NCBI GenBank assembly: GCA_020161615.1
Contig: JAIUPD010000011.1
Coordinates: 62,001-126,000 of the forward strand
Length of the DNA: 64,000 nucleotides
Direction: 5' to 3'
Origin: Pseudomonadota bacterium
GTDB lineage: Bacteria; Pseudomonadota; Alphaproteobacteria; Rhodobacterales; Rhodobacteraceae
In this document: positions 1-64,000 of the stretch, in pieces
Layout of the letters: every line of letters starts with the position of its first letter
How positions within the stretch are numbered: position 1 is the first letter of the stretch
Notes under the pieces: model-generated
Seen by the model: only the letters and a program-made list of their open reading frames with translations
Databases searched by the model: none
What the model was told of the DNA's origin: nothing
Made by a program: the position numbers and the translations under genes

Positions 1-709
1 CCGCCCCGCGACGCGATCTCCACAGCCCCGCCCAAGGGCCTTCGCCCATGAGCCGGCTGAGTCTCGCGCCGAGGCGCCACTCACCGACAGGACGAGGCCC
101 CACTTGGCGCCCGAAGCCGCGCGATGAGTGCTGCCCCTGCGCGCCCGGTACCGCCTCGCCTCGAGCCTCCTGCACCAGAAGCCGCCTTGCCGGGCTCTTG
201 CTCCCCGTGAGGAAACCGCGCAGGCCTAGGGCGTCATCGTGCCAAAATTACTCACCTCCGCCCCACCCGAGGGCGCCCTTCACCCTCGGCGGGGATACCT
301 CTCCCTTGCGGGGGGCCGGTCCCCGCACCCCTTGCCAGGAGGGTCGCGACCGCACGGCCCCTCCGTGGAAGGTCGATCGCTCAAAAGCGAGGCCTGCGTG
401 CCACCCGAGGCCGGGCGTCGAAGCTGGTCTCCGCAACACCAGCATCGAAACCTCTTGCCTGGTGGACCAGCCCATTGCCGAATGGAGCACGACAAGGCGC
501 CAGAAAAGCGGCGCCTTCTCGCTTCTCCGCCATCTTGGCGATCTTCACAAGAATGCCGGAGGCTCTGGCGCAGCGGACGGCCCGGACCGATCCCGGCCCG
601 CCTGGTCACGATAAAAGCCCGCGCCCGAACGCCCCGGCGCCAATCTCTCCGCGGCGGCGGGAGGCGCGCGGGGTGGGCGGGCGGGAGCGTGCCTCCCGCC
701 GCGACGCGC
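1..709. other. No convincing gene; unexplained 0.7 kb
   Basis: Open frames exist here on both strands, but their products are low-complexity, rich in Arg, Pro and Gly, lack recognisable domains and overlap one another. They look like GC-rich chance frames. In related genomes ligA often follows recN, but I see no ligase sequence here. The stretch may be a degraded gene or a spacer. I see no tRNA, terminator or repeat in it that I can support. Confidence 0.5.
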
Positions 710-1060
710 TTACAGCGTCATGATCCGGGCCAGGCCCGTGTCATAGGCGTAGCTGCAGCGCACTTCAACCGTCTGGCCGCCGCGCTGCACCCGCAGCATC
801 ACATCGCGCGAGGCGCCCTGTTCGCGGGTGCCGACCACGCCCTGCACATCGAACCCGGCCTCGCGCCCGGCGCTCATGCAGGCGCCCTCCGCCTGGCTGG
901 CCGAGGGTCCGGACACCACAGGCTCCGACGGCACCACCGGGGTGCCGCCATAGACCGGCCGTCCCCCGCCCTGCCCGAAGCGCATGTCCGGGATCTCCCC
1001 GCAGCCCGCGAGGGTCGTTGCCGCGGCCAGTGCCGCCGTGATCCAGATTGCCCGTGTCAT
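710..1060 (-). CDS. Small putative lipoprotein
   Basis: 116-residue protein beginning MTRAIWITAALAAATTLAGCGE. This is a lipoprotein signal peptide with a basic n-region, a hydrophobic stretch and an LAGC lipobox at about residues 16-19, so I infer a small membrane-anchored periplasmic lipoprotein. The mature part has no family I recognise; it has two further cysteines and a C-terminal half compatible with a small beta-rich domain. The in-frame upstream extension is basic and lies before the signal peptide, so I chose the ATG at 1060. It lies about 47 bp downstream of recN on the same strand and could be the last gene of that transcript. Confidence 0.7.
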   Translation of the reverse strand: MTRAIWITAALAAATTLAGCGEIPDMRFGQGGGRPVYGGTPVVPSEPVVSGPSASQAEGACMSAGREAGFDVQGVVGTREQGASRDVMLRVQRGGQTVEVRCSYAYDTGLARIMTL

Positions 1061-1107
1061 GCCCGGCCTCCGTCTGGGGAACGGGTTGGCCCCGCCCCGG
1101 TTGTCCG

Positions 1108-2751
1108 TCACGCGCCGATCAGGGCGCGGGCCGCGCCGCGCGCCGCCTCGGTAATGGTATCACCCGACAGCATGCGGGCAATCTCGTCCACCCGTTCCTC
1201 GGCGGAAAGTGGCGTCACATGGCTGAGAGTGGCGCCGCCCGCGACCCGCTTCTCGACCCGCCAGTGATGCGCGCCCAGGGCCGCCACCTGCGGCGAATGG
1301 GTGACGACCAGCACCTGCGCGCCCTCGGCCAGGGCCCGCAGCCGGCGACCGACGGCATCCGCCGTCGCCCCCCCGACCCCGCGGTCGATCTCGTCGAAGA
1401 TCATCGTCACGCCCGATTGCCCCCGGCTGAGGCAGACTTTCAGCGCCAGCAGAAAGCGCGAGAGTTCCCCGCCCGAGGCGATCTTGTTCAGCGCCCCAGC
1501 CGGCGCGCCCGGGTTGGTCGCCACCTCGAAGGTCACGGCATCCGCCCCCTCCGGCCCCGGTTCACTGGGCTCGATCACTGTCTGGAACACCGCGCGCTCC
1601 ATCTTCAGGGGCGCGAGCTCGGCCGCCATCGCCCGGTCGAGCGAGGCGGCCGCGGCTTTCCGCTCTGCCGTCAGCGCCGCGCAGGCGGCGTCGAAGGCCT
1701 TCTGCGCCGCGGCCTCGGCTTGGGCCAGCGCCGCCATGCCCCTGTCGCCCGAATCCAGCGCCTCCAGGCGCTCGCGCAGCCCCGCCGCATGGGCGCCCAG
1801 ATCGTCGGGCAGCACCGAATGCTTGCGCGCGAGACCCCGCAGGGCGAAAAGCCGCTCCTCGACCCGTTCCAGCTCCACCGGATCGGCCTGCATCTGGTCG
1901 AGGCAGGCCTCGATCTCGCCCGTGGCCTCGCCCAGTTCCGCCAGCGCCCGGCCGAGCGCGTCGATGGCCGCATCGAGCCGCCCTTCGACGCCCTCTGCCG
2001 CATCCTCCAGCCAGCGCAAAGCGTCGAGCGCCAGCCGTTCCGCCCCGTCCTCGCCCAGGGCCTGCCGGGCGCGGGCCACATCGCCCACCAGCCGCGTCGC
2101 CGCCTGCATCAGGCGGCGACGGGTATCGAGTTCCGCTTCCTCGCCGGGCTGCGGGTCCAGTTGATCCAGCTCCTTGACCGCGTGGCGCAGGTATTCCTCC
2201 TCGGCGCGCAATCCCTGCAGCCGGGCGGCGGCGGCCTCGCGCGCCTTGCGCGCCTCGGCCAGCGCCCGCCAGGCGGCCCGCACCGCCCCGGTATCGGCCC
2301 CGGCATAGGCGTCGAGCAATTGCCGGTGCCCGCGCGGGTTCAGCAGCCCGCGATCGTCATGCTGACCGTGCAGCTCCACAAGGGTATCCGACAGCGCCCT
2401 GAGCACCTCGCCCGAGGCGCGGCGGTCGTTGATCCAGGCGGTCTTGCGCCCCTCGGCGGTGTTGACGCGGCGCAGGACCAGCTCGTCTTCCAGCGGAATC
2501 CCGGCTTCGTCCAGCACGGCACGGCCGGGATGGCCCGGCGCGAGGTCGAAAACCGCCTCCACCTCGCCCTGCTGGGCGCCTTGCCGCACCAGATCGGCCC
2601 GGCCGCGCCAGCCCAGCACGAACCCCAGACTGTCCAGCAGGATCGATTTGCCCGCACCGGTCTCGCCGGTCAGAACATTGAGGCCGGGATGGAAATCCAG
2701 CTCAAGCCGCTCGATCAGCAGCATGTCCCGAATCGAGAGCGCCCGTAGCAT
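1108..2751 (-). CDS. recN: DNA repair protein RecN
   Basis: 547 residues, the normal RecN length. RecN is a cytoplasmic SMC-like ATPase that acts in recombinational repair of double-strand breaks. The N-terminus has the RecN start (LRALSIRDMLLIERLEL) followed by a Walker A site GETGAGKS near residue 30. A long charged helical middle is consistent with the coiled coil. The C-terminal part has the signature and Walker B region (ASGGELSRFLLALK, then MIFDEIDRGVGG). It lies directly downstream of bamD on the same strand with a 21 bp gap; recN after bamD is the usual order in this group. Confidence 0.96.
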   Translation of the reverse strand: MLRALSIRDMLLIERLELDFHPGLNVLTGETGAGKSILLDSLGFVLGWRGRADLVRQGAQQGEVEAVFDLAPGHPGRAVLDEAGIPLEDELVLRRVNTAEGRKTAWINDRRASGEVLRALSDTLVELHGQHDDRGLLNPRGHRQLLDAYAGADTGAVRAAWRALAEARKAREAAAARLQGLRAEEEYLRHAVKELDQLDPQPGEEAELDTRRRLMQAATRLVGDVARARQALGEDGAERLALDALRWLEDAAEGVEGRLDAAIDALGRALAELGEATGEIEACLDQMQADPVELERVEERLFALRGLARKHSVLPDDLGAHAAGLRERLEALDSGDRGMAALAQAEAAAQKAFDAACAALTAERKAAAASLDRAMAAELAPLKMERAVFQTVIEPSEPGPEGADAVTFEVATNPGAPAGALNKIASGGELSRFLLALKVCLSRGQSGVTMIFDEIDRGVGGATADAVGRRLRALAEGAQVLVVTHSPQVAALGAHHWRVEKRVAGGATLSHVTPLSAEERVDEIARMLSGDTITEAARGAARALIGA

Positions 2752-2772
2752 TCCCGCGCGCGCCCCCCGGGG

Positions 2773-3633
2773 TCAGAGCCATTCGCCGCGGATGGTCCGG
2801 CGGTAAACGTCGTTAAGCCAGCTGCTGCCCTGCGCCTGATCGCTCAGCCCCGCCGCGGTCAGCAGACGGAAACTGTCCTCGTAGAAGGGCGACGAGCGGA
2901 AGTTGTGGCCCAGGATCGCGCCCGCCGTCTGCGCCTCGTCCCGCAGGCCGAGGGCCAGATAACTTTCCACCAGCCGGTGCAGCGCCTCGGGCGTCTGGGT
3001 GGTGGTTTGGTATTGCTCGACCACGGCGCGGAAGCGGTTGATCCCCGCCTGATAATTGCCGCGCGCCAGATAGAAGCGGCCGATCTCCATCTCCTTCGCC
3101 GCCAGACGGTCGAAGGCCAGATCGAATTTCAGCACCGCCGAGCGGGCGTATTCGGTGTTCGGGTATTGCTCGATCACGTAGCGCAGATGGTTCAGCGCCT
3201 GGAAGGTCAGCCCCTGGTCGCGGCCCACATCCTCGATCTGATCGTAATAGGTCAACGCCACGATATAGGCGGCCCAGGCGGCATCCGGGTCCCCCGGGTA
3301 TTGATCCAGGAAGCGCTGCGCCGTGGCGCGGGCCTCGTCATACTGGCCGTCGCGGTGCAGCGCATAGGCCTGCATCACCACCGAACGCCGGGCCCAGTCG
3401 GTATAGGGATAAAGCCGCTCGACCTCGCGGAAATAGCGCATCGCCGGTTCGATCCGGCGGTTGCTCTCCAGCACGTATTCGCCGCGCGTGAAGATTTCCT
3501 CGGCCGAATAGCCGTCCAGCGGCTCGTCGGTGCCGACCTCGTTCCCGCAGGCGGCCAGCGCCAGCACCAGAACGCCGCTCAGCGCCAGCGACGACAGCCT
3601 GCGCCGGGCGGATTTGCCAAGGGTGCCGACCAT
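2773..3633 (-). CDS. bamD: Outer membrane assembly lipoprotein BamD
   Basis: 286-residue lipoprotein of the BAM complex, which inserts beta-barrel proteins into the outer membrane. The signal peptide ends in the lipobox LAAC, followed by CGNEVGTDEPLDGYSAEEIF. The rest is built of TPR-like repeats typical of BamD (YFREVERLYPYTDWARRS and QRFLDQYPGDPDAAWA). I chose the ATG at 3633 because a GAGGA ribosome site lies 6-7 nt upstream; an ATG at 3645 would add MRIG. It sits between lpxC and recN, its usual place in this order. Confidence 0.93.
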   Translation of the reverse strand: MVGTLGKSARRRLSSLALSGVLVLALAACGNEVGTDEPLDGYSAEEIFTRGEYVLESNRRIEPAMRYFREVERLYPYTDWARRSVVMQAYALHRDGQYDEARATAQRFLDQYPGDPDAAWAAYIVALTYYDQIEDVGRDQGLTFQALNHLRYVIEQYPNTEYARSAVLKFDLAFDRLAAKEMEIGRFYLARGNYQAGINRFRAVVEQYQTTTQTPEALHRLVESYLALGLRDEAQTAGAILGHNFRSSPFYEDSFRLLTAAGLSDQAQGSSWLNDVYRRTIRGEWL

Positions 3634-3823
3634 GCCGATCCTCATTCTTGTCTTACCGAAGGGCGCCGCAGCCAACCTCCCGGGCGAATCCCGGGCTCGC
3701 CGGGGGCGCGTCCCGGCGTGTCCTAGCACGTTTGCCGGGCGCACGCAAAACGCCATTCAGCAGAAAAACATCCCCGTGTTCAGCAGGCTGGCCAAGACGC
3801 CGAAAGCCGCTCACGGCGGCGGC

Positions 3824-4765
3824 TCAGGCGGCGGTGGCGGCAACCGTGGCCAGCAGATCCTCGGCGCAGACCCCGGCGCCGGGCATCCGGTGGGCCTGAT
3901 CGCCCTCGACCGTGACATGCTCCCAGGCGCTGGCATCGTCCAGCAGCGCCCGCACCAGACGGCCGGTCAGCGTATGGCCGGCGCGATGGCCGATGTAGCG
4001 GCCCAGAATGGGCGCCCCGGCCACGGCGAGGTCGCCCATCGCGTCCAGCATCTTGTGGCGCACCGGCTCGTCGATGCGGCGCAGGCCGCCGGGGCTGAGG
4101 ATATCGGCCCCCTGCACCACCACCGCATTCTCGTAGGTGCCCCCCAGCGCCAGACCGTTGGCACGCATGAAATCCACATCCGCCTGACGGCAGAAGGTGC
4201 GGCAATCGCTGAGTTCGCGCACGAAGGTTCCGTTGGCCAGTTCCAGCTCGCAGGTCTGGTGGCCGATGGCGGCATCGGGGAAATCGATCTCGAAGGCGAT
4301 GGACAGCGCCGCGGCCGGTTCCAGCCGGGCCCAGGCGTCGCCCATGCGGACCTCGACGGGCTTGAGCACGCGGATCGCGCGCAGCGAGGCCGCCTGCACC
4401 CGGGTGCCGGCGGCGACGAAGGCCGCAACGAAGGGCCGGGCCGAACCGTCGAGGATCGGCACTTCCGGCCCGTCCAGCGTGACCCGGGCGTTGTGAATGC
4501 CGCACCCGGCCAGCGCCGCCATCAGATGTTCGATGGTTGCCACGGAAACGCCATGCTCATTGCCGATCTTGGTGCAGAGATTCGCCTCGATCAAGGCCGA
4601 GGGCGTGACGGCGATGCGGCGATGCGCCACCGGCAGGTCGAGGTCGAGACGCTCGAACACAATCCCCTGCCCCGCCGGCGCGGGACGAACGTGCATGACC
4701 ACCGCCTGCCCCGAATGAAGCGCGGTGCCGTCGAAACGCACGGAAGATTTCAAGGTTGTCTGCAC
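3824..4765 (-). CDS. lpxC: UDP-3-O-acyl-N-acetylglucosamine deacetylase
   Basis: Zinc deacetylase for the committed step of lipid A synthesis. I chose the GTG at 4765, which gives 313 residues beginning VQTTLKSSVRFDGT; a GAGGG ribosome site lies 7 nt upstream. With this start the zinc ligands fall at about His80, His237 and Asp241 (EHLMAALAG and HKMLDAMGDL), almost exactly as in the E. coli enzyme. A frame extending to 4912 adds 49 residues with no family similarity. It lies downstream of ftsZ, separated by a strong terminator, so it is probably transcribed from its own promoter in the 230 bp gap. Confidence 0.95.
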   Translation of the reverse strand: MQTTLKSSVRFDGTALHSGQAVVMHVRPAPAGQGIVFERLDLDLPVAHRRIAVTPSALIEANLCTKIGNEHGVSVATIEHLMAALAGCGIHNARVTLDGPEVPILDGSARPFVAAFVAAGTRVQAASLRAIRVLKPVEVRMGDAWARLEPAAALSIAFEIDFPDAAIGHQTCELELANGTFVRELSDCRTFCRQADVDFMRANGLALGGTYENAVVVQGADILSPGGLRRIDEPVRHKMLDAMGDLAVAGAPILGRYIGHRAGHTLTGRLVRALLDDASAWEHVTVEGDQAHRMPGAGVCAEDLLATVAATAA

Positions 4766-4919
4766 GAGTTGACCCTCGGCCTGAATTGCTGCTCGTCTCA
4801 CAGTTTCTTTATGAATCCGTGCGTTAATGCTCAAGTCACGCTTTGTAACACGATGTAACACTGTCCTCACGCATGCGCGAGTTTCCGCGCACGTCAACAA
4901 GTGCTGACGCAAGCCCTTG

Positions 4920-4954
4920 AAATAAAAACGAAAAGAACCGGCTTTCGCCGGTTC
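4920..4954 (-). terminator. Rho-independent terminator after ftsZ
   Basis: On the minus strand a perfect 8 bp stem GAACCGGC/GCCGGTTC with a GAAA loop (4935-4954) is followed by a T-rich run (4920-4934). It lies 42 bp past the ftsZ stop codon and upstream of lpxC, so it should end most ftsA/ftsZ transcripts. Confidence 0.85.
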
Positions 4955-4996
4955 TCCACAGGCCCCTCGGGGCAGGATTTGATCGCGCTTTTCAGC

Positions 4997-6769
4997 TCAG
5001 TTCGCCTGACGACGCAGGAAGGCCGGGATTTCGAACTGGTCGGCCGCGCGGTGCTGGTGGTCGTCCTCGTAGGCCTGGACCTGCGGCTGCGGGCGGGCGT
5101 GACGGGCGGGCTGCTCGGCCGCGGCCGAGGCAGCGGGGGCGGCGTGACCGGCCATGCGGTGGATCAGGCTGCCGATACCCAGACCACGGCGCGCTTCGGG
5201 CTGCGACGCGGGGGCCGGGGCCACCGGCTGCGGCTGGTGCTGCGCAACCGGACGGCGCACGGGCGCCTCGGGCTGCTTCTCGACCGCGGCGCGCAGGCGG
5301 GCCAGGGTCTCAGGGCTCGGCTGACCGGGGTTACGGCCCGGGCGCGGGGCGGTGAAGGCCGCTTCCGGCTGGTGCTGCGGCTGATACTGCTGCGGCTGCG
5401 GCTGGTATTGCTGCGGCTGCGGCGCGCGGACGGGCTCGGCCATCGCAGGGCGACGGACCTGCGGTTGCGGGGCCGGAGCCTCGTTGCGCAGCACGTCCTC
5501 CAGGAAGAAGTCCTCCTGCACCGGCTCGGCTGCGGGGGCCTCGTGATAGGCGGCATGAGCCGGGGCCTCGTAACGGGGCTCGGCGTGACGCTCCATCTGC
5601 CGCTCGGCGTGACGCTCCACGGCCCGCGATTCGAACATCGGCGGGGTGTAGGCAGCTTCCTCGAAGGCGGGTTCCTCATAGGCCGGCACCTCGAACCGCG
5701 CCTCTTCGGCAACGGGGGCGGGCGCGGGCTCTTCGACCACGGCGGGGGCCTCGGTGACCAGCGGCTCGGCCATGCGGCGGCGCGGCACCTCGGCGGTGAC
5801 CGGCTGGGCCTCGATGCCGGTGGCGACGACCGAGACGCGGATCGCGCCTTCCATCTCGGGGTCCAGGGTCGAGCCGACGATGATATTGGCTTCCGGGTCA
5901 ACCTTGTTGCGGATGAGGTTCGCGGCCTCGTCCAGTTCGAACAGCGTGAGGTCGTTGCCGCCGGTGATGTTGATCAGCACGCCCTTGGCGCCGTTGAGGC
6001 TGATCTCGTCGAGCAGCGGGTTGGCGATCGCCTTCTCGGCCGCCTGACGCGCCCGGTCCTCGCCGGTGGCCTCGCCCGTGCCCATCATGGCCTTGCCCAT
6101 CTCGTCCATCACCGCGCGGACGTCGGCGAAGTCAAGGTTGATCATGCCCGGACGGACCATCAGGTCGGTCACGCCCTTGACGCCCTGATAGAGCACGTCA
6201 TCGGCCAGCGCGAAGGCCTCGGTGAAGGTGGTGCGCTCATTGGCCAGACGGAACAGGTTCTGGTTGGGGATGATGATGAGGGTATCGACGACCTTCTGCA
6301 GTTCCTCGACACCAGCCTCGGCCTGCCGCATCCGCTTGCCGCCTTCGAAGGCGAAGGGCTTGGTCACCACGCCGACGGTCAGGATCCCCATCTCGCGCGC
6401 GGCCTGGGCGATGATCGGCGCCGCACCGGTGCCCGTGCCGCCGCCCATGCCCGCGGTGATGAAGCACATATGCGCGCCGGACAGGTGATCCATGATCTCT
6501 TCCAGCGTCTCGGCCGCGGCATTGGCGCCGACCTCGGGACGGGCGCCCGCCCCCAGACCTTCGGTCGCCTGCACGCCCAGCTGGATCCGGGTCGGGGCCT
6601 TGGACTGCTGAAGCGCCTGCGCATCGGTGTTCGCGACGACGAAATCGACCCCTTCGAGGTTCTGGTCGATCATGTTGTTGACGGCATTGCCGCCCGCGCC
6701 GCCCACACCGAAAACGGTGATGCGCGGAGTCAAGTCCTTGGTCTCGGTTGCGAGAAAAGTCAGAGTCAT
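4997..6769 (-). CDS. ftsZ: Cell division protein FtsZ
   Basis: Tubulin-like GTPase that forms the division ring. The N-terminal 320 residues are highly conserved: [12 protein letters not shown] at 21-32 and the tubulin signature [10 protein letters not shown] at 109-118. A very long, Pro/Gln/Glu-rich linker follows (about residues 330-570), giving 590 residues in all; long linkers are usual in Rhodobacterales. The C-terminal peptide [12 protein letters not shown] is the conserved tail that binds FtsA and other partners. The 292 bp gap to ftsA contains a stem-loop, so ftsZ probably has its own promoter. Confidence 0.98.
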
Positions 6770-6960
6770 GCCTGTCCGCCTTATTGGGAGCCGGGTATTC
6801 CCGGTCTCAGTTGCTCGTTCGTGATCTGGTCATTTCGGTGATTTGCCAGATTTGAAGCGATCTTAGCGCGACCCTGAATCGGCGTCATCAAAAAAACGAA
6901 CCAAAACAGCGCAATGGCTTAGTTTCCCGCGGAAATTTGCCTTCCGGGGCCACAAAGGCG

Positions 6961-7001
6961 AAACCCCTGAACGGCGTTTTTTCATGCCGCATCAGGGGTT
7001 T
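6961..7001. repeat. Stem-loop in the ftsA-ftsZ gap
   Basis: Perfect 10 bp inverted repeat AAACCCCTGA/TCAGGGGTTT around a 21 nt loop that itself can pair CGGC with GCCG. It lies 60 bp after the ftsA stop. There is no clear T-run on the minus strand, so it could be a weak terminator, an RNA-processing site or a 3' stabiliser. Confidence 0.6.
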
Positions 7002-7061
7002 TCAGGAGGATGTTGAGATTAGGTTGCCGTCAAATGTCAGACATCATGCGGCCCGCGGTAC

Positions 7062-8396
7062 TCACCAATTGTCGCGGAACCACTTCATCGCGCGCTTGAG
7101 CGGCCGGGCGGCGAACATCTGGGCGGGAATGTCGAAATCCCACCATTCGTCCTGCGGATGGGCGGCATATTGGCACAGGCCCACGATGGCCGAATAACCC
7201 GGCGCTGTCGCCGCCTGCGGCAAGCCCGGCACGCGGATCGGCCGGCCCAGCCGCACCTGCGTTCCCAGCACCCGCGCCGCCATCTCCAGCAGCCCCGGCA
7301 CCTGGCTGCCGCCGCCGGTCAGCACCACCTGCTGGCTGGGCAGATGGTCGAACCCGGCGATGTCGAGCCGCGCCCGCAGCTCCTCCAGGATCTCGCCCAT
7401 CCGGGGGCGCATGATGCCGATGAGTTCCGTGCGGGTGATCGTCCGCCGGTCCTTGTCCCAATCGCCGGAATTGCCGCCGATCTCGATTCGCTGCCGGTCG
7501 TCCTGACCGGTGGCGAAGAGGCCGCCATGCAGGGTCTTGATCCGCTCGGCCGTCGAATAGGGGATGGTCAGCACCTTGGCGATATCGCCTGTGATGTGAT
7601 CGCCGCCCAGCTTGACCGTATCGGCATAGATCATGTGGCCCTTGATGAAGATCGACAGCGAGGTCGTGCCGCCGCCCATGTCGATGGCCGCCGCCCCCAG
7701 CTCCTGTTCGTCCTCGACCAGCGCCGCCCGGCCCGAGACATAGGGCGCCGCCGCCAGCCCGGCGACCTCGACGTCGCAGCGCTTGAGGCAATGGACCAGG
7801 TTCTGCACCACATCGGTACCCACGCTGAGCAGATGCATGTCGCAGCCGAGGTTGCGCCCGGCCTGCCCCCGCGGATCCGACAGGCCCGAACGGTGGTCCA
7901 GCACGAAATTCACCGGCTGCGCGTGCAGCACCTCGCGCCCGTGGCCGATGTCGGGCGTGTCGCAGGCATCCAGCACCCGGGCGATATCATTCTCGCTGAC
8001 GCGATCGCCCTCGATCTCGACATTGCCCTCCAGGCCATAGCTGCGGATATCCCCGCCCGAGAAGGTCAGGATCGCGTGATCGACCCGCGTCTGCGCCATC
8101 TTCTGCGCGTTCTGAAGCGCCGTTCGCACCGCCCGCTCGGTCTCGCGCATTGCCGCGATCTCGCCGAAACGGATGCCGCGCGAACAGGTGGTACCCGCGC
8201 CGATCACCCGGAAGGCCGCCTGCCCCGCCATGTTGCCCACGCCGAATCCTTCCTGCGGTCCGTCCGAGGCTCCGAATTTCAGGATCAGGCAGGCCACCTT
8301 GTGGGTGCCGATGTCCATCACCGCGATCACCCCCCGCTGCATCGCCTGACGGCGAAGGTTGCGCATCGCGCGCTGCGATTCGTAGAGGTCGGTCAT
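7062..8396 (-). CDS. ftsA: Cell division protein FtsA
   Basis: 444-residue actin-fold protein that tethers FtsZ to the membrane and recruits the later divisome. The start [14 protein letters not shown] is at 8396; the same frame is open further upstream but only as the antisense-like shadow of ftsQ. Visible motifs are VMDIGTHKVACLILKFG (phosphate 1) and IDMGGGTTSLSIF (phosphate 2). The C-terminus ends in the amphipathic membrane-targeting helix RPLKRAMKWFRDNW. Its start overlaps the ftsQ stop by 4 bp (ATGA), implying translational coupling. Confidence 0.97.
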   Translation of the reverse strand: MTDLYESQRAMRNLRRQAMQRGVIAVMDIGTHKVACLILKFGASDGPQEGFGVGNMAGQAAFRVIGAGTTCSRGIRFGEIAAMRETERAVRTALQNAQKMAQTRVDHAILTFSGGDIRSYGLEGNVEIEGDRVSENDIARVLDACDTPDIGHGREVLHAQPVNFVLDHRSGLSDPRGQAGRNLGCDMHLLSVGTDVVQNLVHCLKRCDVEVAGLAAAPYVSGRAALVEDEQELGAAAIDMGGGTTSLSIFIKGHMIYADTVKLGGDHITGDIAKVLTIPYSTAERIKTLHGGLFATGQDDRQRIEIGGNSGDWDKDRRTITRTELIGIMRPRMGEILEELRARLDIAGFDHLPSQQVVLTGGGSQVPGLLEMAARVLGTQVRLGRPIRVPGLPQAATAPGYSAIVGLCQYAAHPQDEWWDFDIPAQMFAARPLKRAMKWFRDNW

Positions 8397-9703
8397 CGGC
8401 GGGGGGCTCCTCTGGTTTCGGTTCGGTTGCGGGTCAGTTCGGTCATCGCCTCGGCGGTCAGGCGCAGGGTCGGGCGCACCGCCTGGCGCATGTCGACAAT
8501 GGTCACGTCGCGTGACAGCAATTGCTGCGCGCCCTCGGACATGGCGACGACACGCTCCAGCGCCTCCAGCGCGCCGGTCTCGGGCAGGAGGATCCGCTGG
8601 TTGCGGTCCAGGACCACATCCCAGCGGCGTTCGCCCACGCGCACGAGGCCCCGGATGCGCCCCTGGATCGGCGCCGCCGCGGTCCAGAGCGCCTGCGCCT
8701 CGGCGATCGCCTCGGGCGCACCGGCCCCGGCGATCAGCGGCAGATCGGCGCGGGCGGCACGGGTGGCCAGACGGGCGACGCGATGTCCCTCGCCATCGAC
8801 CAGATCCAGCACGTCGCCATTGCGCCAGATCATCGCCGGGACGCGCTCGGCGATGCGCACCTCCAGCACCCCGCCCGAACGGATCTGCAGCCAGGCGCGC
8901 TCCACCGCGTCGAGCGATTCCGCCCGGGCGCGCAGGTCGGTCAGGTCCAGATCCCAGGACGACAGCGGAAAGCTGAGGCCCATGAGCTGTTCGACCCCCA
9001 GCGCCACTTCGGGCGAGCGGGCTTCGACCTCGATGCCGGTCACGGTGAACATCGGCTGGTTCTGCACCCAATCGACCGCCGCCGCGACCTGACCGGTCAC
9101 CATCTCGCGGTTCTCGGGCTTGGACAGCCAGCCCCCGGCAAAGGCCGCCACCATCAGCAACGGCAGGCCCAGGCGCAGGAAATTGCGCACGAAGGGTGTC
9201 AGCCACAGCCGGTTCAGCCGATAGGCAAGGCGGCTGGGCGAGGGATCGAAGCCCGGCGACGGCGCAGGACCCGCGGGCACCGGATCGGCCCGGCCGGCCT
9301 GAGCCGCGCCCAGGGCCGCGGCGGTCGCGCCCGGCATCGGTGCATGCAGCGCTTGGCCCGGCGCGGCGTCGTAGCCCGGACTTGCCTGAAAGCCGAAGCT
9401 ACCGCGGATCGGCGGCTCGGGCAGGCTCAGCGCATCGTATTCCTCGAACACCGCGGGCGCCGGACTCTCGACGGCGCGCACCGGCCGGGGCGCAGCACGC
9501 TCGCCGTCGGCGCCGGGCGGCCAGAAGGGGCCGGGCGGATCGCTCGGCCATTGCGCATTGCCCGGCAATTGGCCGCCGCGCACGGGCCGCCCCGCGCGGA
9601 CGGCGGGCGCCGTCACCTCCTGCGGGTCGGGCCAGAGCCAGGCCCCGCCCTGTGGCTGGGCGCGCGCCGAATTCATCGGATCGCGGCTCTTCAGCGCTGA
9701 CAC
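8393..9703 (-). CDS. ftsQ: Cell division protein FtsQ
   Basis: Bitopic divisome protein of about 436 residues. A long Pro/Ala-rich cytoplasmic region (about 170 residues) precedes one membrane segment ([17 protein letters not shown], about 180-195). A POTRA domain ([13 protein letters not shown] onward) and the FtsQ beta domain follow in the periplasm. I chose the GTG at 9703 because GGAGG lies 7 nt upstream; an ATG at 9676 is the alternative. The start lies inside the end of ddl by 13 bp and the stop overlaps ftsA by 4 bp, so ddl-ftsQ-ftsA is a tightly coupled unit. Confidence 0.92.
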
Positions 9704-10605
9704 GACGCATCCTCCACCAGCCAGCGGCAGAGTTCCGGGAACGAGATCCCGCAATGCGCCGCCTGTTCGGGGCTGAGCGAGGTGGGCGTCATTCCGGGCT
9801 GGGTGTTGGTTTCCAGCAGCACCAGCCCGGCAAGGCCCTTCGCCTCGTCCCAGCGGAAATCCGTCCGGCTGAGGCCCCGGCAGCCCAGCACCTGATGCGC
9901 CTTTAGCGCATAATCCATGCAGGCATCGAAGATTTCGGCCGGAACCTCGGCCGGGACCACATGGCGCGAGCCGCCCGCCTTGTATTTGGCGTCGTAATCG
10001 TACCAGCCTTCGGTGATGATATCGGTGACCGTCAACGCCCGGTCGCCCAGGACCGAACAGGTCATCTCGCGCCCCGGCACATAGGCCTCGACCATCACCA
10101 CCTCGGGCATCCGGTCATCCAGCTGCGGCGGGCCGTTGTTCTCCTCGGCCACCAGCCAGACGCCGACGGACGAGCCCTCGTTGTAGGGCTTCACCACATA
10201 GGGGGCCGGCATGACATGGCGCGCGCGAACCTCGTCGCGGGTGGCGAGGACCGAGGGCACGATGGGCAGACCGGCCGCCGCATAGGCCTTCTTGGTGCGC
10301 TCCTTGTCCATGGCCAGCGCCGAGGCCAGGACGCCCGAATGCGTGTAGGGAATGGCCAGCCATTCCAGCAGGCCCTGGACGCAGCCGTCCTCGCCCCAGC
10401 GCCCATGGAGCGCGTTGAACGCCACATCCGGCGCCAGCGCCACCAGACGCTCGGCCAGATCGCGGCCGGCATCGACCTCGACGGTATGGAATCCCGCCTC
10501 CCGCAGCGCGGCCGCGCACATGCGCCCCGTCGACAGCGAAACCTCGCGCTCAGCCGAGATTCCGCCCATCAAAACCGCCACTGTGGGGGCTGCCCTGCTC
10601 GACAT
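9691..10605 (-). CDS. ddl: D-alanine--D-alanine ligase
   Basis: ATP-grasp ligase that makes D-Ala-D-Ala for peptidoglycan. 304 residues from the ATG at 10605. Motifs are [19 protein letters not shown] at the N-terminus, [14 protein letters not shown] in the ATP-grasp core, and the C-terminal [13 protein letters not shown] that binds Mg and D-Ala. In-frame TTG and GTG codons at 10614 and 10611 lie better spaced from an AGAGG ribosome site, so the true start may be 2-3 codons earlier. It stands between murB and ftsQ as in other alphaproteobacterial dcw clusters. Confidence 0.95.
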
Positions 10606-10707
10606 GCCCACCAACTCTGCCTCTCGCGGGGCTTTGCGCCCCTTCTTGTGCGGCGGCGCCGTTACGCCGCCCGTCCGGTTCTTTTACAGATCGGGTCTGA
10701 TGCCCGA

Positions 10708-11655
10708 CTAACCGTTACCGCCCGCCGGTTCGCCGACGCGCATGATCTCCCATTCTAGCGAAATCCCGCTGTTTTCCAACACCCTTTTTCGGACTTCCTC
10801 GCCCAGGCCTTCCAGATCGGCGGCCGTCGCCCCGCCGGTGTTGATCAGGAAATTGGCGTGCAACGGCGACATCTGCGCCCCGCCGCGCGTGGCGCCGCGC
10901 ATGCCCGCGCCGTCGATCAGGGACCAGGCCTTGAGGTCATGAACGTCATCGGCCCTACCGGTAGAGGAAAACCCGGCAGGATTGCGGAAGGTGGAGCCGG
11001 CGGTCCGGTCCTTGACCGGCTGCGTCGCGTCGCGCTTGGCGAGTTGCTCTGCCATCCGGGCCTGCAACGCCGCGGGCTCGCCTTCGGGCGCCTCGAATAC
11101 CGCGCTTGTGATGACCCAGCCCTCGGGCAGCGCGCTCTGGCGATAGGCCAGGCCCAGTTCGGCCGCCGGGATCTCGCGGATCTCGCCCGCCCGCGTCACC
11201 ACCCGCACGCCAACCAGCCGGTCCGCCACATATTGCCCGTAGCAGCCCGCGTTCATCCGCACCGCCCCACCGATCGAGCCGGGGATGGTGCGCAGGAATG
11301 TCAGGTCGCGCCCCGCCTCAGCCGCCTTGCGCGCCACATGCGCATCGAGCGCCGCGGCCCCGGCCGTCACCCGCGCCCCCTCGACGCTGATCCCGTTGAA
11401 GCCCCGCCCCAGCCGGATCACCACGGCGCGCAGTCCGCCGTCCCGGACGATGAGGTTCGAGCCCACGCCCATGGGAAACACCGCCACCGCTGCCGGCAGG
11501 GCGGCGAGGAAGGCCGCCAGATCCTCCTCGTCGGCGGGCTGGAACAGCCAGTCGGCCGGCCCGCCGACGCGCAGCCAGGTCAGATCGGCCAGGGCGCGGT
11601 CCCGGGTCAGGGTGCCGCGCGGGGTGTAGGAAATCTCGGGAAGCGTCTGGGTCAT
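10708..11655 (-). CDS. murB: UDP-N-acetylenolpyruvoylglucosamine reductase
   Basis: FAD enzyme that reduces UDP-GlcNAc-enolpyruvate to UDP-MurNAc. About 315 residues from the ATG at 11655; a TTG two codons upstream is possible. FAD-binding motifs are [26 protein letters not shown] and [16 protein letters not shown]. The segment [14 protein letters not shown] carries the catalytic serine, and [16 protein letters not shown] is the conserved C-terminal motif. Ordered murC-murB-ddl, but separated from murC by three small membrane-protein genes. Confidence 0.96.
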
Positions 11656-11764
11656 GGCCAAGGGATAGCCGCGCCGCCCTTCCCTCGCAAGCGCCCCATC
11701 GGCGGGAACCCGCCGGGCCCTGGGGCGTTAGCCCGGTAACGACCGACCAAGACCAGGACCCGAC

Positions 11765-12088
11765 ATGCGCAAGCTGCCCCTCGCCCTGCCCCCTGCCCTC
11801 ATCGCCGCCCTGAAAGCCACCCTCCGCCCCGCGCTGCCGACACTCGCGGCCGGGGTCCTCGCCGGTCTCTACGTCATCCTGATGCTTGCCGCTGGCAACC
11901 GCGACACCCAGCTTTTCGGCTATGCCGTGGCGCTCGGCCTCGCGGTGCTGCTGCCCTTCGAGGCGACGGCCTTCTGGCTGCGCCGGGGCGCGCCGCTGCC
12001 GCACTTGCCGCCCCTGCCCGCCGGGATGCGCCTGCCCTTTCGCACTTCCCGCCGGCCTGAACCGGCCCGCGTGGTCCCGGCCGAGTAA
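11765..12088 (+). CDS. Small two-helix membrane protein, unknown
   Basis: 107-residue protein with two likely membrane helices (TLAAGVLAGLYVILMLAA and FGYAVALGLAVLLPFEATAFWL) and a Pro/Arg-rich tail. I recognise no family. It is on the plus strand inside the otherwise minus-strand dcw block, divergent from murB, with start ATG at 11765. It may be co-transcribed with the next small gene 75 bp downstream. Confidence 0.6.
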   Translation: MRKLPLALPPALIAALKATLRPALPTLAAGVLAGLYVILMLAAGNRDTQLFGYAVALGLAVLLPFEATAFWLRRGAPLPHLPPLPAGMRLPFRTSRRPEPARVVPAE

Positions 12089-12162
12089 CCGGCCCGGAAC
12101 CCCGGCGCCGCCGGCCGCGTTGGTTCTTGTCCCTCACGGAACCCTCACGGAAGGAGAAAGCC

Positions 12163-12474
12163 ATGATGATCCCCGCCGCCCCTCTGCGTTCAACCATGGC
12201 CACGCTGGCCGTGTCCTGCATCGCTGGTGCCGTGGTCATCGCGGGCCTCGCGGTCGGCTGGTACGACTGGCGGCTGTTCGTGCTGGCCGGTGCCCTGGGC
12301 CTGGTGACCGGTGTGCCGCTGGGTATCTACATTGCCCGCCGGATGCGGGCCCAGCCGCCGCTGCCCCGCCCCGAGGGAGCCGCCTATGACCCCGAGGCCG
12401 CGCAGCGGGCCGTCGATCCCTCGCGCCCCGTGGCCTACCCGCCCGCGCTGGACCAGCAACCGGCGACGGCCTGA
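12163..12474 (+). CDS. Small membrane protein, unknown
   Basis: 103-residue protein beginning MMIPAAPLRSTMATLAVS. A GGAGA ribosome site lies just upstream of the paired ATG codons, so an in-frame TTG at 12127 is unlikely. Two predicted membrane helices (LAVSCIAGAVVIAGLAVGW and LFVLAGALGLVTGVPLGIYIA) are followed by a polar Pro-rich tail. No family recognised. It is convergent with the next gene, 3 bp apart. Confidence 0.6.
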   Translation: MMIPAAPLRSTMATLAVSCIAGAVVIAGLAVGWYDWRLFVLAGALGLVTGVPLGIYIARRMRAQPPLPRPEGAAYDPEAAQRAVDPSRPVAYPPALDQQPATA

Positions 12475-12477
12475 ACC

Positions 12478-12795
12478 TCAGCGCGCGCCTTGCCCGGCGC
12501 CCTGTCCGGCTTTCGATGTCGGGCGTTTGCGCCACCTGAGGCGCGCGCCCAGCCACCCGGCCAGCGCGGCGCCCAACGCGGCAGGCGCCAGCAGCAGGAC
12601 GGCGCCGACGACATAGGCCAGCCCGTCCCAGCCCTGCGCGCCCTGCCCCAGCAGGATCAGCACGCCGGCGCCCCCCGCCAGCAACAGGAACAGTACCAGC
12701 GCGGCGATACCCCCGGCCAGCCAGCCCAGAATGAAGCCCGGCAAGGCGCCCACGGCAAAGGCCGCCAGCACCACGATGACAAATTCCGATTCCAT
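12478..12795 (-). CDS. Small membrane protein, unknown
   Basis: 105-residue, very hydrophobic protein with three probable membrane helices (VIVVLAAFAVGALPGFILGWL; ALVLFLLLAGGAGVLILL; YVVGAVLLLAPAALGAALAGWL) and a basic tail. No family recognised. It lies 48 bp downstream of murC on the same strand and could be the last gene of the murG-murC transcript. Confidence 0.6.
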   Translation of the reverse strand: MESEFVIVVLAAFAVGALPGFILGWLAGGIAALVLFLLLAGGAGVLILLGQGAQGWDGLAYVVGAVLLLAPAALGAALAGWLGARLRWRKRPTSKAGQGAGQGAR

Positions 12796-12843
12796 GCCGG
12801 GATTTGGCCCTGCCGTCCGCCGCCCGTCAACCGCGAAGGCGCG

Positions 12844-14250
<1,407 letters not shown>

Positions 14251-14260
14251 GAGGATCGTC

Positions 14261-15373
14261 TCAGGAAGGGGGACCGGCCAGATGCTCGGCGAGATCCGCC
14301 AGCCGCCCGGCCGCATCGGGAATGCCCAGCGCCGTCGCCGCCCGCGCCATGCGGCTGGCAGCCTGGGGCTGGGTCAGAATGGAATGGATGGTCGCCGCCA
14401 GCGCCTCGGGCGTGAAGGCGGGCTCATGGATCAGCACGGCGGCCTCGGCCTCGACCAGACCCTTGGCATTGGCCTCCTGCTCGCCCCGGATCGCCGCCGC
14501 ATAGGGCACCAGCACCGAGGGCCGCCCGATCACCGTCAGATCCGCCACCGTCGAGGCGCCAGAGCGCGCGATCACCAGCTGCGCCTCGGAAAAGCGGCGC
14601 GGGATGTCGTCGAAGAAGGCCTCGACCTCGGCCGGGATGCCCGCCGCGTCATAGGCCGCGACCACCCGTTCCAGATCCTCCGGCCGGGCCTGCTGCGCCA
14701 CCCGCAGATGCTGGCGCAAGCCCTCGGACAGCAGCGCCAGCGCGGCCGGCACCACATCGGACAGTACCCGGGCGCCCTGCGAGCCGCCGATCACCACCAC
14801 CGACATCGGGTAATCCCCGGGCTCGATATAGGGCGAGGCCGCGCGCTCGCGCACCGTGGCGCGCACCGGATTGCCGGTATGCACCCCCTCGACGCCCTGC
14901 GGCAGGGCGGTGGGCCAGGTGCCGCAGGCGACGACCGAGACGCGCTTGGCGAAGACCTCGTTCACCCGCCCCAGGACGCCGTTCTGCTCATGGATCAGCC
15001 GCGGCAGGCGCAGCACCCAGGCCGCGGTCAGGGCCGGGATCGAGGGATAACCGCCGAACCCCGCCACGACCGAGGGCCGGTCGATGAGCTGCGACAGCAC
15101 CGCCCGCGCCACGCCGCCGGCGATGCGGAACGGCACCAGCAGCTTGGCCAGCGCACCGCCCCGGGCGAAGGTGGCCGAGCCCACGACGCGCCGCTCGACC
15201 GCCTGGGGGAAACCCCCGGCATAACGCGCGCCGCGCGCATCCGTGGACAGCACCACCCGCCAGCCCCGGGCCAGCAATTCCTCGGCCAGCGCCTGGGCGG
15301 GGAACATATGCCCGCCGGTCCCACCGGCCGCAATCACCGCCAGCGGGCGCTTCGATCCCGATCCCTGGGCCAT
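14261..15373 (-). CDS. murG: Undecaprenyl-PP-MurNAc-pentapeptide GlcNAc transferase
   Basis: 370-residue GT-B glycosyltransferase that converts lipid I to lipid II at the inner membrane face. Motifs are [19 protein letters not shown] (first G-loop), [22 protein letters not shown] and [14 protein letters not shown] (second G-loop), ending with the UDP-GlcNAc site around SGASTVADL. The start codon shares one base with the ftsW stop (TGATG), so translation is coupled to ftsW. Confidence 0.97.
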
Positions 15374-16539
15374 CAGCGTCCTCGCGTCTGCAACAAGTCC
15401 CCGATCTCACCCTGCGGGCGGGTGCGCGTCAAGGCCAGCAGCATGCCCACCATCAGCCCCATCGCCAGCAGGGACGAACCGCCCTGGCTGATGAAAGGCA
15501 GGGTCATGCCCTTGGCGGGCAGAAGCCGCACGGCCACGCCCATGTTGATCATCGCCTGTGCCGAGACCATGGCCACAAGGCCCGTCCCCGCCAGCCGGAT
15601 GAAGGGATCGCGCTCGCGCGTCAGCCGGGTCAGCGCACGCAGACAGATCACCGCATAGAGGGTGATGATGAACCCCACCAGCAGGAAGCCGTATTCCTCG
15701 GCCGCCACGGCGATGACGAAATCGGTATGCGCGTCAGGCAGTTGCCATTTCACCTGCCCCTCGCCCACGCCCATGCCCCAAAGCCCGCCCTCCTGGATGG
15801 CCGAGGTGGCATAGCCCAGCTGCGAGCGGGCATCGAGTTCCGAGGACAGGAAGGCGTCGATCCGCCGCGCGAAATGTTCCGAGGTGTTGTAGGCCACGAA
15901 ACCGCCCGTCACCGCCGCGCCCGCCAGGCCCAGGATCACCACGATCGAGGCGCCCGAGACGAAATACATCGCCCCCCAGCCGAAGAGCACCAGCACCGAC
16001 TGGCCGAAATCCGGCTGGATCACCAGCAGACCCACTGTCGCAAGCGTGATCGCCAGCGACAGCAGCCGCCCGGGCGGCCCGTTCAGATCCTGCCCCGCGG
16101 CCAGCAGCCAGGCGGCGGTCACCGCAAGGCAGGGTTTCACGAATTCCGAGGGCTGGATCGAGGTGAAGCCGAGGCTCAGCCAGCGCGTCGCGCCCTTGCC
16201 GAAATCCGAACCGATGAAGGGCAGCGCCATCAGCGTCAGGATCCCCACGCCGAACCCCAGCACCGCCCAGCGGCGCACCGTCTCGGGGCTGCGCATGGAG
16301 ATGAAGAGCATGATCGCCACGCTCATCGCCGCAAAGATCGCGTGACGCTCGAAATAATGGAACGGGGCCTGATGGTTGCGCGCCGCCAGCGGCGGCGACG
16401 AGGCCAGGGCCAGCAACAGCCCGATCCCCACCAGCAACAGCACGCTGGAGATCGTCCAGCGGTCGACCGTGCGCCACCAGCGCGACAGCACAGGCTCGCC
16501 CACATGGGCGGGCATGCTGCCATGCACCATTTCCGTCAT
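15373..16539 (-). CDS. ftsW: Septal peptidoglycan polymerase FtsW
   Basis: 388-residue SEDS-family membrane glycosyltransferase with about ten membrane helices; it polymerises lipid II at the septum with a class B PBP. The start [16 protein letters not shown] at 16539 matches the N-terminus I expect for Rhodobacterales. SEDS features visible are [24 protein letters not shown], the catalytic-region [17 protein letters not shown] and the C-terminal [22 protein letters not shown]. It is coupled to murG at a TGATG junction and separated from murD by a RarD-type permease. Confidence 0.96.
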
Positions 16540-16626
16540 CTTGCTGCTCGCTCTGCCTGCGGTGCCCGGTATCGCCCGGGTCATTGCCGGACAGGATAGC
16601 GAATCACCCCGACTCTGGCCAGAGGC

Positions 16627-17535
16627 TTAACGCCGCCGCCACCACAGATCGGCTGAATAAAGCGCGAGCGCCGCCCAGATCATCGCGAAGGCGATCAGCT
16701 TCTCCTGCCCGAAGGGCTCGCGGAAGATGAAGACCGCGGTCAGGAAGATGCAACTGGGGGCGATGTATTGCATCAGGGCGATGGTGGTCAGTTTCAGCTT
16801 CTTCGCGCCATTGGCATAGAGCATCAGCGGCACCGCCGTGATCACCCCGCAGCCCAGCATGAACAGCGTGTCCCGGGCACCCGTCTGCCCGAAGGCCAGA
16901 TCGCCGCGCGACGCCAGCCACAGCAGGCAACCCGCCGCGACCGGGAAGAGGATCAGCACCTCCAGCGTGAAACCCTGGTTCGGCCCGATGGGCAGCGCGC
17001 GCTTGGCCAAGGCATAGAGCCCCCAGCTCACCGTCAGGGACAGGGACAGCAGCGGCAGCCGTCCCGCTTCCCAGGTCAGGACGCCCACGGCCGCCCCCGC
17101 CAAGGCCACCGCCGCCCATTGCAGGGGCGTCAGCCGCTCGCGCAGCACCACGGCGCCCAGCAGGATCGAGAAGAGCGGGTTGATGTAATAGCCGAGCGCC
17201 GCGCTGATCGCCTGACCGGAGTTGATCGTGTAAACATAGATCCCCCAGTTGAACGACACCAGCGCCGCGGTCAGCGCCCCCATCGCCAGAAGCCGCGGCG
17301 AGCCCAGCGCGCGCCTGAGGTCCGCCGTGCGACCTAGCGCTACCAGAACCGCCAGCGCGACCGGCACCGACCAGACCACGCGATGCGCCAGCACCTCGAC
17401 CATGCCGATATGGCTCAGCTGATGCAGATAGAGCGGCATGGCGCCCCAGATCCCGTAAGCCGCCAGCGCCAGAAGGAACCCCTGCAGGCTGTCCCCCTCG
17501 GAGGCCACGGAATCGTCTGCCCGGGTCGTGCTCAT
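16627..17535 (-). CDS. rarD: RarD-type EamA-family permease
   Basis: About 302 residues with ten predicted membrane helices of the DMT/EamA superfamily. The N-terminal GFLLALAAYGIWGAMPLYLHQLSHIGMVEVLAHRVVWS is the typical RarD start. Substrates of this group are poorly defined. Start ATG at 17535 (MSTTRADDS); the upstream extension is shadow. It lies between murD and ftsW on the same strand and probably shares their transcript although it is not a wall gene. Confidence 0.9.
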   Translation of the reverse strand: MSTTRADDSVASEGDSLQGFLLALAAYGIWGAMPLYLHQLSHIGMVEVLAHRVVWSVPVALAVLVALGRTADLRRALGSPRLLAMGALTAALVSFNWGIYVYTINSGQAISAALGYYINPLFSILLGAVVLRERLTPLQWAAVALAGAAVGVLTWEAGRLPLLSLSLTVSWGLYALAKRALPIGPNQGFTLEVLILFPVAAGCLLWLASRGDLAFGQTGARDTLFMLGCGVITAVPLMLYANGAKKLKLTTIALMQYIAPSCIFLTAVFIFREPFGQEKLIAFAMIWAALALYSADLWWRRR

Positions 17536-17616
17536 TTTTGCGCTCCCAATATCCCGGGGGCGCGCAGTATGCGCGGGGGGCAGCGCCCCCTTCCCCGGCC
17601 GCCTCATGCGCCCGGC

Positions 17617-19005
17617 TTACGGGTTCAGCAGGTCCTGCACAAGTGCAGCAAAATGCTCGCCGCGTTTCTCGAAATTCGGGTATTGGTCGAACGAGGCCGC
17701 GGCCGGTGCCAGCAGGATCACCTCGCCCGGCTCGGCCTCTTCGGCGGCGCGGGCCACGGCGCGCTCCATCGTCTCGCAGATCTCGTGCGGGGTGGTGCCC
17801 AGTTGCAGGGCGAAGTCGCGCGCCGAATGGCCGATCATATAGGCCTTGCTGACCGAGCCGAGGAACGGCACCAGCCCGGCGATGCCCCCCTCCTTGCCCA
17901 GCCCCCCGGCGATCCAGCGGATTTTCGGGAAGGCTTGCAGGGCCTTGGCCGCCGAATCGACATTCGTCGCCTTGGAATCGTTGACAAATCGCACGCCGTT
18001 GCGCTCGCCGATGAGTTGGCTGCGATGCGGCAGGCCCTGGAAGCTGGCCAGCCCCGCCTCGATCTGCCGCGGCGCCAGACCCAGGGCGCGCACCGCCGCA
18101 TAGGCGGCGCAGGCGTTCTGGTGGTTATGCGCGCCGGGCAAGCCCCCGATGGGCCGCAGGTCGATCGAAGCCACCTGCCGCCCGCCCCGCCATTCGGCCA
18201 GAAAACCCTTGCGGGCAAAGACCGACCAGCCTGTGCCTTGCAGCTTCTGCCCCGAGGACACGCGGATCACCCGCAGATCCTCGGCCCCCTCGGCCAGTTG
18301 CATCGCCAGATAGCGCCCCTCCGCCTCATCCACCCCGATCACCGCCCGCGCCGGCGCACCCTCGGTGAAGAGCCGCCGCTTGGCCGCGAAATAGCCACCC
18401 ATCCCGCCGTGGCGGTCCAGATGGTCGGGGCTGAGATTGGTGAAGACCGCGACATCCGGCGCCAGCCGGCGCGCAAGGTCGGTCTGATAGCTGGAGAGTT
18501 CCAGCACCACGACCCCGTCCTCACCCGGCAGGTCGATGGACAGGACCCCGGTGCCGATGTTCCCCGCCATCCGCACGTCCCGCCCGGCCTCGGCCAGAAG
18601 ATGCGCGATCAGCGCCGTGGTGGTGGATTTGCCGTTGGATCCGGTGACGCAGACCACTTTCGGCGGCTCGTCTATCCCGGCAAGGACCTGGAAGAACAGC
18701 GAAATGTCGTTATCGACCGGCACGCCCGCCGCCAGACAGGCCGCGATCACCGGATGGGGGGCAGGATAAAGATGCGGGATCCCGGGCGAGGTGATCAGCG
18801 CCGCCAACCCCTCGACCGCGCCCTGTTTCGTCAGATCAACCGGCGCGAAACCCGCGGCCTCGGCCTTGGCCCGCCCTTCGGGGCTGTCGTCCCAGGCGCA
18901 GACCTCGGCGCCCCCGGCCTTCAGCGCCGCACAGGTCGCCAGACCCGAGCGCCCCAGCCCCAGAACGCCCACCTTGAGCCCTTGGTATCCCTCGACCGCG
19001 ATCAT
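17617..19005 (-). CDS. murD: UDP-N-acetylmuramoylalanine--D-glutamate ligase
   Basis: 462-residue Mur ligase that adds D-Glu to UDP-MurNAc-Ala. Start [21 protein letters not shown] at 19005. The ATP site is [25 protein letters not shown] and [19 protein letters not shown] are conserved substrate segments, and [17 protein letters not shown] is the C-terminal domain signature. It is the most upstream dcw gene in the window; mraY and the earlier cluster genes do not precede it, since a tRNA-Asp gene lies 105 bp upstream. Confidence 0.97.
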
Positions 19006-19110
19006 CCGAAACCCCCGCCAGATTGCGCCGCAACCTAGCGCGCCGCCTCGCCGAACGGAAGGCATCCCGGGCGTGATCACACCCGGGTCGAGCATCGTAG
19101 AAGGGGGAAA

Positions 19111-19187
19111 TGGCGCGGTTGACGGGGCTCGAACCCGCGACCCCCGGCGTGACAGGCCGGTACTCTAACCAACTGAGCTACAACCGC
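19111..19187 (-). tRNA. tRNA-Asp (GTC), copy 1
   Basis: 77 nt including an encoded CCA end (tgg at 19111-19113 on the plus strand). The acceptor stem is GCGGTTG/CAACCGC with discriminator G. The anticodon loop CTGTCAC gives GTC, flanked by a CCGGC/GCCGG stem; the T-loop is TTCGAGC. The sequence is identical to the copy at 21781-21857. Confidence 0.97.
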
Positions 19188-19269
19188 GCGTAGGGGGTCA
19201 TCTAGGGGGTGCGGCGGGGGGCGTCAAGCGGGAAAACGCACCGCCCCTCACCGATTGTGACACCCCGGT

Positions 19270-19461
19270 TCAGCGGCGGAACGCGGCCTCGACATCGGCC
19301 TCGGTCAGGCCCATGTCGGCCAGCCGCTCGGCGCCCATGCCGCGCAGCGCCACTTTCTGGCGATAGGCGGCATCGGCGGCGGCGATCCGGTCCATCAGGC
19401 GCAGCAGCAGCGGGCGGGCCGGGGCGGCAAGGAACGGGCGGGTCTGGGTCAGGCTCTGCAT
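19270..19461 (-). CDS. DUF1127-family small protein
   Basis: 63-residue protein beginning MQSLTQTRPFLAAPARPLLL. The C-terminal DUF1127 motif is AERLADMGLTEADVEAAFRR. A GGAG ribosome site 6-7 nt upstream supports the ATG at 19461. Some DUF1127 proteins of Rhodobacter and relatives bind RNA or act in stress and phosphate responses; the role of this one is unknown. It lies between the two tRNA-Asp copies, divergent from the regulator gene. Confidence 0.75.
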   Translation of the reverse strand: MQSLTQTRPFLAAPARPLLLRLMDRIAAADAAYRQKVALRGMGAERLADMGLTEADVEAAFRR

Positions 19462-19592
19462 GGCAGGCTCCGTCTTCTTGTGTGTCTCGATGACCCTTTC
19501 TCGCATCCCCGCGCAATCCTTGCGCAAAAGCCGGGCGGATTGCCCCTGTAAGCTGCGCAAGAATTCCGTAAAATCGACATCGCACTTGCAAG

Positions 19593-21218
19593 ATGGGCGC
19601 GATGCCGGACCCGACCCTCCTCAGCCTGCGCCTCAATGGCCCCTTCAGCGCCCGCGGCCCCGACGGGGCAGAGATCGCGGGCCTGTCGCGCCGGGCGCAG
19701 GCGCTGCTGGCGATCCTGGCCTGCCAGCCGGACGGGCGGATCGAGCGCGGGCTGATGGCCGATCTCCTCTGGTCTGACCGGGGCGAGGAACAGGCGCGCG
19801 CCTCGCTTCGGCAGGAGTTGTCCGTGCTGCGCAAGGCGCTGCCCGCCGACCTGTTGGGCGCCAACCGGCAATCGCTCTGGCTCGCGCCGGGGCGCTTCAC
19901 CGTGCTGGCTGCGCAGGGCCCGTTCCTGGAAGGGTTCGACCTGCCCTCCGAAGGGTTCGAGGATTGGCTGCGCGAGCGCCGCAGCCTGGCCGAGGCGCCA
20001 TCTGCCGCCCCCCTGCCCGCCCCGCCCCGCGCCCAACCCTCGCTCGCCGTCCTGCCCTTCGAGGAACTGGGCGGGGGCGGTGATATGTTCGCCGATGGCG
20101 TGGTCGAGGAAATCACCGGCGCCCTGAGCCGGGTCCACGATTTCCACGTCATCGCCCGGCAGTCGGCCTTCGCCCTGCCCCATCCGCTGCCGGTGCCCGA
20201 GGCCGCCCACCGTCTCGGCGCCGATTACATCGTCGAGGGCTCGATCCGCCGCGCGGGCGAACGGGTGCGAATCGCCGTGCAACTGGTGAACGGGCCGGAT
20301 GGACGCACCCTCTGGTCGGAACGTTTCGACGACCGGCTCGATGACCTCTTTGACCTGCAGGATCGCATCGCCGCGCGGGTGGCGGGCCAGATCGCCCCGC
20401 GCCTGAGACACGCCGAGATCGACCGCATCGCCTCGATCCCGCCCGGGGACCGCAATGCCTATGCGCTGGTGCTCAGTGCCCTGCCGCATGTCTGGGCCCA
20501 TACGCGGCGCGACAATGCCGGCGCGCTGGCGATCCTCGATCAGGCGCTGGCCGCCGATCCTGACTATGGCCCGGCGCTGGCCTACAAGGCCTGGGTGCTG
20601 GCGCAGCAGGCGAGCTATGTCTGGTCCGACGATCCGACCCGCGACCGGGCCGAGGCGCTGGACCTCACCCGCCGCGCCGCTGGCCGGGTCGGCGATCACG
20701 CGCCCTCGCTGGTGGCTCTGGGGGCGGCGGTCTCGCTGGTCTCGCCCGAGATCCGGCTGGCCGATTCCTATATCGACCGGGCGCTGGCCATCGACCCGAA
20801 CAACGCCTGGGGCTGGCTGAGGCGCGGCTGGAGCCGCAACTACGCCGGCCGCACCGAAGAGGCGCGGCGCTGCTTCGACCGGGCCGAGGCGCTGAGCCCG
20901 CTCGATCCCTTCCTCTTCAACATCGCCTTCGGCCGCGCCGGGTCCTACCTGCGCGAGGATCGGTTCGACCTGGCGTTGGCGCAGTTGGAACGCGGCGTCG
21001 CGCTGTCGCCGGGCTCGGAATGGGCGCATCGGACCATGGCCGTGGTGCTCTATCACCTGGGCCGCCTGGACGAGGCCAAGGCAGCCGTCGCCCGCTTGCA
21101 GAAGGCCTATCCCGGCCTCACCGTCGCAAGGCTTCTGCATTCGGTCGGACCGACGATCACCGGCATGCACAAGGGCTATTTCGAAGCGCTGATCGCCTCG
21201 GGCCTGCCCGAGGCCTGA
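19593..21218 (+). CDS. Winged-helix/TolB-like/TPR regulator
   Basis: 541-residue putative cytoplasmic regulator. Residues 1-120 look like an OmpR/SARP-type winged helix (LSRRAQALLAILACQPDGRIERGLMADLLW and ASLRQELSVLRKALP). Residues 150-275 match the TolB-like domain often found in adenylate-cyclase-associated TPR regulators (LAVLPFEELGGGGDMFADGVVEEITGAL by position; YIVEGSIRRAGERVRIAVQL). The rest is TPR-like helices. I see no cyclase catalytic domain. It starts at 19593 (or at the ATG 19602) and is followed by a SnoaL-like gene 14 bp on. Target genes and signal are unknown. Confidence 0.8.
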   Translation: MGAMPDPTLLSLRLNGPFSARGPDGAEIAGLSRRAQALLAILACQPDGRIERGLMADLLWSDRGEEQARASLRQELSVLRKALPADLLGANRQSLWLAPGRFTVLAAQGPFLEGFDLPSEGFEDWLRERRSLAEAPSAAPLPAPPRAQPSLAVLPFEELGGGGDMFADGVVEEITGALSRVHDFHVIARQSAFALPHPLPVPEAAHRLGADYIVEGSIRRAGERVRIAVQLVNGPDGRTLWSERFDDRLDDLFDLQDRIAARVAGQIAPRLRHAEIDRIASIPPGDRNAYALVLSALPHVWAHTRRDNAGALAILDQALAADPDYGPALAYKAWVLAQQASYVWSDDPTRDRAEALDLTRRAAGRVGDHAPSLVALGAAVSLVSPEIRLADSYIDRALAIDPNNAWGWLRRGWSRNYAGRTEEARRCFDRAEALSPLDPFLFNIAFGRAGSYLREDRFDLALAQLERGVALSPGSEWAHRTMAVVLYHLGRLDEAKAAVARLQKAYPGLTVARLLHSVGPTITGMHKGYFEALIASGLPEA

Positions 21219-21232
21219 GGCAAGCGGGCGCC

Positions 21233-21625
21233 ATGTTCCAGAGCCGCGATCAGATCCTCAAAGCCTATCAGGACTATCTCGCCTGCCTGAACGCCCGGGA
21301 CTGGGAGTCCCTGCCCCGTTTCGTGGCCGAGGACGTGACCCGCAACGGGGTACGACTCGGGCTTTCGGGCTACCGCGCGCTGCTGGAGGGGGATGTCCGG
21401 GCGATCCCGGATCTGGCCTTCCTCCCTTCGCATCTGGCCTGCGATCCGCCGCTCCTCGCCGCGCGGCTGGTCTTCGATTGCACGCCGGTGGGAGGGCTTT
21501 TCGGCTTGCCCGTGAACGGCCGCAGGGTTCGGTTCACCGAGAATGTCTTCTACGAATATCGGGCGGGCCGCATCGCCCAGGTCTGGTCGGTGATCGACCA
21601 GGCCGCCATCGAGGCCCAGCTCTGA
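21233..21625 (+). CDS. SnoaL-like protein
   Basis: 130-residue protein of the SnoaL/NTF2-like cone fold: MFQSRDQILKAYQDYLACLNARDWESL, LVFDCTPVGGLFGLPVNGRRVRF and FYEYRAGRIAQVWSVIDQAAIEAQL are typical ester-cyclase-type segments. The reaction cannot be deduced. It follows the regulator by 14 bp and is probably co-transcribed. The start at 21233 is the first Met of the domain; the upstream frame overlaps the regulator. Confidence 0.8.
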   Translation: MFQSRDQILKAYQDYLACLNARDWESLPRFVAEDVTRNGVRLGLSGYRALLEGDVRAIPDLAFLPSHLACDPPLLAARLVFDCTPVGGLFGLPVNGRRVRFTENVFYEYRAGRIAQVWSVIDQAAIEAQL

Positions 21626-21741
21626 CCAAGCCTCTGTCGGGCGCGGGACGATCTTGCCGAAAGGTTAACGCAGGCCGCCAAGCCCTTGATCTTCCTTACC
21701 CTGCCAGGGTGTCCCATGCGTGGGACGCCGGCCCGGCCGGG

Positions 21742-21767
21742 CAAAAAGAAAGGCCCCGCGAGGGGCC
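21742..21767 (-). terminator. Rho-independent terminator after tRNA-Asp
   Basis: On the minus strand a perfect 6 bp stem GGCCCC/GGGGCC with a short loop (21752-21767) is followed by TTTCTTTTT. It lies 13 bp past the 3' end of the tRNA-Asp at 21781 and should end its transcript. Confidence 0.8.
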
Positions 21768-21780
21768 CTGAGGAAGCTGA

Positions 21781-21857
21781 TGGCGCGGTTGACGGGGCTC
21801 GAACCCGCGACCCCCGGCGTGACAGGCCGGTACTCTAACCAACTGAGCTACAACCGC
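21781..21857 (-). tRNA. tRNA-Asp (GTC), copy 2
   Basis: 77 nt with encoded CCA, identical to the copy at 19111-19187 and in the same orientation. A terminator follows at 21742-21767. Identity to the other copy extends only 3 bp beyond the 5' end (ending at 21860). Confidence 0.97.
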
Positions 21858-21904
21858 GCGATGGGGGGGTGATTAGCCGCCCCGTCCGGCAAGGTCAAGC
21901 GCCT

Positions 21905-22666
21905 TCACGCAAGTTTCCGACGGTCGCGCCAGCTTCCCCAGGCCAGCACCGCCAGATAGGCCAGATCCGACAGGACCAGCACCACCCAGGGCTGCGATAC
22001 CAGCGCCCCGGCATAGACCGCGACGCCCACCAGAACCAGCGCCGCCCGCTTCCGCGGCACCCGCCAGCTCTTGGGCGAGGGGGTCGGCAGGCGCGAAATC
22101 ATCAGAAGCCCGACGAAAGCCATGTAAAGCCCCGCCAGCGCCGGCCATTCCCGCATGTCGACCCAGCCTGCCAGCGTCAGGTAAAGCGGCAAGAGCCCCA
22201 GCATGGCCCCGGCCGGCGCCGGCACGCCGACGAAATGCACCCGCCCGGGCGGCGGCGGCGCGTTGCGGTTCACATTGAACCGGGCCAGCCTGAGGCAGGC
22301 CCCCAGCACATAGATCAGCACCAGCGCCCAGCCCAGGCCCGGCCAGCCCTGCAGCAGCGCCGAATAGATGACGATCCCCGGCGCCACGCCGAAACAAACG
22401 AAATCCGACAGCGAATCGAGTTCGGCGCCGAAATGGCTGGCCGCGTTCAGCTTGCGGGCCAGCAGCCCGTCCATGCCGTCGATCAGCGCCGCCAGCACGA
22501 TCAGCCCCGCCGCCACCTGCCAGGATCCCGCGACGCCGTAACGGATCGCCGTCAGCCCCGCGCAAAGCCCCAGCAGCGTCACCAGATTGGGGATCAACTG
22601 AACCAGCGGCAGGCTGCGGCGGTCGGCGGGCTCGCTGTCGTCCTCACAGGCGGGGTCGCGGTCCAT
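21905..22666 (-). CDS. pssA: CDP-diacylglycerol--serine O-phosphatidyltransferase
   Basis: 253-residue membrane enzyme that makes phosphatidylserine. The CDP-alcohol phosphatidyltransferase signature is present: DGMDGLLARKLNAASHFGAELDSLSD by position 63-88, with the spaced Asp and Gly residues D-G-x2-A-R-x8-G-x3-D-x3-D. About seven hydrophobic segments follow. It starts 2 bp after the psd stop on the same strand, so the pair forms the two-step phosphatidylethanolamine operon. Confidence 0.95.
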   Translation of the reverse strand: MDRDPACEDDSEPADRRSLPLVQLIPNLVTLLGLCAGLTAIRYGVAGSWQVAAGLIVLAALIDGMDGLLARKLNAASHFGAELDSLSDFVCFGVAPGIVIYSALLQGWPGLGWALVLIYVLGACLRLARFNVNRNAPPPPGRVHFVGVPAPAGAMLGLLPLYLTLAGWVDMREWPALAGLYMAFVGLLMISRLPTPSPKSWRVPRKRAALVLVGVAVYAGALVSQPWVVLVLSDLAYLAVLAWGSWRDRRKLA

Positions 22667-22668
22667 GC

Positions 22669-23379
22669 TCAGCGCACCTCGGCCAAGCGCGCGGGCTCGG
22701 CCAGGGTAAGATCGGCCAGCACCGTCTCGCCCGCGACCATGGTCTGGCCGAGCGACACGAGCGGCTGCACGCCGTCCGGCAGATAGACATCCAGCCGCGA
22801 GCCGAAGCGGATCATCCCGAAGCGCTCGCCGGTTTCCAGCACCGCCCCCGGCTTCACGTCGCAGACGATGCGCCGCGCCACCAGCCCCGCGATCTGCACC
22901 ACGGCGAGCTTGCGCCCGTCCGCCATCTGCACCGCCACCGAATTGCGCTCGTTATCGACCGAGGCCTTGTCGAGCGAGGCATTGAGGAACTTGCCCGGCC
23001 GGTAGCTGACCGCGGTGATGGTGCCGGCGATGGGCAGGCGGTTCACATGGCAGTTGAAGACATTCATGAAGACGCTGACCCGGGTCATCGGCTCGGTCCC
23101 CATGCCCAGTTCGACCGGCGGCGCGGCGGGCTCGATCAGCGAGACGACGCCATCGGCGGGGCTGATGATCAGCCCCTCGCGCTGCGGCGTGTAGCGGTCG
23201 GGATCGCGGAAGAAGTAATAGCACCAGACGGTCAGCACCACGCCGACCCAGCCCAGCGGCTGCCAGATCAGGAACAGGACCAGCGTCACCGCGGCGAAGA
23301 TGCCGATGAAGGGATAGCCCTCGCGGTGGACCGGCTTGATGACGGCGGCGAGAATCGAATCGTGCGCGGGATCGGGCAT
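22669..23379 (-). CDS. psd: Phosphatidylserine decarboxylase proenzyme
   Basis: 236 residues, the short proenzyme type common in alphaproteobacteria. The start [23 protein letters not shown] at 23379 has AGGAG just upstream. A membrane region follows ([21 protein letters not shown]). The self-cleavage site is in [15 protein letters not shown], where Ser becomes the pyruvoyl group. It makes phosphatidylethanolamine from the product of the adjacent pssA. Confidence 0.95.
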
Positions 23380-23575
23380 CGGGGCTCCTGAAGATGATGG
23401 TTCAGGTTCTAGCCCGATCAGGACCCGAGGCAAAGGGGAGAGGGAATTCGCCCTCGGTTCCTCGGGCGACCGGAAGCGGGAGGCAAGGTCCGGCCGCGCC
23501 ACGGGCGCGGCGCTCGCGGCGAGAGGCGCGCCACTGCCGCGTTTCCGAGACGCCGCTCACCCCCGCGCCCCCTCG

Positions 23576-23635
23576 CCAAAGGGGACCCTCGGGCCCCCTT
23601 TGGAAACCTCAGAGGATATTTCCAGAACAAAGATG
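23576..23635. repeat. Hairpin plus GAGGATATTT-type element
   Basis: A strong stem of 12 pairs with one mismatch (23576-23603) is followed by GAGGATATTTCCAGAACAAAG (from 23612). A closely related 24 bp sequence occurs at 25293 and 43482. It lies just past the cmk stop on the minus strand. It could be a 3' transcript element; function unknown. Confidence 0.6.
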
Positions 23636-23641
23636 AAAGGG

Positions 23642-24232
23642 TCAGGCGCGCGGCAGGCGGGCCGCGACCAGTTCGGCGGCGCGGGCGATGGCGGCCTCGA
23701 TACTCAGGTCCGACGTGTCGACCAGCACCGCATCGGCGGCGGGCTTCAATGGCGCATCGGCCCGGTTCATGTCGCGGTCGTCGCGGGCGATGACCTCGGC
23801 CAGGACCTGCGCCGCGTCCCCGCCCAGCTCCAGCCAGCGGCGATGGGCGCGGATCTCGGGGCGGGCGGTGACGAAGAGCTTCACCTCGGCGCCCGGGCAG
23901 ATCACCGTGCCGATGTCGCGCCCGTCCAACACTGCGCCGCCCTCGCGCCGGGCGAAATCCTGCTGGAAGGCGGTGAGCGCGGCCCGCACCTCGGGGATCG
24001 CGGCGACGCGGCTCGCCGCCTGCCCGGCAGCCAGCGTCCGCAGATCGTCGCGGGCGAGGTCGGCGGGCGTGAGCCCCCGCGCTGCCGCCACCGGGTCGCC
24101 GCCCCTGGCGCCCACCGCCCGGTAGAGGAGCCCGGTGTCCAGATGCGCGAAGCCGAAACGCTCTGCCAGCGCCCGGCTGATGGTTCCCTTGCCCGCCGCC
24201 GCGGGCCCGTCCACTGCCACCGTGAAGATCAT
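23642..24232 (-). CDS. cmk: Cytidylate kinase
   Basis: 196-residue P-loop kinase that phosphorylates CMP and dCMP. Start [22 protein letters not shown] at 24232 includes the Walker A loop [10 protein letters not shown]. Other conserved parts are [14 protein letters not shown] and [19 protein letters not shown]. It is slightly short for the family. In many alphaproteobacteria cmk lies directly after aroA; here a hydrolase and a membrane-protein gene separate them. Confidence 0.93.
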
Positions 24233-24320
24233 GCCTGCCTCCGTTTGGCCCTGCCTAGCGCAGCGCCCGCCCCCTTGAAACCCCCGTCCCGGCGCCAATA
24301 TCGCCAGAAAGGAGATCCTC

Positions 24321-25292
24321 ATGCCCCGCACCCCCTATTACCGCGGCCCGGTCAGCGACCATTTCGACGGGACGCGCTTTTTCAACCCCGGGGGCGAGGC
24401 GCCGCGCGGGTTGCGCGACGTCTGGCGCTGGCAGCGCGAGGGGAAGCGGGTCCGCTGGCCCGCGCAGGTGACGGTGACGCCGGTGGTGCCGGCGCCCGTG
24501 GTCGATGACCTCAGCGTCACCATGGTCGGCCATGCCACGCTGCTGATCCAGACGGCGGGGCTGAACCTGCTGACCGATCCGGTCTGGTCCGAGCGCGCCT
24601 CGCCCTCGCGGCTGGCGGGGCCGCGGCGGGTGGCGCAGCCGGGTATCCGGTTCGAGGACCTGCCGAAGATCGACGCGGTCCTGCTGAGCCACAACCATTA
24701 CGACCATCTCGACCTCGCCACACTCGGACGGCTGAAGGCGCAGGATCCCCTCGTCATCACCCCCCTCGGCAACGATGCATTGTTGCGGGGCACCGGGCTC
24801 AGGGTCGAAACCGCCGATTGGGGCGAGAGCCGCCGCCTCGGCCCGCTGACCTTCCATCTGGAACCCTGCCACCATTGGTCGGCGCGCGGCATCCGCGACC
24901 GCTCCATGGCGCTCTGGGCCGCTTTCGTGATCGAGGGGCCGGCCGGCAAGATCCTGCATATCGGCGATACCGGCTTCGACCAGGGCCGCCCCTACCGCGA
25001 CCTGCCCGCCCGCCACGGCCCCCTGCGCCTCGGCATCCTGCCGATCGGCGCCTATGAACCGCGCTGGTTCATGAGCCCGCAGCACCAGGACCCGGATGAG
25101 GCGCTGCAGGGCTTCCGCCTCTCGGGCGCGGCTTACGGGATCGGCCACCATTGGGGCACCTTCCAGCTGACCGACGAGGGGCGCGAAGCCCCACCCCAGG
25201 AACTGGCCCGGGCCCTGCAAACCCATGCCATCCCGGCCGGACGCTTCCGCGCCCTCGCTCCGGCCGACAGCTGGGCGATCCCGCCCCTCTGA
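24321..25292 (+). CDS. Metallo-beta-lactamase-fold hydrolase (NAPE-PLD/UlaG-like)
   Basis: 323-residue hydrolase with the metal motif HNHYDH at 124-129. Conserved regions [23 protein letters not shown] and [10 protein letters not shown] complete the metal site, and WGTFQLTDE near the C-terminus resembles NAPE-hydrolysing phospholipase D. Substrate not deducible; lipids or sugar phosphates are possible. AGGAGA precedes the ATG. It is divergent from cmk and interrupts the cmk-aroA pair. Confidence 0.85.
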
Positions 25293-25316
25293 CCTCTTCG
25301 TTCTGCAAATATCCTC
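25293..25316. repeat. 24 bp dispersed element
   Basis: Starts directly after the stop codon of the upstream hydrolase gene. Its reverse complement is GAGGATATTTGCAGAACGAA plus GAGG, identical over 24 bp to 43482-43505. GC-rich inverted repeats follow. See the copy at 23612. Confidence 0.7.
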
Positions 25317-25402
25317 AGGGGGTGAGGCCGTCAGGCCGAGGGGGCGGAACGCCCCCTGCGCGGGGAACCCGCGCCGGCGCGAGGGGGGCTCGATGCCCCC
25401 GA

Positions 25403-25451
25403 GCGCCGGGTTTCTTGCGCCGGGTTCCTTGCGCCGGGTTCCTCGCGCCGG
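25403..25451. repeat. 14 bp tandem repeat, 3.5 copies
   Basis: Three adjacent units of GCGCCGGGTTYCTT (last unit ending C) and a partial fourth. It lies 3 bp beyond the stop of the membrane-protein gene at 25454. Likely replication-slippage sequence; I see no function. Confidence 0.75.
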
Positions 25452-25453
25452 TG

Positions 25454-25948
25454 CTACCCCCGGCCGCGCCGCCAGCTCGCCCGCGCAGCCAGCAGCGTGG
25501 CCAGCGCAAAAGCCACGAATTTTGCCAGGGTGAAGGCGCTCGCCCCCTGCACATCGGCCAGCGCCACGTAATCCGGCCCGCTTTCCAGCAGCCGCTGGAT
25601 GAACAGGTTTTCGCCCCAGTCGAGCGCGGTATAGGCCAGCGCCGCCGTGGCGCAGACCATGCCGAAGGCGCCGCGCAGGGGCCGCATCCACCACAGGAAC
25701 GTCAGCCCCATCAGTGCCGGAAACAGCGTATCGGCCAGCCGGATCGGCCCCTGATAGAGCGCATAGCCCGCGGGGCTCAGCGCCCTGAGATACGCGCGGA
25801 CCTCGCCCAGGTCATAGCCCAGCACCCGCAGGTCGAAGGGCGGCAGGCCCTGGGCCTCGACCTGCAGCGGACGCCCCAGCCAGAGCACGAGATAGAGATA
25901 GGACGCGAGGGTCGCGAGCGGCAGAAGCCAGGTGATCGCGCGCTGCAT
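25454..25948 (-). CDS. Conserved-looking membrane protein, unknown
   Basis: 164 residues with four probable membrane helices: AITWLLPLATLASYLYLVLWL, PALMGLTFLWWM, GMVCATAALAYTALDW and the final FTLAKFVAFALATLLAARA. A polar loop lies between the first two. I do not recognise the family. The start lies 4 bp after the aroA stop on the same strand, so it is probably the second gene of an aroA operon. Confidence 0.7.
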   Translation of the reverse strand: MQRAITWLLPLATLASYLYLVLWLGRPLQVEAQGLPPFDLRVLGYDLGEVRAYLRALSPAGYALYQGPIRLADTLFPALMGLTFLWWMRPLRGAFGMVCATAALAYTALDWGENLFIQRLLESGPDYVALADVQGASAFTLAKFVAFALATLLAARASWRRGRG

Positions 25949-25952
25949 CGGC

Positions 25953-27293
25953 TCAGCTCCGGTCGAGTTTCGCGCCCAGCGCCGCCATCAGCGGCTCGAA
26001 AGCCGGAAAGGATGTGGCAATCGGCCCGCCGTCATCGACCGCGACCGGCTGCTCGGACACCAGACCCAAGACCAGGAAACTCATGGCGATCCGGTGGTCG
26101 AGCCGCGTCTCGCAGGTCGCCCCGCCCGGCACGTGGCCGGTGCCGTGGACAATGAGCGTGTCCTTGTCCTCCTCGATGCGCACCCCGCAGGCCTCGAGCC
26201 CCCGGGCCATGGCGTCGATCCGGTCGCTTTCCTTGACCCGCAGCTCCTTGACGCCCCGCATCACCGTGGTGCCCTGGGCCATCGCCGCCACAACCGACAG
26301 CACCGGGAATTCGTCGATCATCGAGGCCGCGCGGTCCTCGGGTGTGGTCACACCCTTCAACCCCGGCGAATGGCGCACGCGCAGGTCGGCGACCGGCTCG
26401 CCGCCCTCCTCGCGCGGGTTCTCGAAGGTGATGTCCGCGCCCATTTCCAGGAGCGTGACGTAAAGCCCGTCGCGCGTCGGGTTGCGCGAGACGCCGGGCA
26501 CCAGGATCTCGGAGCCCGGGACCAGCAGCGCGGCGCAGACCGGGAAGGCGGCAGAGGAGGGATCGCGCGGCACGGCAACCGACTGGCCGGTCAGTTCCGG
26601 CTGGCCTTTCAGCGTGATGACCCGGCCCTCGGCACTTTCCTCGACCCGGACCTCGGCGCCAAAGCCGCGCAGCATGCGCTCGGTATGGTCGCGCGTCGCC
26701 TCGGGTTCGATCACCACCGTCTCGCCCGGGGTGTTCAGACCGGCCAGCAGCACCGCGGATTTCACCTGCGCCGAGGGCATCGGCAGCCTGTAGCGCACCG
26801 GCACCGGCTCGGCCGCGCCGACCAGCGTCATCGGCAGCTTGCCCCCCCGCCGCCCGACGGCGCGCGCGCCGAACAGCGCCAGCGGGTCGGTGATCCGGCC
26901 CATCGGCCGCTTGTTGAGGCTGGCGTCGCCGGTGAAGGTGGCGGTGATCGGCGTCGTCGCCATCGCCCCCATGATCAGCCGCACGCCGGTGCCCGAATTG
27001 CCGCAGTCAATCACCTGAGCGGGTTCGGCGAAGCCGCCCACGCCCACGCCCTGCACGGTCCATTCACCCTCGCCCAGCCGCGTGACGGTCGCGCCAAAGG
27101 CCCGCATCGCCTCGGCCGTGTCCAGCACGTCCTGCCCCTCCAGCAGCCCGGTAATCCGCGTCTCGCCCACTGACAGGGCGCCCAGGATCAGCGCCCGATG
27201 GCTGATCGACTTGTCCCCCGGGATCTGGGCCTCGCCCGTCAGGGGCGGCGAGCGGCGGGCAATCATCGGGATCGGCGTGGCATGGGCGGACAT
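25953..27293 (-). CDS. aroA: 3-phosphoshikimate 1-carboxyvinyltransferase (EPSP synthase)
   Basis: 446-residue shikimate-pathway enzyme joining shikimate-3-P and PEP. Start [20 protein letters not shown] at 27293. Motifs are [20 protein letters not shown] (substrate binding), [17 protein letters not shown], and the C-terminal [15 protein letters not shown]. These resemble the class II alphaproteobacterial enzymes. The longer upstream frame overlaps the Lrp gene and is shadow. Confidence 0.96.
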
Positions 27294-27450
27294 CGGAACC
27301 TCGGGCGCTGGACTTCCGCCGGGTGATAGCGCAGCCCCGCCCCTCACGCCAGTCCCGCGCGATCCCGCGTCATATCGGCCAGAGCCGCCCCCGAGGCCGG
27401 CGCCAGAGGCTCGGCGGCGCTTCCCCCCGGTCGCGCCCCCAAGGCTTCGA

Positions 27451-27903
27451 TCAGGCACGCTCATCCTTGGCGGACTCCATCACGACATAGGTGCTGATCG
27501 AGTTGACCTGCGGCAGGGTTCCGAGGATTTCGGTGTGGAAATGCTTGTAGGCGGCAAGGTCGGCGACCTCGACCCTGAGCAGATATTCGATGGTGCCGGT
27601 CACATTATGGCACTCGCGCACCTGCGGCGCCCGGGCGATGGCCCGCTCGAAGTCGCTTTGGCTCGCCTTGGTGTGCTGGCTGAGGCCGACGGCGATATAG
27701 GCGACGAAACCGCGCCCGGTCTGGGCGGGGTCGAGCACGGCGCGGTAGCCGCGGATCACGCCGCGCCGCTCCAGCTCCTGCACCCGGCGCAGACAGGCCG
27801 AGGGCGACAGGCCCACCCGCTCGGCCAGCAGCAGATTGGACAGGCGGCCGTCGCGCGACAATTCGCGCAATATTTTTTCGTTTACCGGGTCATGGTCGGT
27901 CAT
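27451..27903 (-). CDS. Lrp/AsnC-family regulator
   Basis: 150 residues: N-terminal helix-turn-helix ([35 protein letters not shown]) and C-terminal RAM ligand-binding domain ([20 protein letters not shown]). It is divergent from a LysE-type exporter with a 93 bp gap, so it likely senses an amino acid and controls that exporter. Known Lrp-LysE pairs support this, but the ligand is not evident. Confidence 0.92.
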
Positions 27904-27996
27904 GGATTGCAGAAATACCGCCTCTGCGCGCCTCTTCGCAATTCAATTCGGCAACGCGCCGCATAGGATTGCGCTCCATGCCACGGAACGACACCG

Positions 27997-28599
27997 ATGC
28001 CCCTGCCCGCCGATCTTCTCTTCGCCCTGATCCTCTACGCCTTCGTTTCCTCGATCACGCCGGGGCCGAACAACCTGATGCTGCTGGCGTCCGGGGTAAA
28101 TTTCGGCTTCCGCCGGACGCTGCCGCATATGCTGGGGATCGGTGCCGGCTTCACGCTGATGGTGGCACTGACCGGCTGGGGGCTGGCGGGGCTCTTCGCC
28201 CTCTGGCCGCCGCTGCACGGGGTGCTGACGGTCGCCTCGGTCGCCTATCTGCTGTGGCTGGCCTGGAAGATCGCCCATGCCGCGCCGCCCGCGCCGGGCG
28301 CGGCGTCCGGTCGGCCCTTCGGCTTCTGGCAGGCGGCAGGCTTCCAATGGGTCAATCCCAAGGCCTGGAGCATGGCCCTGACCGCAAGCACGCTCTATCT
28401 GCCGCCCGCGGGGGGCAACGCCGCCATCCTTGCCGTGGCGCTGGTCTTCGGCGCCATCAACCTGCCCTGTGTCTCGAGCTGGGCAGCGATGGGAAGCCTG
28501 TTGCGCGGCTGGCTGGCGGACCCCCGGCGGCTGAGGCTGTTCAACGGCGCGATGGCGGTGCTGCTGGTGGCGACGCTCTGGCCGGTGATCCGGGGATGA
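27997..28599 (+). CDS. LysE-family exporter, tandem copy 1
   Basis: 200-residue permease with about six membrane helices. The LysE/RhtB signature at the N-terminus is SSITPGPNNLMLLASGVNFG. It may export amino acids. It is divergent from the Lrp regulator. The gene 40 bp downstream encodes a close paralogue with the same SxTPGPNNxMLL and AGFQWVNPK segments, suggesting a local duplication. Confidence 0.92.
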   Translation: MPLPADLLFALILYAFVSSITPGPNNLMLLASGVNFGFRRTLPHMLGIGAGFTLMVALTGWGLAGLFALWPPLHGVLTVASVAYLLWLAWKIAHAAPPAPGAASGRPFGFWQAAGFQWVNPKAWSMALTASTLYLPPAGGNAAILAVALVFGAINLPCVSSWAAMGSLLRGWLADPRRLRLFNGAMAVLLVATLWPVIRG

Positions 28600-28639
28600 G
28601 CCCCCTCGCCACCGGCGCGCAATCGGGTAGGATCGCCCC

Positions 28640-29236
28640 ATGACCGCCGAGACGTTCCTCGCCCTGCTGCTCTTCGCCTTCGTGGCCTCGGCGACGCCGG
28701 GGCCGAACAACGTCATGCTGCTGAGTTCGGGCGTGAATTTCGGCGTGGCGCGAACGGTGCCGCATATGGCCGGGGTGACGCTGGGCTTTGCGCTGATGAT
28801 CGCCCTGGTGGGCTTCGGGGTGGCCGGGCTCTTCACCGCCTGGCCCGAGGCGCGGCTGGTGCTGACCGTGATCTCGGTCGGCTACCTGCTGTGGCTTGCC
28901 TGGAAGATCGCCACCGCCGCCCCGCCCGCCGAGGGCGTGAAGGCGGGTGCGAGGCCGCTGACCTTCCTGCAGGCGGCGGGGTTCCAATGGGTCAATCCGA
29001 AGGGCTGGACCGCGGCGCTGACGGCGAATGCGCTCTATGCGCCGGGGGCGGATCTGCCCTCGGTTCTGATGGTGGCGGGGGCGTTCCTGCTGGTCTCGGT
29101 CCCCTCGGTGCTGGTCTGGACGGTGATGGGACGCGGGCTGCGACGCTTCCTGGCCGAGCGGCGGCGGCTGCGGATCTTCAACACGGTGATGGCGCTGACG
29201 CTGGTGGCGACGCTTTATCCGGTGTTGTTCGGGTAA
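28640..29236 (+). CDS. LysE-family exporter, tandem copy 2
   Basis: 198-residue paralogue of the preceding exporter with SATPGPNNVMLLSSGVNFGV and AGFQWVNPKGWTAALTAN. Six predicted helices. It is probably co-transcribed with the first copy and under the same Lrp regulator. Substrate unknown. Confidence 0.92.
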   Translation: MTAETFLALLLFAFVASATPGPNNVMLLSSGVNFGVARTVPHMAGVTLGFALMIALVGFGVAGLFTAWPEARLVLTVISVGYLLWLAWKIATAAPPAEGVKAGARPLTFLQAAGFQWVNPKGWTAALTANALYAPGADLPSVLMVAGAFLLVSVPSVLVWTVMGRGLRRFLAERRRLRIFNTVMALTLVATLYPVLFG

Positions 29237-29249
29237 GAGTGCCCCGCAT

Positions 29250-29388
29250 GCCGGGCAAGCGCCGGTCCGGGGGGTGGCGCCGCAACGGCTGGCGGGGGCG
29301 CTTTATCGTGCCGCATCCGGGGAACGGGCGTTCGGAGCGGGCGGCACCCAAAGCGCCAGCCCGCGGGACGGGCCGGCGCTTGCCCGGC
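29250..29388. repeat. Long imperfect inverted repeat
   Basis: The outer arms are 16 bp and perfect: GCCGGGCAAGCGCCGG at 29250-29265 and its complement at 29373-29388. Inner sequence also pairs (GGCGCTTT near 29308 with AAAGCGCC near 29350). The whole could form a large hairpin between the exporter gene and rpoH. Function unknown. Confidence 0.7.
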
Positions 29389-29446
29389 GCCTGCGGCTTG
29401 ATTCCGGGCTGACCTATTGCAAAATGCTGCGCACGCGCGGTGACGG

Positions 29447-29474
29447 GTAGGACGGGCACTATTGCCCATCCTAC
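29447..29474. terminator. Hairpin between lysE copy 2 and rpoH
   Basis: Inverted repeat GTAGGACGGGCA/TGCCCATCCTAC with one mismatch and a CTAT loop, just past the rpoH stop on the minus strand. There is no U-run, so it may be a bidirectional terminator-like or REP-like hairpin. Confidence 0.5.
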
Positions 29475-29480
29475 GGGCCG

Positions 29481-30371
29481 TCAGGCCGGGATCATGCCCT
29501 TGGCCCGGGCGATCTCGGTCATCCGGGCCTGCAGTTTCTCGAAAGCGCGGACCTCGATCTGGCGGATCCGCTCGCGCGAGACGCCGTATTTCGAGCTCAG
29601 ATCCTCCAGCGTGACCGGCGGCTCGGCCAGCCGACGCTCGGTCAGCACATCGCGCTCGCGCTCGTTCAGCACGTCCATCGCTTCCATCAGCATGGCCTGC
29701 CGCGCCTCGAACTCGTCGCGCTCGGCATAGGCTCCCGCCTGGTCGGCATCCTCGTCTTCCAGCCAGTCCTGCCACGAGGACGAGCCCTCTTCGCCGCCGA
29801 CCGTCACATTGAGCGAGGCATCCGAACCCGCCAGACGGCGGTTCATGTCCACCACCTCGTCTTCGGAGACCGATAGATCCTCGGCCAGGCGTTTGACATT
29901 CTCGGGGCGCAGATCGCCCTCCTCGATGGCGCCGATCCGGGCCTTGGCCTTCCTCAGGTTGAAGAACAGCTTCTTCTGCGCCGAGGTCGTGCCCAGTTTC
30001 ACCATCGACCAGGACCGCAGGATGTATTCCTGGATCGAGGCGCGGATCCACCACATGGCATAGGTCGCCAGGCGGAACCCCTTTTCGGGGTCGAAGCGTT
30101 TGACCGCCTGCATCAGGCCCACATTCGCCTCCGAGATCACCTCGGCCTGCGGCAGGCCATAGCCACGGTAGCCCATGGCGATCTTCGCCGCCAGCCGCAG
30201 GTGGCTGGTGACCAGCTTGTGCGCGGCGCCGGTGTCCTGATGGTCCACCCAGCGCTTGGCCAGCATGTATTCCTCCTCGGGCTCCAGCATCGGGAAGCGC
30301 CGGATCTCTTGCAGATACCGGTTCAGGCCCTGTTCGGGGCTGGGGGCGGGAAGACTGGCGTAATCGCTCAC
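29481..30371 (-). CDS. rpoH: RNA polymerase heat-shock sigma factor RpoH
   Basis: 296-residue sigma-32 family factor. It has region 2 (SEANVGLMQAVKRFDPEKGFRLATYAMWWIRASIQEYI) and the RpoH box QKKLFFNLR at 132-140, which separates RpoH from RpoD. Region 4 helix-turn-helix is ERRLAEPPVTLEDLSSKYGVSRERIRQIE. It directs heat-shock and oxidative-stress transcription. Rhodobacter relatives often carry two RpoH copies, and I cannot tell which type this is. Confidence 0.95.
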   Translation of the reverse strand: MSDYASLPAPSPEQGLNRYLQEIRRFPMLEPEEEYMLAKRWVDHQDTGAAHKLVTSHLRLAAKIAMGYRGYGLPQAEVISEANVGLMQAVKRFDPEKGFRLATYAMWWIRASIQEYILRSWSMVKLGTTSAQKKLFFNLRKAKARIGAIEEGDLRPENVKRLAEDLSVSEDEVVDMNRRLAGSDASLNVTVGGEEGSSSWQDWLEDEDADQAGAYAERDEFEARQAMLMEAMDVLNERERDVLTERRLAEPPVTLEDLSSKYGVSRERIRQIEVRAFEKLQARMTEIARAKGMIPA

Positions 30372-30494
30372 CGGGTGTTCTCTCCTTTCAGGTGCTACGA
30401 AGGTCTCACGCAGCAGCGACGGCTTTCCGTCGTTTTGTCGATCTAGGCACAGGTCAACGGCGATTCAAGCGCCGTGGTTCCCCCTCGGGACCGG

Positions 30495-31928
30495 TCACAG
30501 GATCGGGCTGACGATAGCCGCGGCATTGTGAAGCAATCGTTTCGGCAGGCGCCATCCCGTCACCTCGGCAGCGGTGACCGGCCTGCTCTGCGCCAGATAA
30601 TCCGCCTGACGCTCGCGGATCAGGCCGGCGGTCGGCGCGTCGGCGATCAGCATCACATTCTCGAAATTCAGCTCGAAACTGCGCCGGTCGAGGTTGGCAG
30701 AGCCGATCAGGGCGAGTCCCCCGTCCACCGTCAGGGTCTTGGCATGCAGCAGGCCCGGCTGGAACTCATGGAGGGCGACGCCGGCCTTCAGCAGCCCGCC
30801 ATAGGTCGAGCGGCTGGCCCAGGCCACCATCCGCGAATCGTTGCGCGCAGGCAGGATCAGGGTGACCGCCACGCCCCGCAGGGCGGTGGCGCGGATCGCC
30901 TCGTCCAGCCCCTGCGTCGGCACGAAATAGGGGGTGGAGATCACCACCTCGCGCTGGGCCGCCGCCAGAAGCAGCGCCACCATGTCCGGGACCGCATTGG
31001 CCGACAGGTCCGGGCCGGTCCCGACCGCCAGCGCCGGAAAGCCCCCGGGCACGGCCTCGGGCGCGCCCGTCAGCAGGGGGGCGATGTCGTCGCCGCCCTG
31101 CCCCATCCAGTCGGCGGCGAAAAGGGCCTGGGTCTGCCAGGCGACCGGCCCTTCGATCCGCAGCATGATGTCGACCCAGGGCGCGAAACGGGCTTTGGGC
31201 AGGAAGGCCGGATCGGCGCAATTCTGGCTGCCACACCAGGCGATGCGCCCGTCGATGACGAAGATCTTGCGGTGGTTGCGGATGTCGATCCGGCCCAGAA
31301 GCAGCCGCGCCGCCGCCCAGCTGGTGTCGAAGGCGATGCCGGTCTTCACGCCCGCCGCCTTCATCGCCGCCCAGCCCGCGCTTTTCAGCACCTGGCGCGA
31401 GCCCAGGCCGTCCACCATCGCCCGACAGGGCACGCCCCGGGCCGCTGCGCGCGCCAGCGCCGCCATCAGCGCCCGGCCGTTGGTATCGTCGAGCCAGATA
31501 TAGACCAGGATATGCACGCTTTCCCGCGCGGCATCGATGTCGGCGACGATCCCGGCCATCGCCTGATCGGCATCGGCCGCAAGCCGCGCCCGGTTGCCGC
31601 CGACCGGGGCAAAGCCGTTGACCGACGCGCCCCGGCCGAAGGCAGCGCGGGCGGGCGCGGGCAGGGCCGCCGGCTCCTGCCCCGGCACCTTGACCGGCAA
31701 GGCCTGCCGCACAGCGCGCATCCGCGCCACCTGCCTGCGGCCCGGGCTCACCTCGCCCAGCGCCAGATAGAGGACGATCCCCACCGCCGGCAGGCCCAGG
31801 ATCACCAGCACCCAGGCCACGCGCGAGGCGGGCTCGCGGTCAGGCCGGCTCAGCGCCCGGATCAGGACCGCGATCTGCAAGGCATAATGCAGGGACAGCG
31901 CGACGCCGACCCAAACGCCCGTCTCCAT
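30495..31928 (-). CDS. cls: Cardiolipin synthase (PLD family)
   Basis: 477 residues. Two N-terminal membrane helices (LHYALQIAVLIRAL and WVLVILGLPAVGIVLYLALG) precede two phospholipase-D HKD-type sites: NHRKIFVIDGRIAWCGSQN and LHAKTLTVDGGLALIGSANLD. It would make cardiolipin from phosphatidylglycerol. It begins 14 bp after the stop of the cupin oxygenase gene on the same strand, so the two may share a transcript. Confidence 0.93.
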   Translation of the reverse strand: METGVWVGVALSLHYALQIAVLIRALSRPDREPASRVAWVLVILGLPAVGIVLYLALGEVSPGRRQVARMRAVRQALPVKVPGQEPAALPAPARAAFGRGASVNGFAPVGGNRARLAADADQAMAGIVADIDAARESVHILVYIWLDDTNGRALMAALARAAARGVPCRAMVDGLGSRQVLKSAGWAAMKAAGVKTGIAFDTSWAAARLLLGRIDIRNHRKIFVIDGRIAWCGSQNCADPAFLPKARFAPWVDIMLRIEGPVAWQTQALFAADWMGQGGDDIAPLLTGAPEAVPGGFPALAVGTGPDLSANAVPDMVALLLAAAQREVVISTPYFVPTQGLDEAIRATALRGVAVTLILPARNDSRMVAWASRSTYGGLLKAGVALHEFQPGLLHAKTLTVDGGLALIGSANLDRRSFELNFENVMLIADAPTAGLIRERQADYLAQSRPVTAAEVTGWRLPKRLLHNAAAIVSPIL

Positions 31929-31942
31929 CGACCCGCCCGGCC

Positions 31943-33142
31943 TCAGACCAGGGCGAAGACGCCCTCGCGCACCAGACGGCGCAGCATCACCGCCTGCCCC
32001 GCCTCGTCGAGGTCGCCCGCCAACTCGCCCACCGTGACCCGATCCTGCCGCATCGCGTCGCGCAGGCTTTCTTCCACATGGGCAGGGAAAGCGATCTCGG
32101 TGCCATAGATGCCCAGCACCACCTCCTCGCCCACCACACCGATGGCATAGATCAGGTCGGGCCGGCGCTCCAGCACCACGCCAGGCTGCACGGCGCCCGC
32201 GTCGAAGGTCTGGAACAATTGCCCGGGCACCACCGGCACCCGGCGGCTGCGGAAATCATGGGCATAGAAATCGAGGGTCCGGTCCGGCTCGATCCGCTCG
32301 GCCGCGCGGGCCAGAAGGTCGCGGAAGATCTGCCGCGCCTCGGTCCGGTCGAAACCGTCCACGGCATGCCCCGGCGGGATCGCCTTGCGGAAGGCGGGAT
32401 CGACCAGCGCCAGCTGGTTGACCGCATCGACGATCAGGTCGATCCAGCGCGGGGTCAGCAGGCCGGTGGTGATGTGCAGCGACAATTCCTCGGTCGCGCG
32501 CGCGTCATGCACGACGCCGCGCGGCACATAGCACATGTCACCGGGATGCAGCGTGAAGGTGTCGATCAGCGCGCCGGCCTTGAACCCCTCGGGCTGGAAG
32601 GCCTGGCTGCGCAGCGGCAGTTCCAGGTCCGAACTTTCGTAGATGTTCCATTCCTTCGAGCCCGCCACCTGCAGGACAAAGACATCGTGGCTGTCGTAAT
32701 GGGTCTTGAACCCCTGCGAGCCTTCGGGCGTGAAGTAGATGTTGGTCTGCAGATCGACGTTGAACACCGTCTCCATCGAGCGGCAATAGGCCGCCAGCGC
32801 CGCCACCCGCTTCTGCAGGCCCGGCAGCACGATGGTCGCCCCCTCGTCGAAGAGCCGCGCCGCGCGTACCGGGTCGATGAAGCCCGACGGTGTCTGGAAC
32901 TCCTCGGCCGGGATCCCCTTGCCAGAGCGCACCATCTGCATTTCCTCGCCCGGAATCATTTGCTGCGTCAGCACCCGGTCAATTTCCGCCACGGACAAAA
33001 GGCTAGAGAAATAATCGGGATTATCGCGCCGAATAACGAGGTGCTTCTTTTCGAAATAGTCGACAAAAAAACTTTGTGAAGTCAGGGGCGCAATGACGCT
33101 CTCAAAATCAACCGGAGCGGGTGAATCCTGATTGTCTTTCAC
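31943..33142 (-). CDS. Cupin-4/JmjC-type 2-oxoglutarate oxygenase
   Basis: 399 residues from a GTG at 33142 with GGGAG 6-7 nt upstream. Residues 145-215 hold the metal triad of the cupin-4 family: H148-x-D150 in KTHYDSHDVFVLQVAG and H212 in PRGVVHDA, the spacing seen in YcfD/RoxA-type enzymes that hydroxylate a residue in ribosomal proteins. The rest is a helical dimerisation/winged-helix-like region. The frame stays open upstream through the repeat array of the opposite gene; that extension is Pro/Arg-rich shadow. It is divergent from three Tat-exported repeat proteins with 103 bp between starts. Its protein substrate is unknown; those repeats are my candidate. Confidence 0.85.
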   Translation of the reverse strand: MKDNQDSPAPVDFESVIAPLTSQSFFVDYFEKKHLVIRRDNPDYFSSLLSVAEIDRVLTQQMIPGEEMQMVRSGKGIPAEEFQTPSGFIDPVRAARLFDEGATIVLPGLQKRVAALAAYCRSMETVFNVDLQTNIYFTPEGSQGFKTHYDSHDVFVLQVAGSKEWNIYESSDLELPLRSQAFQPEGFKAGALIDTFTLHPGDMCYVPRGVVHDARATEELSLHITTGLLTPRWIDLIVDAVNQLALVDPAFRKAIPPGHAVDGFDRTEARQIFRDLLARAAERIEPDRTLDFYAHDFRSRRVPVVPGQLFQTFDAGAVQPGVVLERRPDLIYAIGVVGEEVVLGIYGTEIAFPAHVEESLRDAMRQDRVTVGELAGDLDEAGQAVMLRRLVREGVFALV

Positions 33143-33181
33143 GAAAAACTCCCTTTTTTGGGGGCGGCCTTCAGGGTATTC

Positions 33182-33211
33182 TTGACCCGAAACGAAACCT
33201 GCCCCTACGCT
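33182..33211 (+). promoter_or_regulatory. Candidate promoter of repeat gene A
   Basis: TTGACC at 33182-33187 and TACGCT at 33206-33211, spaced 18 bp, lie in the 103 bp gap between the divergent oxygenase and repeat genes. The -10 is weak, so this is tentative. Confidence 0.3.
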
Positions 33212-33245
33212 CTGCCAATTAGTCACGAACGGGAGGTCGTGTGCA

Positions 33246-34328
33246 ATGGCCGACGAGTCGAAAAGACCCCGCAAGACATTAAGTGACGACGAGATTCGAA
33301 GCAGAAGCGCCCTTGGACGGCGCTCCGTGCTGCTGGGTGCCGCGGCTGGCGTCGCGACCCTGGCCCAGACCAAGGTCGCCGGCGCCCAGACGGGCCTCAC
33401 CGACTCGGATAGTGGCCCCGGAGCCGACCCCGCAGGGAACGGGCGCGGCGGCGGTGGTCGTACGGGCCTCACCGACTCGGACAGCGGCCCCGGCGCGGAT
33501 CCCGCAGGGAATGGGCGTGGCGGTGGTGGCCGTACGGGCCTCACCGATTCGGACAGCGGGCCCGGCGCGGATCCTGCAGGGAACGGCCGCGGCGGCGGCG
33601 GTCGCACGGGCCTCACCGATTCCGACAGCGGCCCCGGAGCCGACCCCGCAGGGAACGGTCGTGGTGGTGGCGGTCGTACGGGCCTCACCGACTCGGACAG
33701 CGGCCCCGGCGCGGATCCCGCAGGCAACGGGCGCGGCGGCGGTGGTCGCACGGGCCTCACCGATTCGGATAGTGGCCCCGGAGCCGACCCCGCAGGGAAC
33801 GGGCGCGGCGGCGGTGGCCGTACGGGCCTCACCGACTCGGACAGCGGCCCCGGCGCGGATCCCGCAGGGAACGGTCGTGGCGGCGGTGGCCGTACGGGCC
33901 TCACCGATTCGGATAGTGGCCCCGGCGCGGATCCCGCAGGGAACGGGCGCGGCGGCGGTGGTCGTACGGGCCTCACCGACTCGGATAGTGGTCCCGGGGC
34001 GGATCCCGCAGGGAATGGGCGTGGCGGCGGTGGTCGCACGGGCCTGACGGACTCGGACAGCGGCCCCGGGGCGGATCCGGTGGGCAACGGGCGTGGAACG
34101 GCCGGGCGCGGCACGGGCTTGACCGATCAGGACACCGGCCCCTCGGCCGATCCGGTTGGCAATGGCCGTGGCAGCAGCGGACGCCCGCCGCCCAGCGGCG
34201 GCAAGGTGCCGGGCGTCGGCGCGTCCGACCAGGATTCCGTGATTTCGGATCCGCCGGGCTCTCGCACCGGGGGCGGCGCACCGATGCAACCGGGCCTGCC
34301 GCAGCGCCCCAGCAAACGCTGGCGCTGA
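33246..34328 (+). CDS. Tat-exported tandem-repeat protein A
   Basis: 360 residues. Residues 1-24 are polar (MADESKRPRKTLSDDEIRSR...); residues 25-48 form a twin-arginine signal (GRRSVLLGAAAGVATLAQ, then AGA before Gln), pointing to periplasmic export in folded form. Residues 50-290 are ten nearly identical 24-residue repeats of G-L-T-D-S-D-S-G-P-G-A-D-P-A-G-N-G-R-G plus GGGGRT. A degenerate eleventh repeat and a tail ending SKRWR follow. GGGAGG lies 9 nt before the ATG. The antisense frame is also open, but the signal peptide and two paralogues show this strand is real. The D-x-D-x-G parts resemble calcium-binding loops. No family recognised. Confidence 0.85.
   Translation: MADESKRPRKTLSDDEIRSRSALGRRSVLLGAAAGVATLAQTKVAGAQTGLTDSDSGPGADPAGNGRGGGGRTGLTDSDSGPGADPAGNGRGGGGRTGLTDSDSGPGADPAGNGRGGGGRTGLTDSDSGPGADPAGNGRGGGGRTGLTDSDSGPGADPAGNGRGGGGRTGLTDSDSGPGADPAGNGRGGGGRTGLTDSDSGPGADPAGNGRGGGGRTGLTDSDSGPGADPAGNGRGGGGRTGLTDSDSGPGADPAGNGRGGGGRTGLTDSDSGPGADPVGNGRGTAGRGTGLTDQDTGPSADPVGNGRGSSGRPPPSGGKVPGVGASDQDSVISDPPGSRTGGGAPMQPGLPQRPSKRWR
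33393..34115 (+). repeat. 72 bp tandem repeat array in gene A
   Basis: Ten units starting at 33393, 33465, 33537, 33609, 33681, 33753, 33825, 33897, 33969 and 34041 (the last with one extra codon). The first nine encode the same 24 residues. The DNA differs among units mostly at third positions, for example gac/gat, ggc/gga/ggg and cgc/cgt codons. Confidence 0.95.
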
Positions 34329-34491
34329 CGCACCCGGCCCCTTGATCCAGAGGCGGGCGGCCCTGCACGGGCCGGCCGCCTTTCCCTGATACAGCCCGCC
34401 GCCCTCAGCGCGACGGCCCTACGACGACCCTTGGCCGCCATGCGGCCCAGACCGGACGACAGCACTTCTACCCCCTTACCACGAGAGCATC

Positions 34492-35052
34492 ATGGCGAAC
34501 GCCGACGATCCCAAGAAGAAGACACTGACAGAATCCGAGATTTCCACCCGTTCCGGGATCGGCCGCCGGTCGCTGCTGCTGGGCGCTGCAGCCGGTGTCG
34601 CGGCCCTGGCGCAGAGCAAGGGCGCCGGGGCCCAGACCGGGCTGACCGATTCCGACAGTGGCGCCAACGCCGACCCCGCCGGCAACGGCCGCGGGCCGCG
34701 CTCGGGCCTGACCGATTCCGACAGCGGCTCCAGCGCCGATCCGGCGGGCAACGGCCGCGGCGCCCGTTCGGGCCTGACCGACTCGGATAGCGGCGCCAGC
34801 GCCGATCCCGCCGGCAATGGCCGCGGCGGCGGCCGCACCGGGCTCACCGATTCCGACAGCGGCGCCAATGCCGATCCGGCAGGCAATGGCCGTGGCGGCG
34901 GCGTCTCGGGCCTCACCGACCAGGATTCGGGCGGCATGGCCGATCCGGGCGGCAACGGCCGGGGCCGGGGCGGCAGCCGGACCGGCATGACCGATGCCGA
35001 TGCGGGCGCGACCGCCGATCAGGCCGGTTACGGCCGCGGCCCGCGCCGCTGA
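34492..35052 (+). CDS. Tat-exported repeat protein B
   Basis: 186-residue paralogue of gene A. The N-terminus MANADDPKKKTLTESEISTR is followed by a twin-arginine signal (GRRSLLLGAAAGVAALAQ, AGA). Six repeats follow: four GLTDSDSG-x3-ADPAGNGRG-type units with different linkers (PRS, ARS, GGRT, GGVS), then GLTDQDSGGMADPGGNGRG and GMTDADAGATADQAGYGRG. Repeats are 22-25 residues. They have diverged more than in gene A. It lies 163 bp after gene A in the same direction. Confidence 0.85.
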   Translation: MANADDPKKKTLTESEISTRSGIGRRSLLLGAAAGVAALAQSKGAGAQTGLTDSDSGANADPAGNGRGPRSGLTDSDSGSSADPAGNGRGARSGLTDSDSGASADPAGNGRGGGRTGLTDSDSGANADPAGNGRGGGVSGLTDQDSGGMADPGGNGRGRGGSRTGMTDADAGATADQAGYGRGPRR

Positions 35053-35203
35053 GCCCGCACCGCTGAGACAGGCGAGGCCGCGCCGCGCCAGCCCCGGGCG
35101 CGGCCTCGCCCAACCCCACGCACCCGTTGCGAACTGCTTGACCGGTAACGTTTTTGCCGTCAAACTTGGCGGATATACTCATCATATTTGGAAAGTGACT
35201 CCC

Positions 35204-35548
35204 ATGTCGGACGCAGCCAAGCCCGGATCCAAGCCGGGAAAAGCCACGCTCACCGAAGCTGACATCTCCACCAGCCGAGGCTTCGGCCGCCGCGCCTTCT
35301 TGCTCGGCACCTTCGGGGGCACGACTGCCCTGGCCGGCTGCGTCACCACCGGCGTGACCGATGCCGATCCGTCGGACCCGGTCGGCAATGGCCGCGGTGG
35401 CAGCCGGGTGGTGGTCGTGCAGCGCACTGGCATTACCGACCGCGACCCCTCGGACCCGGTCGGCAACGGCCGCGGGCGCCGCGCCTGCACCGACAGCGAC
35501 GTCGGCCCCTATTACACCGACCCGGTTGGCCGCGGCCGCCATTGCTGA
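35204..35548 (+). CDS. Tat-signal repeat lipoprotein C
   Basis: 114-residue paralogue. MSDAAKPGSKPGKATLTEADI is followed by a twin-arginine signal GRRAFLLGTFGGTTALAGC; the LAGC lipobox predicts a Tat-exported lipoprotein, unlike A and B. Repeats are GVTDADPSDPVGNGRG, GITDRDPSDPVGNGRG and CTDSDVGPYYTDPVGRGRHC. Cysteines also occur at the start of repeat 3 and as the last residue. The gene ends 4 bp before the rluD stop, convergent. Function unknown; a membrane-anchored partner of A and B is one possibility. Confidence 0.82.
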   Translation: MSDAAKPGSKPGKATLTEADISTSRGFGRRAFLLGTFGGTTALAGCVTTGVTDADPSDPVGNGRGGSRVVVVQRTGITDRDPSDPVGNGRGRRACTDSDVGPYYTDPVGRGRHC

Positions 35549-35552
35549 GGGT

Positions 35553-36596
35553 TCAATCCTGACGCGGCGCGCCCAGCGCCGCCAGCAGATCCTGGAAATC
35601 CTGCGGGAGCGGCGAGACGAAAGTCAGCCGCTCTTCGCTTTTGGGATGGGTGAAGCCCAGCGTCGCCGCGTGCAGCGCCTGCCGCGGAAAGCGCGCCACC
35701 GCCTCGGCCCCGCCCGGCGGCAGGGCATTGGCCGAGACCCTGCGCCGCCCGCCATAGATGGGATCGCCCACCAGCCCATGCCCGACATGCGCCATATGGA
35801 CGCGGATCTGATGCGTGCGCCCCGTCTCCAGCCGGCATTCCACCAGCGAGACCTGCGGCGGCGTGCCGATCGCCTCCAGCACCCTTGCCCGGGTCACCGC
35901 ATGGCGCCCTCGGTCGAAGAACACCGCCTGTTTCTGCCGTTCGTGCCGGTGCCGGTCCAGCCGCGTGGTGATCTTGACCACGCCGCCCTGTTCGAAATTC
36001 ACGCCCTTGATGCCCTTGAGCCGCGGATCGCCCGCATCCGGCACGCCGTTGACCAGCGCCAGATAGAGCCGCTCGACCGAATGCGCCTCGAATTGCGCGG
36101 CGAGGCCGTGATGCGCGCGGTCGGTCTTGGCGACGACCAAGAGGCCCGAGGTCTCCTTGTCGATCCGATGCACGATACCGGGCCGCTTGGCCCCGCCGAT
36201 CCCCGACAGCGTGTCGCCGCAATGATGCAAGAGCGCATTGACCAGCGTGCCGCGCGGCGTGCCGGGGGCGGGATGCACGACCATGCCGGCGGGCTTGTCG
36301 ATGACGATCAGCTCGTCATCCTCATAGACCACCGAGAGCGGGATAGCCTCGGGCCGCGCCTCCAGCTCGACCGCGGCCTCGATCTGCACCACGATTTCGT
36401 CGCCCTCGGCGACCTTCGCCTTGGTGTCGGTCAGCACCTCGCCCTGGCGGCTGACCGCCCCTTCGGCGATCAGTTTCATCAAGCGCGAGCGCGAGAGGGA
36501 CGCTTCTTCTGGCACATCGCGCGCCAAGGCCTTATCAAGGCGATCGGGCGGGTTCGCGCCGATCACCACCACGAGTTCGAGGGCCTCGCCGTCCAT
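35553..36596 (-). CDS. rluD: Ribosomal large subunit pseudouridine synthase (RluA/RluD family)
   Basis: 347-residue enzyme. The N-terminal S4-like region (RLDKALARDVPEEASLSRSRLMKLIAEGAVSRQG) precedes the catalytic domain; the motif HRIDKETSGLLVVAKT carries the catalytic Asp. RluD makes pseudouridines in 23S rRNA helix 69; the exact site here is inferred from length and the S4 domain. The ATG at 36596 shares two bases with the divergent start at 36595 (shared CATG). Confidence 0.93.
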   Translation of the reverse strand: MDGEALELVVVIGANPPDRLDKALARDVPEEASLSRSRLMKLIAEGAVSRQGEVLTDTKAKVAEGDEIVVQIEAAVELEARPEAIPLSVVYEDDELIVIDKPAGMVVHPAPGTPRGTLVNALLHHCGDTLSGIGGAKRPGIVHRIDKETSGLLVVAKTDRAHHGLAAQFEAHSVERLYLALVNGVPDAGDPRLKGIKGVNFEQGGVVKITTRLDRHRHERQKQAVFFDRGRHAVTRARVLEAIGTPPQVSLVECRLETGRTHQIRVHMAHVGHGLVGDPIYGGRRRVSANALPPGGAEAVARFPRQALHAATLGFTHPKSEERLTFVSPLPQDFQDLLAALGAPRQD

Positions 36597-36912
36597 GTCT
36601 TCCCCCGACAAGTCTTCCGATGACGACACGCCGCAACTCCCCGCCGATCTGCGTTTTCTGAAAGTCCTGGTCACCACGCTGACCGCGGTGATGATCCTGG
36701 GGCTTCTAGCGATCGTCGGCCTGCTTGTCACGCGGCTGGGCACACCGGCCCCCCTGCCCGCGCTGCCCGAAACAATCGAACTGCCCGAGGGCGCCACCCC
36801 GGCCGCCGTCACCTTCGCCCGCGACTGGCTGGTGGTGGTGACGGAAGCGGGCGAAATCCTGCTCTACCGGCCCGAGGGCGGCGCCCCGGCCAGCCGCACG
36901 CCCCTGCCCTGA
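36595..36912 (+). CDS. DUF6476-like single-helix membrane protein
   Basis: 105 residues: polar N-terminus MSSPDKSSDDDTPQLPADLRFLK, one membrane helix (LTAVMILGLLAIVGLLVTRL), and a short beta-rich tail (AVTFARDWLVVVTEAGEILLYR). I believe similar proteins recur beside rluD in Rhodobacterales (annotated DUF6476), but I could not check. Function unknown. Confidence 0.75.
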   Translation: MSSPDKSSDDDTPQLPADLRFLKVLVTTLTAVMILGLLAIVGLLVTRLGTPAPLPALPETIELPEGATPAAVTFARDWLVVVTEAGEILLYRPEGGAPASRTPLP

Positions 36913-36946
36913 GCCCCATCATTCTGCCTTAAATACGCAAGCCCGC

Positions 36947-37678
36947 TCACGGCTTGCGATAGGTCAGATACCGGGGCTCGCGCCCTTCTCGCAGGGCCTT
37001 CTTCTCGTAGCGGGTCGAGATCCAGTCCGACCAGGGTTCGGCACTGTCAGACACCGGCACGAAACCAGCCTGCGGCACCTCTTCCCGGGTCTGGCGGGCG
37101 TAATCGGGAATGTCGGTCGCCACCCGGAACTCGGCACCCGGCGCGCAGGCGGCGAAAAGCGGCACCAGATGCTCCTGCGTGACGAAGCGGCGCCGGTGAT
37201 GGCGGGATTTGGGCCAGGGATCGGGGTAGTTCAGGAAGACCTTCGAGAAGCTGCCGTCCGGCAGCACGTCGAACAGGTCGCGAACGTCGCCCGGATGCAG
37301 CAGCAGGTTCGGACAGGGCGCCTCGGCCAGCAGGCCCAGCGCCATGGCCACGCCGTTGACGAAGGGCTCGCAGCCGATGATCCGCTGATCGGGATAGGCC
37401 CGCGCCATCCCCGCCATATGCTCGCCGCCGCCGAAACCCACTTCCAGCCACCAGGGCCCCTGCCCGGGCAGCGCCGCGTCCAGGTCCAGCGGCACCCGGT
37501 CCGGGTTCTCGTCGATCGAGACGTTCCTCAGCCGCAGTTTGGGCAGCAGCTCGGACAGATAGGCGCGCTGGTTCGGGCGAAGGGTCTTGCCATGGACGCG
37601 GCCATAGAAATTGCGATGCGTCCTCAGCGCGGCGAGCGCGGGATGCGGCGGCAGGTCGGGCTTGGGGCTGTCGGTCAT
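36947..37678 (-). CDS. trmB: tRNA (guanine-N7-)-methyltransferase
   Basis: 243-residue SAM methyltransferase that makes m7G46 in tRNA. Motifs are WLEVGFGGGEHMAGMARAYP (SAM binding) and the TrmB signature FLNYPDPWPKSRHHRRRFV, ending with the substrate-binding YEKKALREGREPRYL. Start ATG at 37678. Convergent with the DUF6476-like gene, 34 bp apart. Confidence 0.96.
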   Translation of the reverse strand: MTDSPKPDLPPHPALAALRTHRNFYGRVHGKTLRPNQRAYLSELLPKLRLRNVSIDENPDRVPLDLDAALPGQGPWWLEVGFGGGEHMAGMARAYPDQRIIGCEPFVNGVAMALGLLAEAPCPNLLLHPGDVRDLFDVLPDGSFSKVFLNYPDPWPKSRHHRRRFVTQEHLVPLFAACAPGAEFRVATDIPDYARQTREEVPQAGFVPVSDSAEPWSDWISTRYEKKALREGREPRYLTYRKP

Positions 37679-37743
37679 GGGCGCGCTCCTACGCGGGCCG
37701 GGGCCGGGAGGTCAAGCGCCGAGCGTGCCCTTGTGTCGCCGAG

Positions 37744-38190
37744 TCAGGCGCGCTGGATCAGATAGAGCCCGAAGGCCATGCAGCCGATGCCTGCGCCCCG
37801 CATCAGGGTGATCGGCCGGACGATGGCCCCGAAGAGGCCGAACTGGTCGATGGCCGCCGCGCTGAGCATCTGGCCCATCAGCACGAAGAAGACCGCATTG
37901 CCGACGCCGAAGCGCGGCGCGATGAAGGTCACCGACAGCACGTAGAAGCAGACCAGGCAGCCGCCGAGGAACAGGTGCCAGGGCTGGCCGGGCAGCCGTG
38001 CGAACCCCGCCGGTCCCTGGGTCAGCAGCATCACCGCCAGCGCGCCAAGGAGCGCCACGCAGAACAGCACCACCGCCGCCACGGTGGGCGAGGCGATGCG
38101 GGCGCCAAGCTGGGCGTTGAGCGCGGCAAGGATCGGGATGCCGACCCCGGCCGCCAGCATCAGGACCGCGTAGCGCAAGGTTTCGGGCAT
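37744..38190 (-). CDS. DMT-family small permease (YdcZ/DUF606)
   Basis: 148-residue protein with five probable helices, typical of the DUF606 half-size drug/metabolite family: AVLMLAAGVGIPILAALNAQLG, AAVVLFCVALLGALAVMLL, LFLGGCLVCFYVLSVTFIAPRFGVGNAVFFVLMGQM. GGAGG precedes the ATG at 38190, so the TTG at 38205 is not the start. Substrate unknown. Confidence 0.85.
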   Translation of the reverse strand: MPETLRYAVLMLAAGVGIPILAALNAQLGARIASPTVAAVVLFCVALLGALAVMLLTQGPAGFARLPGQPWHLFLGGCLVCFYVLSVTFIAPRFGVGNAVFFVLMGQMLSAAAIDQFGLFGAIVRPITLMRGAGIGCMAFGLYLIQRA

Positions 38191-38252
38191 GGGTTCCTCC
38201 GGCAAGATCCGGCCCGACGGTGGCGCAGGCCGCCGCCGGGCGCAAGACCCGG

Positions 38253-40799
38253 TTACATGCGCATGCGCGCGCCTTCGGGGTCAAAGGGCGGCTCCAGCGC
38301 GATCGTGGCCGGGCGGCGTTCGCCCATGATCTCGACCTCGAACATCCCCGCGCCGCCCTGGCTTGCCAGCGCCGCCGGCACATAGCCTTGCGCCATCGAC
38401 TTCTCGACGTAATGCGCATACCCGCCCGAGGTGACCCAACCGACCACCCGCCACGCGCCATCGCGCGAGGGATCGGGTTTCGCGACCTCCGCCCCTGCCG
38501 CATCGAAGCGTGGCGCGCCATAACCGTGGGGGGCGCCGATAGTGCCGTAATCGGTGTCGCCCACCTTGGCCCAGATCGGCTCGTCCCCCATCACATCCGC
38601 CGTGCCTGCGTCGATCACCAGCGAGACGCGGCGCAGCTTCGGCCCCTCGTCGCGCTCCTTCACCGCCGCGGCGCGGCCGATGAAATCGGGCTTTTGCAGC
38701 TTGATGAACCGGTCCATGGCGCCCTCATAGGGCCCATAGATCGGCCTGAGTTCGGCAAACCAGGTCGGGAAGTTCTTTTCCAGCCGCATCGACAAAAGTG
38801 CCCGCATCCCGAAATCGACGATGCCGAACTCGGCGCCCGCCTCCTTGATCGCGGCATAGACCCGCCGCTGGGCCGCGGGTTTCATCCAGATCTCATAGCC
38901 CAGATCGCCGGAATAGGTGATCCGGTTGATCAGGCAGGGCGCGCCCGCCACGTCCATTTCCCGGAAATCCATGAAGCGGAAGGCCTCGTTCGAGACATCC
39001 GCATCGACCAGCTTCGCCAGCACCGCGCGCGATTTCGGCCCGCAGATCGACAGACCCACGAGGTCCATGTGGAAGCGGTGCACCCGGACCGATCCGTCCT
39101 TCGGCAAATGGCTTTCGAACCAGCGCATGTGGTATTTCGAGGCGCCGAGCGACCCCCAGATCAGGAACCGACCTTCCGCCGCCTTGGCGATGGTGAAATC
39201 GCCGATCAGCTTGCCGTTGTCGTTCAGCATCGGCGTCAGCACCAGCCGCCCGGTCTTGGGCATGGCGTTGGTCATCAGATGGTCGAGCCAGGCCTCGGCG
39301 CCCGGGCCGGTGACTTCGTATTTCGCGAAATTGGCGATCTCGGTGACGCCGACGCCCTCCCGCGTGGCCTTCACCTCGCGCGCCACATGTTTGAAATCGT
39401 TGGATCGGTGGAAGGAGGGGACGTCATGCGCCTCTGCCGCCGAGGGGGCGAACCACAGCGGAGTCTCCAGCCCCCAGGTGTCGCCCATCACCGCGTTCTG
39501 CGCGACCATCAGGTCGTAAAGCGGCGTGGTCTCGGCCGGGCGGGCGGCGGGCAGTTCCTCGTTCGGGAAGCGGATCGAGAAGCGGCGCGAGTAATTCTCG
39601 CGCACCTTGGCATTGGTGTAGCGCAGCGTCGCCCATTCGCCGTAGCGCGAGACATCCATGCCAAAGACGTCGTGGCCGGGATCGCCCTCGGTCATCCAGT
39701 TGGCCAGCACGAGGCCGACGCCGCCGCCCTGCGAAAAGCCCGCCATCACCGCGCAGGCCGACCAGAAATTGGTCAGCCCCGGCACCGGCCCGACCAGCGG
39801 GTTGCCATCGGGGGCGAAGGTGAAGGGGCCGTTGATGACCTGCTTGATGCCCGCCCGTTCCACCGCCGGGAAGTGGCGGAAGCCCACTTCCAGCGAGGGC
39901 GCGATGCGGTCGAGATCCGGCGCCAGCAGTTCATGGCCGAAATCCCAGGGCGTCTGCACTGGCGACCAGGGTTTGCAGGCCTTCTCGTAGGTGCCCAGCA
40001 GGATGCCCTGCCGTTCCTGCCGCGTGTAGATCTCGCCCTTGAAGTCGATGACGCCGACCAGTTCGCGGCCCGTCGACTGGTTGAACTCGATCACCTCGGG
40101 CATGGCATCGGTCAGCAGATACATATGCTCCATGGCCAGAACCGGCAGTTCCAGCCCGACCATCCGCCCAACCTCGCGCGCCCAGAGGCCGCCCGCGTTC
40201 ACCACATGCTCGCAGGTGATCGTCCCGTTCTGGGTGTGCAGCGTCCAGGTGCCGTCCGGCGCCTGGGTGATGTCCTTGACCGGATTGCGCAGCTCGATCT
40301 CCGCCCCCAGCACGCGCGCCGCCTTGGCATAGGCATGCGTGGTGCCCGAGGGGTCCAGATGCCCCTCCACCGGATCCCAGAGGGCGCCGACGAAATGACT
40401 CTCGTCCATCAGCGGGAACATCGCCTTGGCCTCGGAGGGGGTGATGAGTTCCGTCTCCATGCCCAGCGCGCGACCCCGCGCATGGGTCATGCGCAGGAAG
40501 TTCATCCGTTCCGGGCTGTCGGCCATCATCACGCCGCCGGTCAGATGCAGGCCGCAAGACTGGCCGCTGATCTTCTCCAACTCCTCATAGAGCGAGACGG
40601 TATAGGCCTGCAGCCGCGCCACGTTCGGGTCGCCGTTCAGCGTGTGAAAGCCGCCTGCCGCATGCCAGCTGGAGCCCGAGGTCAGTTCCGACCGCTCGAT
40701 CAGCAGGATGTCCTTCCAGCCAGCCCGCGCCAGGTGGAACAGGACCGAGGCCCCCACCACGCCGCCGCCGATCACCACCGCCCTGTAACTCCGCGTCAT
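38253..40799 (-). CDS. FAD-dependent oxidoreductase with GcvT domain (DMGDH-like)
   Basis: 848 residues. The N-terminal FAD domain has the dinucleotide motif GGGVVGASVLFHLARAG and the segment SGSSWHAAGGFHTLNGDPN near the start. The C-terminal half (about 430-848) is a GcvT/aminomethyltransferase-type folate domain, ending with GAPHGYGAPRFDAAG and GWVTSGGYAHYVEKSMAQGYVP. This two-domain form is that of dimethylglycine and sarcosine dehydrogenases, which oxidise N-methyl groups and pass the carbon to folate. Its start shares one base with the upstream stop (TGATG), so the operon is coupled. The exact substrate is inferred only. Confidence 0.88.
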   Translation of the reverse strand: MTRSYRAVVIGGGVVGASVLFHLARAGWKDILLIERSELTSGSSWHAAGGFHTLNGDPNVARLQAYTVSLYEELEKISGQSCGLHLTGGVMMADSPERMNFLRMTHARGRALGMETELITPSEAKAMFPLMDESHFVGALWDPVEGHLDPSGTTHAYAKAARVLGAEIELRNPVKDITQAPDGTWTLHTQNGTITCEHVVNAGGLWAREVGRMVGLELPVLAMEHMYLLTDAMPEVIEFNQSTGRELVGVIDFKGEIYTRQERQGILLGTYEKACKPWSPVQTPWDFGHELLAPDLDRIAPSLEVGFRHFPAVERAGIKQVINGPFTFAPDGNPLVGPVPGLTNFWSACAVMAGFSQGGGVGLVLANWMTEGDPGHDVFGMDVSRYGEWATLRYTNAKVRENYSRRFSIRFPNEELPAARPAETTPLYDLMVAQNAVMGDTWGLETPLWFAPSAAEAHDVPSFHRSNDFKHVAREVKATREGVGVTEIANFAKYEVTGPGAEAWLDHLMTNAMPKTGRLVLTPMLNDNGKLIGDFTIAKAAEGRFLIWGSLGASKYHMRWFESHLPKDGSVRVHRFHMDLVGLSICGPKSRAVLAKLVDADVSNEAFRFMDFREMDVAGAPCLINRITYSGDLGYEIWMKPAAQRRVYAAIKEAGAEFGIVDFGMRALLSMRLEKNFPTWFAELRPIYGPYEGAMDRFIKLQKPDFIGRAAAVKERDEGPKLRRVSLVIDAGTADVMGDEPIWAKVGDTDYGTIGAPHGYGAPRFDAAGAEVAKPDPSRDGAWRVVGWVTSGGYAHYVEKSMAQGYVPAALASQGGAGMFEVEIMGERRPATIALEPPFDPEGARMRM

Positions 40800-41554
40800 C
40801 ACTCTCTCCCTGCGGCCACCGGATGGCAGCCCATGCCTGTCAGTTGTTCTTTCAGTCTAGCGGCCAGTTCAGGCGCTGTCGCCCGGCTGGTGATATAGGG
40901 CAGGCCCGGGCGCTCGGCGGTCCAGCCGATGACCACAAGCCCCGCCGCCGCAGGCTCGACCCGCAGGGCCAGATCCCAGGACCGGCAGTCGATCGCCGCC
41001 AGATCGGCGCGCCCCTCGGCCACGGCGATGACCGACGCGCGATGCCCGCCAGTCACCACGCATTCGGCGGCCAGCGCACAGGGATCGGCGCCCAGATCGT
41101 GCTTCAAGGAGAGGTAGCCCGAGAGCGAATCGCGCCCGTTCAGCCCAAAGCGCCGCTCCGCCATCAGCCCCTCGGCCAGCGCCGGCTCCGGCCCCGTCGG
41201 CACCGCGACCGGCCCCGCCAGCCCCATCTGCGCCGCCGTCTCTGCCCGGGCGATCAGCGCCGAGCGGTAGAAGGGCCCGCGCCCGCCCAGGAAGCGCGAA
41301 TAATCGGGCTGGGCCAGGGGCCGCAGAACGTCGATCAAGCCCAGCGACAGGGGACCCCAGCAGGTTTGCGAGAAGATCAGCGCCGGGTCGCGCCAATAGG
41401 CGTCGATATTGGCCCAATCGGGGTGGGATAGCGCCTCGGGCATCGGCACGCCCCGGGCGCGGGCGCCGTCGCGGATCGCCCGCCAATCGGCCTGCGTCTC
41501 ATCGCTTGTCTCGGGCCAGTCATACATCGGCAGACTGGCATGCGGCGCAGTCAT
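40799..41554 (-). CDS. PhnD-like binding-fold protein without signal peptide
   Basis: 251 residues beginning MTAPHASLPMYDWPETSDETQ. The fold resembles PhnD/transferrin-like substrate-binding proteins (NIDAYWRDPALIFSQTCWGPLS; FGLNGRDSLSGYLSLKHDLG; GRADLAAIDCRSWDLAL). I see no signal peptide, so it is probably cytoplasmic and not a classical transporter subunit. The gene overlaps the desaturase stop by 4 bp (ATGA) and the oxidoreductase start by 1 bp, placing it firmly inside this operon. Confidence 0.75.
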   Translation of the reverse strand: MTAPHASLPMYDWPETSDETQADWRAIRDGARARGVPMPEALSHPDWANIDAYWRDPALIFSQTCWGPLSLGLIDVLRPLAQPDYSRFLGGRGPFYRSALIARAETAAQMGLAGPVAVPTGPEPALAEGLMAERRFGLNGRDSLSGYLSLKHDLGADPCALAAECVVTGGHRASVIAVAEGRADLAAIDCRSWDLALRVEPAAAGLVVIGWTAERPGLPYITSRATAPELAARLKEQLTGMGCHPVAAGRE

Positions 41555-42447
41555 GGCAGAGGCGCCTCGCGGTGCAGGACCGGATGCACGACCGGCTCCT
41601 TCGCCCAGAGCCCCCAGCGCCGCCACAGCGCCAGGTAGTTGGGGAAGACATAGCCGCCGTTCATCGCCTGCCATTCCTCGCGCCGCTCACGATAGAGGCG
41701 CGGCAGCGCGTACCAGGGGGCCGAGGGGGTCTTGTGATGCACGATATGCAGGTTGTTGTTGAGGAAGAGCCAGGCCAGCGGGCTGCGTTCGACGATGATC
41801 GTGCGCCCCTCGGGCGTCTCGTGCCACTGGTGTTCGGCGAAGGTGCGGATGGCGATCAGCGCGAGGCCCGGCCAGCAGACGGCCAGTACGTAGAGCCAGA
41901 GCGGAATGCCCATCGCCCAGACCAGCGCCAGCACCAGCGCCATCGCGGGCAGATGGATCGCCCAGGCGCGGCGGACCCCCGGCGCATCGCAGCGCAGCAG
42001 CCGCGCCTCGTCCAGCAGGAACGCGCCCGCCACCAGCCAGGGCCCCAGGACCATCCGCCCCAGCAGGGTGTTGTTCACCGCCAGCAGCCGCTTCAGCAGG
42101 CCCGGCAGGCGGTCGTATTGCCAGCGCGCCCGGTAATAGGATTCCGGGTCGTCGAAAGGATCGGTCAGCCGCTCGTCATGGTGATGCGCCAGATGCGTGG
42201 CCTTGTAGCGGCGATAGGGATAGGCCAGCGACAGCGGCAGGGTGACCAGCGCCTCGTTGATCAGGCGACGGCGGGTCGGATGGCCGTGCAGGCATTCATG
42301 CACCAGCGAGGAATGCAGCGCCGCCATCACCGCCATGAGCGTCAGCGCCAGGACCGGCAGCACGGGATACAGCGCGAAACCCGCCACGGCCCAGAGTCCG
42401 TAGCACAGGATGATCAATCCCAGGGTGGGCCATTCGAGACGCATCAT
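41551..42447 (-). CDS. Fatty-acid-desaturase-like di-iron membrane protein
   Basis: 298 residues with four or more membrane segments and three histidine boxes: HECLH at 50-54, HLAHHH at 85-90 and HIVHH at 234-238, plus AEHQWHE. These bind the di-iron site of desaturases and related hydroxylases. First gene of the desaturase-PhnD-like-oxidoreductase operon, divergent from an XRE regulator. In this context it may oxidise an N-methyl compound rather than an acyl chain; this is inference. Confidence 0.85.
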   Translation of the reverse strand: MMRLEWPTLGLIILCYGLWAVAGFALYPVLPVLALTLMAVMAALHSSLVHECLHGHPTRRRLINEALVTLPLSLAYPYRRYKATHLAHHHDERLTDPFDDPESYYRARWQYDRLPGLLKRLLAVNNTLLGRMVLGPWLVAGAFLLDEARLLRCDAPGVRRAWAIHLPAMALVLALVWAMGIPLWLYVLAVCWPGLALIAIRTFAEHQWHETPEGRTIIVERSPLAWLFLNNNLHIVHHKTPSAPWYALPRLYRERREEWQAMNGGYVFPNYLALWRRWGLWAKEPVVHPVLHREAPLP

Positions 42448-42588
42448 CTTCCCCGATCATGCCGCCATTCCCCTGCATTGTCGTTGAAAGCGGCGCCGCA
42501 GCAAGGCGCGTTTGCACGGCACGATGGTATCGGATTGACGCCTTTGCCCCCATCTGTTTACTGAAGTCAACAAGAGGGGAGCCAGAGA

Positions 42589-43425
42589 ATGGGCAAACGC
42601 GAAACCGCTTCGCTGTTCCGCATCCGGCTGCAGCAATTGCAGGCGGGATCGGGGCTCACCCAATCGGCTTTCGCCCAGGTGATCGGCATCGACCGCTCGG
42701 CGCTGTCGCAGCTGACCTCGGGCCAGAACCCGCGCCTGCCGCGGGCCGAAACGCTGATCGCCCTGGCCGCGCGGTTCAACGTTTCGGCCGACTGGCTGCT
42801 GGGCCTGACCGAGGATCGCGGGCTGACGACACAGGTCCTGAACGCCGTCGAGACCGAACAGGCGCTCGACGAGGAAAACCGCACAGCGATGGAACGCTGG
42901 CACCATGAGGCGACGGGCCAGAAGGTGCGCTACGTCCCGGCCTGGCTGCCCGACCTGATGCGGACCCCGGCGGTGATCGCCTGGCAGGCCGCCGCCAGCG
43001 AGCAGGAACGCCGCCGCCTGCAACGTCAGACCGACCGGCGGCTGCATGTCTCGCGCATGCCGGAATCGGATATCGAGTTGTGCATGCCCCTGCAATCCCT
43101 GGAGATCTTCGCCGAAGGCGCGGGCAATTGGCGCGGGCTCGCGGCCCAGGCCCGGCACGAGCAGCTGGCCCATATCGCGGCGACGGTCGAGGAACTCTAT
43201 CCCGCCTTCCGCATGTATCTTTTTGACGGCCGCAAACGCTTCGCCCCGCCGATGACCATCTTCGGCTACCAGCGCGCCGCGGTCTACACGGGCGAGACCT
43301 ATCTGCTGATCCGCGCCAAGGCGCTGATCCGCGACCTGGCGCAGGGCTTCGACGCCCATATCCGCCACGCCGCGATCCACGCCCACGAGGCCGCCGCCTA
43401 TGTCCGGTCGTTGCGCGTGAGTTGA
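42589..43425 (+). CDS. XRE-family transcriptional regulator
   Basis: 278 residues. N-terminal helix-turn-helix (RIRLQQLQAGSGLTQSAFAQVIGIDRSALSQLTSG) and a long C-terminal domain that may bind a ligand (LYPAFRMYLFDGRKRFAPPMTIFGYQRAAVYTGETYLLIR). It is divergent from the desaturase-led operon (141 bp) and upstream of mttB, so it is the likely regulator of the methylated-amine locus. Confidence 0.85.
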   Translation: MGKRETASLFRIRLQQLQAGSGLTQSAFAQVIGIDRSALSQLTSGQNPRLPRAETLIALAARFNVSADWLLGLTEDRGLTTQVLNAVETEQALDEENRTAMERWHHEATGQKVRYVPAWLPDLMRTPAVIAWQAAASEQERRRLQRQTDRRLHVSRMPESDIELCMPLQSLEIFAEGAGNWRGLAAQARHEQLAHIAATVEELYPAFRMYLFDGRKRFAPPMTIFGYQRAAVYTGETYLLIRAKALIRDLAQGFDAHIRHAAIHAHEAAAYVRSLRVS

Positions 43426-43456
43426 GCGTTAACGAGGGGGGCCGTCTGCCCCCCTC

Positions 43457-43583
43457 TTGGCCTGCGGCCAATTCACCCCCCGAGGATATTTGCAGAACGA
43501 AGAGGGGCATTAGGGCTTTCTTAACCTGCATCTTTGCGCCCCAAATATCCTGCGGGGGGTCCGGGGGGTGCAAAACCCCCCGG
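43457..43583. repeat. Composite inverted-repeat element after XRE gene
   Basis: Contains hairpin TTGGCCTGCGGCCAA (43457-43471), the 24 bp element at 43482-43505 (identical to 25293-25316), an inverted partner CAAATATCC near 43542, and a GC hairpin CCGGGGGG/CCCCCCGG (43561-43583). It fills most of the 281 bp gap before mttB and could terminate the XRE transcript. Confidence 0.65.
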
Positions 43584-43706
43584 CCTTGCCACCGGCGCGC
43601 CGCAGCGCCCTGAGCGACCGAACACCACAGCCCCGCTGACAAGACTGCGCTTGCCGGGCCCGCGGCGGCGGCTCTAGGCTCGGGCCGGATCATGGCGGAG
43701 TGCATC

Positions 43707-45266
43707 ATGGGCGACGAGAGCGCGGGGCGCAGGCGGCGGGGCGGCGGGCGCGAGGGCAATGCGCGCAGGGTGAGCGGCTTTCACCTCGAGCAGATGCCCT
43801 GGCGGATCCCGAAGAACCCCGACCGGCCGACCGAACCCATCGATCCCGAAGGGGTCCTGGCGATCCACAAGGGTGCGATGCGCATCCTGTCCGAGATCGG
43901 CATCGAGTTCCTGAACGACGAGGCTCTGGCGATCTTCCGTCAGGCCGGTTGCCGGGTCGAGGGGCAGAATGTGCGGATGGGTGAGGATTTCGTGCTGGAG
44001 ATGGTGCGCCGGGCGCCCCCCTCCTTCACCATCACCCCCCGCAATCCCGACCGTCAGGTGGTGATCGGCGACGGGCATATGGTCTTCGTCAATGTCTCCA
44101 GCCCGCCCAATTCCTGGGATCTGGTGCGCGGCAAGCGGCCCGGCGATTTCGAGACCTTCCGCGACTTCATGAAGCTGACCCAGGTCTTCAACTGCATCCA
44201 TATCGCCGGCGGCTATCCGGTGGAGCCGATCGACATCCACCCCTCGGTCCGCCATCTCGATTGCCTGTTTGAAAAGCTCACCCTCACCGACAAGGTCTGC
44301 CACGCCTATTCGCTGGGGCGTGAGCGGGTCGAGGATGTGATGGAGATGGTGCGCATCGCCGGCGGGCTCAGCCATGCCGAGTTCGACGCCAGGCCCGGGA
44401 TGTACACCAACATCAACTCCGTCAGCCCGCTGAAACACGATTTCCCAATGATCGACGGCGCGCTGAGGCTCGCGCGCCGGGGTCAGCCGGTGGTCGTGAC
44501 GCCCTTTACCCTGGCCGGGGCCATGGCGCCCGTGACCATGGCGGGCGCGGTGGCGCTGTCGATCGCCGAGGGGCTCGCCGCCGTCGCGCTTCTGCAATAC
44601 GTGGCGCCGGGTTGCCCGGTTGCCATCGGCACCTTCACCTCGAATGTGGACATGCGCACCGGGGCGCCCGCTTTCGGCACGCCCGAATACATGCGCGCGA
44701 CGCAGATCACCGGGCAGCTGGCGCGGTTTTACGGCTTGCCGCTGCGATCTTCCGGCGTCTGCACCGCCAATGTGCCGGACGGGCAGGCAATGTGGGAGAC
44801 GTCGAATTCCCTCTGGGCCGCGGTCCAGTCCGGGACCAACATGGTCTATCACGCGGCGGGCTGGCTGGAGGGCGGGCTGATCGCAAGCCCCGAAAAATTC
44901 GTCATGGATTGCGAAGTCCTACAGATGATCCAGCGCTACATGGAGCCCGAGACCTTCGCCACCGATCCCGATGCCATCGCCTTCGACGCGGTGCGCGAAG
45001 TGGGCGCGGGCGGGCATTACTTCGGCTGCGCCCATACCCAGGCGCGCTATCAGACGGCCTTCTACAACCCCATCGCCAGCGACTGGCGCAATTACGAGGC
45101 TTGGGCCCAGGACGGCGCCGTCGAAAGCCCCGAACGCGCGCATCGCATTGCCCGTGGCCTGATCGACAGTTTCGAGGCCCCGCCGATGGATCCTGCGATC
45201 CGCGAGGAACTGGCGGATTTCGTCGCCCGCCGCAAGGAAGAGGGCGGCGCGCCGACCGATTTCTGA
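43707..45266 (+). CDS. Trimethylamine methyltransferase family protein (non-pyrrolysine MttB-like)
   Basis: 519 residues from the ATG at 43707 (GGAG 6 nt upstream; an ATG at 43692 is less well placed). MttB superfamily: VLAIHKGAMRILSEIGIEFLND and GCPVAIGTFTSNVDMRTGAPAF, with a conserved C-terminus. The frame has no in-frame TAG, so it is not a pyrrolysine enzyme; known non-Pyl relatives demethylate betaines such as glycine betaine. Corrinoid protein and reductive activator are not in this window. It lies opposite the DMGDH-like operon. Confidence 0.9.
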   Translation: MGDESAGRRRRGGGREGNARRVSGFHLEQMPWRIPKNPDRPTEPIDPEGVLAIHKGAMRILSEIGIEFLNDEALAIFRQAGCRVEGQNVRMGEDFVLEMVRRAPPSFTITPRNPDRQVVIGDGHMVFVNVSSPPNSWDLVRGKRPGDFETFRDFMKLTQVFNCIHIAGGYPVEPIDIHPSVRHLDCLFEKLTLTDKVCHAYSLGRERVEDVMEMVRIAGGLSHAEFDARPGMYTNINSVSPLKHDFPMIDGALRLARRGQPVVVTPFTLAGAMAPVTMAGAVALSIAEGLAAVALLQYVAPGCPVAIGTFTSNVDMRTGAPAFGTPEYMRATQITGQLARFYGLPLRSSGVCTANVPDGQAMWETSNSLWAAVQSGTNMVYHAAGWLEGGLIASPEKFVMDCEVLQMIQRYMEPETFATDPDAIAFDAVREVGAGGHYFGCAHTQARYQTAFYNPIASDWRNYEAWAQDGAVESPERAHRIARGLIDSFEAPPMDPAIREELADFVARRKEEGGAPTDF

Positions 45267-45355
45267 CGCCTTCCCTCATCTGCGCCTGAGAAATTCTCAC
45301 GCCGCCCGGGACCGCCCCGGCGTCATGATGCGCCGATGCATCAAGGAGGAATGAC

Positions 45356-45817
45356 ATGCAGATCGGAGATGCCGTATCGGAGGACATCGCCAGCCGGGCC
45401 CGCGAGAGTTTCGCCCGCCAGGGTCTGATGGCGCATCTGGGCGCCGAGATGACCGAGATCCGCGCCGGGCTGGTTAACCTGCGGCTGCCGTTCCGGCCGG
45501 AACTGACCCAGCAGCACGGCTATTTCCACGCGGGCGGCACCTCGGCCATCGCCGACAGCGCCGGGGGCTATGCCGGGTTCACGCTGTTCCCCGGCGGCAG
45601 TTCCGTCCTGACCGTCGAGTTCAAGCTGAACCTGCTCAGCCCGGCGCAAGGCGCTTTCCTGGAGGCGACCGGTCGGGTGATCCGCCACGGGCGCACGCTG
45701 ACCATCTGCCAGCTCGATGTCTGGGGGGTCGAGGGGGCACGGCGGCGGCATGTCGCCACAGGATTGCAGAGTCTGATCTGCCTGCGGGACACGCCGGACA
45801 GCCCTGCGGCCGGTTAG
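45356..45817 (+). CDS. PaaI-type hotdog thioesterase
   Basis: 153-residue hotdog-fold acyl-CoA thioesterase: QQHGYFHAGGTSAIADSAGGYAGFTL carries the conserved His/Gly-rich active-site helix; VLTVEFKLNLLSPA and GRVIRHGRTLTICQLDVWG complete the fold. AGGAGGA precedes the ATG at 45356. It hydrolyses an unidentified acyl-CoA. Confidence 0.88.
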   Translation: MQIGDAVSEDIASRARESFARQGLMAHLGAEMTEIRAGLVNLRLPFRPELTQQHGYFHAGGTSAIADSAGGYAGFTLFPGGSSVLTVEFKLNLLSPAQGAFLEATGRVIRHGRTLTICQLDVWGVEGARRRHVATGLQSLICLRDTPDSPAAG

Positions 45818-46002
45818 AAAAGATCCTCGCGGCGCAGGGGTGGCACCGGGGTGAAGACCGGCAGGGTCTGGCGGTCGAGGCCCAGCGCCCGGAGTGTGGC
45901 ATCGTCCCGCCGATAGAAGGCACGGTAGCGGGGCGGCCGGCGGGAGGGGTGCCGCGCCCCTGCCCTGCGCGCCTCATCGCTTGCCCTGTCTTGCCGCTGC
46001 AT
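45814..46002 (-). CDS. Small protein, possibly DUF1127-like
   Basis: 62-residue basic protein beginning MQRQDRASDEARRAG. A GGAGG ribosome site lies 5 nt upstream of the ATG. The C-terminal YRAFYRRDDATLRALGLDRQ loosely resembles the L-x-D-I-G-L motif of DUF1127 proteins. Its stop overlaps the thioesterase stop by 4 bp on the other strand. Identity is uncertain. Confidence 0.45.
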   Translation of the reverse strand: MQRQDRASDEARRAGARHPSRRPPRYRAFYRRDDATLRALGLDRQTLPVFTPVPPLRREDLF

Positions 46003-46211
46003 CGCCGCCTCCGCTGTTGTCCGGGCCAGCATGCCCCGGCCCGAGGCGCGGGCGAATTTCCGATCCTTCAGCGGGCGCTGAGAAATCCTCGGGCCACCGG
46101 GGCGGGTGAAATCCTCAGTTCCGCAGGAGGATTCCTCAATTGTGCAGGACCATGCGACGCGGGCAAAACCCGGGCGACACCTCGACGCGACCGGCCAAGG
46201 AAGCCCTGCCC

Positions 46212-46589
46212 ATGACCACCCCCGACCAGCCCCCCGCTGTCCGGCGCGCCAGCCCGGCGAACCATTACCCCTGGGGCGATGGCTGCGACGGCTGGCGGCT
46301 GGTCGAGAACGGCGCGCTGTCGCTGCGCGAGGAGCGGCTGCCGCCGGGCGCGGCCGAGGCGCCGCATGTTCACCGGGTGGCGCGGCAGATCTTCTACGTG
46401 CTGGCGGGCGAGCTGAGCATCGCCGTGCCCGGCACGCTGCTGCGCGCCGGTCCCGGGGAGGCGTTGGAAATCCCGCCCGGCCTGCCCCATCTGGTCCGCA
46501 ACGCCGGGCCGCAGGATCTGCGGATCCTGCTGGTCTCGGCCCCCGATACCATCGGCGACCGGCATCCGGTGGCCGAGGCGCTGCCGTGA
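46212..46589 (+). CDS. Cupin-domain protein
   Basis: 125 residues. Cupin motifs: HVHRVARQIFYVLAGELSIAVPG (motif 1, metal ligands) and GEALEIPPGLPHLVRNAGP (motif 2). Single-domain cupins often bind a metal and a small ligand; the role is not deducible. AAGGAAG before the ATG supports the start at 46212. Convergent with the ATPase gene. Confidence 0.8.
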   Translation: MTTPDQPPAVRRASPANHYPWGDGCDGWRLVENGALSLREERLPPGAAEAPHVHRVARQIFYVLAGELSIAVPGTLLRAGPGEALEIPPGLPHLVRNAGPQDLRILLVSAPDTIGDRHPVAEALP

Positions 46590-46605
46590 CAGGCAGGCGA
46601 TCCGG

Positions 46606-47151
46606 TCAGACGGAGCGGTCGAGGAAATCCAGCACGAAATCGACCCGATCCGCGACCGGCGCCAAGGGCAGCAACAACAGGTCGTAGCCCGCCCCGGCAT
46701 AGGCCTGCTCCATCGCCTGCGCCGTGGCCACGGCCTCGTCGAAATCCTGACCGCGATCCTCGTCCTGATCGAAGATCGCGGCCCAGGGCGGGGCCAGCAG
46801 CACCGTCGGATGATAGCGGAAGACCTGCGCCGCGCGGTGAACATGGGCGGGGACAGCCCCCTGGTAAAGGCTCAGATAGCCGATCACATCGGGAATGCCG
46901 CGGTCGAAGAACACCGGTCCCTCGACCTCCTGCGCCGCGTGCCAGGACCGCATTTCCCAGCCCAGCATCAGTTCCGCAAAAAGCCGCCGGTCCTGCCCGT
47001 GCCAGCCCGGTCCCCCGATGCGGATCTGGTCGCGGATAAGGGCCCGCCCGGCCTCGGGCATGGTCGCGAGCCCCGCCTCGGCCAGCGCCGCCAGAAGCGT
47101 CGTCTTGCCGGAACCGGGTCCGCCGGTGAGAACGAAAAGCCCTTGGGTCAT
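46606..47151 (-). CDS. P-loop ATPase/kinase-like protein
   Basis: 181-residue P-loop protein: MTQGLFVLTGGPGSGKTTLLAAL holds the Walker A site; FFDRGIPDVIGY and YHPTVLLAPPW are further conserved segments. It resembles small AAA/ATP-binding phosphotransfer proteins annotated as AAA_28. Its ATG is 10 bp downstream of the hydrolase stop, so the two are likely co-transcribed. Substrate unknown. Confidence 0.8.
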   Translation of the reverse strand: MTQGLFVLTGGPGSGKTTLLAALAEAGLATMPEAGRALIRDQIRIGGPGWHGQDRRLFAELMLGWEMRSWHAAQEVEGPVFFDRGIPDVIGYLSLYQGAVPAHVHRAAQVFRYHPTVLLAPPWAAIFDQDEDRGQDFDEAVATAQAMEQAYAGAGYDLLLLPLAPVADRVDFVLDFLDRSV

Positions 47152-47161
47152 GGGGTTCCTG

Positions 47162-48100
47162 TCAGGGATGGGCGGGACGCGGGACGATCCGGCCCGGCGC
47201 GTCCTCGGCCAGCCGGCCCTTGAGCAGCCAGTCGGCGGCCAGCGGCCAGAGATTGCCCTCGAACCGGTTATGGAAAAAGGCGAAATGGCCGATCTCGGGC
47301 ACGCCGATATCGGCGGGGGCGATGCGCCAATGGGTCCGCTCGGCCTCGGAGTAATAACCCAGCAGACGCTCGGCCGCGGCCTCGGTGCAGAAGGGATCGT
47401 CGGTGAGGCCGATAGCCAGAAGCCGCGCCCGCGTCGCCCCATGCCGAAGCGCCAGCGCCGCCGGGTCCAGCGCCGAGGCGACGCTATGCTCGAACCGAGG
47501 ACCCATCCCGCTCCAGTCACGAACCACTCCACGCGGCACATCCTCCAGCCAGCCCAGCCGGGCGCCGGGGAAATAGCCCAGAACCCGGGTGACAGCGGGC
47601 ATGAAGAGGTGCCATTTCAGATACATCCCGCGCCGCTGGTCCGCCGCGAAATCGCGCCAATAGGCGAATTGCGCGCCCACCGTGACCACCCTTTCCAGCC
47701 GCGCGGCACTTTCCGCCAGCCCCAGGGCAAAGCCGCCGATGGAATGCCCCACCGCGCAGAGCGCCCGGTCCGGCCAGCGCCCGGCGGCATAGGCCAGCAC
47801 CGCCTCGGCATCGAGGATCCCCCAGTCGATCCAGCCAGCCGGCAAGTGCCGCAAGGGGATCGAGCGCGACTCGCCGATGCCGCGGTAATCGAAGGTCAGG
47901 ACCGTCGCGCCCTGCCCCGCCAGCCAAGCCGCGAACCGGGCGTAATAGCGCGCGCGCACCGCGGTCGCCGCATGGATCACCACCACCGGCCCGCCATTGC
48001 CCTGCCAGATCCCGCCGCGGATCGGATAGCCATCCTGCGCCGGAACCTCGAACCGCTCTTCCGCGATCATCGGCCGTGTCTCGTGTTCTGCTGTCTGCAT
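47162..48100 (-). CDS. Alpha/beta hydrolase
   Basis: 312 residues, alpha/beta-hydrolase fold. The nucleophile elbow is GHSIGG; VLTFDYRGIGES precedes it and the catalytic His is probably in IGHFAFFHNR. Start at 48100 (MQTAEHETRPM); the M at residue 11 is an alternative. The substrate is unknown. Confidence 0.85.
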   Translation of the reverse strand: MQTAEHETRPMIAEERFEVPAQDGYPIRGGIWQGNGGPVVVIHAATAVRARYYARFAAWLAGQGATVLTFDYRGIGESRSIPLRHLPAGWIDWGILDAEAVLAYAAGRWPDRALCAVGHSIGGFALGLAESAARLERVVTVGAQFAYWRDFAADQRRGMYLKWHLFMPAVTRVLGYFPGARLGWLEDVPRGVVRDWSGMGPRFEHSVASALDPAALALRHGATRARLLAIGLTDDPFCTEAAAERLLGYYSEAERTHWRIAPADIGVPEIGHFAFFHNRFEGNLWPLAADWLLKGRLAEDAPGRIVPRPAHP

Positions 48101-48239
48101 GGGCCTTCGGTTCCGACACGTCCCCCGGAACGTCGCGCAGATCGGCGGGGCGGCCAAGTGACCTTTTCTAAGAGACGGCTGAGGGCAATTCAATTGCAGG
48201 GCGGGTCGCTTGGGCGCTTTCTGCGGATCAGGAGGCCCC

Positions 48240-48758
48240 ATGACCCAAGCGCCGAAAATCCCCGCCCCCATCGTCCGGCTGAACGATCTGCCGCTCTCGC
48301 CCCAGACCCACGGCCGCCGCTTTGTCGCCGCCATGGCTTCCATCGCCGCCCCCCTTGGCGCCACGCATCTGGGCGCCAGGCTGGTCGAGGTGCCGCCGGG
48401 CAAGGCCGCCTGGCCCTTCCACGCCCATCATGCGAATGACGAGATGTTCGTCATCCTCTCGGGCAGCGGTGAGTTGCGCTTCGGCGCCGGGCGCCATGCG
48501 GTCGGCCCCGGGATGGTGGCGATCTGTCCCGCAGGCGGGGCGGAGACAGCGCATCAGCTGATCGCCGGCCCGGCGGAGCCCCTGCGCTATCTCGCCATCA
48601 GCACCATGCGCGAACCCGATGTGATGGAATACCCTGACAGCGGCAAGATCACCGTCTTCGCCGGGGCCGCGCCCGGGGGCGACAAGGCGCGGCGCCGGGT
48701 GGCGGCCTCGTTCCGCGCCGGCGATGCGGTGGATTACTGGGAGGGAGAGGAGGCGTGA
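48240..48758 (+). CDS. Cupin-domain protein
   Basis: 172 residues. Cupin motifs: WPFHAHHANDEMFVILSGSGELRF (His ligands) and GPGMVAICPAGGAETAHQL. AGGAGG precedes the ATG. The stop overlaps the next gene start (GTGA), so it is coupled with the HCCA-isomerase-like gene. Its role is unknown. Confidence 0.85.
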   Translation: MTQAPKIPAPIVRLNDLPLSPQTHGRRFVAAMASIAAPLGATHLGARLVEVPPGKAAWPFHAHHANDEMFVILSGSGELRFGAGRHAVGPGMVAICPAGGAETAHQLIAGPAEPLRYLAISTMREPDVMEYPDSGKITVFAGAAPGGDKARRRVAASFRAGDAVDYWEGEEA

Positions 48759-49354
48759 GCGCCCTTGAATTCTGGTTCGACTTCTCCTCGGGCTACGCTT
48801 TCTTCGCCGCGCAGGAGGTCGAGGGGCTGGCCGCGCGGCTGGGGCGTCCGCTGCTGTGGCGGCCCTTTCTGCTGGGCTCAGCCTACAAGGTCACGGGCGC
48901 GCGCGGGCTTTCCGCCACGCCCCTGAAGCGCGACTATGCCCGGCGCGACTGGGCACGGATCGCCCGGCAGCAAGGCCTTGGCTTCACCCTGCCCGCCGAC
49001 CATCCCCGTATCGCCCTGCCGGCCACCCGCGCCTTCTACTGGATCGAGGGCCAGTGCCCAGACCGTGCCCCCGCCTTTGCCCGCCGCGTCTTTGCTGCCT
49101 ATTACGGCGCGGGGCTCGACACGGCCTCGCCCGAGGCCGTCGCCGCGCTGGCGCCGGACTTCGGCCTTGAGGCCGAGGCCCTGCTGGCGGGAATCGCCGC
49201 CCCCGGATTGAAGGACCGCGTGCGGCGGATCGGCGAGGAGGCGGTGGCACGCGGCATCTTTGGCTCGCCTTTCTTCGTCCTCGACGGGGAACCGTTCTGG
49301 GGCTGGGACCGCATGGCGATGCTGGAGGATTGGGGGCGGCGCGGCGGATGGTAG
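48755..49354 (+). CDS. 2-hydroxychromene-2-carboxylate isomerase-like (DsbA/GST kappa family)
   Basis: 199 residues from a GTG. FWFDFSSGYAFFAAQEVEGLA is the thioredoxin-fold start with a serine in place of a CXXC; IFGSPFFVLDGEPFWGWDRM is the C-terminal family signature. Family members are glutathione-dependent isomerases of aromatic degradation, but no pathway genes are adjacent, so the substrate is open. Confidence 0.88.
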   Translation: MSALEFWFDFSSGYAFFAAQEVEGLAARLGRPLLWRPFLLGSAYKVTGARGLSATPLKRDYARRDWARIARQQGLGFTLPADHPRIALPATRAFYWIEGQCPDRAPAFARRVFAAYYGAGLDTASPEAVAALAPDFGLEAEALLAGIAAPGLKDRVRRIGEEAVARGIFGSPFFVLDGEPFWGWDRMAMLEDWGRRGGW

Positions 49355-49821
49355 CCACCGTTCGGACCCTCACGGCGAGGGATGCCCCGGCGCTGGCCCG
49401 GCTGATGAGCGCCTATCGCGCGGCGATGGAGGACGGCACGGACCGGCCGGTGACGGCGGACGACGCCCGCGCGCTGATCCTCGGGGCCGGGAACGACCGG
49501 CTGCTGCTCGGCGCGGAAGTCCAGGGCACGCTCTGCGCCTTCGCCCTCGCCTTCGACCTGCCCGAGATCATCGCCGGGGGCCGCGCCGGGCAACTCGACG
49601 ACCTTTTTGTCGCACCCGAGGCACGGGGCAAGGGCCTGGCCCGCGCCCTGATCGCGGAACTCGCCGGGATCGGCTGGGCGCGGGGCTGGAGCCACCTTCG
49701 CTGGCTGGTGCCCCGGAGCAATCTGCGCGCCAGACGGCTCTATCAGACCATCGCCGAACCCGCGCCCTGGGACAGTTTCCGCCTCGTCCTGCGGGATCGG
49801 CCCGGGGCCTCGTCCGGCTGA
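49348..49821 (+). CDS. GNAT-family N-acetyltransferase
   Basis: 157 residues, acetyl-CoA site LDDLFVAPEARGKGLARALIAEL. Start ATG at 49348 lies inside the end of the preceding gene. Overlaps convergently by 79 bp with the XRE gene on the other strand. Substrate unknown. Confidence 0.85.
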   Translation: MVATVRTLTARDAPALARLMSAYRAAMEDGTDRPVTADDARALILGAGNDRLLLGAEVQGTLCAFALAFDLPEIIAGGRAGQLDDLFVAPEARGKGLARALIAELAGIGWARGWSHLRWLVPRSNLRARRLYQTIAEPAPWDSFRLVLRDRPGASSG

Positions 49822-50000
49822 AAGATCGGCTCAATCGGCAGGCCAAGAAGCCCGGCCAGCCGGAAGGCCAAGGAAAAGCTCGGATCATCGCGCCCGCGTT
49901 CCAGTGCGTTGACCGTCCGGCGCGAGACATCGGGCCGCCGGGTCAGTTCGGATTGCGACCAGCCCCGCCCCTGCCCCCGCTCGGTGATGCGGTTCTTCAT
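49743..50000 (-). CDS. Small XRE-family regulator
   Basis: 85 residues; helix-turn-helix MKNRITERGQGRGWSQSELTRRPDVSRRTVNALERGRDDPS resembles the small XRE regulators paired with a membrane protein. The last ~20 residues (beyond IFQPDE) extend antisense into the GNAT gene and look unlike the family, as if an original stop were lost. Its ATG overlaps (ATGA) the end of the decayed membrane gene upstream. Confidence 0.75.
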   Translation of the reverse strand: MKNRITERGQGRGWSQSELTRRPDVSRRTVNALERGRDDPSFSLAFRLAGLLGLPIEPIFQPDEAPGRSRRTRRKLSQGAGSAMV

Positions 50001-50248
50001 CGGATGCGGAGGCGGCCGACCAGCAGGCCCGCGACCCGCAGCGTCGGCCTGACCGGCCAGACCATGACCACCGACAGCCGCGGCCGGCCGACACCCTACA
50101 GAAGCCCGTCGCCACAGGTCAAAAGCGCCGTGCTCGCGGAAGCCAGGGCCAGCGCCTCGACCTGCTGCTTGCGCTGCATCCCCTCGCCCGCCGTGCCCTC
50201 GGCCAGCCGCCGTTGCGACAGCACCAGCAACCCGATATGGGCGTCAAG
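49997..50248 (-). pseudogene. Decayed membrane-protein gene upstream of XRE
   Basis: On the minus strand the frame reads LDAHIGLLVLSQRRLAEG...VEALALASASTALLTCGDGLL, then a TAG (50096-50098), then GVGRPRLSVVMVWPV...AGLLVGRLRIR and a TGA overlapping the XRE start. The two halves read as one protein split by a nonsense codon, the C-terminal part of a membrane protein that I believe partners this XRE type. No intact N-terminus is visible. Confidence 0.5.
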
Positions 50249-50354
50249 CCCCGGTGTAGGTCCCCGCCTCCGCCCATCGGCCCGCCCCCTGCAACGTTTC
50301 CTTCACAAGTACCCGTCCGCCATGGCCCCCCTGGCAGGCACCTTCTGCACCCGA

Positions 50355-50813
50355 TCACCCCAGCGCCAGCCGGTAGCGCCGCGCGGCGTCGGGTGCCGCG
50401 ATCCGGTCGTAGAGCCGCTGCGCGGCGTGGTTGTGGGCCTCGGTTTCCCATTCGATCCGGCGCCAGCCCGCGGCCCGGCCCCCCTCGGCCAGATGCGCGA
50501 TCAGCCGCTCGCCCAGACCCCGGCGCCGGGCGAAGGGCGCGATCCAGAGGTCCTCCAGGATCGCCACGGGGCGCGCGCTGAACGTGTGCTGGCGCAGCAC
50601 CACATGGGCAAGGCCCGCGGGCCGCCCCTCGACCCGGACCAGCCAGCCCAGCAGCGGCTCCGCCGGGTCCAGAAGCCGCTGCCAGATCACCGGCAGATCG
50701 GCAAAGGCGACATCGGGCGCCCGGAAATGCCGGAGATTCTCGTGCCAGAGGACCTCCCAATCGGCGCGATCCGCGGCCGCAAGGCGCCCGATCTCGATTG
50801 CCTCACCGTCCAT
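50355..50813 (-). CDS. GNAT-family N-acetyltransferase
   Basis: 152 residues. Acetyl-CoA motif ILEDLWIAPFARRRGLGERLIAHL and C-terminal EAHNHAAQRLYDRI. Starts directly at the stop of the upstream LysR gene, so the two are probably one transcript. Substrate unknown. Confidence 0.88.
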   Translation of the reverse strand: MDGEAIEIGRLAAADRADWEVLWHENLRHFRAPDVAFADLPVIWQRLLDPAEPLLGWLVRVEGRPAGLAHVVLRQHTFSARPVAILEDLWIAPFARRRGLGERLIAHLAEGGRAAGWRRIEWETEAHNHAAQRLYDRIAAPDAARRYRLALG

Positions 50814-51749
50814 TCAGCCCTCTCCTGTCGTCAGCCCGACCCTCGCCCGTTCCCCGGCCGAGGCCTCGACCATCCAGCGGCTCAGGTTGCGCACCCGCCG
50901 ATCGCGGGCCAGTGCCTCGGGGTAGACGAGGTAATAGCCGCCCCCGGTATCGACCCGATGCGCGAACAGCGGCGTTAGCCGGCCCGCGCCCACGTCGAAG
51001 GCGGCGATCTCGACCCCGGCCAGCGCCACGCCTGCCCCGTCCATCGCCGCGCGCAGGGCCAGCCCCGCGCTGTCGACCATCATCACCGCCGCGGGCTGGA
51101 TCGGGCCGCCCGGCAGGGTGGCGTTCCAGCGGGCATAATTCTCCTTGCGATGGACGGACAGGAACAGCGTCATGCCGCCGATGCGCGCGCGCATTGCCCC
51201 CGGATCGAGCCCGCTCAAGCCGGGCGCCCCGAAAAGGCCCACGGTTTCGCAGAAGAGCAGATCCGCGCGCAGCCCCTCCCATTGCCCCTGACCATGCCGG
51301 ACGGCCGCATCGGCCACCCCGGCGGCCAGGTCCACCGCCTCCTGCGTGGTGGAAATCAGCAGATCGAAGCCGTTCCTCTCGAAGGGATAGCGGGTGAGCC
51401 GGGGCGAGAACCAATGCGCGGCGAAGGTGGGCAGCATCGACAGTCTGAGCGGCCCGGTGTTGCGATCCTGCCTGAGGCCGCCGACCGCCTCGATGATCCG
51501 GGCGAAACCGTCACTCAGATCCGGGGCAAGCCGCGCGCCCGCCTCGGTCAGTTCCAGCGCCGGGCCGACCCGCCGCATCAGCGTCAGGCCCAGCGCATCC
51601 TCGAGCCCGCGCAGCTGGTGGCTGACGGCCGAGGGCGTCACCCCCAGTTCCAGCGCCGCCTCCTTGATCGAAAGATGACGCGCCGCAGCCTCGAAGGCGC
51701 GCAGCGCGTTCAAGGGGACGGTCAGTCGATGGGGTCCGTTTCTATCCAT
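50814..51749 (-). CDS. LysR-family regulator (GcvA-like)
   Basis: 311 residues: helix-turn-helix NALRAFEAAARHLSIKEAALELGVTPSAVSHQLRGLE, then the effector-binding domain. The N-terminus resembles GcvA-type LysR proteins. GAGGA 3-5 nt before ATG 51749. Divergent from the class IV aminotransferase gene (141 bp), its likely target. Confidence 0.9.
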   Translation of the reverse strand: MDRNGPHRLTVPLNALRAFEAAARHLSIKEAALELGVTPSAVSHQLRGLEDALGLTLMRRVGPALELTEAGARLAPDLSDGFARIIEAVGGLRQDRNTGPLRLSMLPTFAAHWFSPRLTRYPFERNGFDLLISTTQEAVDLAAGVADAAVRHGQGQWEGLRADLLFCETVGLFGAPGLSGLDPGAMRARIGGMTLFLSVHRKENYARWNATLPGGPIQPAAVMMVDSAGLALRAAMDGAGVALAGVEIAAFDVGAGRLTPLFAHRVDTGGGYYLVYPEALARDRRVRNLSRWMVEASAGERARVGLTTGEG

Positions 51750-51890
51750 GCATCCTCGCACCCGGCACTATCGCCGATCCGGGACGCGAAGCGAACGGGG
51801 CTTTCTCATCCCCGCGTGAAAAAGGCTCACTCGCCAGCGCCCGCCCCAGCCCCGAGACTGGGGCCGACCCGCAACCGAGGACGCGCCCGC

Positions 51891-52775
51891 ATGCCCATCG
51901 ACGCCGCAACCGCCCCCCGGGCCGCAGCCTGTGGCCCGGTCTGGATCGACGGATCGCTGATCGCCGCGGACGAGGCCCGGCTGCCCCTGCTCAGCCATTC
52001 CCTGCAACACGGCGATGCCGTTTACGAGGGGATCCGCGCCTATGGCACCCGGCTCTTTCTGGGACACGAGCATTTCCGCCGGCTGGGCCGTTCGGCCCGG
52101 CGCCTTGGCTACACGCTGCCCTGGCGGGTCGATGAACTGCTGGCCGCGGCGGCCGCGGTCCTCTGGGCCGGGGGTCTGCGCGACGCCTATCTGCGCCCTC
52201 TCGTCTGGCGGGGCGGCGAAGGCCTGGTGCCGGCGGGCCGGAGGGGCCCGGTGCACGCCGCCATCACGGCCTGGGCAGATCCGCCGCGTGGCACGGGGCT
52301 GCGCCTTGTCCTCTCGGACTGGCGTCGCCCCGCGCCCGACACGGCCCCCACGGCGGCGAAATGCGCGGGGCTCGACCTGACCGGCAGCCTGGCGCGAGCC
52401 GCCGCCACCCGCAGTGGCCATGACGACGCGCTGATGCTGGACGGCGCGGGCCGGGTGGCAGGGACCACCGCCGCCAATATCGTGCTGGTCCGGGGCGGCG
52501 CGCTTCTCTCGCCCGAGCCCGGCTGCTTTCTGGACAGCCTGACAAAACGGCATGTCTTCGCCCTGGCCCGGACCCTTGGCCTGCCGGTGCGGGAGGGGAC
52601 GGTCACCCTCGCCGATCTCGACGCGGCGGAGGAGGTCTTCGTCACCGGCACGCTGGTCGAGCTCTGCCCGGTCCTGTCGCTCGACCGGCCCGGCCAGCGC
52701 CGCAGCTGGCAACCGGGACCGGTCACTGCCGCGCTGCGCCAGGCCTTCGACGCCTCGACCCGGGCTCAGGCGTAA
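51891..52775 (+). CDS. Class IV (branched-chain-like) aminotransferase
   Basis: 294-residue PLP enzyme. Fold-type IV features: the N-terminal SHSLQHGDAVYEGIRAYGTRLF, the probable PLP lysine K157 in TAAKCAG, and the substrate-cofactor segment GRVAGTTAANIVLV followed by EEVFVTGTLVELCPV. Similar to BCAT/D-amino-acid transaminases; substrate not certain. Probably controlled by the divergent LysR. Confidence 0.88.
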   Translation: MPIDAATAPRAAACGPVWIDGSLIAADEARLPLLSHSLQHGDAVYEGIRAYGTRLFLGHEHFRRLGRSARRLGYTLPWRVDELLAAAAAVLWAGGLRDAYLRPLVWRGGEGLVPAGRRGPVHAAITAWADPPRGTGLRLVLSDWRRPAPDTAPTAAKCAGLDLTGSLARAAATRSGHDDALMLDGAGRVAGTTAANIVLVRGGALLSPEPGCFLDSLTKRHVFALARTLGLPVREGTVTLADLDAAEEVFVTGTLVELCPVLSLDRPGQRRSWQPGPVTAALRQAFDASTRAQA

Positions 52776-53506
52776 TGCCAGACCAGCACCAGTCCCAGAC
52801 AGACCACGACGACCCGCAGGACCTGCGGCTTCACCCGCCGCGCCAGCCTGCCGCCCAGGACGCCACCCAGCGCCGCGCCCAGAAAGACCAGCGCGGCCGG
52901 TCCCCAGGCCACCGCGCCGCCCAGCGCGAAGATCAGCACCGCGATGCTGGTGGCGAGCGTCGCCAGGGCGTTTTTCACCACATTCTGCCGCCGCAGATCG
53001 GCATCCCCGGTCACCACCAGCAAGGCCAGCAACAAGACCCCCAGCCCCGCGCCGAAATAGCCGCCATAGAGCGCCACCGCGCCCTCGGCGATCGCGGCGG
53101 CGCCGGGCGCGATCCGCGCCTGCCGGCGGGCCAGCCAGCGGTTGACCAGGGGCCCCACGGCGAACAGCAACGTCGCAAAGAGCAGGAGCCAGGGGATCAG
53201 CCGGCGGAACACCGCATCGCCCGAGACCAGCAGCAGCCCCGCCCCCAGCGCGGATGCGAGGGTGAAGACCGCCACCCGCCACGGCCGCGCGCCCAGTTCC
53301 TGCCGCAGCAGCGCGCCTTCGCCGATCAGGCTGGCCGCATGGCCGGGCCAGATCGCCAGGGCGCTGGTCGCGCCGGCCGCGACCGGCGGCAGACCCACCG
53401 CCAGCAGTGCCGGAAAGGTAAAGAACGTGCCCCCGCCCGCCACCGCGTTGCAAAGCCCGCCCAGCAACCCCGCCCCCGCCAGCAGGGCCATTTCTGTGAT
53501 CTGCAT
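52766..53506 (-). CDS. TSUP-family (TauE/SafE) permease
   Basis: 246 residues with seven or so helices: MQITEMALLAGAGLLGGLCNAVAGGGTFFTFPALLAVGLPP (family start), GYFGAGLGVLLLALL, and C-terminal LGGVLGGRLARRVKP. GGAGG precedes the ATG 53506. TSUP permeases move sulfonates, sulfite or organic anions. Divergent from an AraC regulator; overlaps the aminotransferase end by 10 bp. Confidence 0.88.
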   Translation of the reverse strand: MQITEMALLAGAGLLGGLCNAVAGGGTFFTFPALLAVGLPPVAAGATSALAIWPGHAASLIGEGALLRQELGARPWRVAVFTLASALGAGLLLVSGDAVFRRLIPWLLLFATLLFAVGPLVNRWLARRQARIAPGAAAIAEGAVALYGGYFGAGLGVLLLALLVVTGDADLRRQNVVKNALATLATSIAVLIFALGGAVAWGPAALVFLGAALGGVLGGRLARRVKPQVLRVVVVCLGLVLVWHYA

Positions 53507-53597
53507 GAAATCCTCCACCACCGGGCCCCGGAAATCTGACACAGGGGCTGGAAAAATGTATCGCGCCGGTGTCGGGTGATGTCGCGGAGGTGCCAGC

Positions 53598-54362
53598 ATG
53601 CAACAGGACGCAATCGGCGGCTTTGTCGAAGAGGACAGCCCGGTCATCGGCGTCGTCACCGGCTTTACGCCCGCCACCATGCCCGAAACCCATGCCCACC
53701 GGCGCGGCCAGCTGGCCTGGTGCCCCGACCGGCCGGTGACGGTAGAGACGGGGGCCGCGCTGCATCTCGTCGCGCCCGGGACAGCGATCTGGCTGCCGCC
53801 CGGTCATCCGCACCGGATCCGGGCCGCCGGCGCGCGGCAGTCCGTGAACCTCTATACGCAGCCGGGCGCGGCGCCTCTGCCCGCCGAACCCGCGCCTTTC
53901 CTGTTGGCGGCGCTGGAGCGCGAGCTGGTTCTGGCCCTCGCCGAAGCCTCCCGCGCCGACCGGCGCGAGCCCGCTTTCGCGCGGTTGGTCGCGGTGCTGT
54001 GGGACCGGCTCGACCACCCGTCCGCGACCCCCTCGCTGCCCCTGCCCGCCGACCCCCGGCTGCGACGCATCGCGCTGGCGCATCTCGATGGCGACGACAC
54101 CGCGCTGGACCGCTGGGCCGGGACGCTCGGCCTGTCGCGCCGCAGCCTGCAACGTCTGGTCACCCGCGAGACGGGGCAGAACTGGGCCGGCTGGACACGC
54201 GCGCTGCGGCTCGCCCGGGGGCTGGCGCCGCTGATGGCCGGCCAAAGCGTCCAGAGTGCCGCCCATGCCGCGGGCTATGCCACCGCCAGCGGCTTCGTCG
54301 CCGCCTTCCACGCCGCCCATGGCATCACACCCGGCCAGCTGCAGCGCCGCATCGGCGGCTGA
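53598..54362 (+). CDS. AraC-family regulator
   Basis: 254 residues: cupin-like N-terminal sensor (VIGVVTGFTPATMPETHAHRRGQLAWC) and C-terminal double helix-turn-helix (LDRWAGTLGLSRRSLQRLVTRETG...SVQSAAHAAGYATASGFVAAFHAAHGITP). GGAGG upstream. Divergent from the TSUP permease, which it may regulate. Confidence 0.92.
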   Translation: MQQDAIGGFVEEDSPVIGVVTGFTPATMPETHAHRRGQLAWCPDRPVTVETGAALHLVAPGTAIWLPPGHPHRIRAAGARQSVNLYTQPGAAPLPAEPAPFLLAALERELVLALAEASRADRREPAFARLVAVLWDRLDHPSATPSLPLPADPRLRRIALAHLDGDDTALDRWAGTLGLSRRSLQRLVTRETGQNWAGWTRALRLARGLAPLMAGQSVQSAAHAAGYATASGFVAAFHAAHGITPGQLQRRIGG

Positions 54363-54364
54363 GG

Positions 54365-54997
54365 TCATCCCGCCCGCCGCTCCAACACCAGCCGCAGGGC
54401 GAAGGCGATCAGCACGCTGCCGGTCACCCCGTCCAGGATCCGCGGCAGGCGAGGCCCGCCCAGCGCCCGCTGGAACGGGATCGTCGCCGCGGTGATGGCG
54501 GCGAAGAACACGAGGCCCATTGCCGCATGGATCCCCGCCAGCAGCACGCTGAACGGCACCACCGGCACACCGGCCGGCAGGAACTGCGGCAGGAAGCTGA
54601 GGTAGAAGACCCCGACCTTGGGGTTGAGCAGATTGGTCATCACGCCCCGCAGGAACCAATTGGGCGCCGCCGGGGCCGCGACCTGCGGCAGGCCCGGTGC
54701 CTGGGGCCGTGCCGCCGCACGCAGCATGCCCAGCCCCAGCCAGATCAGATAGGCCGCGCCTGCCAGTTGCAGCAGCCGGTAGGCGAGGTCGGACACGGCC
54801 AGCACCGCCCCCAGACCCAGCGCCGCGATCAGCCCCCAGGCCAGAACGCCGGTGACCACCCCCGCCCCGGCCAGCATCGCCCGGCGCGGCCCCTCGACCG
54901 CCGCCGTGCGCAGGACCAGCGCGGTGTCCAGCCCCGGGGTGACGGTCAGCAACGCCGCCGCCAGCGAAAAGCCCAGCAATGCCGTGGTGATGTCCAT
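54365..54997 (-). CDS. LysE-family exporter
   Basis: 210 residues, six helices, N-terminal TVTPGLDTALVLRTAAVEGPRRAM and MTNLLNPKVGVFYLSFLPQF of the RhtB/LysE family. It lies 3 bp after the hydrolase gene on the same strand. A divergent Lrp regulator is upstream of the pair. Confidence 0.9.
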   Translation of the reverse strand: MDITTALLGFSLAAALLTVTPGLDTALVLRTAAVEGPRRAMLAGAGVVTGVLAWGLIAALGLGAVLAVSDLAYRLLQLAGAAYLIWLGLGMLRAAARPQAPGLPQVAAPAAPNWFLRGVMTNLLNPKVGVFYLSFLPQFLPAGVPVVPFSVLLAGIHAAMGLVFFAAITAATIPFQRALGGPRLPRILDGVTGSVLIAFALRLVLERRAG

Positions 54998-55000
54998 GTC

Positions 55001-55546
55001 TTACGCTCCGATCTCCTGCAGGAATGCCGCGAGGATCGCCTGCCCCTCGGGCCACTCGCCCAGCTTCGCGGCGCCGTTCAGATGACCGCGCGCCCCGAGA
55101 CGCAGCGCCCGGGCGCCCTGCGCCTCGGCCCAGCCTATCGCCTTGCCCCCCGGGTCATAGGGATCGTCGTCGCTGGCGACCGCCAGAACCGGCTGCGCGC
55201 CGAACCCCGCCCCGGGCAGCAAGCCAAAGGCCCGCGCCGCGGCCGGAAAGGCGGGACCCTCGGGATCGGGCACCGCCACCAGAAAGGCCGCCGCGACGGG
55301 CAGCGCCGAGGCGGCACGCCACTGGGCGAAGAGCAGGCAGCCCAGCGAATGACAGAGCAGGACCGGCGGCCGGGGCGCGGCGGCCACCGCCCGCTCCAGG
55401 GCCGCGATCCAGTCGCCGAGGTCCGGCCGATCCCAGGAATCCGGCGCGGTACGGCAGACCGACGGCCAGAGCCGCTGCCATTGGCTTTGCCAATGATCGG
55501 GTCCCGAATTGCCGATCCCCGGCACCATGACGAAACACTGCTTCAT
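55001..55546 (-). CDS. RBBP9/YdeN-type alpha/beta hydrolase
   Basis: 181 residues: MKQCFVMVPGIGNSGPDHWQSQWQ and the nucleophile elbow LLCHSLGC, with the His in GHLNGAAKLGEWPEG; this is the short RBBP9/YdeN serine hydrolase form. First gene of a pair with the LysE exporter; divergent from an Lrp-type regulator. Confidence 0.9.
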   Translation of the reverse strand: MKQCFVMVPGIGNSGPDHWQSQWQRLWPSVCRTAPDSWDRPDLGDWIAALERAVAAAPRPPVLLCHSLGCLLFAQWRAASALPVAAAFLVAVPDPEGPAFPAAARAFGLLPGAGFGAQPVLAVASDDDPYDPGGKAIGWAEAQGARALRLGARGHLNGAAKLGEWPEGQAILAAFLQEIGA

Positions 55547-55663
55547 GAGTCGCTCCTGACCACCGCCTGCCCCGAGTGTCGTTGCCCGAGCAAAGGCTGG
55601 GAATGGCGACTCATCGGAATTTGCGCCAATCTGCCGATGATTTAACGGAACTTAGTGCTCCCC

Positions 55664-56119
55664 ATGCCAGCCCCTGACCTCGACCGCCTGGACATCGCCA
55701 TTCTGGAAGCGTTGCAGGACAACGCCCGCACCCCGCTTTCCGAAATCGGGCGGCGCATTGGCCTGTCGCAACCGGCGATCTCGGAGCGGGTGAAACGGCT
55801 GGAGGAGCGCGGCATCATCGCGGGATATGTGGCGCGGCTGGACCCGGCCGCGCTGGGGCTTGGCATGATGGCAATCATCCGCGTGAAAACGACGCATGAG
55901 CATATCCAGCCCGCCCTGCGCGCCTTCGCGCAGATGCCGCCGGTGATCGAGGTTCACCGCCTCACCGGTGAGGATTGCTTCCTGCTCAAGGTGCTGGTGC
56001 CCAGCCCGGGGCAGTTGGAAAGCATCGTCGACACCATCGCCCGCTTCGGCGCGGTGACAACCTCGCTCGTGCTGCGTTCGGAACCCGCCAAACCGCTGGG
56101 CAAGGCCCTGCTGGGCTGA
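55664..56119 (+). CDS. Lrp/AsnC-family regulator
   Basis: 151 residues: helix-turn-helix DLDRLDIAILEALQDNARTPLSEIGRRIGLSQPAISERVKRLEE and RAM domain (HRLTGEDCFLLKVLVPS). A GTG at 55655 is also possible; I chose ATG 55664. Divergent from the hydrolase-LysE pair, its likely target. Confidence 0.92.
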   Translation: MPAPDLDRLDIAILEALQDNARTPLSEIGRRIGLSQPAISERVKRLEERGIIAGYVARLDPAALGLGMMAIIRVKTTHEHIQPALRAFAQMPPVIEVHRLTGEDCFLLKVLVPSPGQLESIVDTIARFGAVTTSLVLRSEPAKPLGKALLG

Positions 56120-56131
56120 GGCGATCGCCGT

Positions 56132-56626
56132 TCAGCGCTGTTCTTCGGCGATGAACCGCGCCACCGCCTCCCTGTTGCCGGGGTCGATCAGCCGCTCGCC
56201 ATCGGCAACCAGATCGGCAAGGCTCTGCGCCCTCAACGCCGCGCGCCAGGCCTGTTCGGCGGCCAGCATCCGGGTCTTGATGAAGCAATCTGTCTTGTAG
56301 ACGTAAGGATCCTGCGCCTTGCAGGGCCCGCGGCGGCGGATCTCGCGACACAGGAACGCGGGTTCGGTGCCGTCGATCGCCTCGACGATATCCAGGAGGG
56401 TGATCCGCGCCGCCGGCCGCGCCAGCCGGTAGCCCCCGCGCGGACCCGGGACGGCCTCGATCACGCCCGCCACCGCCAGCGCCCGCAGATGCTTCAGCAG
56501 ATAGGATTCCGAGACACCATGCAGCGTGGCCAGGCTGCGGCCGGTCAGCACCCTCGCCTCGGGCAATGAGGCCAGCACCAGCGCCGAATGCAGCGCCGCC
56601 TCGACCCCGTCGCTCATCCTGCGCAT
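56132..56626 (-). CDS. Rrf2-family regulator with three cysteines
   Basis: 164 residues with winged helix (SALVLASLPEARVLTGRSLATLHGVSESYLLKHLRAL; VPGPRGGYRLARP). C93, C102 and C114 (spacing C-x8-C-x11-C) lie where IscR/NsrR hold their Fe-S ligands, so Fe-S or redox sensing is plausible. ATG 56626 has AGGAGAG upstream. Divergent from an AhpD-like gene across a clear palindrome, so probably autoregulated and regulating that gene. Confidence 0.9.
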   Translation of the reverse strand: MRRMSDGVEAALHSALVLASLPEARVLTGRSLATLHGVSESYLLKHLRALAVAGVIEAVPGPRGGYRLARPAARITLLDIVEAIDGTEPAFLCREIRRRGPCKAQDPYVYKTDCFIKTRMLAAEQAWRAALRAQSLADLVADGERLIDPGNREAVARFIAEEQR

Positions 56627-56647
56627 CCGTCTCTCCTTGCTGGTGCC

Positions 56648-56674
56648 AATCATGGATATATATTATCCATGATT
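56648..56674. promoter_or_regulatory. 27 bp palindrome, probable Rrf2 operator
   Basis: Perfect 11 bp arms AATCATGGATA/TATCCATGATT with a TATAT centre. It lies 21 bp before the Rrf2 start and 24 bp before the AhpD-like start, where it would overlap both promoters. Classical shape for an Rrf2-dimer site. Confidence 0.8.
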
Positions 56675-56698
56675 CGAGACAACCCGAGGAGAAACCGC

Positions 56699-57139
56699 AT
56701 GTCAGCCCGGATGAACATTCCCCGCCTGGCCCCCGATCTGTACAGGGCGGTCAGCGCGCTGGACGCGGCCGTGACGCAATCCGGGCTCGACAGCCGCCTG
56801 CTGCATCTGGTGAAACTGCGTGCCTCGCAGATCAACGGCTGCGCCTATTGCGTTGACCTGCATGTGAAAGAGGCCCTTGCCGACGGTCTGGACCCGCAGC
56901 TTTTGCACCTCGTCTCGGTCTGGCGTGAATCGCCCTTGTTCGACGCCCGCGACCGGGCGGCGCTGGACTGGACCGAAAGCGTCACGCTGCTCGCCGCCAC
57001 CGGCGTTCCCGATGCTGTCCACGCACAGGCGCGCGCGGTCTTCACCGAGGCCGAGGTCGCCCGGCTGACCGTTGCCATCGGCACGATCAATCTCTGGAAC
57101 CGGATCGCCGTCAGCTCGCGCCTGCAGCATCCGGTCTGA
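56699..57139 (+). CDS. AhpD-like carboxymuconolactone-decarboxylase-family protein
   Basis: 146 residues with the alkylhydroperoxidase motif CAYCVDLH (C48, C51, H55), the redox CXXC-H core of AhpD-type proteins. GAGGAGA precedes the ATG. Divergent from an Rrf2 regulator, consistent with a stress- or redox-controlled role; AhpD proteins act as peroxide or thiol reductases, but some family members are decarboxylases. Confidence 0.88.
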   Translation: MSARMNIPRLAPDLYRAVSALDAAVTQSGLDSRLLHLVKLRASQINGCAYCVDLHVKEALADGLDPQLLHLVSVWRESPLFDARDRAALDWTESVTLLAATGVPDAVHAQARAVFTEAEVARLTVAIGTINLWNRIAVSSRLQHPV

Positions 57140-57149
57140 GAGCCGCGCC

Positions 57150-57764
57150 TCAGGCCTTGAGCGCCAGCGCGCCCCCCGCCACGATCATCGCACCGCCGGC
57201 CGTGCGCCGCGCCGCCCGCCGATAGCGCCAGCCCGCCGAGGCCGCGGCGATCCGCCGGGCGGCGATGGCATAGGCGATCTTCACCCCCGCCACTGCCCCC
57301 AGGGTGATCATGGCGATCATCGCGACATCGCCCGCCGTCACCGCGAGCGGATCGACGAAGACCGGGAACAGCGCGGCATAGAAGAGGATCGCCTTGACGT
57401 CGCCCAGGGTCAGCCCGACCCCGGCGGCGAAGCTGATCCACAGCCCGCCCCGCCCGGCGCGCGCGTCCTGCACGGCCCCGCCCGCGCTGCGGATCAGGCT
57501 GAAGCCGAACCAGACCAGATAGGCGGCCGCCGCATAGCGCAGCAGGGTAAAGAAGGTCCCCAGAACCTCGGCCATCGCCGCGAGCCCGGCCAGGGCCAGC
57601 GCCACGAAGATCAGATCGCCCGCCGCGATCCCCAGCGCCGCGGCGATCCCGTGCCGCATCCCCTGGGTCGCCGAGCGGACGACAACCAACGCCACGCTGG
57701 AACTGGGCAAGGCCGCCAGCGCGACCATGGCAAGGAACAGCGACAGCGATTCCGCGATGGACAT
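57150..57764 (-). CDS. LysE-family exporter
   Basis: 204 residues, six helices: MSIAESLSLFLAMVALAALPSSSVALVVVRSATQGMRHGIAAALG and SFAAGVGLTLGDVKAILFYAALFP. GGAGGGG lies upstream. The longer frame upstream is shadow. Divergent from a TetR regulator (147 bp), its likely controller. Confidence 0.88.
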   Translation of the reverse strand: MSIAESLSLFLAMVALAALPSSSVALVVVRSATQGMRHGIAAALGIAAGDLIFVALALAGLAAMAEVLGTFFTLLRYAAAAYLVWFGFSLIRSAGGAVQDARAGRGGLWISFAAGVGLTLGDVKAILFYAALFPVFVDPLAVTAGDVAMIAMITLGAVAGVKIAYAIAARRIAAASAGWRYRRAARRTAGGAMIVAGGALALKA

Positions 57765-57911
57765 GGACGAGCCCCTCCCCTCAAGAGATCTGTGCGCTGC
57801 CATGATAGGACCAGCGAAAGCCGCAGGACAACCCGCGCGGGTTGAAAAGACCGGCCTGGACGCGCCACTCTGCGCCCAGCCCCGCAGCTCCAGAACAGGC
57901 AGACCGACAGG

Positions 57912-58520
57912 ATGGACACCACAGCAAGCAGGATCCTCGCCGCCGCCGAGGCGCTGTTTTACGAACACGGCCTGCGCAGCGTCGGGGTCGAGGCAATCGC
58001 CGAGCGCGCCGGCGTCACGAAACGCACGCTCTACAACCATTTCGACAGCAAGGACGCGCTGATCGCCGCGTCGCTGCAGGTCCGGGACAGCGCGACGGTC
58101 GAGCGGTATCGCAGCTGGCTGGGCGATCCGGCCCTGCCCCTGACCGAGCGCGTCACCCGCCTGTTCGCCGCCCTGGCCGATCACGCCGCCCATCCCCGCT
58201 GGCGCGGCTGCGGCTTCACCCGGGCGGCGGTCGAGTTGGCCGGTCAGCCGGGCCATCCGGCGGTGCGGATGGCCGCGCAGCACAAGACACGCTTCCTGCG
58301 CTGGCTGGAACAGGAATGCCGCAGCGCCGGGGCCAGCGACCCCGCGCGCCTTGCCGCGCATGTCGCCCTGCTGATCGAGGGGGCGATTGCCCGCATGCTG
58401 ATCCACGGCGACACCGGCTATGCACGGTCGGCCGGCGAAGCGGCCGTGACGCTGGTGATCGCGGACCGCGCGGCCGGGCACCCTCGGCACCGAAGCGCGC
58501 CGGAGTATACCGAGGAGTGA
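57912..58520 (+). CDS. TetR-family regulator
   Basis: 202 residues: helix-turn-helix TTASRILAAAEALFYEHGLRSVGVEAIAERAGVTKRTLYNHFDSKDALI, typical TetR, and a helical ligand domain. Divergent from the LysE-type exporter gene. Confidence 0.93.
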   Translation: MDTTASRILAAAEALFYEHGLRSVGVEAIAERAGVTKRTLYNHFDSKDALIAASLQVRDSATVERYRSWLGDPALPLTERVTRLFAALADHAAHPRWRGCGFTRAAVELAGQPGHPAVRMAAQHKTRFLRWLEQECRSAGASDPARLAAHVALLIEGAIARMLIHGDTGYARSAGEAAVTLVIADRAAGHPRHRSAPEYTEE

Positions 58521-58576
58521 ATGGCCCCCGCCCGTTAGATGGCTAGGCTCGCTCCGCCACTGAACGGGAAAGCACG

Positions 58577-59791
58577 ATGTCGACACCGGCCAAGGGGGCC
58601 TGGACCCCCGCCCTTCTGACCGCCCTTGTCGCCGCGGGCACCATCCTGTCGCTGTCCATGGGGCTGCGGCAAAGCCTCGGGCTGTTCATGGAGCCGTTGG
58701 CGCGGGCGGGTGCGGTGAGCGCGGCGGCCTTCGGCTTCGCCATGGCGCTGCAGAACCTCGCCTGGGGGATCGGACAGCCTTTCATGGGCGCGATCTGCGA
58801 CCGGTTCGGCGGGCGGCTGGTGGTGGCCGTGGCCGCGATCCTCTATGGTGCGGGGCTGGCGTCGATGGCCAGCGGCGGGGCGCTGGGCCTCTACCTCGGC
58901 GGGGGGCTGCTGATCGGGCTGGCGGTCGCGGCCACCTCGCATGGCGTGCTGGTCGGCATCGTCTCGCGCCTGGCCTCCCCCAGCGTCCGGGCCAGCGCCG
59001 TCTCGATCCTCGCCGCGGTCGGCTCGCTCGGCACCTTCGCCGTCGCCCCCGCGACCCAAGGCATGATCGAGCGTTGGAGCTGGCAGGGCGCGCTCGCGGG
59101 CCTCGCCTTGCTTGCCCTGCTGATGACCGGCATGGCCCTGCTCTTTCGTCGGGCCGCGCCCGGGGCCGCGGACAGCACCCTCCGCCCCGATGCCCGCGGC
59201 GCCATCGTCACGGCCCTGAGAAGCCGCCCCTTCGTCATCGCCACGCTCGCCTTCTTCGCCTGCGGCTTCCAGTTGATCTTCATCGCCACCCATCTGCCCA
59301 ATTTCATAGCCCTGTGCGGCCTGCCGCCCTCGGTCGGCGCCACGGCGCTGGCGCTCATTGGCCTGTGCAATGCGCTGGGCACGCTGTTGGCAGGCTACCT
59401 CTGCCAGCGGTGGGGGAACGAGCCGGTGCTGGCGCTGATCTATCTGCTGCGGACGCTGGCCATCGCGCTGTTCTTCACCCTGCCCGTCAGCGTCGAATCG
59501 ACGCTGATCTTCGCCGCGGCGATGGGTTTCCTGTGGCTCAGCGTGGTGCCCCCGGTGAGCGGCATGATCAACGGCCTTTTCGGCCCGGCGAATTTCGGCA
59601 CGCTCTTTGGGGTGATGTTCCTCAGCCATCAAGTCGGGGCCTTCCTGGGCGCCTGGCTGGGCGGGCTCGCCTATCAGATGAGCGGCAGCTATACGGCCGG
59701 CTGGCTGGCGCTGATCGCGGTCGGCATGGCCGCTGCGGCGCTGCAATTCTGGGGCGTAAGACCGCGCGCGGAACGTCTGCCGTCGCCGTGA
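58577..59791 (+). CDS. MFS transporter
   Basis: 404 residues with twelve predicted helices; GLRQSLGLFMEPLARAG and the loop motif GAICDRFGGRLVV are typical MFS features, as is the mid-protein GMALLFRRAAPG central loop. Substrate unknown. It is just upstream of bioR but reads in the same direction; no obvious biotin link. Confidence 0.92.
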   Translation: MSTPAKGAWTPALLTALVAAGTILSLSMGLRQSLGLFMEPLARAGAVSAAAFGFAMALQNLAWGIGQPFMGAICDRFGGRLVVAVAAILYGAGLASMASGGALGLYLGGGLLIGLAVAATSHGVLVGIVSRLASPSVRASAVSILAAVGSLGTFAVAPATQGMIERWSWQGALAGLALLALLMTGMALLFRRAAPGAADSTLRPDARGAIVTALRSRPFVIATLAFFACGFQLIFIATHLPNFIALCGLPPSVGATALALIGLCNALGTLLAGYLCQRWGNEPVLALIYLLRTLAIALFFTLPVSVESTLIFAAAMGFLWLSVVPPVSGMINGLFGPANFGTLFGVMFLSHQVGAFLGAWLGGLAYQMSGSYTAGWLALIAVGMAAAALQFWGVRPRAERLPSP

Positions 59792-59833
59792 TGCTTCGGG
59801 CCGCGAGGGGATCGACAGAGGCCTGAGGGTGAA

Positions 59834-59843
59834 TTATCTATAA
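59834..59843 (+). promoter_or_regulatory. BioR box 1 (at bioR start)
   Basis: TTATCTATAA, the BioR consensus. It lies 3 bp before the bioR ATG, where a ribosome site would be, so bioR may be leaderless and autoregulated. Confidence 0.75.
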
Positions 59844-59846
59844 TTC

Positions 59847-60515
59847 ATGAAGCACGCCCCTGACGAAACCCAATCCGCCCGCATCGCCCGCGTCCTTGCC
59901 GACCGCATCATCTCGGGCGAGATTCCGCCCGGCGCGCGGCTCCGGCAGGACCATATCGCCGCCGAGTTCGGCGCCAGCCACGTCCCGGTGCGCGAGGCCT
60001 TTCGTGAGTTGCAAACCCAGGGCCTGACCGAGAGCGAACCAAGGCGCGGCTTTCGCGTCACCGAATTCGACGTGGCCGAATTGCGCGAGGTGGCCGAGAT
60101 GCGCGCGAGCCTCGAAAGCCTCGCCCTGCGCCACGCCGCCCCCAACATGACACGCGCCATTCTGCAGGAAGCCGAAGAGGTTACGCGCCACGGCGACAGT
60201 GCCAGCACGGTGCGTGACTGGGAGGCCGCGAACCGGCATTTTCATCGGCTCATCCTGTCCCCCTGCCGGATGCCGCGCCTCCTGCGAACCATCGACGACC
60301 TGCAGGCCGCCAGCGCCCGCTTCCTCTTCGCTGCCTGGCGGCGCGACTGGGAGGCACGGACCGATCACGATCACCGCGCTATTCTCGACGCGCTGCGCAA
60401 GGGGCAGACCGAGCTCGCCTGCGCCACGCTGGCGCGGCACGTCGGCTGGATCGGCAAGCGCAAGTCCGCCGTGAAAAATGCCGACTCCAGAGAGACTTAC
60501 GAGATTCCCGGCTGA
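59847..60515 (+). CDS. bioR: Biotin repressor BioR (GntR family)
   Basis: 222 residues: GntR winged helix (IARVLADRIISGEIPPGARLRQDHIAAEFGASHVPVREAFRELQTQGL) and an FCD-like helical domain with GNTR signature ESEPRRGFRVTEFDVAELREVAEMRASLESLALRHA. Together with bioY and bioB and the TTATCTATAA boxes, this identifies the alphaproteobacterial biotin repressor. Confidence 0.9.
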   Translation: MKHAPDETQSARIARVLADRIISGEIPPGARLRQDHIAAEFGASHVPVREAFRELQTQGLTESEPRRGFRVTEFDVAELREVAEMRASLESLALRHAAPNMTRAILQEAEEVTRHGDSASTVRDWEAANRHFHRLILSPCRMPRLLRTIDDLQAASARFLFAAWRRDWEARTDHDHRAILDALRKGQTELACATLARHVGWIGKRKSAVKNADSRETYEIPG

Positions 60516-60525
60516 TTATCTATAA
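60516..60525 (+). promoter_or_regulatory. BioR box 2
   Basis: TTATCTATAA immediately after the bioR stop, upstream of bioY. Together with the box at 60560 it would repress bioY-bioB. Confidence 0.75.
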
Positions 60526-60559
60526 TATATATTGCCGACCGGTCAGATAGTCTTCGTAA

Positions 60560-60569
60560 TTATAGATAG
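60560..60569 (+). promoter_or_regulatory. BioR box 3
   Basis: TTATAGATAG, one base off the TTATAGATAA form; 30 bp before the bioY ATG. A GGAGG ribosome site follows at about 60587. Confidence 0.65.
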
Positions 60570-60599
60570 ATTCGATGCCTATCTTCGGAGGACAGACCC

Positions 60600-61157
60600 A
60601 TGGCATTTCTCACCCTCGCGCAAACCCGTCCCGCAACGCTCGGGCGCGGCCTTGCGCTGGCGCTCGGTGGCGCGGCGCTGATCACGCTGGGCGCCAAGAT
60701 CCAGATCCCATTCTGGCCGGTGCCGATGACGCTGCACACGCTGGCGGTCTTCTTCCTCGCGGCCATGTTGGGGCCGAGGCTCGGCTTCGCGGCAATGGCG
60801 GCCTATCTGGCGGCGGGCTCTCTGGGGATGCCGGTCTTCTCGGGCACGCCGGAACGCGGAATCGGGCTGGCTTATATGGCCGGGCCGACCGGCGGATATC
60901 TTGCGGGCTACCTGCTGGGCGCGGGCCTGACCGGCTGGCTGGCGCAAGGGCGCGGGTTGATCGGGCGCTTCCTGGCGATGCTGGCGGGCCTCGCCGTGGT
61001 CTATGCCCTCGGCCTCGCCTGGCTGGCGCTCTATGTCCCGGCGCCGGGGCTGCTGGCCGCGGGTCTCACGCCCTTCCTGCTCGGCGATCTGGTCAAGCTG
61101 GCGCTGGCCTCGGGCCTCATCGCGGCCATCGCCCGCCTCAGGACCCGCGCGGCATGA
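60600..61157 (+). CDS. bioY: Biotin transporter substrate-binding subunit BioY
   Basis: 185-residue ECF-type S component with six helices: [40 protein letters not shown] and [22 protein letters not shown] are the BioY signatures. It needs an energising module or works alone in some bacteria; none is in this window. Its stop overlaps the bioB start (ATGA). Confidence 0.95.
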
Positions 61158-62128
61158 TCCGCAGCGACTGGACCATGGAGGAGGCCAGGGCGATCCACGC
61201 CCTGCCCTTCGCCGACCTCATGCATCGCGCCCAGACGCTCCACCGCGCGCATTTCGACCCCAACGCGATCGAAACCGCGAGCCTTCTGAGCATCAAAACC
61301 GGCGGCTGCCCCGAAGATTGCGGCTATTGCTCGCAATCGGCCCATCACGAGACCGGCGTGAAGGCCACCAAGCTCATGGGAACCGAGGAGGTTCTGGCCG
61401 CCGCACAGCGCGCCAAGGCCTCCGGCGCGCAGCGCTTTTGCATGGGGGCCGCCTGGCGCAGCCCCAAGGATCGCGACATGGACAAGCTCTGCGACATGGT
61501 GCGGGGCGTGGCCGAACTGGGGCTGGAAACCTGCATGACGCTGGGGATGCTGTCGCCCGAACAGGTCGCGCGGCTGAAGGCGGCGGGTTTGGATTTCTAC
61601 AATCACAACATCGACACCTCGCCCGAGTACTACGCCCAGATCGCCACCACCCGGACGATGGAGGACCGCCTCGACACGGTCGAACAGGTCCGCAAGGGCG
61701 GCATCAAGGTCTGCTGCGGCGGCATCTTGGGCATGGGCGAGGCCGAGGAGGACCGCATCGCCATGCTGGTGACGCTGGCGACGCTCCCCGCGCATCCCGA
61801 CAGCGTGCCGGTGAATCTGTGGAACGAGATCGAGGGCGTGCCGGTGCAGGCGCGCGCCCAGGCCGTCGATCCCTTCGCGCTGGTGCGCATCGTGGCGCTG
61901 GCCCGCATCCTGATGCCAGCCTCGGTCGTGCGGCTGTCGGCGGGGCGCACTTGGATGAGCGACGAGCTGCAGGCGCTGTGCTTCCTTGCCGGGGCGAATT
62001 CGATCTTCGTCGGCGACACACTCCTGACCACCGGCAACCCGGCGGCCTGGAAGGATCAGGACCTGCTGGCGCGGCTCGGGATGCACATCGCCCCCGCGCA
62101 GGCCCGCCCCTGGGTCGCGGCGGAATAG
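61154..62128 (+). CDS. bioB: Biotin synthase
   Basis: 324-residue radical SAM enzyme inserting sulfur into dethiobiotin. The CxxxCxxC cluster is C52-C56-C59 in [18 protein letters not shown]. Further conserved: [23 protein letters not shown], and the auxiliary-cluster Arg near SAGRTWMS. Start ATG at 61154. bioF, bioA and bioD are absent locally. Confidence 0.96.
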
Positions 62129-62268
62129 GCGCAGCCCGGAACGCTTCGGGCGGGGATAGCCAACGCCCGAACGATCTGCCCCCGGGGCAGCGCCGCCGTT
62201 CCGGTTCCCATCCGGTCACCCGCCTGCAGCGGTCAACGCCGCCAACCGCGGCGCGGTAGAGCCTCCGA

Positions 62269-63180
62269 TCACTCAACGCCTTCCAGTCCGAGCGTCCTTG
62301 CTGCCAGCCGCAGCGTTTGGGTGAGGAGATCGAAGCTGGCCGTGGACTGCTCGCTTCCCGGGAACAGGAGGGCAATGGTCCGGTGGGCATCGGGCATGCG
62401 CAGCGGCCGCAGCACCACCTCCTCGCGGTGCACGGCCTGACGGCGCGCGAACAGATCCGGGATCACCGCCACCCCGGCCCCGGTCGCGGCCATGAGCAGG
62501 ATGGAATCGAGGCTTGTGCCCTCGTAGTCGGTCGACACGATGGCCCCCGCCTCGCCCGCCAGGGCGTAGACGATGCGCGACAGCCGGTGCCCTGTATCGA
62601 GCGTCAACAGGCGCAGGGTCGACAGATCCGCCGCCTCGACCACCTCGCGCTGCCGCAGCGGATGATCCGTCGCCACGGCCACCCAGAGCCGTTCGACGAA
62701 CAGCGGCCGCTGCCAGGTGTTGGGGTGATCCTCGGGCGTGGAGAGGATGGCATCGAAGCGCCCGTTGCGCAGACCCTCGTCCAGGCTCAGCGTGTTCTCC
62801 TCGCGCACGATGACCCTCAGCGCGGGCAGCGTGCGATGCAGCTCGCGCATCACCTGCGGCAGCAGATAGGGCCCGATCGAGGGCAGCACGCCCAGCCGCA
62901 GCCGGCCGTCGAAGGGAAGCGATGCGGTCATGGCGCTGCGCAGGTTTTCGACCTCGGACAGGATCCTGCGCGCCCGGCTGACGAATTCCAGCCCCTTGGC
63001 CGTCGTGCTGGCGCCGTTCCGCCCGCGGGTGAACAGCCGGATGTCCAGTTCGGCCTCGACCGTCGCCACCTGGGCGGAGAGGCTGGGCTGGCTGACATGG
63101 AGACGCTCCGCCGCCAGGCCGAAGCTGCCGAGTTGGTGGATCGTCACGATGTATTCGAGTTGCCGCAGGGTCGGCCTCAT
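62269..63180 (-). CDS. LysR-family regulator (OxyR/CbbR-like)
   Basis: 303 residues: MRPTLRQLEYIVTIHQLGSFGLAAERLHVSQPSLSAQVATVEAELDIRLFTR is the LysR HTH; the C-terminal region is the effector domain. Divergent from an SbtA-type bicarbonate transporter (94 bp), which it probably regulates. There is no clear OxyR Cys pair. Confidence 0.92.
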   Translation of the reverse strand: MRPTLRQLEYIVTIHQLGSFGLAAERLHVSQPSLSAQVATVEAELDIRLFTRGRNGASTTAKGLEFVSRARRILSEVENLRSAMTASLPFDGRLRLGVLPSIGPYLLPQVMRELHRTLPALRVIVREENTLSLDEGLRNGRFDAILSTPEDHPNTWQRPLFVERLWVAVATDHPLRQREVVEAADLSTLRLLTLDTGHRLSRIVYALAGEAGAIVSTDYEGTSLDSILLMAATGAGVAVIPDLFARRQAVHREEVVLRPLRMPDAHRTIALLFPGSEQSTASFDLLTQTLRLAARTLGLEGVE

Positions 63181-63274
63181 TCATAGCTCCAGACTATGGG
63201 TCAATGATATTCTTTGTATTAAAACTATCGGAAGGGATGTGGCAATCCGCGGCTCGTTCCATCCGGAGTCCGCC

Positions 63275-64000
63275 ATGCCCGCCTTCCTCGACCCGCTGAT
63301 CGGCAACCTCATGGTGCCGACGATCCTGTTCTTCGTGCTCGGCCTGATCGCCGCGCTGGTCCGCAGCGACCTCACCATCCCCGACGGGGCCGCCAAGTTC
63401 CTCTCGCTCTATCTCCTCCTGTCCATCGGCTTCAAAGGTGGGCACAGCCTCGCCGCGCATGGCCTCGGCGCCGACCTGTTCCTGGCCATCGGGGCCGGGC
63501 TGGTGCTGTCCTTCGGCCTGCCGTTCCTGGCCTTCGCCCTCTTGCGCGCGATGACCGGGCTCGACCGCACGAACGCGGCGGCCGTCGCCGGGCATTATGG
63601 CTCGATCTCGATCGTCACCTTCGTGGCCGCCGTCAGCCTGCTGGACCTGACGGGCACCGCGCATGACGGCTACATGGTCGCCGTCGCCGCCGCGATGGAG
63701 GTGCCCGCGATCCTGTCGGCCCTGTGGATCGCGTCGCGGGCGCCCGGGGCGGCGGCCGCTGGGGCAGGCCATGTCTCGACGCGCGAGCTTTTTGCCAACG
63801 GGTCGATTGTCCTGCTCACCGGCGCCTTCGTCATCGGCGCCCTGACGCAGGAGCGGGGCATGCAGATGGTCGCGCCCTTCGTCGTAACCCCCTTCACAGG
63901 CATCCTGTGCCTGTTCCTGCTGGACATGGGTCTGAACGCGGGGCGCAGCCTGTTGCGGAACCGGCACATGCTGAGCCTCGGCCTGCTGGGCTTCGGGCTG
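63275..64000 (+). CDS. SbtA-type sodium-dependent bicarbonate transporter (partial)
   Basis: 242 codons are in the window and the frame runs off the end. MPAFLDPLIGNLMVPTILFFVLGLIAALVRSDLTIPDGAAKFLSLYLLLSIGFKGG is the SbtA/DUF897 start; GHYGSISIVTFVAAVSLL, VAAAMEVPAILSAL and FLLDMGLNAGRSLL are also typical. CCGGAG precedes the ATG. Na/bicarbonate symport is known in cyanobacteria. Divergent from a LysR regulator. Confidence 0.88.
   Translation, partial: MPAFLDPLIGNLMVPTILFFVLGLIAALVRSDLTIPDGAAKFLSLYLLLSIGFKGGHSLAAHGLGADLFLAIGAGLVLSFGLPFLAFALLRAMTGLDRTNAAAVAGHYGSISIVTFVAAVSLLDLTGTAHDGYMVAVAAAMEVPAILSALWIASRAPGAAAAGAGHVSTRELFANGSIVLLTGAFVIGALTQERGMQMVAPFVVTPFTGILCLFLLDMGLNAGRSLLRNRHMLSLGLLGFGL

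Follow-up and report, generated by a model that had tools for sequence, protein, structure and literature searches.

A JmjC oxygenase and adjoining Tat-signal repeat proteins suggest an undescribed two-part system for decorating secreted proteins

Introduction

Few bacterial PF08007 oxygenases have, to our knowledge, a known substrate. FIH is a JmjC hydroxylase that acts on a recurring motif of cytosolic ankyrin repeats in many proteins. Hydroxylation of repeats is also carried out by AspH, which lies outside the PF08007 family. AspH hydroxylates Asp/Asn in repeated EGF-like domains in the endoplasmic reticulum (PMC6817910). The ribosomal oxygenases NO66 (RIOX1), MINA53 (RIOX2) and YcfD/RoxA each modify one ribosomal-protein residue (PMC9994133, PMC5862935, PMC6006756). 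JmjC or cupin-like enzymes that act on ribosomally made peptides are described as well, e.g. BipG and PbsQ (PMC12707348, PMC12257519). BipG is a JmjC peptide hydroxylase (gamma-Orn) in a nine-gene pathway with an arginase, rSAM and MNIO enzymes and a protease (PMC12707348).

The window, i.e. the whole 64,000 nt stretch of Rhodobacteraceae DNA that was analysed, encodes an oxygenase that shares with NO66, MINA53 and YcfD/RoxA the PF08007-type JmjC domain, the HxD...H motif, and the helical and winged-helix-like C-terminal regions. In contrast to the ribosomal oxygenases, its associated proteins are repeat arrays with export signals in which His is scarce, and the Ser that contacts the substrate His is a Gly. 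Unlike the BipG pathway, here only two kinds of gene recur, and the repeat proteins are long and show Tat-type export signals. Unlike FIH, the enzyme is encoded by a dedicated neighbour gene, and the repeats carry export signals and are probably unstructured. Unlike AspH, it would act in the cytoplasm, ahead of export, if the reading proposed here is right. A search of the open PMC literature turned up no account of this gene pair or of strings taken from the repeats. The oxygenase, a relative of human protein hydroxylases, is almost confined to those sampled genomes that carry the repeats, mostly adjoining them, which suggests on sequence evidence an undescribed two-part system that decorates secreted proteins.

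Results

The oxygenase and repeat protein genes

The features of the locus are listed below.

31943..33142, minus strand: JmjC_2/cupin-4 2OG-Fe(II) oxygenase, 399 aa, GTG start
33143..33245: divergent intergenic region between the oxygenase and the first repeat gene, 103 bp, from ORF coordinates
33246..34328, plus strand: repeat protein 1, 360 aa, Tat-type signal, 11 canonical units (by reading; ATG at 33246)
33276..33302, plus strand: leader motif TLSDDEIRS of repeat protein 1, ahead of the twin arginine (by reading)
33318..33323, plus strand: twin arginine of repeat protein 1 (translation)
33390..34037, plus strand: nine identical 24-aa units of repeat protein 1, TGLTDSDSGPGADPAGNGRGGGGR
34492..35052, plus strand: repeat protein 2, 186 aa, Tat-type signal, 6 units (by reading)
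34564..34569, plus strand: twin arginine of repeat protein 2 (translation)
35204..35548, plus strand: repeat protein 3, 114 aa, Tat lipoprotein-like (translation)
35288..35293, plus strand: twin arginine of repeat protein 3 (translation)
35330..35341, plus strand: lipobox-like LAGC of repeat protein 3 (translation)

The initial annotation described an HxD...H oxygenase 103 bp from the first of three divergent twin-arginine paralogues. The ORF coordinates agree with the spacing, and each of the three repeat proteins shows, by reading, a GRR[SA] with a hydrophobic stretch after it. The oxygenase matches PF08007 (JmjC_2) at 95.1 bits in a Pfam profile search (cut-off 22), and its iron triad, H148, D150 and H212, is unchanged in 35/35 aligned homologues. 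The start position is shared with most Pararhodobacter orthologues, which open with MKD. No Tat-type signal is seen on reading the translation.

The JmjC domain is followed by a helical region and then by a winged-helix-like C-terminal region, and this layout corresponds to the JmjC, dimerisation and winged-helix regions of the ribosomal oxygenase (ROX) architecture. When the predicted model is compared with solved structures, the nearest fold is that of NO66/MINA53, with a match over the full length, and the closest solved structures are NO66, MINA53 and YcfD. The model C-terminus shows strands at 333–337, 340–345 and 348–353 and helices at 354–365 and 380–392; the pattern of a RiPP recognition element (RRE) is three strands followed by three helices in a winged helix, and the model shows two helices and no third. 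In MINA53/NO66, the substrate His is contacted by Tyr167/Tyr328 and Ser257/Ser421 (PMC9994133). By hand count on the printed alignment, the invariant Y136 aligns with the Tyr, whereas the Ser position is occupied by an invariant Gly, G227. Thus the Tyr of the histidyl-hydroxylase contact pair is present and the Ser is not, which accords with the near-absence of His from the repeats.

In repeat protein 3 the units consist of two short ones (TDxDPSDPVGNGRG) and one longer than the canon by one residue. Repeat protein 2 has an 88% identical match in another genome (G010). The nine 24-aa units of repeat protein 1 differ pairwise by a mean of 7.9/72 nucleotides (36 pairs) and all differences are synonymous. 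The repeat genes are therefore real coding sequences and, on the evidence of these codons, selection acts on the repeat unit. The three window repeat proteins show no Pfam/NCBIfam profile over cut-off, and a search for solved relatives of a single Maricaulis repeat protein (L034) yields none at E up to 5. The repeat family spans Maricaulis, the Erythrobacter group, Pararhodobacter and myxobacteria.

A twin arginine with a hydrophobic stretch is found in 110/121 repeat ORFs of related loci and in 106/3444 control ORFs under one rule. A looser rule gives 117/121 vs 727/3444; three of the four misses show RRSFL by reading and the fourth is a contig-edge fragment. By their signals, the repeat proteins thus fit Tat substrates. 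The initial annotation had reasoned from Tat export of folded proteins. This premise is unsafe here, since repeat protein 2 gives no confident fold with AlphaFold2 (mean pLDDT 39.7, from a shallow alignment of 8 sequences).

Co-occurrence of the oxygenase and the repeats

Three samples of genomes bear on the association. The repeats occur in 10 of 385 Alphaproteobacteria, and each of these 10 genomes has a close oxygenase homologue (at least 352 bits each) that is adjacent by coordinates. Such a homologue occurs in only 2/375 genomes without detected repeats, hence in 12/385 overall (Fisher 4e-18, a value that ignores kinship). In one of the two exceptions, G328, the gene immediately upstream of the enzyme encodes a diverged repeat protein. 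In 235 genomes of the phylum of G074, taken as Myxococcota, the enzyme is present in 7/7 repeat genomes vs 1/228 others (p = 1e-12). Among 60 genomes of relatives, enzyme and repeats are found in the same 11 genomes and are adjacent by coordinates in all 11; this sample overlaps with the 385-genome sample, the carriers G000, G038 and G050 and further genomes of the class being in both. Because the genome search scores only a few top candidates in each genome, some homologues may have been missed. The threshold that separates close from distant homologues was chosen with the scores already known. The three samples rule out chance adjacency.

There are 77 repeat loci. The enzyme lies within 6 kb in 50, is elsewhere in the assembly for 26 and is lacking for one. 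Of the 27 loci without a nearby enzyme, 11 belong to assemblies in which a different locus has the enzyme; the other 16 are spread over 15 genomes, 14 of which have the enzyme; in the remaining genome, G065, repeats are present and the enzyme was not detected. Repeats commonly lacking an oxygenase would have spoken against a functional link, and such a genome accounts for 1/77 loci. The link, which the initial annotation had drawn from adjacency, thus gains strong support from the three samples, from adjacency across genomes and from gene order: in 46/50 joint loci a repeat gene is directly upstream of the enzyme on the same strand, with a median gap of 145 bp in the joint loci and a gap of 300 bp or less in 45/50.

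The enzyme family, judged by sequence, reaches beyond repeat carriers. Distant homologues without repeats are found in 40 further genomes of the 385 Alphaproteobacteria (188 bits or less) and in 6 further genomes of the 235 in the G074-phylum sample (268 bits or less). For G252 and G554, which encode a close enzyme, no repeat protein is seen in the stretch inspected, and G583 has an enzyme without adjoining repeats within the 7 kb inspected. A single clean clade of repeat-genome enzymes was not recovered in the enzyme tree. The tree has 5 label changes, places seven enzymes without repeats among those of repeat genomes, and is compatible with one origin as well as with several.

The nearest solved structures would also fit a ribosomal oxygenase that modifies a ribosomal protein and whose gene only accompanies the repeat genes. 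However, the close homologue, present in 12/385 Alphaproteobacteria, tracks the repeats and not the ribosome, the arrangement is operon-like in 46/50 loci, and the Ser that contacts substrate His is replaced by Gly. This explanation is thus very improbable.

The association does not by itself distinguish substrates from partners, and the repeat proteins might instead be partners of the oxygenase, e.g. metal carriers or regulators. D-x-D-x-G-x-x-x-D bears what we take to be a resemblance to calcium-binding loops, a point in favor of such partners. But Tat-type signals are found on the repeat proteins (110/121 vs 106/3444 controls) and none on the enzyme; enzyme and repeats would therefore part after synthesis. 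In addition, there are often several repeat genes per genome, some at distant loci, but one close enzyme gene. Partners of this kind appear improbable.

The repeat proteins could also be multi-core precursors in a RiPP-like system, hydroxylated, exported and cut at Arg/Gly to give small peptides that act on other cells. The tandem units are near-identical, and a modifying enzyme does lie beside a precursor-like gene. RiPP-type clusters (rSAM, LanM, YcaO) contain related JmjC proteins, and a leader-like TLTxxEIxT segment is present in some lineages; motifs like TLSDDEIRS are seen by reading in some repeat proteins of Rhodobacterales and Myxococcota. Fusions of RRE-like domains to PF08007 are reported from fish and algae, with bacterial homologues in RiPP-like contexts (PMC12710340). 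However, no protease, exporter or immunity gene common to the lineages is present within about 6 kb of the repeat loci, and the chain bears its own Tat-type signal for export, with a lipobox-like motif in 51/121 repeat ORFs by a loose pattern applied to these ORFs only. The leader motif is absent, by reading, from the Maricaulis/Erythrobacter-group members inspected. A third shared gene is likewise not found within about 6 kb of the 77 loci, the widest ORF cluster reaching 3 lineages and 5/77 loci, so a strict form of the RiPP-like system that the initial annotation had entertained, with release of cores by a maturation protease and a dedicated exporter, is unsupported. Even in looser form, we think a RiPP-like role unlikely to hold.

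Candidate target residues

The consensus repeat unit is T-D-x-D-x-G-x-x-x-D-P-x-G-x-G-R-G. Arg, Asp and Asn had each been put forward as hydroxylation sites. With each position freed in turn, Asp2, Asp4 and Asp10 are each present in 595/595 units. Asn14 is found in only 249/595 (42%), which rules out Asn as a universal site; Asp and Arg remain. His, with 30 residues across 653 canonical 17-residue units, is nearly absent and is also ruled out. An argument for Asp10 from a P-F-G-G-G stretch following the NO66 target His was dropped, as in the printed peptide His216 comes after GGGN (PMC9994133).

Arg is a serious rival site because YcfD, a characterised bacterial relative, targets an Arg beside a Gly-rich stretch (PMC5862935, also the source of the R. 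marinus uL16 comparison peptide) and the repeats contain GNGRG. On this view every G-x-G-R-G would be hydroxylated at its Arg, much as uL16 is by YcfD, and the Asp residues would serve for metal or structure only. But with its position left free, the Arg is present in 595/625 units and replaced in 30/625, whereas by that rule none of the three Asp is ever replaced (0/595 each). When only [TS]DxDxG is fixed, Arg16 is present in 631/667 units and Asp10 in 661/667, i.e. replaced in 36/667 vs 6/667. A paralogous pair in G377 (G377:C15) displays short repeats without Arg, SDTDPVDPIGEG, although the adjoining enzyme is a full homologue (443 bits). NO66 is reported not to oxidise peptides in which Arg replaces His, and such peptides did not inhibit MINA53/NO66 (PMC9994133). 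Among possible targets, the three Asp vary least in the sequences compared, and Arg comes next. We rank the Arg of G-x-G-R second, as a possible but rather unlikely target.

Discussion

The reading preferred here is of one system, in which a dedicated ROX-type hydroxylase probably modifies the repeats before Tat export, likeliest at C-3 of Asp. What is done to the repeats, at which residue, when and to what end, we infer as follows. The JmjC protein would be the dedicated hydroxylase and the repeat proteins its substrates. It would act in the cytoplasm, which supplies Fe(II) and 2-oxoglutarate, and would hydroxylate a residue found in each of the units. Attack would most likely be at C-3 (the beta carbon), by analogy with the ribosomal-oxygenase relatives. 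The presence of JmjC relatives in RiPP-type clusters and the peptide hydroxylase activity of BipG (PMC12707348) also speak for this reading. Modification before exit is possible because the Tat route is post-translational; both the hydroxylation and its place ahead of export, as the initial annotation had proposed, are to be taken conditionally.

The leading candidate target, held tentatively, is one of the three near-invariant Asp of D-x-D-x-G-x-x-x-D, which would give beta-hydroxy-Asp. The chance left after Asp and Arg falls to other residues or another oxidation. The invariant Asp may instead serve metal binding and not hydroxylation. The modified chain would then either be set free in the periplasm or become an anchored lipoprotein, since paralogues of both kinds seem to occur, and the acidic hydroxylated repeats would probably bind a metal ion or build a surface matrix.

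A more specific and doubtful proposal is that, in at least two groups, Alphaproteobacteria and myxobacteria, one or more Asp of every D-x-D-x-G-x-x-x-D unit are converted to beta-hydroxy-Asp by the dedicated JmjC enzyme before Tat export. The product would be a ribosomally made periplasmic or membrane-anchored metal-binding polymer, a protein counterpart of the beta-hydroxyaspartate siderophores. As the enzyme needs O2, its formation could be oxygen-gated.

The genome evidence alone names a candidate substrate family for one PF08007 group, and points to a repeat family whose window members match no Pfam/NCBIfam profile over cut-off. With up to eleven near-identical target units per protein, detection by mass spectrometry should be straightforward. 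If the reading is right, it adds from bacteria an example of a hydroxylase devoted to repeat proteins that are secreted, with a logic like that of collagen/EGF-domain hydroxylation, and Tat export of unstructured-looking chains would be explained as allowing time for cytoplasmic modification.

Conservation of the repeat unit

The nine 24-aa units of repeat protein 1 are identical at the protein level, although their DNA sequences differ pairwise by 2–14 of 72 bases (mean 7.9 over 36 pairs). Every difference is therefore synonymous, and on this DNA-level comparison the repeats are real and under selection. Scanning the species-genome collection for matches to the repeat alignment, and keeping the best 80 of 87 relatives, gave 77 distinct loci. 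From 76 of these, 121 repeat open reading frames with 718 TDxD starts were gathered; the criterion was at least three TDxD and at least two D..G.G[RHK] motifs, under which one locus, L102, yielded none.

Conservation was counted along the canonical unit, T-D-x-D-x-G-x-x-x-D-P-x-G-x-G-R-G (positions 1–17), with one position freed at a time and its remaining fixed positions required. Asp is present at positions 2, 4 and 10 in 595/595 each, Gly15 in 595/595, Gly6 in 595/604, Gly13 in 595/630, Arg16 in 595/625, Pro11 in 483/595 and Asn14 in 249/595. With only [TS]DxDxG fixed some variation is seen, Asp10 being found in 661/667 and Arg16 in 631/667. When only DxxGxGR is fixed, 48 of 658 units are short, with Asp spaced closer, and in 604 of the 610 others positions 2 and 4 are both Asp. 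The 653 units counted contain 30 His and two Lys. All these figures are somewhat favoured because the criterion itself demanded TDxD and D..G.G[RHK].

Association of repeats and oxygenase

Among the 77 loci (best 80 of 87 relatives), the enzyme lies within 6 kb of the repeats in 50. The repeat gene is on the same strand and directly upstream in 46 of these, and the remaining four, all Pararhodobacter, show the divergent arrangement of the window. The gap, with enzyme starts read off the alignment, has a median of 145 bp and is at most 300 bp in 45/50. Of the 27 loci without a nearby enzyme, 11 are in assemblies that carry it at a different locus; ten were assigned by a common accession prefix and L051 by a contig of the same length as in G038. 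The other 16 represent 15 genomes, 14 of which carry the enzyme elsewhere (E = 3.5e-122 or better), and 11 of these 14 enzyme loci show the repeat motif within 1.5 kb, five of them by a single motif; in the one other genome checked, the metagenome-derived G065, no enzyme was found. No third partner gene appears within about 6 kb: besides these two families, one open reading frame cluster spans three of six lineage groups, at 5 of the 77 loci.

Near-identical oxygenase/repeat loci (L080 with L103, L075 with L076) occur in genomes assembled from metagenomes, under the labels Alphaproteobacteria and Anaerolineae, and these are probably misbinned contigs. The window itself shows an overlapping frame:

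31943-34114 (-), the oxygenase frame, open antisense through the repeat array and giving a spurious 723-aa open reading frame, which an automatic annotator could call

In a sample of 60 relatives, repeats are found in 11 genomes and the oxygenase in the identical 11, with the genes neighbours by coordinates in each. In 385 evenly drawn Alphaproteobacteria, repeats are found in 10, and the oxygenase profile matches 52 at E = 1e-20, with a score gap between 352.9 and 188.2 bits. The 12 genomes above the gap include all 10 repeat carriers, with both genes adjacent in each, and none of the 40 below it has repeats. As to the other two, a diverged Tat protein built of short repeats lies immediately upstream of the oxygenase in G328, and no repeat protein was seen in the 4.5 kb of contig examined in G252. 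A diverged protein of this kind is the following:

L130:2967-3833 (+), Tat-type protein made of roughly ten short repeat units like TGQTDNDSTDRSGQGRNM, immediately upstream of a close homologue of the oxygenase

The third sample, 235 genomes of the phylum of G074 (taken as Myxococcota), has repeats in seven and the oxygenase in 14 (E = 1e-20). Eight of the latter have a best score of at least 411 bits, the next genome down scoring 268, and they consist of all seven repeat carriers and G554, in which no repeat was seen in the 9 kb examined. Profile matches place repeats and enzyme adjacent in four of the seven carriers; next to the enzyme there is a repeat protein of short units in G611 and one short motif in G074, and no repeats were seen within the 7 kb examined in G583. 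Fisher tests, uncorrected for kinship and using a cut between close and distant enzymes set after the scores were seen, give 3e-12 for the relatives, 4e-18 for Alphaproteobacteria and 1e-12 for the G074 phylum.

Export-type signals

A twin-arginine motif and hydrophobic stretch precede the repeats in 110/121 repeat open reading frames, versus 106/3444 other open reading frames of the same loci under an identical rule scanning the first 100 residues. Control matches number 89 with 75 residues scanned and 121 with 150. A looser rule gives 117/121 versus 727/3444. Under a loose pattern, applied without a control, 51/121 carry a lipobox-like motif, as does repeat protein 3. Repeat protein 2 gives no confident predicted fold (pLDDT 39.7, alignment of eight).

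A TLTxxEIxT-type leader motif precedes the twin arginine (window 33276-33302; also loci L073, L092, L104 and L137). It is common to some Rhodobacterales and Myxococcota repeat proteins, in places reads TDSD as the repeat does, and was not seen in those of Maricaulis and the Erythrobacter group. One paralogous pair was noted:

L131:4840-5232 (-) and L131:3539-4756 (-), Tat-type protein (leader TTLSDDDIVS, repeats SDYDPNDPIGGG / SDTDPVDPIGEG, Arg absent) beside a full oxygenase homologue

Relatives of the oxygenase

A tree was built from 98 PF08007 proteins, of which 77 belong to repeat-carrying genomes, 19 belong to genomes lacking repeats and two are unclear. On it the labels are strongly clustered, with 5 changes versus a shuffle mean of 19.3. 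Seven no-repeat proteins (Streptomyces clavuligerus, two cyanobacterial, one Rhizobium and two Paraburkholderia plasmid proteins, and G621) branch from open forks among enzymes of repeat genomes, and several long branches meet; a single clade of repeat-genome enzymes is neither shown nor excluded by the tree.

Some relatives have RiPP-type surroundings: radical SAM/SPASM in R. etli, LanM and an NHLP secretion protein in Pseudanabaena, and YcaO/TfuA with three cupins nearby in Paraburkholderia. Related JmjC proteins at the plasmid loci L107, L109 and L110, with neighbours of these same three kinds (radical SAM/SPASM, LanM with NHLP secretion, YcaO/TfuA), are candidate RiPP tailoring enzymes. 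The repeat motif is absent from the five plasmid stretches.

Candidate target residue and proposed system

The ribosomal oxygenases MINA53 and NO66 use a Tyr and a Ser to hold their target His (PMC9994133). By hand count on printed alignments, the Tyr position is the invariant Y136 in this oxygenase family, whereas the Ser position is an invariant Gly (G227), as it is in E. coli RoxA. This pattern fits repeats without His and decides nothing between Asp and Arg. We tentatively regard Asp as the hydroxylated residue; it has the fewest exceptions among the possible targets of the unit, and a neighbouring pair (G377:C15) has short repeats wholly without Arg. Hydroxylation of Arg, which those Arg-free repeats speak against, is somewhat less likely, with YcfD offering a precedent in modifying an Arg that adjoins a Gly-rich stretch (PMC5862935).

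The comparisons demonstrate the association of repeats and oxygenase, the export-type signals and the selection on the repeats. The reading best supported is that of a dedicated hydroxylase with its exported repeat proteins as substrates, in which the oxygenase would hydroxylate the repeat proteins, presumably before export by Tat. Such a system is not described in the open-access literature searched; it is not categorically new, because bacterial JmjC peptide hydroxylases are already known, BipG being one (PMC12707348). As a guess, prompted by the D-x-D-x-G-x-x-x-D spacing, the modified repeats may serve in metal binding or as a matrix.
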